DNA from: a virus
Length of the DNA stretch: 41,507 bases
IMG/VR virus record: IMGVR_UViG_3300022602_003058
Span: 1 to 41,507 of that record
Reading direction: 5' to 3' (one strand)
Shown here: one piece after another, positions 1-41,507 of the stretch
How positions within the stretch are numbered: position 1 is the first letter of the stretch
Layout: each line of letters starts with the position of its first letter
The notes under the pieces: model-generated
What the model saw: only the letters and a program-made list of their open reading frames with translations
What the model was told of the DNA's origin: nothing
Databases searched by the model: none
Made by a program: the position numbers and the translations under genes

Positions 1-13
1 CATTATACTCCTA

Positions 14-19
14 TATAAT
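14..19 (+). promoter_or_regulatory. Possible -10 box upstream of the endonuclease gene
   Basis: A perfect TATAAT lies 78 bases before the ATG of the GIY-YIG gene. The matching -35 position would fall outside the window, so only half of the promoter can be seen. The leader in between is AT-rich and holds a hairpin at 51-67. Confidence 0.35.
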
Positions 20-50
20 GTCTACATGTAAAGCAATAAGTAAAAATAAG

Positions 51-67
51 AGTGCTTTAAAAGCACT
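51..67. other. Short hairpin before the GIY-YIG gene
   Basis: AGTGCTT (51-57) pairs with AAGCACT (61-67) around a 3-base loop. On the plus strand there is no T-run after it. On the minus strand it is followed by CTTATTTTT, so it could terminate a leftward transcript. It could also shape the 5' leader of the endonuclease mRNA. Confidence 0.4.
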
Positions 68-97
68 TCTTAAAAAAAGATTTACTTTATAATTAAA

Positions 98-757
98 ATG
101 ACTAATAAATTTTACGTTTACGGATATCTAAGAGAAGACGGAACTCCATACTATATTGGTAAAGGGAGCGGGAATCGTGTTACAAAATGTGTTGGCAGAA
201 TTGTTCACCCCCCAAAAGATAAAGATAGGATTGTGTTTTATAAAAGTGATATAAGCGAGGAAGAAGCGTTTGAATTAGAAAGACAACTAATAGCTGAGTA
301 TGGTAGAAAAGATATCAATACAGGAATATTACATAATAAAACCGCAGGTGGCGAAGGAAAGTCTCAAAATCCAGACGAAACATTTGAGATGTTAAATTTG
401 GGCAAAAATATATTCAACTGTTTATATTGCGGTAAAGAAAATCCCATAAGAGGTGGTTCTTATCAAAGCAAGTACTGTAACAATCAGTGTCAGCAAAACC
501 ATAGAAAAAGATCACTTAATGAAAAAAGAATTGAAGAATGGAAGAGCGACTGTAGTTTGTATCATTGGAAAACAGTCCCAGAATATGTTAAAGATTACTT
601 AATTGAGAAACGTGGTCACAAGTGCGAAACATGCGGTAACCAAACTTGGATGGACCAACCTATTCCACTTTTAATAGGACAGCGTGATCTTAATCCGTAC
701 AATAATCAAGAGTCAAACTTAGAAGTGATTTGCTATAACTGCAAGTCGCAAAAATAA
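98..757 (+). CDS. GIY-YIG endonuclease with C-terminal HNH-like zinc domain
   Basis: Probable homing endonuclease. The N-terminal GIY-YIG nuclease motif is seen as Y6-V-Y and Y18-Y-I-G-K-G, followed by R27. The middle (about 105-132) carries a Cys-rich zinc-binding segment with two CxxC-like pairs. The C-terminus (about 173-219) looks like an HNH/zinc-ribbon domain, with CETC and CYNC pairs and the NN..NLE..C spacing of HNH proteins. The Asp-His that normally begins the HNH active site reads Gly-Gln, so this second domain may only bind DNA. The gene is visibly more AT-rich than its neighbours and stands alone before ahpC, as expected for a mobile free-standing homing gene. No strong Shine-Dalgarno is seen before the ATG. 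Confidence 0.85.
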   Translation: MTNKFYVYGYLREDGTPYYIGKGSGNRVTKCVGRIVHPPKDKDRIVFYKSDISEEEAFELERQLIAEYGRKDINTGILHNKTAGGEGKSQNPDETFEMLNLGKNIFNCLYCGKENPIRGGSYQSKYCNNQCQQNHRKRSLNEKRIEEWKSDCSLYHWKTVPEYVKDYLIEKRGHKCETCGNQTWMDQPIPLLIGQRDLNPYNNQESNLEVICYNCKSQK

Positions 758-782
758 TTTCATAAGTCAAGGAGATTTAAAA

Positions 783-1322
783 ATGAAAACAATCGGTGAT
801 AAATTAGAACACTTTGTAGTAACAGGCGTTAAGCCAGGCCAACCAGAAGATGCTTTCTTCACGATCGATGAAAACAGCTTTGAAGGTAAATGGAAAGTAA
901 TCGTATTCTACCCTAAGGACTTTACATTTGTATGTCCTACAGAAATCGTAGCTTACGACAAATTGAATCAAGACTTTGAAGACCGTGATGCTGTCCTGCT
1001 AACAGGATCAACAGACAATGAGTTCTGCAAAGTGGCATGGCAAAAAGCACACCCAGATCTTGAAAAGATCACTCACAATCAGTTTGCTGACACACAGCGT
1101 GGTGAGTTGAGCTTGGCAGAACAGTTGGGCGTATTTTATGCTCCAGCAGGTGCGGCTTTACGTGCTACATTCATTGTTGATCCAAGCAACACAATCCAAC
1201 ACGTTACTGTTAACAACTTGGATGTAGGTCGTAGCCCAGAAGAAACTCTACGTATTCTTGATGCGTTACAGACTGGCGAGCTGTGTGCATGTAACCGTAC
1301 AGTAGGCGGAGAGACACTATAA
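783..1322 (+). CDS. ahpC: AhpC-type 2-Cys peroxiredoxin
   Basis: Alkyl hydroperoxide reductase that reduces H2O2, organic peroxides and peroxynitrite. The peroxidatic Cys51 sits in the FTFVCPTE signature and the C-terminus carries the CAC resolving motif (C168, C170). The ELCACN ending resembles AhpC proteins recycled by AhpD (Mycobacterium type) rather than by AhpF. Length (179 residues) is normal. A good Shine-Dalgarno (AAGGAG) precedes the ATG. The next gene, ahpD, starts on the last base of this stop codon, so the two are translationally coupled. Both active-site regions are intact, so an active enzyme is expected. A complete AhpC is unusual cargo for a phage and was probably taken from a bacterial host. 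Confidence 0.93.
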   Translation: MKTIGDKLEHFVVTGVKPGQPEDAFFTIDENSFEGKWKVIVFYPKDFTFVCPTEIVAYDKLNQDFEDRDAVLLTGSTDNEFCKVAWQKAHPDLEKITHNQFADTQRGELSLAEQLGVFYAPAGAALRATFIVDPSNTIQHVTVNNLDVGRSPEETLRILDALQTGELCACNRTVGGETL

Positions 1323-1828
1323 TGGCATTCAACGATTCTATCAAAGAAGCGTTGCCAGACTATGCAAAGGACACCAAGTTAAATCTTGATGCTGTCCTTT
1401 TGCGTAGTACATTAGATCCTGATGTGGCTATGGGTTGTGCTGTAGCCGCATTGGCCGCAACTGGCAATGGTAAGGTGTTGAGTATTATGCTTGCTGACAA
1501 TCCAGTGTATGCGGAACCAGCAATGACAGCGGCAAGCATTATGGCGACTAACAATGTTTGGTATCCATTTGTTGAAATGGCCGACGATGCTCAACTAAAA
1601 GGTTTACCAGCACAGTTACGCATGAACGCTATTGCAAGTCATGGCGGAACAACTAAGAGCAACTTTGAAGCGTTCAGTCTTGCCGCAAGTATTGTTGGCA
1701 AATGCGAGTTTTGCGTGAAAGCCCATTACGATGGTTTGAAGACTATGGGTTATACTGTCGAGCAGTTAAGAGACATCGGCAGAATAGCGGCAGTAATGAA
1801 TAGTGTAGCCAAAGTTTTAAACAGCTAG
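1322..1828 (+). CDS. ahpD: AhpD-type alkylhydroperoxidase (AhpC reductant)
   Basis: Member of the AhpD/carboxymuconolactone decarboxylase fold. The active site reads E116-x11-C128-E-F-C131-x3-H135, matching the Glu, CxxC and His proton-relay residues of AhpD. In the known systems AhpD passes electrons from lipoylated dehydrogenase subunits to AhpC and has weak peroxidase activity itself. It is coupled to ahpC by a 1-base overlap (TAATG), so the phage carries both halves of the system and needs only host lipoamide and its dehydrogenase. The 168-residue length is close to the usual 170-180. Strong sigma70 promoter 1832-1860 follows immediately, marking the end of this operon. Confidence 0.88.
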   Translation: MAFNDSIKEALPDYAKDTKLNLDAVLLRSTLDPDVAMGCAVAALAATGNGKVLSIMLADNPVYAEPAMTAASIMATNNVWYPFVEMADDAQLKGLPAQLRMNAIASHGGTTKSNFEAFSLAASIVGKCEFCVKAHYDGLKTMGYTVEQLRDIGRIAAVMNSVAKVLNS

Positions 1829-1831
1829 TGG

Positions 1832-1860
1832 TTGACAACAAAAGATAAATAAAATATAAT
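1832..1860 (+). promoter_or_regulatory. Consensus sigma70 promoter, leaderless for the 41-codon ORF
   Basis: TTGACA (1832-1837), 17-base spacer, TATAAT (1855-1860): a perfect match at both boxes. Transcription is expected at 1867-1868, and the ATG of the leader ORF is 1868-1870, so its mRNA should have no 5' leader. Confidence 0.88.
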
Positions 1861-1867
1861 ACACATT

Positions 1868-1993
1868 ATGATGAACTTGACTATTAAACATCTATCTTTG
1901 ACACAGCCAACACTAGGCGGGCTAGCCTATTGGTCAGTGGACAACGCGATGAATAATAGCATTCGTGAATCGCTACATGAGGGTCTAAGTTAA
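1868..1993 (+). CDS. 41-residue putative leader peptide
   Basis: Short ORF starting at two consecutive ATG codons directly at the predicted transcription start, ending in TAA at 1991-1993. The peptide is leucine-rich (six or more Leu in 41), with no domain I recognise. Its last four codons lie inside the left arm of a hairpin (1980-1993 with 2015-2028) that competes with the terminator at 2025-2053. This is the arrangement of a translated attenuator: a ribosome reaching the stop codon would break the first hairpin and let the terminator form, while a ribosome stalled earlier would allow read-through. It could instead be an ordinary small gene. No Shine-Dalgarno is possible because there is no leader. 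Confidence 0.55.
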   Translation: MMNLTIKHLSLTQPTLGGLAYWSVDNAMNNSIRESLHEGLS

Positions 1994-2028
1994 TCAAGTG
2001 TTATTTTTATTTTGTTAACCAAGACCCT
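1980..2028 (+). promoter_or_regulatory. Putative antiterminator hairpin
   Basis: AGGGTCT (1980-1986) pairs perfectly with AGACCCT (2022-2028), and GTTAA (1989-1993) pairs with TTAAC (2015-2019), separated by a 2x2 internal loop. The right arm shares bases 2025-2028 with the left arm of the terminator, so the two structures cannot coexist. Confidence 0.6.
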
Positions 2029-2053
2029 GGAACTAAACACTCCAGGGTTTTTT
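2025..2053 (+). terminator. Rho-independent terminator (attenuator)
   Basis: CCCTGGA (2025-2031) and TCCAGGG (2041-2047) form a 7-bp stem with a 9-base loop, followed by six T residues (2048-2053). It lies between the leader ORF and the 52-residue gene, so it decides whether the latter is transcribed from the 1832 promoter. Confidence 0.85.
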
Positions 2054-2070
2054 ATTTAAAGGAGCAGGAA

Positions 2071-2229
2071 ATGTCAGAAAAACAACAAAAACTACAAAAT
2101 CAGTTTTTGCTAACATCAGAGCAGAAGATTGCTTTAATGGAAGCCAAAGTTGCAAGGGCAGAAGCACAAGTTAAAAGTCTGGCAGAACAGACCAGAGCTT
2201 TTGAAAAGGCCCGCACCAATCAATATTGA
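2071..2229 (+). CDS. 52-residue predicted coiled-coil protein
   Basis: Small protein not otherwise recognised. It starts at ATG 2071 after a strong Shine-Dalgarno (AAAGGAG, 2058-2064) and ends at TGA 2229. Residues about 3-45 are rich in Gln, Lys, Glu and Ala with hydrophobic residues at heptad-like spacing and no Pro or Gly, so a single alpha-helical coiled coil is expected. It lies directly downstream of the attenuator at 2025-2053, so its expression probably depends on read-through. A function cannot be assigned; small coiled-coil phage proteins often bind a host protein. Confidence 0.7.
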   Translation: MSEKQQKLQNQFLLTSEQKIALMEAKVARAEAQVKSLAEQTRAFEKARTNQY

Positions 2230-2242
2230 CTGGTAAGTGTTG

Positions 2243-2281
2243 ACAGGAAACGAGGTCCTGTACCACACTCTAAACAGGTAC
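2243..2281 (+). other. Short competing hairpins in an untranslated stretch
   Basis: ACAGGA (2243-2248) can pair with TCCTGT (2256-2261), and the overlapping CCTGT (2257-2261) can pair with ACAGG (2274-2278). The stretch 2230-2333 has no ORF worth reporting and leads into the tRNA-like element, so it may be the 5' part of one structured RNA. Confidence 0.3.
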
Positions 2282-2333
2282 GAACGGGCGGGCACTAGGA
2301 TGGAGTCTCTCTTGTGAGATAAAAAATCAGTGT

Positions 2334-2426
2334 ATAGTAAAGTGCTCTGGTGTGGTCTAATGGTAAGGGCGCCTACCGCAAATTGGAGAACTGGGGTCGA
2401 CTCCCAGCATTGCAGAGCACTTTACT
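2334..2426 (+). ncRNA. tRNA-like element closed by a 17-bp inverted repeat
   Basis: The 17 bases beginning TATAGTAAAG at about 2334 are the exact reverse complement of the 17 bases ending CTTTACTATA at about 2426. Between them is a tRNA-like core: a D-loop-like TCTAATGGTAA, a possible anticodon loop CCGCAAA (Cys, GCA) with a poorly paired stem and C instead of U at position 33, and a good T arm CTGGG-GTCGACT-CCCAG. Five extra bases (CATTG) separate the T arm from the acceptor-like stem, so this is not a standard cloverleaf. It may be a decayed tRNA-Cys, or a tRNA mimic with an extended acceptor stem. A normal tRNA-Cys exists at 4758. Confidence 0.5.
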
Positions 2427-2430
2427 ATAT

Positions 2431-3342
2431 CTAGTGTACAACGACTTGGTCAAACACTAGATCTTGATAGTGAAGGCCCATGGCAACCACGTCGGCTTGA
2501 TTCAGTGTGCGACCAATCACAGGATGTCCAGTATAGTGCCAGATTCGATCCCATCCATGCTGGGCAACAAAGTCTGGGGCATTGGTTCGCCACCAGTTCT
2601 CGTAGGATCCATCCAAGATATCAGAGTTGTCTCTGACCTTGGTGAGTATGTTGATTCCAGGTCTAACAAAATCGTGGAATTTGCAGGTTTGAAAAACATT
2701 GGTCCAGTCGTTGTATCTATAAATTTGCAACGGGCCGTGGCCCACAAACGGATTCTGTAATTTGATATCGCCAACTTCCATATTCAGTTTGAATTCAAAC
2801 GATTCATCTAAGGCAAATCCTTCGTCGTTGAACCATTCAATTTGTAAAAATCCTGTTGTAACGCGATCTCCAGTTTTGTTTGCAGTAGTGCTGGTTGTTG
2901 CAACAGCCGGAAGAGCCGCAGGCGCAACGGGTACAGGCCCGGTAACCGGAACAGTTGGTACAGTATAAGTAACTGGTTTTAGTCCGGACCCAGCTTCAAT
3001 GGCATGAATACAAAAATGCATTTCGTGTATCAAATTGTCATATATGGCTGGAATATTTTTAAATCCATTGGCACAGATCTGTTCGATGTTTTTGTGTAGT
3101 ACAACAGTATCGTCGGCAGTGGCAATATTGGTAGAGTAATTCCAGTTTAATTTTTCATTGGCCTCGGCGACCAACTCATTGAGATAGGCCAAGGTATATT
3201 TTTTCTTTCCGCTACGACAAATAGGCATTTGTCGGCTGTAGTTGTCGGCAAACAATCGTTTCCATTGGCGAGCAACGTCGTTGTCGTCCAGTTGTATCAG
3301 CAGTGGCGGAAAGTCCTGGAAGTAAATTGATAAATCTTGCAT
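2431..3342 (-). CDS. Unknown protein, about 303 residues
   Basis: No family recognised. The open frame reaches 3372, but the first codons would be TTG inside tRNA-Tyr. I prefer ATG 3342, which lies exactly 13 bases after the first base of a minus-strand late-promoter motif AATAAATA (3348-3355), making the mRNA leaderless. The first half (to about residue 125) is rich in aromatic and acidic residues. A low-complexity Pro/Val/Thr/Ala linker follows (about 128-165), then a second acidic, aromatic-rich domain. Two domains joined by a flexible linker and a late promoter suggest a virion or late protein. It is the only leftward gene in the first 10 kb. Confidence 0.7.
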   Translation of the reverse strand: MQDLSIYFQDFPPLLIQLDDNDVARQWKRLFADNYSRQMPICRSGKKKYTLAYLNELVAEANEKLNWNYSTNIATADDTVVLHKNIEQICANGFKNIPAIYDNLIHEMHFCIHAIEAGSGLKPVTYTVPTVPVTGPVPVAPAALPAVATTSTTANKTGDRVTTGFLQIEWFNDEGFALDESFEFKLNMEVGDIKLQNPFVGHGPLQIYRYNDWTNVFQTCKFHDFVRPGINILTKVRDNSDILDGSYENWWRTNAPDFVAQHGWDRIWHYTGHPVIGRTLNQADVVAMGLHYQDLVFDQVVVH

Positions 3343-3347
3343 GTCAA

Positions 3348-3355
3348 TATTTATT
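3348..3355 (-). promoter_or_regulatory. T4-type late promoter motif (minus strand)
   Basis: AATAAATA read on the minus strand. With T4 spacing (-13 to -6), transcription would start at 3342, the A of the ATG of the unknown leftward gene. Confidence 0.5.
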
Positions 3356-3366
3356 GTGCAGAATTT

Positions 3367-3451
3367 GGGCAAGCGGCTAAGTTGGAGAGTGGCGGCGGAC
3401 TGTAAATCCGTTCCTTTTGGTGAATAGGTTCGATTCCTATCTTGCCCACCA
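3367..3451 (+). tRNA. tRNA-Tyr(GTA)
   Basis: Acceptor GGGCAAG (3367-3373) pairs with CTTGCCC (3441-3447). The CCA end is encoded. The anticodon loop CTGTAAA gives GTA. There is an extended variable arm, as in bacterial Tyr tRNAs, and a T arm with GTTCGATTC. Confidence 0.93.
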
Positions 3452-3465
3452 AAATCATGTTATAA

Positions 3466-3494
3466 TTGACAAATAAATGTCAAAATAGTATAAT
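3466..3494 (+). promoter_or_regulatory. Consensus sigma70 promoter for tRNA-Asp and the following tRNAs
   Basis: TTGACA (3466-3471), 17-base spacer, TATAAT (3489-3494). The predicted start (about 3501) is 2 bases before the mature 5' end of tRNA-Asp. TTGAC and GTCAA flank the -35 region as an inverted repeat (3466-3470 and 3479-3483). The spacer is of the recurrent ATAAATG-CAAAAT type. Confidence 0.9.
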
Positions 3495-3502
3495 ACATTA
3501 TT

Positions 3503-3579
3503 GGCCTGGTAGTTCAATTGGTTAGAGCACCGCCCTGTCACGGCGGAAGTTGCGGGTTCGAGTCCCGTCTGGGTCGCCA
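3503..3579 (+). tRNA. tRNA-Asp(GTC)
   Basis: Acceptor GGCCTGG pairs with CTGGGTC using G-U pairs; anticodon loop CTGTCAC gives GTC; T arm GGTTCGAGTCC; discriminator G and encoded CCA. Confidence 0.95.
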
Positions 3580-3587
3580 AGTTTTAT

Positions 3588-3662
3588 GCTCTGTTCGTCT
3601 ATCGGTTAGGACACCCGCCTTTCACGCAGGTAAGAGGAGTTCGATTCTCCTACAGAGCGCCA
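3588..3662 (+). tRNA. tRNA-Glu(TTC)
   Basis: Acceptor GCTCTGT pairs with ACAGAGC; anticodon loop CTTTCAC gives TTC; D loop with GGTTAGGAC; encoded CCA. Separated from tRNA-Asp by 8 bases. Confidence 0.95.
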
Positions 3663-3667
3663 AGTAT

Positions 3668-3742
3668 TCCCCTTTGATGTTAACGGTAGCATGTCGGTCT
3701 CCAAAACCGATCGTGGCAGTTCGAATCTGTCGAGGGGAGCCA
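3668..3742 (+). tRNA. tRNA-Trp(CCA)
   Basis: Acceptor TCCCCTT pairs with GAGGGGA; anticodon stem TCGGT/ACCGA with loop CTCCAAA gives CCA; discriminator G and encoded CCA end. Confidence 0.93.
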
Positions 3743-3745
3743 TAT

Positions 3746-3819
3746 GCGGGATTAGTTTAGGGGCAAAACAGCAGATTTCCAATCTTCGGTCATCGGTTCG
3801 ATTCCGATATCCCGCTCCA
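3746..3819 (+). tRNA. tRNA-Gly(TCC)
   Basis: Acceptor GCGGGAT pairs with ATCCCGC; anticodon loop TTTCCAA gives TCC, in a stem with one mismatch; discriminator T and encoded CCA. Confidence 0.9.
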
Positions 3820-3827
3820 ATAACAAT

Positions 3828-3902
3828 GGTATTGTTAGTGTAATGGTAGCACCCGAGTTTGTGGAGCTCGTAGCAAGAGATCGATACTCTTACAATACCC
3901 CA
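3828..3902 (+). tRNA. tRNA-His(GTG)
   Basis: The anticodon loop TTGTGGA gives GTG. G3828 pairs with C73 as the extra G(-1):C73 pair required for His identity, followed by acceptor GTATTGT with ACAATAC. CCA is encoded. Confidence 0.92.
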
Positions 3903-3927
3903 TTTTAATAAAAGAAAGGAGCAAGGT

Positions 3928-4170
3928 ATGGATCGGTACACACCAAAGATTGCCAAAGCAGATCTGGTACACGGTGCCTACTATCGCGGCCGATGTCGTA
4001 ATGCCACTATTGCTCGATGGAATGCCGAGACACAACGTTTTGTTCATTGGCGTACCAAGTTCAAATTTGAATACACTGAAGAAATTTGTCATCCAGATGA
4101 CGAGCAACATTTTGATGTGTTTGTAGTAGAAGCTTTATGCAAGCCAGAAAAAGAAATACCATTTGATTAA
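3928..4170 (+). CDS. Small unknown protein, 80 residues
   Basis: No family recognised. The ATG follows a good Shine-Dalgarno (AAAGGAG). The protein has a basic N-terminal half, with a YYRGRCRNATIARWNAE stretch at about residues 19-35 that reads like a compact beta-hairpin, and an acidic C-terminal half. It lies 17 bases before the phosphoesterase gene with matching ribosome-binding sites, so the two form an operon inside the tRNA array. It is too small and soluble to be structural on sequence alone. Confidence 0.75.
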   Translation: MDRYTPKIAKADLVHGAYYRGRCRNATIARWNAETQRFVHWRTKFKFEYTEEICHPDDEQHFDVFVVEALCKPEKEIPFD

Positions 4171-4187
4171 CAAGAAAGGAGGCACGT

Positions 4188-4754
4188 ATGCCAGCAGTAT
4201 TTTTAGTCAGCGACACGCACTTTGGTCACGCAGGTGTATGTCGCTTCACACGTAACGATGGTGTTACAAAGCTTCGCCCTTGGGATGATCCTGAGGAAAT
4301 GGATGAGGCCATGATTACAGCATGGAATGAACGTGTCGGGCCCAACGACAAAGTATATCACCTAGGTGACGTTGTTATTAACCGTCGAGCACTGGCCACA
4401 ATGGCCCGCCTTAACGGAGACAAGGTCTTGATCCGTGGTAATCATGACATCTTCCGCGATAATGAATATAGACAATACTTCCGCGAACTACGTGCATACC
4501 ACGTCATGAACGGAATGATTCTTAGTCATATTCCTATTCACGAAGAGTCGCTAGGTCGCTTTGGAGTAAACATCCATGGGCACTTACACGCTAATCGTGT
4601 TATGAAGGATGGAGCCGTTGATGTACGCTACCATTGCGTATGCGTAGAACAGACCCCTGATTTTGCTCCTATTTTGTTTGAAGATGTTATCAAGCGTATT
4701 ACGGCAGAAGGTGGTGTAGTAGGATTCAGGAACGGCAACGGTCCTGCAATGTAA
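4188..4754 (+). CDS. Calcineurin-like metallophosphoesterase
   Basis: Binuclear-metal phosphoesterase. All family blocks are present in order: D9-T-H11 (block I), GDVV at about 61, R-GNHD at about 82-87 (block III), LSHIP at about 110 and GHLH at about 127-130. At 188 residues it belongs to the small YfcE-like or bacterial phage-type MPE group. The substrate cannot be told from sequence; phosphodiesters, cyclic nucleotides or 2',3'-cyclic RNA ends are all known for relatives. A strong Shine-Dalgarno (GAAAGGAGG) precedes it, and tRNA-Cys starts 4 bases after the stop codon. A role in RNA-end processing near the tRNA array is possible but unproved. Confidence 0.9.
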   Translation: MPAVFLVSDTHFGHAGVCRFTRNDGVTKLRPWDDPEEMDEAMITAWNERVGPNDKVYHLGDVVINRRALATMARLNGDKVLIRGNHDIFRDNEYRQYFRELRAYHVMNGMILSHIPIHEESLGRFGVNIHGHLHANRVMKDGAVDVRYHCVCVEQTPDFAPILFEDVIKRITAEGGVVGFRNGNGPAM

Positions 4755-4757
4755 TAC

Positions 4758-4835
4758 AGATAGGTGGCAGAGAGGCCCAATGCAAGGGATTGCAAATCCC
4801 TAAAACCGTGAGTTCGAATCTCACCCTATCTTCCA
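4758..4835 (+). tRNA. tRNA-Cys(GCA)
   Basis: Acceptor AGATAGG pairs with CCTATCT; anticodon stem AGGGA/TCCCT with loop TTGCAAA gives GCA; the discriminator is T, as expected for Cys; encoded CCA. Confidence 0.93.
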
Positions 4836-4837
4836 AC

Positions 4838-4919
4838 ACCCCAGTGGCGCAAAATAATAGGTAGACGCAACTGTTCAAGAGACAGCGAAGTGCGGGTTCG
4901 AGTCCCGTCTGGGGTACCA
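4838..4919 (+). tRNA. tRNA-Leu-like (CAA or AAG), short variable loop
   Basis: Acceptor ACCCCAG pairs with CTGGGGT. Discriminator A and a D arm with GGTAGACGC are Leu-like. The anticodon arm is ambiguous: the best stem (CTGT/ACAG) gives loop TCAAGAG and anticodon AAG with C at position 33, while comparison with E. coli tRNA-Leu(CAA) suggests CAA. Both read Leu codons. Unlike bacterial Leu tRNAs the variable region is only about 5 bases long. CCA is encoded. Confidence 0.7.
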
Positions 4920-4925
4920 AACATA

Positions 4926-5015
4926 GGAAGTGTGGCAGAGTCCGGCTGATTGCACTAGTCTTGAAAACTAGCGACCCGAAAGGGTCCGTGAGTTCGAATC
5001 TCACCGCTTCCGCCA
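4926..5015 (+). tRNA. tRNA-Ser(TGA)
   Basis: Acceptor GGAAGTG pairs with CGCTTCC; anticodon stem CTAGT/ACTAG with loop CTTGAAA gives TGA; a long variable arm (GACCC-GAAA-GGGTC) is typical for Ser; discriminator G and encoded CCA. Confidence 0.95.
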
Positions 5016-5024
5016 ACATAACAA

Positions 5025-5053
5025 TTGACAACATTGGCATTGTCATGTATAAT
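5025..5053 (+). promoter_or_regulatory. Consensus sigma70 promoter for tRNA-Asn
   Basis: TTGACA (5025-5030), 17-base spacer, TATAAT (5048-5053). The predicted start is about 5060, 2 bases before mature tRNA-Asn. TGACAA and TTGTCA form an inverted repeat (5026-5031 and 5040-5045) over the -35 box and the spacer, which could be an operator. Confidence 0.9.
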
Positions 5054-5061
5054 AGCAATAT

Positions 5062-5137
5062 TCCCCGATAGCTCAGTCGGTAGAGCAGCAGACTGTTAAT
5101 CTGTTGGTCCCTGGTTCGAGTCCAGGTTGGGGAGCCA
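5062..5137 (+). tRNA. tRNA-Asn(GTT)
   Basis: Acceptor TCCCCGA pairs with TTGGGGA; anticodon loop CTGTTAA gives GTT; consensus D arm (GCTCAGTCGGTAGAGC) and T arm; discriminator G and encoded CCA. Confidence 0.95.
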
Positions 5138-5168
5138 ATCGTAATATAACTTAAACACAAAGGTCACA

Positions 5169-5387
5169 ATGAAAAAAGAAACTCGTGCATCACAGGTAGA
5201 CGTTGAACGTTGTATTGAAAAAACAGGCTATGGCCGTTTTGATTTGGTTGTTGCTGCGGCACAACGCACAAGAGAACTCAAAATTCGTGCTAGAGAAAAC
5301 AATGGATTCATAACGGCAGTAGACGCATTGTTGGAAGCACAGGCAGGTAATCTCAACATGTTAGATTACTTGGCAAAAGTAAGATAA
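5169..5387 (+). CDS. rpoZ: RNA polymerase omega-subunit-like protein
   Basis: 72-residue protein. Residues about 10-42, including the G-RFDLV-AAAQRTREL segment, follow the core of bacterial omega (E-K-G-NRFDLVL-AA-RAR). In the bacterial enzyme that segment forms the helices that clamp the beta-prime C-terminus and help polymerase assembly. The C-terminal part (ITAVDALLEAQAGN) matches the T-ALREI-EG region of omega. It is near the length of bacterial omega (about 70-90). The ATG follows an AAAGG ribosome-binding site, and the gene sits between tRNA-Asn and tRNA-Ala, probably read from the 5025 promoter. A phage omega could stabilise or replace the host subunit. A shared fold with a different role remains possible. 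Confidence 0.65.
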   Translation: MKKETRASQVDVERCIEKTGYGRFDLVVAAAQRTRELKIRARENNGFITAVDALLEAQAGNLNMLDYLAKVR

Positions 5388-5393
5388 AATACC

Positions 5394-5469
5394 GGGGGTG
5401 TAGCTCATCTGGTAGAGCAGGACCTTTGCAAGGTCAAGGTAGCGGGTTCAAGTCCTGTCACCTCCACCA
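5394..5469 (+). tRNA. tRNA-Ala(TGC)
   Basis: Acceptor GGGGGTG pairs with CACCTCC with one G-U pair, including G3-U70, the major Ala identity element. The anticodon loop gives TGC. Discriminator A and encoded CCA. Confidence 0.95.
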
Positions 5470-5487
5470 TATTTCAAGGAGAAGTCA

Positions 5488-12426: not shown

Positions 12427-13461
12427 ATGAGCAAGAACGTTCTAATAACCGGCGGCGCCGGTTTCATCGCACACCACGTGATAGACAAGATGTTGTCGGA
12501 AACAGATTATAATATTGTCTGTTTAGATCGCTTGGATATCAGTGGTAACCTAAATCGTCTATACGACATGTTACAGGATCATGACCCTAAAATGGTAAGC
12601 CAACGCTTACGCATTGTGTTCCATGATCTCAAAGCCGAACTAAATGAAATGATTGTCAAGGACATTGGCAACATTGACATTGTTCTACACCTGGCCGCAG
12701 GAAGCCACGTGGATCGTTCAATCCAGTACCCAACTGAATTCCTACAGGACAATGTGGTAGGCACGGTCAATACCTTGGACTATGCCCGCAAGCACTTGCC
12801 CAACCTGGAACGTTTTGTTTACTTCTCAACAGATGAGATCTTTGGTGTTGCTCCTCCTGGTGTGTCATACAAAGAATACGATCGTTATAACTCTACTAAC
12901 CCATACTCAGCATCAAAAGCGGCCGCAGAAGAGTTTTGCGTGGCCTACGAAAATACCTACAAGATGCCTATCGTAGTTACACACACCATGAATGTATTTG
13001 GTGAACGTCAGCATCCAGAGAAGTTTATCCCCATGTGTATCCAACGTGCTCGCGACGGTGAAAAAGTTTATATACATGCAGATCCTACACGTCGTCATGC
13101 AGGTACAAGAATGTATATCCACGCCAAGGATGTGGCCGAAGGACTAATGTTTATTTTAGGTCTTAAAGACTACAAACACAAAGGCGACTATGGTCACGCA
13201 CATTGCCCCAAGTTCAATTTGGTAGGTACAGAAGAAATTGATAACTTGACCCTGGCACAGATGATTGCCAAGGCACAGGGCAAGACACTCAACTACGAAA
13301 TGGTTGACTTCCATGGAAGCAGACCTGGGCATGACCTACGCTATGCACTTGATGGCGGCCTACTAAAGAGTTTAGGTTGGGAACCCAAGATCAAACTCAG
13401 TGAACGTATCACAGACATGGTCAAATGGACCTTGGCCAACGATCGCTGGTTAAGCAAATAA
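12427..13461 (+). CDS. NAD-dependent nucleotide-sugar 4,6-dehydratase (RmlB-like)
   Basis: 344 residues, an extended short-chain dehydrogenase. The NAD-binding GGAGFIA is at 9-15, the catalytic S134-T-D-E137 resembles the TDE of 4,6-dehydratases, and Y160-SAS-K164 is the YxxxK pair. HVDRSI at about 94-99 is also RmlB-like. The expected reaction is dehydration of an NDP-hexose to the 4-keto-6-deoxy sugar. It carries out the first step of a deoxysugar pathway that the next gene (reductase/epimerase) and the C-methyltransferase at 16149 could continue. A late promoter and a good ribosome-binding site precede it. Confidence 0.88.
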   Translation: MSKNVLITGGAGFIAHHVIDKMLSETDYNIVCLDRLDISGNLNRLYDMLQDHDPKMVSQRLRIVFHDLKAELNEMIVKDIGNIDIVLHLAAGSHVDRSIQYPTEFLQDNVVGTVNTLDYARKHLPNLERFVYFSTDEIFGVAPPGVSYKEYDRYNSTNPYSASKAAAEEFCVAYENTYKMPIVVTHTMNVFGERQHPEKFIPMCIQRARDGEKVYIHADPTRRHAGTRMYIHAKDVAEGLMFILGLKDYKHKGDYGHAHCPKFNLVGTEEIDNLTLAQMIAKAQGKTLNYEMVDFHGSRPGHDLRYALDGGLLKSLGWEPKIKLSERITDMVKWTLANDRWLSK

Positions 13462-13470
13462 ACAGCATCA

Positions 13471-14277
13471 ATGAGTAAGATATTAGTCACCGGCGGAGAT
13501 GGTTTTGTTGGCGGGTATCTTAAAAACTATCTTGGCCAGCGACATCAAGTGATAGCACCGGGCCGTAGCCTGTTAGATCTAACCAATTTACACAGCGTCA
13601 ATAGTTTCTTTGACAACAACGACATAGATACCGTAGTACATTGTGCTCTTATTGGGCGCAACAACATCAACGGAGTAGACGACCAATTGGCCATTGGCAA
13701 CATGAACATGTTTGCCAACCTGTATCGTAATCGTCATAGATTTGGTCGTTTAATCAACATGGGCACTGGCAACGAGTTTGACACTACTGTAAAAAATGAT
13801 ACTGCCGCTGAGTCAACCCTGTTTGAACGCATGCCGGTCAGCAGTTATGCTTATGCCAAAAACATGATAGCTCGTTGTATTGCTGACACAGAAAACATGT
13901 ACAACTTGCGTTTGTTTGGTGTGTTTGGCAACAAGGAGGCCAACACAAGATTCTTCAAGCGTTTGAAATTGGCCACTGAAGCATTTCATATTTTCCAAGA
14001 CAACTACTTTGATTTTTTATGGGTAGACGATCTCTGCACTATTGTAGAGTCGGCTGTTACAGAAGACTGGCCCTGGCGTGATGTCAATTGTGTATATCCT
14101 GACAAGCATCTAATGAGCGAGTTGGCCTATCAGTTTGCTGAAATACAAGGAATTGATTCTGACCTCATTGTGGTAGATGCTGTTGGTAATCTAAACTTTA
14201 CTGGACACAGCGGACGCTTAGCCGCACTAAATTTGCCGTTAAAAGGCCGCACAGAAGGATTCCGTAGCTATGTTTGA
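13471..14277 (+). CDS. NAD-dependent sugar epimerase/reductase
   Basis: 268 residues, short-chain dehydrogenase of the nucleotide-sugar type. GGDGFVG (8-14) is the cofactor loop, S125/Y126-AYA-K130 the catalytic YxxxK, and NMGTGNEF (about 96-103) replaces the usual SS-x-VYG strand. It is closest in feel to RmlD or GDP-fucose-synthase reductases that finish a deoxysugar. It follows the dehydratase by 9 bases and overlaps the mutase by 8, so the three are co-translated. The exact sugar product cannot be read. Confidence 0.8.
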   Translation: MSKILVTGGDGFVGGYLKNYLGQRHQVIAPGRSLLDLTNLHSVNSFFDNNDIDTVVHCALIGRNNINGVDDQLAIGNMNMFANLYRNRHRFGRLINMGTGNEFDTTVKNDTAAESTLFERMPVSSYAYAKNMIARCIADTENMYNLRLFGVFGNKEANTRFFKRLKLATEAFHIFQDNYFDFLWVDDLCTIVESAVTEDWPWRDVNCVYPDKHLMSELAYQFAEIQGIDSDLIVVDAVGNLNFTGHSGRLAALNLPLKGRTEGFRSYV

Positions 14278-15412
14278 CAACTTTGATCTTGTGGTAGTTG
14301 GGTCGGGTCTATTTGGCTCAGTTACAGCTGAACAGGCCAGCCGCGATGGATTTCGTGTGGCCGTGATAGAAAGCCGGGCACACATTGGTGGTAATTGCTA
14401 TACTGAAGATGACGCCACCACCGGCATCAACATACACAAATACGGTCCGCACATATTCCATACCAGTAACGACACCATCTGGAACTATATACAGCAGTTT
14501 ACTAAATTTAATAACTATCACCACCAGGTGCGTAGTGTTTACAACGGCCGCACCTATGGTATTCCCATTACCCTGGATACCATCAATAGTTTTTACAACG
14601 AAAACTTTACGCCCGCTGAAGCTCGTCAATTTGTTGAAGCCATGCGTGTTAAAAATCCCAACCCACAGAACTTTGAAGAACAAGCATTAGCCTTGATTGG
14701 ACCTGGCTTGTACGAAGCATTTATACGTGGCTATACACTCAAACAATGGGAAACAGATCCCAAGGATCTACCGGCCAGTGTTGCTCGTCGCTTGCCGGTT
14801 AGATTTAACTATGATAATACTTATTGGCAAGACACTTGGTCCGGCATTCCAGTGGGCGGATACACTCCCATATTTGAACGCATGCTGGATCACAAAAACA
14901 TACAGGTATTTTTAAACACCGATTGGTTTGATGTTGCTGGGCAAGTCAAAGACAAGTTGGTAATCTATACTGGTGCTATTGATCGTTACTACGACTACTG
15001 CTATGGACGACTGGCCTGGCGTACCCTGGACTTTGAATTTCAAACCTTTGATACCGGTGACTATCAAGGCATTGCGGCCATCAATTATCCTGACGCAACA
15101 GTACCTTACACTCGTTCAATTGAACATCGTCACTTCCATCCAGAACGTCGATATGATCCAGATCGTACCGTGGTAAACTTTGAATACAGCCGAGCCGCCC
15201 AGCCCGGTGATGTTGAATACTATCCGGTAAACCGTCCTGCGGATCGTCGCTGTTTTGAGCAGTATCGAGACCGTGCTGATCAGGAAGCCAATGTGATATT
15301 TGGCGGTCGCTTGGGCGAATACATGTACTACGACATGCATCAAGTGATTGGTAGTGCCCTGAGTGCATACCAAAAGAAAGTCAAAATCCGTTTGACTAAA
15401 CAGACAAATTAA
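14270..15412 (+). CDS. glf: UDP-galactopyranose mutase
   Basis: 380 residues, normal length for Glf. The FAD-binding GSGLFGS is at 10-16, followed by IESRAHIGGNCY (about 33-44) and HKYGPHIFHTS (about 55-65), all diagnostic. Later blocks QWETDP and YTGAIDRYYDYCYGRLAWR (about 236-254) are also typical. The enzyme converts UDP-galactopyranose to UDP-galactofuranose. Galactofuranose is a surface-glycan sugar in bacteria, so the phage may modify host LPS or decorate its own virion. The gene overlaps the preceding one by 8 bases. The promoter at 15392-15420 overlaps its 3' end. Confidence 0.93.
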   Translation: MFDNFDLVVVGSGLFGSVTAEQASRDGFRVAVIESRAHIGGNCYTEDDATTGINIHKYGPHIFHTSNDTIWNYIQQFTKFNNYHHQVRSVYNGRTYGIPITLDTINSFYNENFTPAEARQFVEAMRVKNPNPQNFEEQALALIGPGLYEAFIRGYTLKQWETDPKDLPASVARRLPVRFNYDNTYWQDTWSGIPVGGYTPIFERMLDHKNIQVFLNTDWFDVAGQVKDKLVIYTGAIDRYYDYCYGRLAWRTLDFEFQTFDTGDYQGIAAINYPDATVPYTRSIEHRHFHPERRYDPDRTVVNFEYSRAAQPGDVEYYPVNRPADRRCFEQYRDRADQEANVIFGGRLGEYMYYDMHQVIGSALSAYQKKVKIRLTKQTN

Positions 15413-15420
15413 AGTAAAAT
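15392..15420 (+). promoter_or_regulatory. Sigma70-like promoter at the end of glf, leaderless for the next gene
   Basis: TTGACT (15392-15397), 17-base spacer, TAAAAT (15415-15420). The expected +1 is 15427, the A of the next ATG. There is no Shine-Dalgarno. Confidence 0.65.
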
Positions 15421-15426
15421 ACTATC

Positions 15427-16149
15427 ATGACACAACATGCCTTTATTGTAACTTCTGCTATCAATAGCAAATTTGGTGTATTTGATCCGGTAAAACGCCT
15501 GAGCCAAACCATAGATACCATTGCCAGTATCAAAAGCAAACTGCCCACAGCCAATATTGTTGTGATGGAATGCTGTGGCGAACCTATCCGGGACGATCAA
15601 CGTGCAGAATTGTCAGCGCATGCGGATCTTTTTGTTGACTATAGTCGCGATGCTGATGTGCAGGCCCTATACGAAAACGACAACTGGGACGTGGTAAAGA
15701 ACGGAACTGAAATCATGTGCTTTGGTCGTGTGCTGAATCAATTACGGGACAGCGGTTATTTTGTACAAAACAAAATTGATCGCACACACAAAATGTCCGG
15801 GCGTTATGTACTAAACGACATGTTTGATCCTGAAACATATGAACAACTGGCACTGGAAGATCGTATCATCATTGGTCCCAAGTACCGCAGTCAATTTCCA
15901 TCTGAAGTAACACAGCAGGCCTGGCAGTACATGGCACGTCTATGGTCATGGCCCACTTCACGTTTGGATGAAGTTATCAAAGTCTATGAAGATAGCCTGG
16001 TATTCTTTGCTGAACGCTTGGCCGCAGGTGGTTATGTGGATATTGAACATGTCTTGGCAAGATTCTTAAATCCTGATCATGTACACGAAATACAAAACTT
16101 GGGTGTAGAAGGACAGATTGCACCCAACGGAAGCCCGATCAAAAACTAA
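15427..16149 (+). CDS. Unknown protein of the glycan cassette, 240 residues
   Basis: No family I can name with confidence. The N-terminal segment HAFIVTSAINSKFGVF..RLSQTIDTIASIKSKLPTANIVVMEC (residues about 4-50) looks like the first beta-alpha-beta unit of a GT-A-type transferase, but no clear DxD follows. The C-terminal 100 residues are helical. The start is set by the predicted promoter at 15392-15420. It overlaps the next gene by 1 base (TAATG). A glycosyltransferase-like role fits the context but is inference. Confidence 0.7.
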   Translation: MTQHAFIVTSAINSKFGVFDPVKRLSQTIDTIASIKSKLPTANIVVMECCGEPIRDDQRAELSAHADLFVDYSRDADVQALYENDNWDVVKNGTEIMCFGRVLNQLRDSGYFVQNKIDRTHKMSGRYVLNDMFDPETYEQLALEDRIIIGPKYRSQFPSEVTQQAWQYMARLWSWPTSRLDEVIKVYEDSLVFFAERLAAGGYVDIEHVLARFLNPDHVHEIQNLGVEGQIAPNGSPIKN

Positions 16150-17375
16150 TGGAAAATTGCAAATCAATCACTGAGTGTTTGGCCTGTGGCAGTCAAGACC
16201 TGATCAAGACCCTGGATCTTGGCAAACAACCATTGGCCAACAATTTCAAAAGTGATCCGGCACAACCCGAACCTATTTTTCCCTTGGCCATTAATCGTTG
16301 CGGGCATTGTAATCATCTGCAACTTACACACGCGGTGGATCCTGCCATCATCTACACACATTATCTATACGTATCGGGTACCAGTCAAACCAACAGAGAC
16401 TACATGCAGTGGTTTGCTGGATTTGTCAGCGAACAATTTAACGGTCGTGCCAAGTCAGTCTTGGACATTGGTTGTAATGATGGCACACAATTGGACTATC
16501 TAAAACAGGCCGGCCTTGATACCTACGGTGTAGATCCAGCAGAAAACATCTGGCCCACATCCAGTGCCAATCATCGGGTAGTCTGCGGATTTTGGGACGA
16601 GGCCAGTGCGGCCCAGCTGGGGCCTGATCAGTTCTGTGCTATCATAGCACAAAATTCGTTTGCACACAATCCTGATCCTTTGCCATGGTTGGTCCTGGCC
16701 AAGAAATATCTCAAAGATCAAGGCAAAATTTTTATACAGACCAGCCAGGCTGACATGGTCATCAACGGCGAATTTGACACTATCTATCACGAACATGTGA
16801 ATTTTTACAACGCATACAGCATGAAGTGCCTGGCAGAACGTGCTGGCCTGCATCTAATTGATGTGGTCAAAACTCCCATACACGGCAACAGCTATATTTT
16901 TGTCTTGGGCAAAGAACCCAAAAATACATTTGGTGTACAAAACGCCTTGGCCATGGAACAGTCCCTGGGCCTACAAACAGCCGGCACATACCAGGCCTGG
17001 GCCACAGGTGTACATGCACTATTGGACCAGATCAAAGATCAATTGGCCGAGTTCAAAGGATTTGGATACCACATTGTTGGATATGGTGCTGCCGCCAAAG
17101 GCATGACTCTGCTGAATGCCAGCCATATACACCTTGATGCAGTCATAGATGATAATCCATTGAAGCAGAATCACTGGTGTCCGGGCACTGACATTCCAGT
17201 GGTCAGTAGCAATTATATTGCACAGTTACCCGCTGACGACATTGTGGTGTTTGTTCCCCTGGCCTGGAACTTTTACACAGAAATTGTAGGTAAAATCAGA
17301 TCTATTCGTGCCAGCAACAAGGATATGTTTGTACGCTATTTTCCGACTATAACCACTGACTTTTATGACAATTGA
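16149..17375 (+). CDS. Sugar C-methyltransferase (NovU/TylCIII-like)
   Basis: 408 residues with the three-part layout of deoxysugar C-methyltransferases: an N-terminal zinc domain (ECLACGS at 9-15 and CGHCNHLQL at about 51-59), a SAM-binding domain (VLDIGCNDGTQL at about 101-112, then VCGFWDE), and a C-terminal domain with the HGNSYIFVLG and GYGAAAKGMTLLN blocks (about 244 and 311). These enzymes methylate 4-keto-6-deoxy sugars. It therefore pairs logically with the dehydratase at 12427. Overlap of 1 base before and 11 bases after shows tight co-translation. Confidence 0.88.
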   Translation: MENCKSITECLACGSQDLIKTLDLGKQPLANNFKSDPAQPEPIFPLAINRCGHCNHLQLTHAVDPAIIYTHYLYVSGTSQTNRDYMQWFAGFVSEQFNGRAKSVLDIGCNDGTQLDYLKQAGLDTYGVDPAENIWPTSSANHRVVCGFWDEASAAQLGPDQFCAIIAQNSFAHNPDPLPWLVLAKKYLKDQGKIFIQTSQADMVINGEFDTIYHEHVNFYNAYSMKCLAERAGLHLIDVVKTPIHGNSYIFVLGKEPKNTFGVQNALAMEQSLGLQTAGTYQAWATGVHALLDQIKDQLAEFKGFGYHIVGYGAAAKGMTLLNASHIHLDAVIDDNPLKQNHWCPGTDIPVVSSNYIAQLPADDIVVFVPLAWNFYTEIVGKIRSIRASNKDMFVRYFPTITTDFYDN

Positions 17376-17736
17376 ATTTCGATTTCCTGTAATCGAATTA
17401 GTTGACAGATACACTATAGCTCGTGTAAAATACGAAAAGACCTCGGGTGCCAATCAGGCCGAGCTTGATTTTTACCAACAGCAGATAGATCAGCTTGATG
17501 TTGAATTGATTCAGGCAGAGTTAACCGAATTAGAAAACGTACACAGGCGCATTTGGGCCCTGGAAGATGATTTTAAAAAGTGTCGCATTGACGGTGTTGA
17601 CCTGTCTGAAATTGGGCGCCGTGCATTAGAAATAAGAGATATAAACAACTATAGAGTACAATACAAAAACGCCATGGCAGACAAGTTAAACGACCCAGTA
17701 AGAGAAATAAAAAAGGACCACACCAGTGAACATTGA
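17365..17736 (+). CDS. Small helical protein, DUF6165-like
   Basis: 123 residues. The pattern FPVIELVDRYTIARVKYEK at the start, an IWALEDDFKK segment (about 67-76) and IRDINNYRVQYKNAMADKL (about 92-110) resemble the small DUF6165 proteins found in LPS and glycan gene clusters. It is almost entirely helical and acidic/basic mixed, probably an accessory coiled coil. It overlaps its neighbours by 11 bases on both sides. No catalytic motif is seen. Confidence 0.6.
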   Translation: MTIEFRFPVIELVDRYTIARVKYEKTSGANQAELDFYQQQIDQLDVELIQAELTELENVHRRIWALEDDFKKCRIDGVDLSEIGRRALEIRDINNYRVQYKNAMADKLNDPVREIKKDHTSEH

Positions 17737-18622
17737 AACTCCAATCACTATCTTAGTCAAGCGACGTGCTGCCCTGGGCGACGTGGTAATGAGTACAGGT
17801 GTGGTACGCGAACTACATCGTCAGTACAACGGGCAATGCAGTATTACGGTAGAAACAGAATTTCCTTTGGTCTACAAAAACAATCCTTATATTGCAGATC
17901 TTCGCAACTGGGGTGAATGTAATCCTGTGGACTATGACATTGTGTACAATCTTGATGATGCATATGAACTGAATCCAGCCAATCATTTTGTATCCAGCAT
18001 GTTTGCTCGTGTGTTTGGTACCAGTTTAGGTTCAATGAATCAAGCACCAGATCTACACCCTGATGAGCAGGACAAGTATACGGTAGACCAAGATCTCAAA
18101 GAAATTGGCGACAAGTTCTTTGCAGTTCACATGCGTAACTGGCACTGGGCATTGAAGAACATTGACATGGATACCTGGCTTGACATTTTTGTCAAGATAT
18201 TTGAACAACGCACTGACTACAAAATTGTTACCATTGGCGGCCCTACTGATCTCAGTTTAGAGCATCCGTTGATTTTTAACGCCAATGCTCGCTACACTCC
18301 TCAGCAGTTGGCCTACCTGTTAGATCATGCCAGTTGCTTTGTGGGCATAGATTCAGGCCCATTTCAGATTGCTGCCGCAAGTAGCACTCACGTGATCGGC
18401 CTGCTAACACACAATCCGCCCGAGTATATTATGCCCATACGCAGGATGGATCCAGGATGGCATTCAACTGCTATACAGGCCGAGGTTGAATGTGTAGGCT
18501 GTAATGTCAATCAGGCCCGGCCGGTTAGAGGAATTGACTGCATACACGGAGATTTCCGTTGCAACAGATCCTGGAACACACAACGAATAGCAGATGCAAT
18601 ATTAGAACAATTAGGACAATAA
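17726..18622 (+). CDS. Glycosyltransferase family 9 (heptosyltransferase-like)
   Basis: 298 residues, GT-B fold. The N-terminal ILVKRRAALGDVVMSTGVVREL (about 9-30) is the GT9 acceptor-domain signature, and the C-terminal VGIDSGPFQIAAASSTHVIGL (about 205-225) is the donor-site block. GT9 enzymes in bacteria add heptose and similar sugars to LPS. It is shorter than bacterial WaaC/WaaF (about 320-350). A Cys-rich tail (VECVGCNVNQ..CIHGDFRC) is unusual and could bind zinc. It shares one base with the next start. Confidence 0.85.
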   Translation: MNIETPITILVKRRAALGDVVMSTGVVRELHRQYNGQCSITVETEFPLVYKNNPYIADLRNWGECNPVDYDIVYNLDDAYELNPANHFVSSMFARVFGTSLGSMNQAPDLHPDEQDKYTVDQDLKEIGDKFFAVHMRNWHWALKNIDMDTWLDIFVKIFEQRTDYKIVTIGGPTDLSLEHPLIFNANARYTPQQLAYLLDHASCFVGIDSGPFQIAAASSTHVIGLLTHNPPEYIMPIRRMDPGWHSTAIQAEVECVGCNVNQARPVRGIDCIHGDFRCNRSWNTQRIADAILEQLGQ

Positions 18623-19437
18623 TGGAAACAATATTTGAAGTACCACGACTTAGAAAAGGTCACAGATTAGATATCATTGACACCAGTGTTTACTGGTTTG
18701 AAATGGATCATGCACACGAAGGCTATACCGACTTCCTGGACATGTTTAACAATGCCATAGTTGTCAACAACTGGCATAAATTTATTCGACCCGGCTCTAC
18801 TGCCATTGACATCGGCGGGCATTCTGGAGATACTGCTATTCCCATGCAGTACCTTTCACGTGGTACTGTATTGAGTATTGAACCTAACCCACGTATCAAA
18901 CCCTATTTGGATTTTAATTGTGCGGTAAATGCACACCTGGGCAAATTTGTTACCGCTGGCTATGCTGTTACTACGCAGGACATTGATGCCTTGGAAATCT
19001 TTGATCACAACAATGATCTGTGCAATGGCGGAACCATTGACCCAACCTGGAGTCCTGAACTGCAAGCACGTATGCGTGGTATGTCAAGCAAACAGGTCAC
19101 AGTACCGGGCATGACCTTGGAACACATCTGTGAAAAGTATCTAACAGCTGAAGAAATTGACAATATCAGCTTTATTAAAACCGATACCGAAGGTCACGAT
19201 GTCAGTATCTTAGAATCCAGTGCTGGGTTGATTGACCGTATCAAGCCTGTTATCTATACCGAATGGTTTTTTGCCTACGGTGATGTGGAAAACAAAAAAA
19301 TGTTTGATGTAATTGCACAACTGGGATATCAGGCATTCAATCCCAAAACACTGGAACCCGTGGCCTTGGGTGCAACACCAATTCCAGATCTCTTGCTGAT
19401 TCACCAATTAAAAGTCGATGACTATATTCAGGCATAG
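18622..19437 (+). CDS. FkbM-family SAM methyltransferase
   Basis: 271 residues from ATG 18622, which overlaps the previous TAA by 1 base. TAIDIGGHSGDTAIPM (about 57-72) is the SAM loop, SIEPNP (about 85-90) the ribose-binding acid, and FIKTDTEGHDVSILE (about 191-205) the FkbM signature. FkbM enzymes O-methylate sugars or polyketides. It is coupled to the GT9 gene before it and overlaps the next gene by 20 bases. Confidence 0.87.
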   Translation: METIFEVPRLRKGHRLDIIDTSVYWFEMDHAHEGYTDFLDMFNNAIVVNNWHKFIRPGSTAIDIGGHSGDTAIPMQYLSRGTVLSIEPNPRIKPYLDFNCAVNAHLGKFVTAGYAVTTQDIDALEIFDHNNDLCNGGTIDPTWSPELQARMRGMSSKQVTVPGMTLEHICEKYLTAEEIDNISFIKTDTEGHDVSILESSAGLIDRIKPVIYTEWFFAYGDVENKKMFDVIAQLGYQAFNPKTLEPVALGATPIPDLLLIHQLKVDDYIQA

Positions 19438-20179
19438 CGGCACCGCTGGAGATACCGTTTATAGTTTGGCCGCAGTCAAACGCATGGGCGGTGGTGAATT
19501 CCAGATCGGTATCCGTAACTTAGAACCCACTCTTACTCGCTACGGCTATCGTGCCGAAGAGTGTGACCCGGCACACCGCGGCCGTTATACCGAGCAAGAC
19601 TATGCCATGTTGGCTCCCTTGATCGAACGGCAAAGTTACATCACCGGTGTTCGGCCCTGGACCGCAGGAGACGCAGAACCTGATGTGGACCTGGATGCTT
19701 ACCGCGGAGTAATGTATCGTACATTTGAAGGCAACATTGTGGAAAGTTATTTCCGTACATTCAATTTACCGTTTGCTCCAGCCGACTACTCGATGACCTG
19801 GTTAGAAGCAGATCCAATTGCCGAAGCCGCTGTTGTTGTAAACTCAACTCCACGCTACCGAGACCCTGAAGCACACAAGACCTGGTTGTCAATGTGCCAG
19901 GACGCAGATTTGGCTCAAAATGGATTGTTTGTTGGGACTCCGGCTGAACACGAAACCTTTGTGCAAAATACCGGATGTCACATACGTTATCGCCCGGTGC
20001 AGAACTTTTTGGAATTGGCTGGTCTTATTGCAGGTGCGGATTTGTTTTTGGGCAACCAAAGTATGGCCTACAGCATAGCAGTTGGTCTGGGTAAAGCCTG
20101 TGTGTTGGAAATCCATAAAATCAAACCCATGCAGTATAGTGAATGCTATTTCCCCAGAGACAACATTACCTATTTTTGA
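19418..20179 (+). CDS. GT9-like glycosyltransferase homologue, divergent
   Basis: 253 residues, starting inside the end of the FkbM gene. RHSGTAGDTVYSLAAVKRMGG (about 5-25) recalls the G-GD-x-x-x-x-A-L GT9 N-terminus, and ELAGLIAGADLFLGNQSMAYSIAVGLGKACVLEI (about 203-236) matches the donor-domain block with SG..Q replaced by NQS. It is much shorter than usual because the acceptor domain is reduced. This ends the glycan cassette. Confidence 0.7.
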   Translation: MTIFRHSGTAGDTVYSLAAVKRMGGGEFQIGIRNLEPTLTRYGYRAEECDPAHRGRYTEQDYAMLAPLIERQSYITGVRPWTAGDAEPDVDLDAYRGVMYRTFEGNIVESYFRTFNLPFAPADYSMTWLEADPIAEAAVVVNSTPRYRDPEAHKTWLSMCQDADLAQNGLFVGTPAEHETFVQNTGCHIRYRPVQNFLELAGLIAGADLFLGNQSMAYSIAVGLGKACVLEIHKIKPMQYSECYFPRDNITYF

Positions 20180-20181
20180 GA

Positions 20182-20189
20182 GATAAATA
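20182..20189 (+). promoter_or_regulatory. Late promoter motif upstream of groES
   Basis: GATAAATA. It lies 2 bases after the last cassette stop codon; predicted start near 20195. With the sigma70 promoter just downstream, groESL could be expressed both early and late. Confidence 0.5.
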
Positions 20190-20204
20190 TTTTTGCGGTA
20201 GTTG

Positions 20205-20233
20205 TTGACAATGCCGCAATCTTGTAGTACAAT
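20205..20233 (+). promoter_or_regulatory. Sigma70 promoter for groESL
   Basis: TTGACA (20205-20210), 17-base spacer, TACAAT (20228-20233). TTGCGG (20193-20198) and CCGCAA (20214-20219) form an inverted repeat around the -35 box that could be an operator. It is not a CIRCE element. Confidence 0.8.
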
Positions 20234-20275
20234 AAAAAAACAAACTAAAATTTATTCATTTTTAAAAGGAGAATC

Positions 20276-22203
<1,928 letters not shown>

Positions 22204-22220
22204 TGCAGGTATTAGCACAG

Positions 22221-22248
22221 AAAACCCGCCTTAGCGGGTTTTCTTTTG
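22221..22248 (+). terminator. Rho-independent terminator after groEL
   Basis: AAAACCCGC (22221-22229) and GCGGGTTTT (22234-22242) form a 9-bp stem with a CTTA loop and a following T-rich TTCTTTT. The same stem recurs at 22588-22609. Confidence 0.93.
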
Positions 22249-22256
22249 GCCAAACG

Positions 22257-22264
22257 TATAAATA
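22257..22264 (+). promoter_or_regulatory. T4-type late promoter, perfect TATAAATA
   Basis: TATAAATA followed by CTTG. Predicted start near 22270; the leader carries AGGAG before ATG 22291. Confidence 0.7.
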
Positions 22265-22290
22265 CTTGTTAATAGTTCAGGAGAAACACT

Positions 22291-22569
22291 ATGGCAATTA
22301 CCGTAGTAACAACTTGGGGAAGCGTAGACTCCCTCGTCAACACAGCTTCCCAAGCCACCGTTGATGCATTTTTAGTAGAGTTAGTAAAGGCTGGAAAAAT
22401 GCCTACCAGTTTAGGCACACCTGCCAATGTTACGGTTGTAACAGATTCAGGCGATACTTTTACTCGCACAGCCAATGTTTCACTAACATTCAATGACACT
22501 GACACAGCAAATTCCTATATCAGTTTTATCAGTAATCTAAATCCACTGAGTACAACAATAGTATCATAA
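22291..22569 (+). CDS. Small late protein, 92 residues, unknown
   Basis: No family recognised. It follows a perfect late promoter (22257-22264) and a good Shine-Dalgarno, and sits between two strong terminators (22221-22248 and 22588-22611), so it is a one-gene transcription unit. The sequence is Thr-, Val- and Ser-rich with little charge, consistent with a beta-rich structural or decoration protein made in large amount late in infection. No signal peptide is seen. Confidence 0.75.
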   Translation: MAITVVTTWGSVDSLVNTASQATVDAFLVELVKAGKMPTSLGTPANVTVVTDSGDTFTRTANVSLTFNDTDTANSYISFISNLNPLSTTIVS

Positions 22570-22570
22570 G

Positions 22571-22584
22571 TTAGTGTACACTAA
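22571..22584. promoter_or_regulatory. 14-base perfect palindrome
   Basis: TTAGTGTACACTAA is its own reverse complement. It lies just after the stop of the 92-residue gene and just before the terminator stem. It may be an operator for the 22613 promoter or a helper for termination. Confidence 0.5.
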
Positions 22585-22587
22585 CAC

Positions 22588-22611
22588 AAAACCCGCTGAG
22601 GCGGGTTTTTT
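22588..22611 (+). terminator. Rho-independent terminator
   Basis: AAAACCCGC (22588-22596) and GCGGGTTTT (22601-22609) form a 9-bp stem with a TGAG loop, followed by further T residues. Stem identical to the terminator after groEL. Confidence 0.93.
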
Positions 22612-22612
22612 G

Positions 22613-22641
22613 TTGACTTTAAAAGGCCATAATGCTATAAT
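22613..22641 (+). promoter_or_regulatory. Sigma70 promoter, leaderless for the GGCT-like gene
   Basis: TTGACT (22613-22618), 17-base spacer, TATAAT (22636-22641). The expected +1, 12 bases from the first T of the -10 box, is 22648, the A of the next ATG. Confidence 0.82.
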
Positions 22642-22647
22642 TGTTTT

Positions 22648-23112
22648 ATGAAATATTTTGCATATGGTATGAATACCAACCGAAGCCAAATGGCACAACG
22701 ATGCCCTCAAGCTGTCAGCTTGGGTGCCGCCAGTTTGGTTGATCATGAATTCCGTTTTGCACGTCATGCGGATATTGTTCCAAATCCTGAGTTCATTGCT
22801 CGCGGAGTGCTATGGGAAATAACCCCAGATTGCGAACTGGCCTTGGATGCTTTAGAAGGTTATCCTACCTATTATCTAAAGAAAATCGTTAATGTATTCT
22901 ACGATGGAAAATCCGTACCAGCCATGACATATTATATGGCCGGTGATTATCCAGACGAATTTCCCGCAGATGGATATTTAGAAATGTTATTTGAAGGTTA
23001 TCAGGAACACGGTGTAGATACCACTCAAATATATAGCAGTTTAGCCCTAATTGAACAGATCGATAAACGTAGAGCAGAAGCAGAAAAAACCTATTTTCAA
23101 TATTTTAATTAA
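22648..23112 (+). CDS. Gamma-glutamylcyclotransferase-like protein
   Basis: 154 residues of the GGCT/AIG2 fold. Y6-GMN9 is the substrate loop, and E70 in LDALEGYPTYY is the catalytic Glu in its usual setting. The middle GVLWEITPDCELALDALE and YY motifs also match. The family releases 5-oxoproline from gamma-glutamyl peptides, including glutathione in some branches. The gene begins at the predicted transcription start and lacks a Shine-Dalgarno. Together with AhpCD it suggests that this phage alters host thiol and redox metabolism. Confidence 0.85.
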   Translation: MKYFAYGMNTNRSQMAQRCPQAVSLGAASLVDHEFRFARHADIVPNPEFIARGVLWEITPDCELALDALEGYPTYYLKKIVNVFYDGKSVPAMTYYMAGDYPDEFPADGYLEMLFEGYQEHGVDTTQIYSSLALIEQIDKRRAEAEKTYFQYFN

Positions 23113-23119
23113 GGATAGT

Positions 23120-23314
23120 ATGATTATCAATACAGAATACAATGATGCATTTCCTGAAACTCAAGAGTTTACTGACTGGGTCAATTGTATTGATTATGAA
23201 TATAATGAAGCCGATAATGTTCCAGCGTTAGTGCTTACTAACAAAGACACCGTGGTGTTGCATAAAGACAACACTCAAACCCGCGGATATTACATAGGGC
23301 TAGACCGCAGTTGA
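23120..23314 (+). CDS. Small acidic unknown protein, 64 residues
   Basis: From ATG 23120 after AAGGATA. The first half is strongly acidic and aromatic (YNDAFPETQEFTDWVNCIDYEY), the second half beta-like (PALVLTNKDTVVLH). It follows the GGCT gene by 7 bases, so the two form an operon. Acidic, DNA-mimic-like small proteins are common among phage early inhibitors, but no match is recognised. Confidence 0.65.
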   Translation: MIINTEYNDAFPETQEFTDWVNCIDYEYNEADNVPALVLTNKDTVVLHKDNTQTRGYYIGLDRS

Positions 23315-23320
23315 TCCTGG

Positions 23321-23349
23321 TTGTGCCATAAATGCCAAAATGTTATAAT
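23321..23349 (+). promoter_or_regulatory. Sigma70 promoter, repeat-family spacer
   Basis: TTGTGC (23321-23326), 17-base spacer CATAAATGCCAAAATGT, TATAAT (23344-23349). Nearly identical to the promoter at 23678-23706, including the downstream TTGTAT. Confidence 0.82.
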
Positions 23350-23378
23350 ACTTGTATAGTGAATAACAAGGAACAGCA

Positions 23379-23681
23379 ATGAGCCAGAACCATTTAGCAG
23401 ATTTATCAGTTGAAGAGTTGCAGAGCTACTTGAGTGACTTCCACAAGGACTTCTACGGTTTCCGCCCACGTGGTATCTATACACCAGCTGAATGGCAAGA
23501 CCCTGTGATCTTAACTCGTGCCATTACCCAGATTCATGATGAGATGGATCGCATGAAGGAAACAGCCGCGGGTCGTGCAGAATTACGTAGGGCAGGTTGG
23601 GTCGTTGAAGAGTCAGATTTTGATGTGTTGGAACAGGCCGAAGAGTCTGCCAATGCTGATGCAGTATACTATGGGGCTTGA
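23379..23681 (+). CDS. Unknown protein, 100 residues
   Basis: Starts after AAGGAAC, with its own promoter at 23321. It is helical: a first segment LADLSVEELQSYLSDFHKDF (about 5-24), then TPAEWQDPVILTRAITQIHDEMDRMKETAAGRAELRRAGWVV (about 41-80), and an acidic tail. The next gene's promoter overlaps the last codons. No family recognised. Position next to an AAA+ gene with a near-copy promoter suggests the two are expressed together and may work as a pair. Confidence 0.72.
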   Translation: MSQNHLADLSVEELQSYLSDFHKDFYGFRPRGIYTPAEWQDPVILTRAITQIHDEMDRMKETAAGRAELRRAGWVVEESDFDVLEQAEESANADAVYYGA

Positions 23682-23706
23682 CCCATAATTGCCAAAATGT
23701 TATAAT
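23678..23706 (+). promoter_or_regulatory. Sigma70 promoter for the AAA+ gene
   Basis: TTGACC (23678-23683), 17-base spacer CATAATTGCCAAAATGT, TATAAT (23701-23706). It overlaps the stop codon of the preceding gene. AAGGAG precedes ATG 23737. Confidence 0.85.
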
Positions 23707-23736
23707 AGTTGTATTGTTAATAAAGAAGGAGCTAGT

Positions 23737-24783
23737 ATGTCAAATGTATCTTTTATTCGTATTAAATCTGGCGCATATCGCACTACAGATGTGAGCGGTC
23801 AGGTGTTTCAATTGGTCGAGCAGTTTAAACAGACTGCCAAAGGTAACTATGTTACCGTACGAAATGGCGGTCGTTTTCCCGGCTTTCCTGAAGACATTCG
23901 TGTTAAGGTAGACGCTATGAGCGATTATGATTTTGTCAGTGAAGCTGAGTTTGTTGACGCTGGTAATACTCCGTTACAAGAAGCCGAGGCTGTAGAAACA
24001 GCTGGCGAAACTGACGACGAAGTGATTGAGCGTATTCGTCAGCGTTTTGAAATCCTAGACGAGATGACTACTGCTGCTACCAACGGCGACATCCGTGCAA
24101 TGATTGTATCAGGTCCCCCAGGAGTTGGTAAGTCCTTTGGTGTGGAACGTATTGTTGAGAAGGCCTGTTTGTTTGACATGGTTTCTGGCAAGCGTTTACG
24201 TGCCGAAGTTGTCAAAGGTTCAGCTACTGCATTGGGCCTGTATACTACACTTTACAAGTATTCAGACTCAAATTGCGTGTTAGTGTTTGACGATTGCGAC
24301 TCAATTCTTGTTGATGACGTTGCACTCAACCTGCTGAAGGGTGCTCTGGACTCTGGTAAGAAGCGTAAGATTTCATGGTTGAGTGACTCAAACATGTTGC
24401 GTCGCGAAGGCGTTCCGGATAGCTTCAACTTTAATGGTAGTGTAATCTTTATTACCAACTTAAAGTTTGATCAAATGAAAAGCCAGAAGTTGCGTGATCA
24501 CTTGGATGCCTTACAAAGTCGTTGTCACTACCTGGACTTGACACTGGATACCATGCGTGATAAGGTACTCCGTATCAAGCAGATTGCCAAGGATGGTGAG
24601 TTGTTTGCGGAATATGATTTTGAGCAAGCAGTACAGGACGAAATCATTGAGTTCTTGGAAGAGAACAAAAACCGGTTCCGCGAAATGAGCTTGCGTATGG
24701 CAATTAAGGTAGCAGACTTGCGTAAGAGCTTCCCACTCAAATGGAAGGCCATGGCTCAAGTTACTTGTATGAAAACGGCTTAA
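23737..24783 (+). CDS. AAA+ ATPase
   Basis: 348 residues from ATG 23737, chosen because it has AAGGAG at the right distance; the frame is open upstream only through the promoter. Walker A G126-PPGVGKS133, Walker B VLVFDDCDS (about 179-187), a sensor-1 Asn in VIFITNLKF (about 241-249) and a C-terminal helical lid define an AAA+ enzyme. Residues 1-100 are a separate domain. It does not read as the T4 clamp-loader large subunit gp44 to me. Comparable AAA+ genes of unknown role occur in aquatic T4-like phages. It may remodel a protein complex or load a helicase. Confidence 0.85.
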   Translation: MSNVSFIRIKSGAYRTTDVSGQVFQLVEQFKQTAKGNYVTVRNGGRFPGFPEDIRVKVDAMSDYDFVSEAEFVDAGNTPLQEAEAVETAGETDDEVIERIRQRFEILDEMTTAATNGDIRAMIVSGPPGVGKSFGVERIVEKACLFDMVSGKRLRAEVVKGSATALGLYTTLYKYSDSNCVLVFDDCDSILVDDVALNLLKGALDSGKKRKISWLSDSNMLRREGVPDSFNFNGSVIFITNLKFDQMKSQKLRDHLDALQSRCHYLDLTLDTMRDKVLRIKQIAKDGELFAEYDFEQAVQDEIIEFLEENKNRFREMSLRMAIKVADLRKSFPLKWKAMAQVTCMKTA

Positions 24784-24793
24784 GAATTTTTTG

Positions 24794-24906
24794 GGTCAGT
24801 GGAAATTGACCTAAATACACTTACCTGTAGTTCTATCTAGCTCCTGAACTACAGCCGGTTTTAAAGACCGGTTGACCCTGGATAATTTATTCGGGGTCTT
24901 TTTTTG
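24794..24906 (+). terminator. Four tandem hairpins ending in a Rho-independent terminator
   Basis: GGTCA/TGACC (24794-24798/24807-24811), CTGTAGTTC/GAACTACAG (24825-24833/24846-24854), CCGGT/ACCGG (24855-24859/24867-24871) and GACCC/GGGTC (24874-24878/24894-24898) followed by eight T residues. The last is a clear terminator for the AAA+ gene; the whole could be a stable small RNA or a regulated 3' leader. Confidence 0.75.
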
Positions 24907-24932
24907 ACTTGATATATAAACTATGTTATAAT
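24904..24932 (+). promoter_or_regulatory. Sigma70 promoter, leaderless for the HARP-like gene
   Basis: TTGACT (24904-24909), 17-base spacer, TATAAT (24927-24932). Expected +1 is 24939, the A of the next ATG. The -35 box begins within the terminator T-run. Confidence 0.82.
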
Positions 24933-24938
24933 AACATT

Positions 24939-26123
24939 ATGCCAGCCACCACATATTCTTATTCTTATGTTGAAGACTACATTGAAATTATTGCTGGGTA
25001 TCGCGATGCCAGTGGCAAAAATAAATATAGTATATTTCAACTACCTGAAAGCCTAATTAACCTGGCCAGATACGACGTCAAAGTCTTAGAAAGTTTTGCC
25101 GAACAAATCAGAAACAACGTGGGATTTACCGACCGTCAGGCCAAACTTGCCACAGACCTGGTGTTAAAATACGAACGTCAACTCAAACGCAATCAAGTAA
25201 GTATTGATCCAATAAAGACCAATGCACAATTTAAATTGCCTATTCGTACCATAGATCGTAGTACCCGTGTCTGGATTGAAACGGATAAGATCATGATCAA
25301 ATTTCCATACAGCACAGAACTAATTGATCTTATACGTACAGAAAGCAAGACCAGCCTGGGTAGCATACATTGGGATCCTGCAAAGAAATACTGGACAGCA
25401 GACTTGACCGAATACAATCTAAATTGGGTTTATGCGTTTTCCAAACAACAGGGATTTGAAATAGATCCCGAGGTGCAAGGGCTAATGGATTTGATTTATC
25501 AAGTTGAACAAGAAACTTATAGTATTCAATTGCGGTTAGGCAATCAACTATACATTACCAATGCTCCTGGATCTCTGCAAGAATATGTTGCTGATCAATT
25601 GGGCGGGTTTGATGTTGACAATCTTATTCGTCTGGTCGACCATGCTCCTATTGTTGGGTATTCAGTTGATCAGGCAATTGAACAAGCAGTAATCAGCAAT
25701 TATGGTCCAAGATTTTATAGCCTGTGTGCCAATAGAGAACTCAAGGTAGATCCAACATCAGCACACCAGGACCAAGTTAAAGAAATTGTTTCTTATGCTG
25801 CCACAACGAATCGTTGGCCCATATATGTGTATGAGCCCGATATGAGCGATAGGTTAATCATGCAGTTGATTAGGCATTTTGATTCAGACCAAATTGTTAA
25901 CCTAGATCAAAAAGAATCAGTCACAGAATCGACTAAATTAGTGTATGCACGTAAAATACCCAAGACACCCGTAGACTCTATTCCATTGCTGATCAGCTCA
26001 GCCGGTATGTTGTTCGGCGGCGATCGACAGGTTTGGTTACAAACAGCCGAAAAGGTTGTGTATTTTACCAAAGACGTATATAATAAATCAAAAAAAGGAC
26101 TTGATATTTGCAAGCTCGACTAA
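24939..26123 (+). CDS. HARP-domain-like protein coupled to UvsW
   Basis: 394 residues from ATG 24939, which coincides with the predicted transcription start. Residues about 118-176 (KIMIKFPYSTELIDLIR..IHWDPAKKYWTADLTEYN) read like a HARP domain: a beta-strand, an ELI helix, then W/Y-DP-x-K-x-W and a Y-alpha segment. In SMARCAL1-type annealing helicases this domain binds fork DNA and enables rewinding. The N-terminal 100 residues include a TDRQAKLATDLVLKYERQLKR helix. Its 3' end overlaps the UvsW-type helicase gene by 16 bases, so the two proteins are probably made together. The assignment rests on pattern, not a search. Confidence 0.6.
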   Translation: MPATTYSYSYVEDYIEIIAGYRDASGKNKYSIFQLPESLINLARYDVKVLESFAEQIRNNVGFTDRQAKLATDLVLKYERQLKRNQVSIDPIKTNAQFKLPIRTIDRSTRVWIETDKIMIKFPYSTELIDLIRTESKTSLGSIHWDPAKKYWTADLTEYNLNWVYAFSKQQGFEIDPEVQGLMDLIYQVEQETYSIQLRLGNQLYITNAPGSLQEYVADQLGGFDVDNLIRLVDHAPIVGYSVDQAIEQAVISNYGPRFYSLCANRELKVDPTSAHQDQVKEIVSYAATTNRWPIYVYEPDMSDRLIMQLIRHFDSDQIVNLDQKESVTESTKLVYARKIPKTPVDSIPLLISSAGMLFGGDRQVWLQTAEKVVYFTKDVYNKSKKGLDICKLD

Positions 26124-27595
26124 TAATTAAAGACGAAGTAAATGTAAAGATCGAAGGCTTGGATCTTAGTGATCGCACAGCCTTGGTCAAAAAGTTCAAA
26201 TACGAAATTCCTGGAGCACGTTACCAACCCTCAGTACGCTTGGGACGTTGGGACGGCAAGGTAGCTTTCTTTCAGTTAGGCGGATCAAGTTACATCAATC
26301 TCCTGCCAGAAATTATTGCATACCTAGAAAGCAAAGGCTACGATATTGACATTGAAGACCTGCGCGACTACTCAACCACGTTTGCATTTGAAGAATTTAC
26401 AGAAGATACATTCAGCCACATTGTATGGCCTGCGGGTCATCCACAGGCTGGACAACCCATTCGGTTCCGCGATTATCAAGTTGAAATCATCAACAACTTC
26501 CTGACCAATCCGCAGAGCATACAAGAAATTGCCACCGGAGCAGGCAAGACCATCATGACTGCTGCACTCAGTAAAAGCGTAGAGCCATATGGTCGATCAA
26601 TTGTAATTGTACCCAACAAGAGTCTAGTAACACAAACAGAAGCAGACTATATTAACCTGGGGCTTGATGTGGGTGTTTACTTTGGCGATCGTAAAGAATG
26701 GGGTAAAACACATACTATCTGTACCTGGCAAAGCCTAAATGTCTTGCTGAAGAATACGCAGGCCGGTATTGGCGATGTAACTATACAGGACTTTATTGAA
26801 GATGTTGTCTTGGTCATGGTTGACGAAGTACACATGGCCAAAGCCGATGCCTTGAAGACCTTGCTCACAGGTGTATTTGCACGTGTGCCCCTACGCTGGG
26901 GACTCACAGGAACTATTCCCAAAGAAGATTATGAACGTGTGAGCCTGTTGTGTAGTCTAGGATCAGTAGTGGGCAAACTAAGTGCGTCAGAGTTACAGGA
27001 AGCTGGACACCTGGCCAACTGCCATGTGAACATAGTGCAATTGGTAGATCACGTTGAGTACCGAGATTATCAAAGCGAGCTTAAATACTTGGTAACCACT
27101 ACAGAGCGTATTGCCTATCTAGCACGTTTAATTGAAACAATCAAAGAGTCAGGCAATACACTCATCCTAGTAGATCGTATCGAAACAGGTAAACTGCTAC
27201 AGGCAGAACTGAGTACTCTGTTTAGTCTACTCAAGGAAGGCAAACCAGACGTGGCCTTTGTTAGTGGTGCAACCAAAGCCGGAGATAGGAAAGAAGAATA
27301 TGATGACGTTGCGACAAGTACTAACAAGATTATTATTGCTACTTATGGTGTCGCCGCTGTTGGTATTAATATTCCTAGGATTTTTAATCTTGTGCTGGTC
27401 GAACCGGGTAAATCCTTTGTCCGTGTTATCCAATCAATCGGCCGGGGTATACGCAAGGCGGAGGACAAAGACTTCGTACAAATCTGGGATATTACAAGCA
27501 CCTGCAAATTCGCAAAAAGACACCTGACCAAACGCAAGCAGTTCTATAAGGAAGCCAACTACCCATTCAGTATAGAAAAGGCCACGTGGCAATGA
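26108..27595 (+). CDS. uvsW: UvsW-type superfamily 2 helicase
   Basis: 495 residues (T4 UvsW is about 500). The N-terminal domain (about 1-95) with LGRWDGKVAFF matches the UvsW head. Walker A ATGAGKT is at 142-148, DEVH (motif II) at about 239, the GLTGT motif III at about 266 and QSIGRGIRK (motif VI) near 449. UvsW unwinds R-loops and branch-migrates forks, switching replication from origins to recombination. The best start is TTG 26108, since it places the conserved head at the N-terminus and no ATG is near. It overlaps the HARP-like gene, and shares ATGA with the next gene. Confidence 0.92.
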   Translation: MQARLIIKDEVNVKIEGLDLSDRTALVKKFKYEIPGARYQPSVRLGRWDGKVAFFQLGGSSYINLLPEIIAYLESKGYDIDIEDLRDYSTTFAFEEFTEDTFSHIVWPAGHPQAGQPIRFRDYQVEIINNFLTNPQSIQEIATGAGKTIMTAALSKSVEPYGRSIVIVPNKSLVTQTEADYINLGLDVGVYFGDRKEWGKTHTICTWQSLNVLLKNTQAGIGDVTIQDFIEDVVLVMVDEVHMAKADALKTLLTGVFARVPLRWGLTGTIPKEDYERVSLLCSLGSVVGKLSASELQEAGHLANCHVNIVQLVDHVEYRDYQSELKYLVTTTERIAYLARLIETIKESGNTLILVDRIETGKLLQAELSTLFSLLKEGKPDVAFVSGATKAGDRKEEYDDVATSTNKIIIATYGVAAVGINIPRIFNLVLVEPGKSFVRVIQSIGRGIRKAEDKDFVQIWDITSTCKFAKRHLTKRKQFYKEANYPFSIEKATWQ

Positions 27596-28245
27596 AGATA
27601 GTGGTCTGCGGTGATAGTTACATGACCCAGGATACACGTTGCCCTGGTGGGCATTTCAGCGAAATGTTGGCACCACACGAAGTTGTAAATCTAGCACGTG
27701 GTGGAATCAGTAATACAGGCATTTGCTTTCAGCTTGAACAAGCGGCCAAGTTGGCACCACATGTGGTCATAGTGGGCACAACAGATAGTTCCAGAATGGA
27801 AGTTCCTACGGGTAATGGCAAATTCAATCCCAGACTTGGGCTAAAGAACATTGCATACAGTCATAAGATCAGTGGCAGTTACGGCACCGAATATGCGGGC
27901 ACTGAATCAGCACCAATTGCATCCGATACCCTGTCTACACTCAGCGGAGTAGCCGGTAGTAACTATGCCCTGACTGACAACATAAAGCATGCAGTCAAAG
28001 AATACCTGGCATATTTGCATGTGCCTGAACTTAAATCTGTTACCGATTCCTGGATGATCAATTACTGGATCATGATATTGCAACAGGCAGGAGTGCAGGT
28101 TATGCAGGCAAGAGAAATCATGCCAGAAATATATTCTTACGCAGGACCCACAGAAGGTACAGACTCGGTACCCTGGGTATTTCACACAGATCGTGCAACA
28201 CAGATTGCAGTACGACAAGGACTCAAAGAAAATTTTGGCATATGA
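27592..28245 (+). CDS. SGNH-hydrolase-like protein, copy 1
   Basis: 217 residues from ATG 27592, overlapping the uvsW stop by ATGA. The start KIVVCGDSYM (2-11) is block I with the nucleophile Ser9, and VNLARGGISNTGI (about 31-43) and VIVGTTDSSRME (about 58-69) fill the places of blocks II and III. The His block is not obvious. SGNH enzymes deacylate lipids, sugars or peptidoglycan. There are two relatives nearby (28242 and 31777). Their insertion between replication genes is unexpected. A capsule- or O-acetyl esterase role is possible. Confidence 0.72.
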   Translation: MKIVVCGDSYMTQDTRCPGGHFSEMLAPHEVVNLARGGISNTGICFQLEQAAKLAPHVVIVGTTDSSRMEVPTGNGKFNPRLGLKNIAYSHKISGSYGTEYAGTESAPIASDTLSTLSGVAGSNYALTDNIKHAVKEYLAYLHVPELKSVTDSWMINYWIMILQQAGVQVMQAREIMPEIYSYAGPTEGTDSVPWVFHTDRATQIAVRQGLKENFGI

Positions 28246-29051
28246 AAAAACTAATAGTATGTGGTTGTAGCTTTAGTGCAGACAGCTTAGAACCCGGGCT
28301 GACAGGAACCGGCTACGGGCATCAAACAGCTCGGCGCCTGGGGTGGGACGTGGAAATCCTAGCACGTCAAGGATGCTCCAACGGTGGCATACGTGTGCAG
28401 ATAGACGAAGTGTTACGCCAGCGCCCAGACTTTGCTATCATTGCTCCTACATTTCACGACCGTATGGAAATACCTGCTAGAGCTGCACCTTACGATTGGA
28501 ATCAAAACAAAGAAAAGGGATGGAACCCATTCCTGCAAAAGTGGCTACAGGACCGCACACACCTGAATGGCTATGATCCTACAGCCGGTATTGACAATGT
28601 AAACTATGGTACAAATCCTTATCGTATGATCTGCGAAACCATTTTTAGTCTAGCAGAGAACTATGATCATCCTTATCGGTCAGCCAAGATCAACGCAGAT
28701 ACGCAGGCGGCAGTACGCCAGTACATCAATCACATGTATGATTCAAACTGGAAACTGCAACAGGACCAGTGGATTATACGTGACGGCATCATGCAACTAT
28801 ACTACAGCGGTATTCCGTTCCTGCTGATAGCCTGCAATATCTGGACCAGTGATACCGTACGAGATCAAATACCCCAAGTGGTACCTGATCGCTACATGAC
28901 TCTAGACTACACGCACACTCCGGCTTATGCTGTAAATGAATGGCCATTTGCAGGCAAGGATCCTGGGTACCACGGCGATCCTCGCAGTCAAGAATATCTA
29001 GCAGACGTGTACTATAAAATTATTACTGAACAATTCGGAATCAACCCATGA
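28242..29051 (+). CDS. SGNH-hydrolase-like protein, copy 2
   Basis: 269 residues, start shared with the previous stop (ATGA). KKLIVCGCSFS (2-12) is block I with GDS changed to GCS (Ser10 kept), followed by ILARQGCSNGGIR (about 39-51) and IIAPTFHDRMEIPA (about 67-80). It is a diverged paralogue of copy 1, with the same R-MEIP/VP motif after block III. The additional 50 residues lie in the middle. The C-terminal DYTHTPAYAVNEWPFAGKDPGYHGDPRSQE carries candidate catalytic His residues. It overlaps the PRMT-like gene by 4 bases. Confidence 0.7.
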   Translation: MKKLIVCGCSFSADSLEPGLTGTGYGHQTARRLGWDVEILARQGCSNGGIRVQIDEVLRQRPDFAIIAPTFHDRMEIPARAAPYDWNQNKEKGWNPFLQKWLQDRTHLNGYDPTAGIDNVNYGTNPYRMICETIFSLAENYDHPYRSAKINADTQAAVRQYINHMYDSNWKLQQDQWIIRDGIMQLYYSGIPFLLIACNIWTSDTVRDQIPQVVPDRYMTLDYTHTPAYAVNEWPFAGKDPGYHGDPRSQEYLADVYYKIITEQFGINP

Positions 29052-29989
29052 CCGACACTACCGTAACCAACTCTGAATCAGAATTTGACTGGTTCAAACA
29101 CAACGGCATATACATGCCCATGATCAACGATACCTATCGCAACATACGCTACAAGCAGGCCATTGAGCAGGCAGTACCCGGCAAAGTGGTATGTGATATT
29201 GGTACTGGCACAGGACTGCTCAGTATCTTGGCTGCCAAGGCCGGCGCCGAACATGTCTACAGCGTAGAAATGGATCCAGGTCGTGCTCATTTTGCCAAGG
29301 ACATGATACAACAGGTTGGACTAAGTGATAAAATTACCGTTATCAATGACAACTTCTACAACACCGACATTGCCGCAGATGTTTACATCAGCGAAACTAT
29401 AGGCAGTCAATTGTTTAACGAATACATTATAGATATCAGTGCTCATGCCCTACGACATGGTGGTATCTTTTTACCTGGCAGTTTTGATCTCTGGTTGGAG
29501 CTGTATGATGATCATCCTATTTTTCCCTTGGTAACCAACTCCAGTCAGGCCTTTGAATTCCAGCCTGACATAGAAATAGATCCAGTATTTGAAACTGCGG
29601 TTAATCAAGCCTTTCAACAGAAACACCCACTGGACAATACCCTGTACCAGGCACAGGTAATCAATGGCCTGTTTACCATGTTGCCACGCTTTACTGATCT
29701 ACGCCTAAACAAGGTCTACGAAACAGAACCTGTACGCATTGATCTAAGCCAACCCATTGATCAAAACAACATAAGATTGACTATTCCTGCAGACAAAATT
29801 ACCGATGATAACACCAAAGTGGTTGTAATGTTTTGGACTGCTAACATGTTTGGTGATGTCAAGATGCCAGTTAAAGAAACCTGGTGGGGCAATCCTATCA
29901 AAACAATTTTACCGCATGTTAGACAGGCTGGCAGTGACATATCCATGTGGTATGATCCGGCAATCTGCAACTGGAGACTCAGTTACTGA
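29048..29989 (+). CDS. Protein arginine methyltransferase-like (PRMT)
   Basis: 313 residues. The SAM loop is CDIGTGTGLLSILAAKAGA (49-67), followed by YSVEMDP. The PRMT-defining double-E loop is seen as E116-TIGSQLFN-E125, with Glu-to-Glu spacing of 9 and the G and LF positions exactly as in PRMT1 (E-x-x-G-x-x-LF-x-E). Near the C-terminus KETWWGNPIKTIL takes the place of the THW loop. The N-terminal FDWFKHNGIYMPMINDTYRNIRYKQAI also resembles the PRMT start. The family methylates protein arginines and is mainly eukaryotic. Start shared with the previous stop. A virion or host protein is a plausible target. Confidence 0.8.
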   Translation: MTDTTVTNSESEFDWFKHNGIYMPMINDTYRNIRYKQAIEQAVPGKVVCDIGTGTGLLSILAAKAGAEHVYSVEMDPGRAHFAKDMIQQVGLSDKITVINDNFYNTDIAADVYISETIGSQLFNEYIIDISAHALRHGGIFLPGSFDLWLELYDDHPIFPLVTNSSQAFEFQPDIEIDPVFETAVNQAFQQKHPLDNTLYQAQVINGLFTMLPRFTDLRLNKVYETEPVRIDLSQPIDQNNIRLTIPADKITDDNTKVVVMFWTANMFGDVKMPVKETWWGNPIKTILPHVRQAGSDISMWYDPAICNWRLSY

Positions 29990-30528
29990 TGCAGGCAGTG
30001 GCACTTGTAGCTCATCCTGACGATTGTGTTATTTTTGCGTGGCCCTTTATTGAAGCCCATCCAGAATTTTCTTGGACCATTGTTTATCTAACTTATCGGG
30101 CTACAGATCCTAGGGGTAGTGAAATGCAAGCCTATTGGAACCGACGCAATATACCTACCGTATTTTTGGGCTACCATGATACTTGGCTAGACATGATCAG
30201 GAACAAGATCAGCTTTGACGAAGACCGGGCCGAACAGGATCTAATAGCGGTGGGCAATGCCAGCGATCTAATCCTAACACACAATGCCGACGGAGACTAT
30301 GGACACATACACCATAAATTTGTTTCGTCCGCGGCCAAAAAAATGGTGCCACCTAAGGTTTACTTTGCCAGCACATTCAACTATAATACACAATATGCAG
30401 TTCAGACTCCTGTGGAGCCAACTGAACTGCCGTTACACAGATCGGTAATAGAAGAATTTCACAACAGAAATACCGGGCTCTATATAGTAACACCGGAAGC
30501 GGATACTTTAATAAAGAAAAATAAATGA
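29989..30528 (+). CDS. PIG-L/LmbE-family deacetylase
   Basis: 179 residues. The zinc-binding AHPDD is at 8-12 and the second metal motif G-H106-IHH109 is in place; the DLILTHNADGDYGH stretch is typical. The family removes N-acetyl groups from GlcNAc-containing lipids, mycothiol precursors or antibiotics. It starts one base before the previous stop codon is complete and overlaps the next gene by 4 bases, so it belongs to the SGNH-PRMT operon. Deacetylation plus esterase activity in one operon suggests processing of an acetylated surface glycan. Confidence 0.88.
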   Translation: MQAVALVAHPDDCVIFAWPFIEAHPEFSWTIVYLTYRATDPRGSEMQAYWNRRNIPTVFLGYHDTWLDMIRNKISFDEDRAEQDLIAVGNASDLILTHNADGDYGHIHHKFVSSAAKKMVPPKVYFASTFNYNTQYAVQTPVEPTELPLHRSVIEEFHNRNTGLYIVTPEADTLIKKNK

Positions 30529-31025
30529 GAATATTAACCTTAGACAACACAGCATATCCAATGGATCAGATTCCTGACGAAATCGACGAAGTTCGTTTTT
30601 GTGTATTGGATAACAGCGACCCTAAAGATCCTGATTATTTTTATATCCCTTTAATCTTCTTGGAATCGTTCAACAGCCCGGCCCTGGTCTTACGCATTGG
30701 TGATAACACTATTCGTATGCCGGTAGATTGGCAGATCTTGATCGGCGAGCCCGACTTTGGCGACCTAGAAGTAGTGCCACTAACATCAATCAACGACCGT
30801 GGTTTCAATGTGTTTACATTCAATCCGCTAACCAGTTACATGCCTGAATTCCATCCTGTGGAAATTGTGGACATTTATCAAGACGTCAAATGGTATTTTC
30901 CAAAACTCAAGCCTGGACAGATGCTGGCCATTCCTTTGACTGAGGGCGAGAAACCCATGTGTGCTTTCTTTATCAAGGATATCAGCCGCCAAAGCGAAGT
31001 GGTAGACTACGGCAAGGTATGGTAA
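30525..31025 (+). CDS. Unknown protein, 166 residues
   Basis: No family recognised. It is an acidic alpha/beta protein rich in aromatic residues: an N-terminal IDEVRFCVLDNSDPKDPDYFYIP (about 19-41), a central beta-rich region, and a C-terminal LKPGQMLAIPLTEGEKPMCAFFIKD (about 128-152). No signal peptide or membrane segment. It overlaps the deacetylase gene by 4 bases and abuts the next ATG with no gap, so it is a co-translated operon member placed between the modification genes and the replication gene at 31313. Confidence 0.72.
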   Translation: MRILTLDNTAYPMDQIPDEIDEVRFCVLDNSDPKDPDYFYIPLIFLESFNSPALVLRIGDNTIRMPVDWQILIGEPDFGDLEVVPLTSINDRGFNVFTFNPLTSYMPEFHPVEIVDIYQDVKWYFPKLKPGQMLAIPLTEGEKPMCAFFIKDISRQSEVVDYGKVW

Positions 31026-31316
31026 ATGACAACATACAAAGCCGATCAGATTACTTCTTATGATGTATATGAATCGCCAGATGGTGGACGTACAATATAT
31101 GTACGTAAAAACGGACAAGTCAAACGATCATTCCACAGCATTGACCCTACGCTAGAAGCAGAGATAGAAAGGGAGCGGAAACGTAATGAATGGATGGACA
31201 TATTCGATACTGCCGAGTGTACACCTGCTTTACAAGAAGCCATAGATCGTGTTATAGTGTTATACGAACTAAGCAAAGATGATAAAACATTACCTCCAGA
31301 TTGGCATCCAGTGTGA
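31026..31316 (+). CDS. Unknown protein, 96 residues
   Basis: No family recognised. The N-terminal YDVYESPDGGRTIYVRKNGQVKRSF (about 12-36) is a beta-hairpin with a conserved-looking DGG turn, and the remainder is helical and charged (EAEIERERKRNEWMDIFDTAEC). It abuts the preceding stop codon. The clamp-loader-like gene begins at GTGA over its stop codon. A short replication accessory role is possible. Confidence 0.7.
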   Translation: MTTYKADQITSYDVYESPDGGRTIYVRKNGQVKRSFHSIDPTLEAEIERERKRNEWMDIFDTAECTPALQEAIDRVIVLYELSKDDKTLPPDWHPV

Positions 31317-31780
31317 GTGACCCGTTAAATATCCGTAACGAAATGGCGCAGTTTGATCGTAAGAATCGTGATTTCTACGACAGCTTAACTGACGAAGAAA
31401 AGAAAAAGTTTGCACCTTTCTTAATGATTCGCTGGGGTAGTGCAGTAGGCGGTAGTGCTGATTTGCAAGCATATTATCTAATGAGTTGCAACGAACGTTT
31501 GAACAAACATTTCTTTGATGTCAATACCGCACAGCATAAAAAACTACAATGGTTGCTGGCCACAACCGTGAGTCCTGGTATGGGTACGCAGTATCATCAA
31601 TGGATCGCTCCTAAAAAACGAGAAAACAACAACAAGGCCATAAAGTTCCTGCGTGAATTGTATCCTGAATTAAAAGAAGACGAAATCAAATTGATGTCGG
31701 AACTCAACACCAAGGATGATCTCAAACAACATGCTCGGCAACTTGGTTGGGACGATAAACGGATCAAAGACAGCATATGA
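31313..31780 (+). CDS. Probable clamp-loader small subunit (gp62-type)
   Basis: About 155 residues, started at GTG 31313 (GTGA overlap). The order of features fits phage gp62-like small subunits: a conserved MIRWGS in the middle, YYLMSCNERLNKHFFDV (about 50-66), HKKLQWLLATTVSPGMG, an invariant-looking HQWIAPKKR (about 91-99), then FLRELYPELKEDEIKLMSELNTKDDLKQHARQLGWDDKRIK. T4 gp62 is longer (187) and works with the AAA+ gp44 to load the sliding clamp. No gp44 homologue is recognised in this window. The call is from pattern only. It shares ATGA with the next gene. Confidence 0.6.
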   Translation: MSDPLNIRNEMAQFDRKNRDFYDSLTDEEKKKFAPFLMIRWGSAVGGSADLQAYYLMSCNERLNKHFFDVNTAQHKKLQWLLATTVSPGMGTQYHQWIAPKKRENNNKAIKFLRELYPELKEDEIKLMSELNTKDDLKQHARQLGWDDKRIKDSI

Positions 31781-32511
31781 TTCAACAGCTGGTAGTAAAT
31801 GGTTGTAGCTACATGGAAGGATATGCTCGAGGTAATGGGCATGTTGATCTAGCTCGGCAATTAAACATTCCACGTGCAGAAAGCCTGGCCATTGGCGGTA
31901 GTGCCAATTCTAGAATAATTCGTACTACACTCAAACATAGTTACCTAACGGAGACACCAACCTTTTATGTTATGGGCCTAACTTTTATCAGTCGTTGGGA
32001 ATTGCCAATACTGACGGTTGACAATGAAAACACAAGTTTTGAAGGCCGCTGGTGTAATCCGCAAAATCAGGAGTTTGCTGGTAGATATGAACATTTCTGG
32101 AATCGTGCAGAATCAGAACGCTACGTGGATTTTAAATTAAAAACTGAAGTTTATAGTTTGCTTGACCGCACAGAAGACTTAATGTACAATGTGCTGTCGG
32201 CCGTACATAGTTTGCAAAGTCGTGGGCATCGGGTTCTAGTGTATCAACAGGCCGACGATAGTTATCAAAATTTGTTATCTAATCCTAGATTAAAATTTTT
32301 TGCTGAAAATCCCGCTATCATTGATGGGTTCCGTTGGTGTGCAGTAGGCTATCAACATGAACAGGGGGTTGAAAAAGCACCTATGTTAGGACTAGCTAAT
32401 TTCATTGGACCAAAAGATGTACCTGACCATATGCGACATCCGCAGTCTGGACAACATGCAGTTCTCAATAGATATCTTGTAAATTACATCAATGACCGAA
32501 ACATTATATAA
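31777..32511 (+). CDS. SGNH-hydrolase-like protein, copy 3
   Basis: 244 residues. Block I QLVVNGCSYMEG (4-15) has GCS with Ser11, as in copy 2, followed by SLAIGGSANSRIIR (about 36-49) and FYVMGLTFISRWELP (about 65-79), the same block-III-plus-R-x-E/W-P arrangement as the other two. It shares its start with the clamp-loader-like stop and overlaps the next gene by 20 bases. Being separated from its relatives by five genes suggests an old duplication. Active-site His not assigned. Confidence 0.7.
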   Translation: MIQQLVVNGCSYMEGYARGNGHVDLARQLNIPRAESLAIGGSANSRIIRTTLKHSYLTETPTFYVMGLTFISRWELPILTVDNENTSFEGRWCNPQNQEFAGRYEHFWNRAESERYVDFKLKTEVYSLLDRTEDLMYNVLSAVHSLQSRGHRVLVYQQADDSYQNLLSNPRLKFFAENPAIIDGFRWCAVGYQHEQGVEKAPMLGLANFIGPKDVPDHMRHPQSGQHAVLNRYLVNYINDRNII

Positions 32512-33184
32512 ATGTCGTTATTGTGAAAAAGACTTTCGCAAGGAATCAACCCTTGCGGTGCATCTGTGTGAGCAAAAGCGCCGTTGGCAACAGGAACGAG
32601 AAGTTGGAGTACAACTGGGACTCAAAGCCTATCTACGTTTTTATGAAATAACACAGGGCTCGGCTCGTATGAAATCTTATGAAGACTTTGTAACCAGTCC
32701 TTACTACAATGCCTTTATCAAATGGGGTCGTCACATGGTGGGCATTAGAGGTGTTAATCCTACCCAGTTCCTGGAATGGCTATTAAAGAACAACAAGAAG
32801 ATAGATCACTGGTGTCGGGATGAGTTTTATGTAACTTATCTGCATGAATATCTAAGACGTGAAGCAGTACAAGATGCACTGGAACGTGCCTTAAAGGAGA
32901 TGCAGGATTATGCAGATGATCACCTGGAGCTTAAAAACGGTTTTAGCGATTATTTTAGGTATGGCAATGACAATCGTGTGGTACACCATATTTCTACCGG
33001 TCGCATTAGTCCTTGGATTGTGTTTAATTGTGCGTCAGGTGTTGCATTTCTTGATTCGCTATCTGAAGAACAGATTCAAATAATCTTGCCCTGGATTGGT
33101 CCCGAATACTGGCAACGTAAATTCCTGGACTACATGGCCGATACTGAATGGGTCAAGGATATATTGCAGAAAGCAGGCCTATGA
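32492..33184 (+). CDS. Zinc-finger protein of unknown function, 230 residues
   Basis: Residues 7-32 (YKCRYCEKDFRKESTLAVHLC) carry CxxC followed by H and C twelve or more residues later, a C2H2/C2HC-type finger. The rest is helical, with aromatic-rich FIKWGRHMVGIRGVNPTQFLEWLL (about 75-98) and a C-terminal IILPWIGPEYWQRKFLDYM. Similar zinc-finger proteins sit near the replication genes of T4-like phages, but a function is not known to me. It overlaps both neighbours, so it is made with the replication proteins. Confidence 0.7.
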   Translation: MTETLYKCRYCEKDFRKESTLAVHLCEQKRRWQQEREVGVQLGLKAYLRFYEITQGSARMKSYEDFVTSPYYNAFIKWGRHMVGIRGVNPTQFLEWLLKNNKKIDHWCRDEFYVTYLHEYLRREAVQDALERALKEMQDYADDHLELKNGFSDYFRYGNDNRVVHHISTGRISPWIVFNCASGVAFLDSLSEEQIQIILPWIGPEYWQRKFLDYMADTEWVKDILQKAGL

Positions 33185-33762
33185 AATTTCGTTCAGATAT
33201 TGACATAGACTTTCCTGACAGAGAACAGGCCTTGGCCTTGCTGAAAACTACCCCGGCCAGTATACTACGTGATGGACGATTGGTACGGCACAATACCGGA
33301 GTATATCCAACTGCGATTCCTCAGGATCCATTTACCGGCTTGGCCAGTATTGAGTATGAGTCGGCTGAAGACCGCGGCTATATGAAACTGGACTTCCTAA
33401 ACGTATCATTATATACGCAGATAAAGAGTGAAGCACATTTGCAAGAGTTGATTGCACAGGAACCCGAATGGGATAGATTATATGATCCAGAGTTTTGTGG
33501 CAAGTTGATTCATATCAACAATCACTACAGAACCCTGATTCAAATGCCCGAAGCGGTTAATACTATACCGCGCATGGCCATGTTCCTGGCAGTGATCAGA
33601 CCCGCCAAGCGGCATTTAATAGGCAAACCCTGGCGTGAAGTGGCTGAAACCGTGTGGGATCGACCCCAAGATGACAGCTATTTTTTCAAGAAGTCGCATG
33701 CCATAGCCTATGCACATCTCGTGGTAGTTAATATGAATTTACTGCGGGATTTTACGAACTAA
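33181..33762 (+). CDS. Mini DNA polymerase III alpha-like protein (palm only)
   Basis: 193 residues. Motifs of the C-family (DnaE) catalytic palm appear in the right order: SDIDIDF (5-11), matching PDFDVDF with the catalytic Asp pair; R36-HNTGVYPT (matching KHAGGVVIAP); RGYMKLDFLN (66-73), matching GLVKFDFLG with the third catalytic Asp at D71; RTLIQMPEAVNTIPRMAMFLAVIRP (117-141), matching LIKRL-P..FEDMIAL-ALFRPGP; and YFFKKSHAIAYAHLV (167-181), matching GYGFNKSHSAAYALVS. A complete DnaE is about 1,100 residues, so PHP, fingers tips, OB and tail are absent. All three catalytic carboxylates are kept. It overlaps the previous stop by 4 bases and is in the replication operon. Confidence 0.62.
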   Translation: MKFRSDIDIDFPDREQALALLKTTPASILRDGRLVRHNTGVYPTAIPQDPFTGLASIEYESAEDRGYMKLDFLNVSLYTQIKSEAHLQELIAQEPEWDRLYDPEFCGKLIHINNHYRTLIQMPEAVNTIPRMAMFLAVIRPAKRHLIGKPWREVAETVWDRPQDDSYFFKKSHAIAYAHLVVVNMNLLRDFTN

Positions 33763-34116
33763 CGTAATCGATTTACGTTTGCTACGTTTGGTAGCCATTT
33801 CTTTCAGGCTCACGTAAGGGCCCATTTTAATTTCCACATCTTTTGAATTCATGGTGCGCAAGCACCCTTTGAATACCATCCAGTCAGCTTTTAAGAACAC
33901 ATTGATTGGAATCAATCTGTTTGACTCCCACCACCAGGTTTCCCCCAGTTCCAGGAATATATGCTTGACATCTTCACTTTTGAGTAGGCCAAAGTCGTAA
34001 ATTGTAGTAATAACTTCGTCTGAATTTTGTATGATACCTATGTAGTCATTGCCGCCGTAGGTGATGTGGCTCAGGTATGGGTATTGTGCGAGTAGTTGCT
34101 TGTAGTGGTCTTCCAC
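33739..34116 (-). CDS. Unknown protein, 125 residues
   Basis: Minus-strand gene whose 3' end overlaps the mini-polymerase gene by 24 bases. It has a mixed alpha/beta pattern (HITYGGNDYIGIIQNSDEVITTIYDFG, about 17-43), a WWWESNRLIPINVFLK stretch (about 61-76) and a basic tail (KRSKRKSITLVRK). No family recognised. It separates the replication operon from the rightward tail-fibre genes and is divergent from them, with the late promoter at 34124 in the gap. Confidence 0.7.
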   Translation of the reverse strand: MEDHYKQLLAQYPYLSHITYGGNDYIGIIQNSDEVITTIYDFGLLKSEDVKHIFLELGETWWWESNRLIPINVFLKADWMVFKGCLRTMNSKDVEIKMGPYVSLKEMATKRSKRKSITLVRKIPQ

Positions 34117-34123
34117 GTTGTCC

Positions 34124-34131
34124 GATAAATA
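34124..34131 (+). promoter_or_regulatory. Late promoter motif of the tail-fibre operon
   Basis: GATAAATA. Predicted start near 34137, 15 bases before ATG 34152. A tiny reading frame (ATG AGC AAA TAA) at 34141-34152 overlaps the next start by one base and could couple re-initiation. Confidence 0.55.
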
Positions 34132-34151
34132 GTTATAAAGATGAGCAAATA

Positions 34152-34646
34152 ATGATCACCGTCAAAGCATATTTATATCCAAATACAGCCGTGGTTCAAG
34201 TTTTTGATCCCGCGATATTTACAACAAGGAATCGCCAAGTGTACAGCCGCCCAATTAAAGTTTACCAGGGTATTGATAATCCCATACAAGTTACCGTTAT
34301 GAATCAGGATCAAAAGCCTGTGAATTTGACTGGCAGTAGTGTGACAGCCAGTATACAGGATCCAGTCAATCAGGTAACTATCAACAGCTATGCAGTGACC
34401 TGGGCCAACATACAACTTGGACAGGGTACATTTACACTTGACGCCAACACCATCAATAGTTTGGAACAGCGTTTTTACAAACTATCGTTCAGCACTACCG
34501 TTACCAGCACAGATAAAACTAGTCCGGTCTACATCGACGACAACTATGGAGTTCCTTTAGATTTAGAAATTTTACCAGCTTACTATAGTACAACCGTAGC
34601 ACCTCCTTTGAGCGACACATATTCTGTAGATGGCGGATCTATTTAA
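34152..34646 (+). CDS. Putative tail/baseplate structural protein, BppU-N-like
   Basis: 164 residues from ATG 34152. The block PIKVYQGIDNPIQVTVMNQDQKPVNLTGSSVTASIQDP (about 34-71) resembles the N-terminal beta-sandwich of baseplate upper proteins (BppU-type), which usually fix receptor-binding fibres to the baseplate. The rest is Thr/Ser-rich and beta-like. No signal peptide. It begins the tail-fibre operon under a late promoter, 2 bases before the giant fibre gene, so it may be the adaptor holding that fibre. Confidence 0.55.
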   Translation: MITVKAYLYPNTAVVQVFDPAIFTTRNRQVYSRPIKVYQGIDNPIQVTVMNQDQKPVNLTGSSVTASIQDPVNQVTINSYAVTWANIQLGQGTFTLDANTINSLEQRFYKLSFSTTVTSTDKTSPVYIDDNYGVPLDLEILPAYYSTTVAPPLSDTYSVDGGSI

Positions 34647-34648
34647 TC

Positions 34649-37600
34649 ATGCCAGTTCTCAATATCAGTCAAATTTTAATTAAACGTGGCAATACGACCG
34701 CTGCCAGTGCCTACACAGGGCCGCTAGGCGAGTTGGTCGTAGATACAGATTTACAAACAATTCGAGTACAAGACGGCGCTACTCCGGGCGGCATGAGTAT
34801 CCTGGCCACCACACAGCAGGTATCCAATGTTATTGTTACCATCGAAGGTATACAAAGCAATACTGCCAATATCAGCGCACTATTGGCCAATGTACACGGT
34901 GCCAACATTACGGGTATTACCAGCAATGTAACCCTGCTACAAAATCAACTCAGTGCCAGTGGCACAGCTACCATTGGTAACTTGACAACCAATATAATAA
35001 CCTTCCCATATGGCAGTATCGTCAGTGGCGAGATTGGCCCTGGCCTGACTATGACAGCCAATGTGGATGCCGGGCAAGAGTTCCTGGGCATGTTTGTTGG
35101 TAATACCACCAACCCAGAGCAAGATTACATCTATGTTGAACAGGGATCTGTTGGTGCACAGGTAACCAACACCACTACCAATCAAAGTTATAACTGGAGT
35201 TTCAATGACGTTGGATCATTGACTTTACCAGGTAATGTGGTATTTGCTGATGCGTCAGAACAATCAACTGCATATCAAGGCCCAGCTGGACAAACTGATT
35301 TTGCTACCAATGCCAATTTGATTTCTGCCAACACAGCATTAAAAGGCTATACCGATTATCAAATTAGCACAGCAATTAATAACCTAATCAACTCTGCTCC
35401 TGGTACCTTGGATACCTTGGGCGAAATTGCTGCCAACTTGGCTCAAGAAGGTAGTGCTATTGCCGCTATCACAAATAGTATTACAAATACCAACGCAAAC
35501 ATAACAGCAGCCAATGCTCGTATCGCTACACTACAAACTCAAGTCTACACAAATTCAAATGCCAGTGCTTATCTGTCAACCTACTTGCCAACCTACACTG
35601 GGAACCTCAGAGCTGGCAATCTAACGGTCACCGGTAACATTAGCTATGTTGGCAATGTCAATACTATCAACATTCAAACTGGCCAGTTCCAAGGTAATGC
35701 TGCAGGTTTTGGTGCTCTGTACGCTGGTATCCTTTCTGGCTACAATTATCAACCACAGACAGTCCTACAAAATTCAACCAACTTCAATGGTTATGCTCAG
35801 GTCAATCACCAAAATATTAATTCTGGTGCTAACGCATCGACCGACTATGTAGCTACAGCTGACACAGGCTCAGCTGGTGCAGGCTACATTGACATGGGTA
35901 TCAACTCATCTGGCTTTGTTGGTGGTACAGGTAATGAATTAAATACAGCCCTGGATGGTTACTTGTATGTGCAAGGTACAACAGGTTCAAACGGTAACTT
36001 AATTCTTGGTACTGGTAGCGCCGCTGACATCGTATTCACTACAGGTGGATTCAGTACAACCAATAACTATCAAGGTCGTTTTAAAAACAACGTTGGTTTA
36101 ATTCTAGCGCAAACAACTCAAAGTACAAGCACAAGCACAGGTGCACTACAAGTAGCAGGCGGTGTGGGTATTGCTGGTAATGTGTTTGCTGGAAACGTAA
36201 GTGCTTCGGGATTCTTTTATGCCAATGGTACACCTTTTGTATCCAGTAACTATGGTAACACACAGGTAGCTGCATATTTGTCTACTCAGACATCGGGTAA
36301 TATAGGTGCCGGTAACCTAACAGTTGTCAACAACTTTAGTACCAATGTTATCACAGCTAACAGTTTTAACTATGCTAATGGCCAAAGTATTTTATCTGGT
36401 GTTGTTGGCACATACAGCAACACTAACGTAACAGCATACTTGTCTGGTAACGTAACAACAGGCAACCTAACTACAAGTGGTAACATTACTGCTGGATATT
36501 TAATTGGTAATGGTAGTAAGGTAACTAACGTAATTGCTTCTGCATTAGGCGATGTGCGTATTACTGGTAGCTACAACAGTGGTACGAATACTGCTAACAT
36601 ATCACTGGCACCGGCTGGCTCTATTTACAGTACTGTATATGGATTGAGTTTGAGTACACCTGGCGGACAACCTCTCAACATTTATTCTGGCGGTAACATT
36701 AATCTCAGTGGTGGTAATGTAAACTATACTGGTAATTTATTCTCTGGTAACGTTACAGCTACAGGATATTTCTTTGCCAATGGTACTCCATTCACAAGTA
36801 GTAACTACGGTAATACTCAAGTTGCTCAATATCTTGCAACCAATCCACAAACAGGAACATATAGTAACACTAACGTTGCTGCATATCTTACTACACAAAC
36901 ATTCTACAGTAATAGTAACGTAGCAAGTTATCTAACAGCTAATCCGCAGGCAGGAACATATAGTAACACTAACGTAGCCGCTTACTTAACTACTGCTACA
37001 ATCACAACTACAGGCAACATTACCGCTGGTAACCTAACTACTAGTGGAACATATACAGTAGCTAGTATTACTACAACAGGTAGCAATGGTAATATTACCG
37101 GCGCTAATGTAATTTCTGCTAATACTTTACAAGTAAGTAATGGTATATTTTGGGCTAACGGTACAGCCTGGTCATCAACTTCTGGTGGCGGCTCTACATA
37201 CAGTAACGCAAATGTAACCGCATACTTAGCCGCCGGCACAGATGCTACTATACTAGGATTAGTTGCAAATACCACTGCGGCTAATGTTGCCATTGCCAAT
37301 TTACAGGCAAATGTATATAACAATTCAAACGTAATTGCATTATTGTCAGGTAATACAGTAAGCAACATCAGCTTAACCAGCAACGCAAGTATTGCTGGTA
37401 ACTTAACAGTAGGATCAGGACAAGGTGGTTTTGTATTTAGAAAACTTGCTGGTGGTTCAGCTGCTGCAATCTATAACACAAACGTAACTCCTAGTGTATT
37501 AAATTACAACATGTTAACCGATGGAGGTAGTGTAACATTTAATACTGCAAGTGGTGGTAGTATCTATACTGCTATTAACAACAGTATTATTACTACAGTA

Positions 37601-40492
37601 TCATCAACAGGTTTGAGTGCCACTGGCAACATTACAACTACTGGTAATGTAATTGCTCCAAACTTCTTGTTTGCCAATGGTGTAAACATTTTAAGTACAG
37701 TTGCTCCAAGTAGTACATATAGCAACACAAACGTAGCTGCTTACTTGGCTTCTGCAACTATTACTACCACTGGCAACATTACAGCTAACTACTTTGTAGG
37801 TAATGGTGTTGCACTCACTGGCTTAACATATAACCAGGCTGGTAACATCTATGGTTCAAGCAGTAACGTAACACTACAAGCTGGTAGTTATAACTGGACA
37901 TTTGACAATACTGGTAATTTAACTATACCAACAAACAGCAACATTATCTATGCCAACGGCACAGTATTTACAAGTGGCACAGGCGGTAGCAGTGGGACAA
38001 GTTATGCTAACGCCAACGTAGTTGCGATGTTGAGTGCCAATACCGCAGTCTTTATTGGTAACACAGGTGTTATTGGCAACGTAGCCACAGGCAATATACA
38101 GGCCAATGCAACTGCTATATTCCTAGGTGCCAATACTGTTATCAGCAATTATGGTAGCCCCACATTTGGATACGCATCACACATAGGCAACAATATTTAC
38201 TTTGATGCTAACGGTGTACAACGATATCGTAATACACAAACTGGTGCATCGGATCTGATAGTTGGTCCTAATGCACTATATTGGTATGCTACCGGCGGTG
38301 CGGTAACTGCCAACGCCGCAACCGGCTGGACAGGTGCTACCGGTGCATACATGGCCATAAGCACCAGTGGTATGAGCCTGTACAACGGCGCTGGACTTGT
38401 TAGTTCAGGTGCTATAACAATTCAAAACGCCACAGGTTTGGTAACTAACCAGGCCACAACAGGCTTGTTCCAAAATGCCAGTACCATCAACGCAGGCACC
38501 GCTTCGGGTATACTAAGTGTTGGTCAAAGTGGTGCGGGCACAGGCTCTCTTGGTAACGTGACCATTGGTGCTGGTACTGTGCAAACTGGTGCTGTGCCTT
38601 TGACTGTACGTGCTTCGGGCATATACAACACTCTTATCTTGACTAACATTGCCGGTGGATACAACAGTCCTCCTTACACCGCCCAAGCGGTCACGGGTGG
38701 GTCAGGTACGGGCATGACAGCAAGTTATAGCACCGCAGGTAATGGTTATGTCACACAGGCCAGCCTTGTTGTAGTTAATCCTGGAACCGGCTACAAGAAC
38801 GGTGATGTTGTAACTTTACCTAATGGTCTTGGTACTACTGCTACACTATACAATTACAATCCCAACATCTCAAATGGCACTACAGTTGGTACTGCCAACT
38901 ATGTGTTTGGTATCGACGGCAACTTAACATTGCCCGCCAATGCCAATGTAATATCAAATGGATCCGTTATTCTATCATCGGTTAGTGGATCAGCAAATAT
39001 CACAGTTAGTAATATAATCTCCAACAACCATTTATTTGCTAATGGTGTAAACATATTATCCACAACATACGGTAATACACAGGCTAACGCACTATTATCA
39101 AGTGGTATAGTTAGTACAATTACCACAACAGGCAACGTCACATCAGCAAATATAATTTCCAACAACCATTTATTTGCCAATGGTGTTAATATTTTAAGCA
39201 CTATTAATTCAACTACAGTTGGTAATGGCGCAAGTAGTTTATCATTTACTACTGGTGGTGGCAATGCTATAGTACAAATTGGTGGTGTACAAACAGCAAC
39301 AATTAGCCAGGGACAAATCAACGTCATTGGTAACGTTGTTGCTAGTGGTAATGTACAAGCCGCTAACATTATTGCTACACAATACGGTAACAGCATTGGT
39401 ACTACTGCTACATACACAGGTAACGTCACAGCCAACTACTTTGTAGGTAATGGTGCGGCACTAACTGGTATTAGTACAGTTGGTAACATCTATGGTACAC
39501 AACCTAACGTTACCTTGGTATCCGGTAGTTATTCGTATGTGTTTGACAATACTGGTAACTTAACTATACCTGCCAATGGCGACCTTGTGATGAACACTGG
39601 TGGTACAATTGGTACAGTGGTAGGAACTAATGCTAACATTACTATCAACCCAGATGGATCAGGTTGGTTGGTAGCCACAAGCATTACTCCTGCTTGGTTC
39701 GGTAATACTGTTACTATTGTTGGCAATTTAACAGCCGGTAACATTACTGGCACACAGTATGGTAACAGTATTGGTACAACGGCTACATACACAGGCAACA
39801 TCACTGCCGGCAATGTTATAGCAACGGGATCAAGTGGACCTAAGACACGTTTCTTGTGGGACACGTGGCAAGCTAATTCCACATCGGCATTGAGTTCATT
39901 TACTCCAAGTGGTACCATTGGTGGAAATGCTACATGGGATAGCACTCAGGCATACGGATTAAAACTAACTACTACTTCTACTTCGCAGTCCGGCTACATT
40001 AACTGGAATAGTAGTACAATAAACTATAACTATGATATGGTTATAACTGCTAGTATTGGTGCCAGTGGCGGTACTGGTGCTGATGGACAATGGATTTACT
40101 TTGGATCTAATGCTGCCATAACAGGTAATCCCGGTAATACCAACACTTATGGTGGTATCGCAGTTATGAACCATTATTATAGTAGTGCAAGTCAGTTTGA
40201 AGTTTATGTTGGCGGCACACAAACTAACATTCCATATATTGGTAACGGTAACTATGTAACATCTGGAGTTACGTTATGGAACGCTAGTTACACCAGTTTC
40301 TACAATTTGACCCTAAAGATTCGCAAGATACAGAACGGCAACCGTATGTTGGAAGTGTACCTAAATGAAATATATCAAGGATCGGTTAACATTGGTAGTT
40401 GGACTCCAACAGGCAATTACTTTGGTGTAGCGGCATACACTGGTGGTAGTACTGCTCAAAACTGGGTACGTCAACTAAAGATAGATTGGTAA
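34649..40492 (+). CDS. Giant repeat-built tail-fibre protein
   Basis: 1947 residues. Residues 1-60 (ILIKRGNTTAASAYTGPLGELVVDTDLQTIRVQDGATPGG) are the small attachment domain found at the head of many phage fibres (Mtd-N-like). A helical segment at about 225-330 (NTALKGYTDYQISTAINNLINSAPGTLDTLGEIAANL) is a typical fibre coiled-coil motif. From about 330 to 1740 the protein is made of Asn/Thr/Gly/Ser-rich beta repeats such as YSNTNVAAYL, TTGNITAGNLTTSGN and FANGVNILST. The last ~200 residues form a lectin-like beta-sandwich ending QNWVRQLKIDW. It has almost no Cys. It should trimerise and bind a host surface receptor. Confidence 0.9.
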   Translation: MPVLNISQILIKRGNTTAASAYTGPLGELVVDTDLQTIRVQDGATPGGMSILATTQQVSNVIVTIEGIQSNTANISALLANVHGANITGITSNVTLLQNQLSASGTATIGNLTTNIITFPYGSIVSGEIGPGLTMTANVDAGQEFLGMFVGNTTNPEQDYIYVEQGSVGAQVTNTTTNQSYNWSFNDVGSLTLPGNVVFADASEQSTAYQGPAGQTDFATNANLISANTALKGYTDYQISTAINNLINSAPGTLDTLGEIAANLAQEGSAIAAITNSITNTNANITAANARIATLQTQVYTNSNASAYLSTYLPTYTGNLRAGNLTVTGNISYVGNVNTINIQTGQFQGNAAGFGALYAGILSGYNYQPQTVLQNSTNFNGYAQVNHQNINSGANASTDYVATADTGSAGAGYIDMGINSSGFVGGTGNELNTALDGYLYVQGTTGSNGNLILGTGSAADIVFTTGGFSTTNNYQGRFKNNVGLILAQTTQSTSTSTGALQVAGGVGIAGNVFAGNVSASGFFYANGTPFVSSNYGNTQVAAYLSTQTSGNIGAGNLTVVNNFSTNVITANSFNYANGQSILSGVVGTYSNTNVTAYLSGNVTTGNLTTSGNITAGYLIGNGSKVTNVIASALGDVRITGSYNSGTNTANISLAPAGSIYSTVYGLSLSTPGGQPLNIYSGGNINLSGGNVNYTGNLFSGNVTATGYFFANGTPFTSSNYGNTQVAQYLATNPQTGTYSNTNVAAYLTTQTFYSNSNVASYLTANPQAGTYSNTNVAAYLTTATITTTGNITAGNLTTSGTYTVASITTTGSNGNITGANVISANTLQVSNGIFWANGTAWSSTSGGGSTYSNANVTAYLAAGTDATILGLVANTTAANVAIANLQANVYNNSNVIALLSGNTVSNISLTSNASIAGNLTVGSGQGGFVFRKLAGGSAAAIYNTNVTPSVLNYNMLTDGGSVTFNTASGGSIYTAINNSIITTVSSTGLSATGNITTTGNVIAPNFLFANGVNILSTVAPSSTYSNTNVAAYLASATITTTGNITANYFVGNGVALTGLTYNQAGNIYGSSSNVTLQAGSYNWTFDNTGNLTIPTNSNIIYANGTVFTSGTGGSSGTSYANANVVAMLSANTAVFIGNTGVIGNVATGNIQANATAIFLGANTVISNYGSPTFGYASHIGNNIYFDANGVQRYRNTQTGASDLIVGPNALYWYATGGAVTANAATGWTGATGAYMAISTSGMSLYNGAGLVSSGAITIQNATGLVTNQATTGLFQNASTINAGTASGILSVGQSGAGTGSLGNVTIGAGTVQTGAVPLTVRASGIYNTLILTNIAGGYNSPPYTAQAVTGGSGTGMTASYSTAGNGYVTQASLVVVNPGTGYKNGDVVTLPNGLGTTATLYNYNPNISNGTTVGTANYVFGIDGNLTLPANANVISNGSVILSSVSGSANITVSNIISNNHLFANGVNILSTTYGNTQANALLSSGIVSTITTTGNVTSANIISNNHLFANGVNILSTINSTTVGNGASSLSFTTGGGNAIVQIGGVQTATISQGQINVIGNVVASGNVQAANIIATQYGNSIGTTATYTGNVTANYFVGNGAALTGISTVGNIYGTQPNVTLVSGSYSYVFDNTGNLTIPANGDLVMNTGGTIGTVVGTNANITINPDGSGWLVATSITPAWFGNTVTIVGNLTAGNITGTQYGNSIGTTATYTGNITAGNVIATGSSGPKTRFLWDTWQANSTSALSSFTPSGTIGGNATWDSTQAYGLKLTTTSTSQSGYINWNSSTINYNYDMVITASIGASGGTGADGQWIYFGSNAAITGNPGNTNTYGGIAVMNHYYSSASQFEVYVGGTQTNIPYIGNGNYVTSGVTLWNASYTSFYNLTLKIRKIQNGNRMLEVYLNEIYQGSVNIGSWTPTGNYFGVAAYTGGSTAQNWVRQLKIDW
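36400..39790 (+). repeat. Degenerate in-frame repeats in the fibre gene
   Basis: DNA-level copies encode the recurring units YSNTNV(A/T)AYL (near 36412, 36858, 36955 and 37718), NNHLFANGVNILST (near 39025 and 39162) and YGNSIGTTATYTGN(V/I)TA (near 39383 and 39757). Copies differ mainly at third codon positions. Confidence 0.75.
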
Positions 40493-40493
40493 C

Positions 40494-41216
40494 ATGATCA
40501 TTCGAGGTGCTACACTTTACAATGTTGGTTTTGTACAAGATCAACAGCCATTTGTTACCTCGGGTGCTCTATTGTATCTTGACGCTGGACAAACTCGTAG
40601 TTATCCTGGATCAGGAACTACCTGGACTGATCTCAGCTCAAACACCAACAATGCCACATTTACTAGCAGTCCGCCCTTTACCAGTGCTGGGGCCGCCAGT
40701 TATTTCTCATTCAACGGTGCTGGCACACAACTGGCCAGCACTCCGACCGGCAAGTACAATACCACCTACACAGGCAAGACTACATTCATTGCCGCAAGAA
40801 TGAACGCCAGTTTTGGTACCAGTCTTTATCGATGCCTGTTTGGTACTCCTACAGGTACTAGAAATTTTAATACCTATATCTATAGTCCCAGCTCGGGCAC
40901 CTACGAGATACACGGTAGTTTTGGCAGTGGTGCTATTGTGTCAAATCCCTTGTCATTGACAACTGGTCAATGGTTTACTGTAGGGGTTACCCAAGACGCC
41001 AGTGGAAACATGACGGGATATTTTAACGGACAGGCAGTATATAGTGCTACAGGGCAGACCCTGGCACAATGGTCTACTAACGGCGGCGAAAATGTAGCCT
41101 ACGGTGACAACTACTGGTATGGAGATATTAGTATAGTGGCAGTATACAGTCGAGCATTATCTGTTGGAGAAATGGCACAAAATCATTCAGCTATTAGATC
41201 GAGGTACGGTATATGA
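40494..41216 (+). CDS. LamG/concanavalin-like adhesin, copy 1
   Basis: 240 residues, starting 1 base after the fibre gene. The N-terminal MIIRGATLYNVGF tag is followed by LLYLDAGQTRSYPGSGTTWTDLSSNTNNATF (about 27-57), the classic entry of LamG-like jelly-roll domains in phage tails. GQWFTVGVTQDASGNMTGYFNGQAVYS (about 156-182) and the final SIVAVYSRALSVGEMAQNH complete the fold. Such proteins bind glycans at fibre tips or baseplates. The gene overlaps the next, a paralogue, by ATGA. Confidence 0.88.
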   Translation: MIIRGATLYNVGFVQDQQPFVTSGALLYLDAGQTRSYPGSGTTWTDLSSNTNNATFTSSPPFTSAGAASYFSFNGAGTQLASTPTGKYNTTYTGKTTFIAARMNASFGTSLYRCLFGTPTGTRNFNTYIYSPSSGTYEIHGSFGSGAIVSNPLSLTTGQWFTVGVTQDASGNMTGYFNGQAVYSATGQTLAQWSTNGGENVAYGDNYWYGDISIVAVYSRALSVGEMAQNHSAIRSRYGI

Positions 41217-41507
41217 TCATAAGAGGAATTACATTAAGCGGTGTTGGTTATGTAGTCGATACAGCACCGGTAACTAATGGCCTACAACTATACTTAGATA
41301 GTCGCAATCCTACATCTTGGACAGGGTCAGGAACTACTTGGTATGATCTATCAGGAAATGGTAACAATGCTACATTCTACTATGACAGTTTTAGTCCAGT
41401 TACTGGCGAAAATAATCCCACAGGCACAGTTGTTGATGGTACCGCTTTAGACAGTAGCACGATGATTAAAAATGGTTCCAATGATTTGCGATTTGATGGT
41501 AGTACTA
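41213..41507 (+). CDS. LamG-like adhesin, copy 2 (cut by window end)
   Basis: The first 98 codons are visible. The start MIIRGITLSGVGY repeats the N-terminal tag of copy 1, and LQLYLDSRNPTSWTGSGTTWYDLSGNGNNATF repeats its jelly-roll entry. The ATG lies inside the previous stop codon (ATGA). The copy carries an extra acidic loop (about 60-85) compared with copy 1. Tandem copies suggest an expanding adhesin set for host-range change. Confidence 0.85.
   Translation, partial: MIIRGITLSGVGYVVDTAPVTNGLQLYLDSRNPTSWTGSGTTWYDLSGNGNNATFYYDSFSPVTGENNPTGTVVDGTALDSSTMIKNGSNDLRFDGST

Follow-up and report, generated by a model that had tools for sequence, protein, structure and literature searches.

The window analysed here is a 41.5-kb viral contig (IMG/VR record IMGVR_UViG_3300022602_003058, positions 1 to 41,507). 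It encodes a UvsW-like helicase, GroEL and AhpC/AhpD-like proteins as well as 12 tRNA genes, and a search of cultured-phage DNA gave no similarity match to it. In Rfam, tRNAs were the only family of the window at the gathering threshold, with no leader, riboswitch or T-box family, and the matches at the E-value threshold were weak and at chance level. Since contigs of 354 and 357 kb are among the relatives that carry the element described below, a large T4-like phage of fresh water is the probable source; we infer both its habitat and its size. The element stands at the head of the tRNA-rich region of this phage.

A sigma-70 promoter, TTGACA-17-TATAAT, lies on the plus strand at 1832–1860 and matches the consensus at 12 of 12 positions. 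The ATG of a leader reading frame of 41 codons (41 aa; 1868–1993, plus strand; from the ORF list and the comparison of loci) begins 7 nt downstream of the −10 box, a spacing that predicts a leaderless or nearly leaderless transcript. The UAA stop of this frame is located inside an antiterminator hairpin, the left arm of which (1980–1993, plus strand) holds the last codons of the leader and ends with its stop codon. The right arm (2015–2028, plus strand) overlaps the 5′ arm of an intrinsic terminator at 2025–2028, and 12 of the 14 positions of the antiterminator are paired. The terminator (CCCTGGA/TCCAGGG followed by T6; 2025–2053, plus strand) was identified by folding and covariation, and its arms were recovered in the window at 2021–2031/2041–2051. 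As bases 2025–2028 are common to both hairpins, the antiterminator and the terminator are mutually exclusive. All of these elements, from the perfect promoter and the leaderless 41-codon frame to the two hairpins with shared bases, had been described in the initial annotation, and we located each of them. Another hairpin, P1 (CCAA..UAGGC-GGGCUA-GCCUA-UUGG; 1907–1933, plus strand), is situated in the middle of the leader.

The promoter spacer also contains the word GATAAATA (1844–1851, plus strand), and a TAAATA core was seen by eye in the promoter spacer of most of the relatives. Other copies of GATAAATA or TATAAATA on the plus strand of the window are at 6082, 11536, 22257 and 34124, several of them just 5′ of start codons. 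These words are possible T4-type late promoters, and the copy at 1844 would then overlap the early promoter of the attenuator. As a lead, the unit may be transcribed early as well as late.

Downstream of the terminator, a 52-aa reading frame (ORF2; 2071–2229, plus strand) is predicted to form a coiled coil and has no Pfam or PHROG match. The ribosome-binding site claimed for it is present upstream as AGGAG. It is followed by a conserved structured RNA (2236–2429, plus strand) that consists of a GGAAACGAGGUCC...CACUAUAAA...AACGGGCGG core and then a long stem, UAUAGUAAAG.../...CUUUACUAUA (2333–2349/2413–2429), enclosing a variable domain. In the window this domain is tRNA-like (2346–2415; Rfam tRNA at 21.9 bits, below threshold), and the structured RNA as such matched no Rfam family at the gathering threshold. 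The sigma-70-like sites listed for the plus strand of the window include none between 2053 and the structured RNA, so that this RNA is most likely made by read-through. The initial annotation had placed the elements of the unit correctly but had closed it at 2229 (1832–2229), while the functional unit runs on to the RNA at about 2236–2429. A minus-strand ORF of 313 aa (2431–3372; no PHROG match) follows the structured RNA and precedes the tRNA cluster. Together with the perfect promoter at 3466, it separates the unit from most of the tRNAs, so the direct target in the window is the 52-aa ORF and the RNA.

Within the tRNA region itself, perfect TTGACA-17-TATAAT sequences are present at 3466–3494 and 5025–5053, ahead of tRNA-Asp and tRNA-Asn. 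The segment 4838–4916 is a tRNA according to Rfam (36 bits) that was missed by ARAGORN. The region 5805–6056, after tRNA-Ser, is devoid of a long ORF, is flanked by the perfect inverted repeat AACAAGTTTGGGCACA / TGTGCCCAAACTTGTT and looks like a second structured RNA.

The attenuator layout was found at 34 loci on 33 uncultured viral contigs, all the relatives being metagenomic. The search proceeded through the 52-aa protein, a leader DNA pattern, protein alignments, an RNA model of the antiterminator and terminator, and an antiterminator-only DNA pattern; the RNA model and this last pattern are independent of both the leader peptide and ORF2. Two of the attenuators, L012 and L127, are on a single contig (IMGVR_UViG_3300047480_000210), where they precede different RNA units. 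In cultured phages there was no relative of either the leader peptide or ORF2, and ORF2 was not found in bacterial genomes (one per species). The antiterminator pattern had a single match among about 85,000 species genomes, in a Spirochaetaceae genome; this match is a simple inverted repeat that lacks a run of T residues, and it was taken as chance. A similar antiterminator and terminator at L056 (5762–5842) fit the RNA model and precede a tRNA. The ORF upstream of them ends far before the left arm, and L056 was left out of the set; perhaps it is a leader-free or decayed relative.

All 18 loci first collected have a 17-bp promoter spacer, and the AUG lies 6–11 nt past the −10 box in these 18 and in 13 of those found later (the second ATG was used for L111), so that these 31 transcripts are likewise predicted to be leaderless or almost leaderless. 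Among the remaining three loci, the 5′ region is longer in L048, and a clear sigma-70 site is missing from L012 and L041.

The antiterminator pairing is also conserved. Across the loci, 93.3% of its cells are paired, against 26–61% for slid versions. Both sides have changed at 6 of the 14 pairs (21 cells) and the covariation score is 0.335, compared to 0.212 in shuffles (0 of 500); as the loci are related, these counts overstate the number of independent events. Several of the short alignments used for the pair counts were assembled by hand from the arms after these had been located in each sequence. When the right arms were exchanged between loci, the observed pairing was never reached (0/10,000). 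The terminator covaries as well (CCCUGGA/UCCAGGG, CCCUAGG/CCUAGGG, CCUCGG/CCGAGG). Compensatory changes in relatives, which had been suggested earlier as a check on the switch, are thus found among the 34 loci.

No in-frame stop interrupts the leader in the first-collected 18 loci, whereas the other two frames have 85 and 87, with at least two stops in each of these frames at every locus. Outside the RNA elements, the pN/pS of the leader is 0.44 when pooled over close related pairs. Codon-position changes on the tree showed no clear third-position excess; constraint at the protein level, therefore, rests on the close pairs and on the open frame. The stop codon forms the last three bases of the antiterminator left arm in 25 of the 34 loci (15 first-collected and 10 later), and it stays at the end of the arm though the sequence of the arm varies (GUUAA, GAUAG, AAUAG; UUAA, AUAG). 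Five loci (L005, L085, L117, L012 and L048) have AGGGUCC/GGACCCU as the arm, with the stop in or adjoining a nested hairpin, 20–27 nt beyond the start of the left arm, so that a terminating ribosome would cover the inner hairpin more than the outer arm. At the level of sequence, the comparison of loci establishes the pairings, the open frame, the position of the stop and the conserved context. The compensatory conservation, the frame that is always open, the fixed stop and the leaderless start all bear out the earlier proposal of a translated attenuator with mutually exclusive hairpins.

Next we consider the folding of the RNA. The leader of the window folds better than its shuffled versions (z −2.6; 3 of 200), and its two end states have nearly the same energy (antiterminator −47.3 and terminator −47.5 kcal/mol, a difference of 0.2). 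Near-equal energies would give a fixed mixture, as expected of a constitutive terminator with partial read-through, where the antiterminator does no more than adjust a constant ratio and the product is the short leader transcript itself. As such a terminator would leave the conserved leader frame, the start at the 5′ end and the stop within the arm unexplained, we regard it as improbable. In the growing RNA of the window, the antiterminator forms first and persists until the terminator is complete, and the antiterminator hairpin is the stronger of the two in 18 of 18 loci tested. When the footprint of a ribosome at the stop codon was blocked, 32 of 33 loci were predicted to fold the terminator, compared to 12 of 33 when the ribosome was left out or placed 25 codons upstream. 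The 12 free leaders that still fold the terminator at equilibrium include that of the window, so the ‘on’ state leans on the order of folding during transcription. The footprint folding and the greater strength of the antiterminator point to the direction of the switch: a fully translated leader would turn it off, and an untranslated leader or an early stall would turn it on.

We propose that the locus is probably a ribosome-controlled transcription attenuator that acts as a general sensor of the failure of leader translation. RNA polymerase would start at or beside the leader AUG, and the ribosome would load directly on the 5′ end. With the ribosome at the stop codon and the polymerase 30–60 nt ahead, the left arm would be covered, the terminator would form and transcription would end at about 2053. 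Without translation of the leader, or with the ribosome retained far upstream, the left arm would pair with the right arm once the latter is made; the antiterminator would then block the terminator, and the polymerase would continue through the 52-aa gene and the structured RNA and, in many of the relatives, through tRNA genes as well. It is the switching in vivo, its direction and its signal that we infer.

The P1 hairpin offers a different possibility, in which P1 or another element of the leader binds a metabolite or a protein and sets the choice between antiterminator and terminator, the reading frame being incidental. P1 is clearly conserved as RNA: two of its pairs have changed on both sides in relatives (C-G to U-A and A-U to G-C), the compensatory variants being UAGGC:GCCUA to UAGGU:ACCUA, UGGGU:ACCUA and UGGGU:GCCCA, and its folding beats the mean of synonymous recodings in 18 of 18 loci. 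The hairpin overlaps the codons of PxLGGLAYW, so part of the apparent conservation of the peptide is conservation of the RNA. However, P1 is altered or absent in L031, L111 and L127, where the switch is retained, and no Rfam riboswitch was matched. A ligand riboswitch would also not account for a frame that is open at every locus beside two others full of stops, for a stop codon that holds its place in the arm or for a pN/pS below 1, and we consider it very unlikely. No pause signal was seen by eye after P1.

The initial annotation had suggested that the Leu-rich peptide senses either Leu-tRNA or translation in general. A sensor of one aminoacyl-tRNA, as in the trp, his and leu operons, could respond to Leu, or to Trp or Tyr given the conserved YW in P1. 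W is present in 31 and Y in 32 of the 34 leaders, the first full tRNA gene downstream in the window is tRNA-Tyr, and a tRNA-Tyr is also near in L005, L117, L012 and L128. However, the longest run of a single residue is only 1–3 in the 34 leaders, and I, M, N, L and G are present in all 34, so that Leu is not singled out and no Leu bias is seen. The leader sequences diverge widely; L031 is without W and L127 without W, Y, H and R, and both keep the switch. Sensing of Leu-, Trp- or Tyr-tRNA was rejected or downgraded on the basis of the missing codon run and the variation of residues among the leaders, and we hold a sensor of this type to be unlikely. With neither a codon run nor a residue special to all leaders, the second suggestion, a general sensor of translation, fits better.

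The targets of the switch vary among the relatives. After the terminator, the usual order is a protein of the ORF2 family (about 50 aa, 49–58; a predicted coiled coil without database match), the structured RNA and often tRNAs, with a tRNA gene within 700 nt at 18 loci. The core of the structured RNA is present in 28 of the 32 loci with enough sequence (for example at 5158–5430 in L005, 4161–4360 in L097 and 9050–9150 in L060). In L060, L048 and L128 the protein is absent and the attenuator leads directly to the structured RNA, and in L127 it leads directly to tRNA-Gly; hence the 52-residue protein, which the initial annotation took for the controlled gene, is not always the target. L041 has a 15-aa ORF followed by tRNAs, and in L105 and L111 the protein is retained but the structured RNA is missing.

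Attenuation by a leader peptide is a textbook device of bacterial operons. Like the trp, his and leu leaders of enterobacteria, the phage element has a translated-type leader, a segment shared by the antiterminator and the terminator, and a ribosome at the leader stop that would mask the antiterminator arm and let the terminator form. Unlike them, it lacks a run of regulatory codons and is not followed by biosynthetic genes, and we could find no protector (1:2) hairpin in the consensus fold or by eye (a weak and variable one is possible); it starts leaderless, resides in a phage genome and often has a structured RNA or tRNA as its target. The analogy drawn earlier with amino-acid biosynthesis attenuators holds for the geometry of the switch but not for the regulatory codons, nor, as far as detectable, for the protector. 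With no run of regulating codons, and an ORF of about 50 aa, a structured RNA and tRNAs in the place of biosynthetic targets, the element is not an attenuator of the amino-acid operon type. The leader ORF of translated type, the conserved exclusive hairpins and the terminator driven by the ribosome footprint, as judged from sequence and folding, correspond to an attenuator in the general sense. Another parallel is bmrB-bmrCD of Bacillus subtilis, an antibiotic-responsive, ribosome-mediated attenuator that controls a host drug transporter (PMC4191407). Its leader, bmrB, has 53 codons and has to be translated for efficient expression, and read-through is attributed to a general block of translation, not to the lack of one amino acid (PMC4191407). 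The length of the leader and the read-through upon a general translation block are similar in the two systems; the host drug-transporter target of bmrB-bmrCD and the prediction that the phage switch is on when its leader is untranslated set them apart. From its predicted workings, which resemble those of the trp, his, leu and bmrB attenuators, the phage switch would be classed as ribosome-mediated transcription attenuation.

As with the tRNA clusters of T4-like and jumbo phages, the attenuator locus begins a tRNA-rich region. We found no report in open-access papers of a translated attenuator ahead of such a cluster, nor of a leader-peptide attenuator that is encoded by a phage, has a leaderless leader or precedes tRNA or structured-RNA genes. 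Relative to the attenuators known from this literature, the phage setting, the leaderless leader and the stable-RNA targets appear to be new.

It is possible, and we put it forward tentatively, that the switch is a feedback device by which the phage senses failing translation during infection, for example when tRNAs are cut by a defence system of the host or charged tRNAs are exhausted, and responds with the transcription of phage tRNAs and of a structured RNA dedicated to this purpose. If true, no earlier leader-peptide attenuator would be known to control genes for stable RNAs, and leaderless initiation would let the state of whole ribosomes be read directly. The switch would be a reporter transferable to a laboratory host. 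A conserved translation-sensing switch at the head of the tRNA region of a phage would offer a testable explanation for the tRNAs found in many large phages.

Follow-up and report, generated by a model that had tools for sequence, protein, structure and literature searches.

Among phage enzymes that regress forks, UvsW serves as the model, and most work on it has dealt with the protein alone. The HARP domain and the DRD of XPB are structurally related. In the respective reports, purified T4 UvsW rewinds DNA strongly and does so as a monomeric enzyme (PMC3778716), UvsW.1 is a potential DNA-binding partner of T4 UvsW (PMC7824862), the Bax1 partner of XPB either raises its ATPase activity fivefold or halves it (PMC7293015), and PriA of D. 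radiodurans is a pseudohelicase that binds both DNA and DnaB (PMC4504706). Here, we describe a phage protein encoded directly in front of uvsW that may be an accessory partner of the UvsW helicase.

The locus is part of a 41,507-nucleotide stretch of the viral record IMGVR_UViG_3300022602_003058 (the window, below), and all of its features lie on the plus strand. It comprises an ORF for a protein of 394 amino acids (24939–26123, with ATG at 24939 and the stop codon at 26121–26123), which we annotate from the family alignment and a predicted structure as a putative HARP/DRD-like pseudohelicase protein, followed by uvsW (26108–27595, TTG start), which codes for a UvsW-type SF2 helicase of 495 amino acids, complete as judged from Pfam, PHROGs and the translation. 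The initial annotation had placed the first gene just ahead of uvsW with a 16-base overlap, and the coordinates of the shared segment (26108–26123, 16 nt) agree with this. A Shine-Dalgarno sequence AAGGA for uvsW is located within the 394-aa gene (26095–26099), 8 nt ahead of the TTG codon, and AAAGGA is retained in front of uvsW in most of the relatives listed. The overlap together with a Shine-Dalgarno sequence inside the first gene suggests that translation of the two genes is coupled. A mechanically defined ORF begins earlier, at TTG 24909; this codon falls within the promoter described below, and the family alignment favors ATG 24939.

Several other genes of the window can be mentioned here. 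An AAA ATPase gene (23689–24783; phrog_1250, E 9.1e-83, function unknown) is also found upstream in many relatives, with 61–94% identity. A phage-encoded GroEL-like chaperonin is present at 20584–22203 (phrog_5725, E 1.3e-180), and twelve tRNA genes lie in one stretch at 3367–7744. The products of two neighboring ORFs, 27586–28245 and 28242–29051, both start with VCG(D/C)S(Y/F) and look SGNH hydrolase-like by eye; neither has a match in Pfam.

The UvsW protein matched the DNA helicase family phrog_16 with E 4.7e-73 and, in Pfam, ResIII (E 6.4e-16), Helicase_C (E 5.2e-10) and DEAD, which was also over its cut-off. The UvsW_N profile narrowly missed its cut-off (24.6 versus 25.3 bits), and SWI2_SNF2 appeared only at E 0.17. 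The translation contains the sequences GAGKT, DEVH, GLTGT and QSIGRGIR, which we take to be helicase motifs. Judged from its sequence, the UvsW of this phage is a complete enzyme that has an N-terminal domain of its own as well as every helicase motif, and its motor is of the UvsW/XPB kind and not the SNF2 motor of SMARCAL1.

The structure of the 394-aa protein was predicted from 56 sequences (pLDDT 87.8, pTM 0.54); this model superseded a first one based on 10 sequences (pLDDT 64.2). In the prediction, a helical N-terminus is followed by a HARP/DRD-like domain and then by a RecA-like lobe, which resembles lobe 1 of XPB-type helicases. The block that the initial annotation had called HARP-like is predicted to occupy residues 110–171 (window positions of about 25266–25451) and consists of strands 110–114 and 117–121, helix 126–138, strands 143–146 and 151–155 and helix 158–171, i.e., a compact alpha/beta domain with a beta-beta-alpha-beta-beta-alpha layout. 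A block of this kind is predicted at about the place named for it. By sequence, its membership in the HARP family is marginal. PF07443 matched residues 120–160 at E 0.012 and 15.5 bits, short of the Pfam gathering cut-off of 25, and since this E-value comes from a search over 24,736 models, the match would count as weak had HARP not been named beforehand. The HARP profile matched 5 of the 56 aligned family members at E up to 1 (best value 0.012), unrelated Pfam families matched three or four of the same 56 members about as weakly, and the match was absent from all three family consensus sequences. When ten phage records were searched with the HARP profile, none gave a match over the cut-off; the sole sub-threshold match was elsewhere in the RaK2 record, in a frame with two stop codons. 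Fold comparison of residues 108–180 of the weaker first model returned the XPB DRD, T4 MotA and eIF1 at Z 4.3–5.6 only (for the N-terminus of archaeal XPB, 6p4o_E, 53 residues with rmsd 2.7 and Z 4.3), which is too low to choose among them; the absence of a solved HARP chain from the fold matches listed excludes nothing. For a predicted block of such compact alpha/beta make-up, “HARP-like” is acceptable as a rough label of the predicted fold, not as a family assignment.

When residues 256–385 (window positions of about 25704–26093) of the predicted structure were compared with known structures by VIA-align, all 50 matches listed aligned helicase RecA lobes at Z 9.4–11.1 over 110–134 residues, and all 50 carried titles of helicases or helicase-like motors. 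A conserved block near the C-terminus comprises residues of about 348–383. As read from the aligned ranges, most of these matches appear to be lobe 1 of SF2/SF1 enzymes, such as A. fulgidus XPB, Hef, UvrB and flavivirus NS3. A Foldseek search against the PDB gave only two matches under E 0.001, both to TFIIH-containing entries (E 3.7e-5 over 355 columns, and 5.1e-4), the chains being presumably yeast and human XPB. With the first model, two such XPB matches covered both domains in the same order (model residues 55–376 and 108–362); the rmsd over 18 in these two rows is due to a different placement of the domains. A strict Walker A motif was found in none of 100 family rows and motif VI in none of 100; DEMQ was present in 2 of 100, away from the position of motif II. 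With a RecA-like fold but neither Walker A nor motif VI, the 394-aa protein as modelled resembles the first half of an XPB-like helicase in which the lobe is dead and lobe 2 is missing. By its predicted fold it has the RecA-like helicase lobe expected of a pseudohelicase, and by its missing Walker A and motif VI sequences it would not be an active SF2 helicase. This likeness could be seen in the predicted fold only: hhalign comparison of the family profile with 142 UvsW sequences revealed no similarity, phmmer with the 394-aa protein and hmmsearch with its profile retrieved nothing from PDB sequences, and no family covering the protein was found in Pfam or PHROGs.

These results bear on the proposal in the initial annotation that the two genes encode a “split annealing helicase”. 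Since UvsW appears complete, including an N-terminal domain and the helicase motifs, this is probably the wrong picture; the motor is not of the SNF2 kind and the partner carries a predicted dead RecA-like lobe. Nor is a split enzyme needed, since T4 UvsW rewinds DNA as a purified enzyme. In that reading, UvsW would owe its annealing activity to a HARP domain contributed by the 394-aa protein, making the pair a two-chain SMARCAL1. The sub-threshold HARP match at the expected place and the strong synteny with uvsW (see below) speak for it, but the match is lost in consensus sequences, UvsW already has an N-terminal domain of its own, the T4 enzyme is reported to rewind as a monomer (PMC3778716), and neither the UvsW-type motor nor the dead lobe borne by the 394-aa partner fits the SMARCAL1 scheme. 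We consider this explanation improbable.

The gene stands directly before uvsW in many large aquatic phages. Uncultivated viral contigs and a single named phage, Sinorhizobium phage Phosso, supplied relatives of the 394-aa protein; the scans yielded 13, 65, 27, 8 and 21 loci on partly shared contigs, and 80 more were found via UvsW. After removal of identical junctions, 120 distinct junction sequences of 153 nt with a family member remained, 95 nearer to the subfamily of the window and 25 from a subfamily about 22% identical to it. The initial annotation had made its proposal depend on synteny with uvsW in related phages, and such synteny is strong. The helicase gene lies downstream in 119 of the 120 junctions, the remaining one being cut by the contig end, and is adjacent (−60 to +100 nt) in 112, with the genes overlapping in 86. 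Adjacency persists in the distant subfamily. Conversely, when loci were anchored on UvsW, the gene was present in 63 of the 80 that are closest among at least 600, a sample outside of which the distant UvsWs fall; it was absent from 14 with at least 1 kb of upstream sequence, and 3 were too short. With such strong synteny, a functional link between the 394-aa protein and UvsW is likely. Since the gene is absent from these 14 loci and from the phages RaK2 and Paride, for which a profile search of the whole record found no family match, UvsW does not need the 394-aa protein everywhere.

A local profile search around uvsW in nine named phages (Phosso, Paride, RaK2, Atu_ph07, SCTP-2, Vibrio 2.275.O, GAP32, XacN1 and CM1) matched Phosso only. 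No matches were obtained by tblastn with the 394-aa protein in 50,697 phage records at E 0.01 or with the distant member L078 in phage records at E 1, and a pattern scan of a genome collection produced 51 pattern matches, none of them a relative. In Agrobacterium phage Atu_ph07, a 181-aa protein matched by predicted structure only (E 2.9e-5), the profile search being without a match; by its length it fits gp083, which precedes gp080, the uvsW homologue, by three genes. In the literature, searched mostly without subscription papers, nothing on this UvsW-linked HARP-like protein was found by title or abstract opening, and in the main text of a jumbo phage survey (PMC7824862), the words “HARP” and “inactive” are absent.

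Some members depart from the usual arrangement. Cargo genes of different kinds are found exactly at the junction of the 394-aa gene and uvsW (L009, L030, L011 and L156), and where the HARP-like gene is missing (L186, L191, L197 and L170), cargo that seems related by eye precedes uvsW; the junction resembles a hot spot for insertions. Shorter or very divergent members are also found upstream of uvsW (L149 4967–6004, L181 4937–6001, L184, L185 and L208), with the C-terminal part shortened or unmatched, perhaps because the dead lobe has decayed further. Phosso encodes the HARP half in a gene of its own, for 212 aa (profile E 8e-14 at positions 37–207), and gene 419 (L015 4369–5871), encoding 500 amino acids, sits between it and uvsW. 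By eye, the gene 419 product resembles a two-lobed helicase with destroyed motifs; it has no Pfam match, and no relative of it was found.

The Phosso arrangement would suit another explanation, namely that the 394-aa protein is a stand-alone fork- or single-stranded-DNA-binding protein of replication or recombination, co-expressed with UvsW and acting on the same DNA without contacting it. Operon linkage alone would account for the synteny, and in 7 of the 120 junctions other genes intervene, with uvsW 706–2585 nt away. The two proteins also diverge at very different rates: over 45 loci, mean identity to the window is 45.0% for the 394-aa protein, 77.5% for UvsW and 76.6% for the AAA protein. 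However, the overlap is retained in 86 of the 112 adjacent junctions, and the predicted helicase-like architecture suggests something more than a simple DNA binder. We regard a stand-alone binder as possible though rather unlikely.

Despite its divergence, the 394-aa gene has a median dN/dS of 0.134 and a maximum of 0.271 in 31 close pairs, values low enough to indicate that it is kept functional by purifying selection. As far as such sequence comparisons go, the protein is fast-evolving but selected. One can also envision a protein directed at the host, such as a counter-defence factor, which is carried along in the operon and changes rapidly. The gene is indeed an island of divergence among conserved neighbors, having the lowest identity of the three genes in all 45 loci, and it is preceded by a strong host-type sigma-70 promoter. 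Yet dN/dS is low across the gene, and even subfamilies that share only about 22% identity have it linked with uvsW, whereas genes for counter-defence tend to change their places; a host-facing role is therefore improbable.

The putative promoter, TTGACT-N17-TATAAT (24904–24932), is of the sigma-70 type and ends 6 nt upstream of ATG 24939. It is preceded by a terminator-like hairpin (24874–24898) with 11 pairs, a loop of 3 and the tail TTTTTTTGAC (1 found versus 0.2 expected in shuffled sequences), whose T-run (24899–24905) merges into the −35 box; a similar layout is seen in many relatives. With up to 3 mismatches, the promoter arrangement is present in 42 of 53 distinct family upstream sequences, the gap being exactly 6 nt in 31 of the 42. 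Since the promoter ends 6 nt before the ATG, transcription is expected to start at about the A of this codon, which leaves no leader and no space for a Shine-Dalgarno sequence on the 394-aa gene. The mRNA of the 394-aa gene and uvsW is thus probably leaderless. The same arrangement precedes three other ORFs, so that strong sigma-70-like promoters stand 6–7 nt ahead of the ATG at four ORFs of the window (1868, 15427, 22648 and 24939). When promoter–ORF pairs within 120 nt were counted in stretches sampled from two related phage records (L229–L240), starts also clustered 4–9 nt after the promoter (9 of 42 and 8 of 37 pairs). Phages of this group may commonly use leaderless mRNAs.

A conserved, co-translated and probably dead helicase-like protein next to an active helicase suggests an accessory subunit. 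Our preferred explanation, to which we give about even chances, is that UvsW has the 394-aa protein as an accessory subunit of the pseudohelicase type. The two proteins would be made from one probably leaderless transcript, with the overlapping genes coupling their translation. The DRD/HARP-like domain would probably bind DNA, and the 394-aa protein would sit on UvsW or on the adjoining fork DNA, where it may help UvsW to recognize branched DNA by providing an extra grip or may modulate its ATPase in the way that Bax1 acts on archaeal XPB. Physical binding to UvsW, DNA binding, a regulatory effect and an origin from a duplicated helicase would all be expected of such a subunit. Against it, divergence far faster than that of UvsW is unusual for a tight binary complex, the gene is missing from 14 of the UvsW-anchored loci and from RaK2 and Paride, other genes stand between the two in seven junctions, and the helicase likeness stems from a predicted fold, the profile comparison with UvsW being empty. 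A bolder version, which we put forward tentatively as doubtful, is that large aquatic phages have a heterodimeric UvsW, in which an active XPB/UvsW-type motor is joined by a dead single-lobe half-copy that duplicates the DNA-recognition domain, the two gripping two fork arms as a phage counterpart of XPB with its partners. If true, a whole class of phages would use a two-subunit fork remodeller, and a small system would be at hand for learning how pseudohelicases regulate active helicases.

Comparison with known systems places the 394-aa protein nearest to XPB (yeast Ssl2, human ERCC3 and archaeal XPB), the source of the top Foldseek matches, where a DRD-like domain is likewise followed by RecA-like lobe 1 as in our model; in contrast to XPB, the phage protein has no ATPase motifs, no lobe 2 and no detectable sequence similarity. 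Bax1 of archaeal XPB is also a partner of an XPB-type motor with a proposed tuning role, but it is reported to be a nuclease with NTD, CRD, NUS and CTD parts (PMC7293015), and nothing similar was found in the 394-aa protein. The small alpha/beta block and the weak HARP profile match recall the HARP domain of SMARCAL1, whereas the sub-cut-off score, the separate chain, the protein's own putative dead lobe and the UvsW-type motor of the neighbor set it apart. T4 UvsW.1 is likewise a uvsW gene neighbor and a proposed DNA-binding partner; it is reported to be trihelical (PMC7824862), and the protein described here has 394 amino acids, is predicted to be alpha/beta and is encoded upstream of uvsW. 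Finally, pseudohelicases such as D. radiodurans PriA and Utp25 are reported likewise to have a helicase fold without ATPase motifs and to be under selection; PriA is recognizable by sequence (PMC4504706), whereas the 394-aa protein is recognizable by its predicted fold only, and with one lobe.
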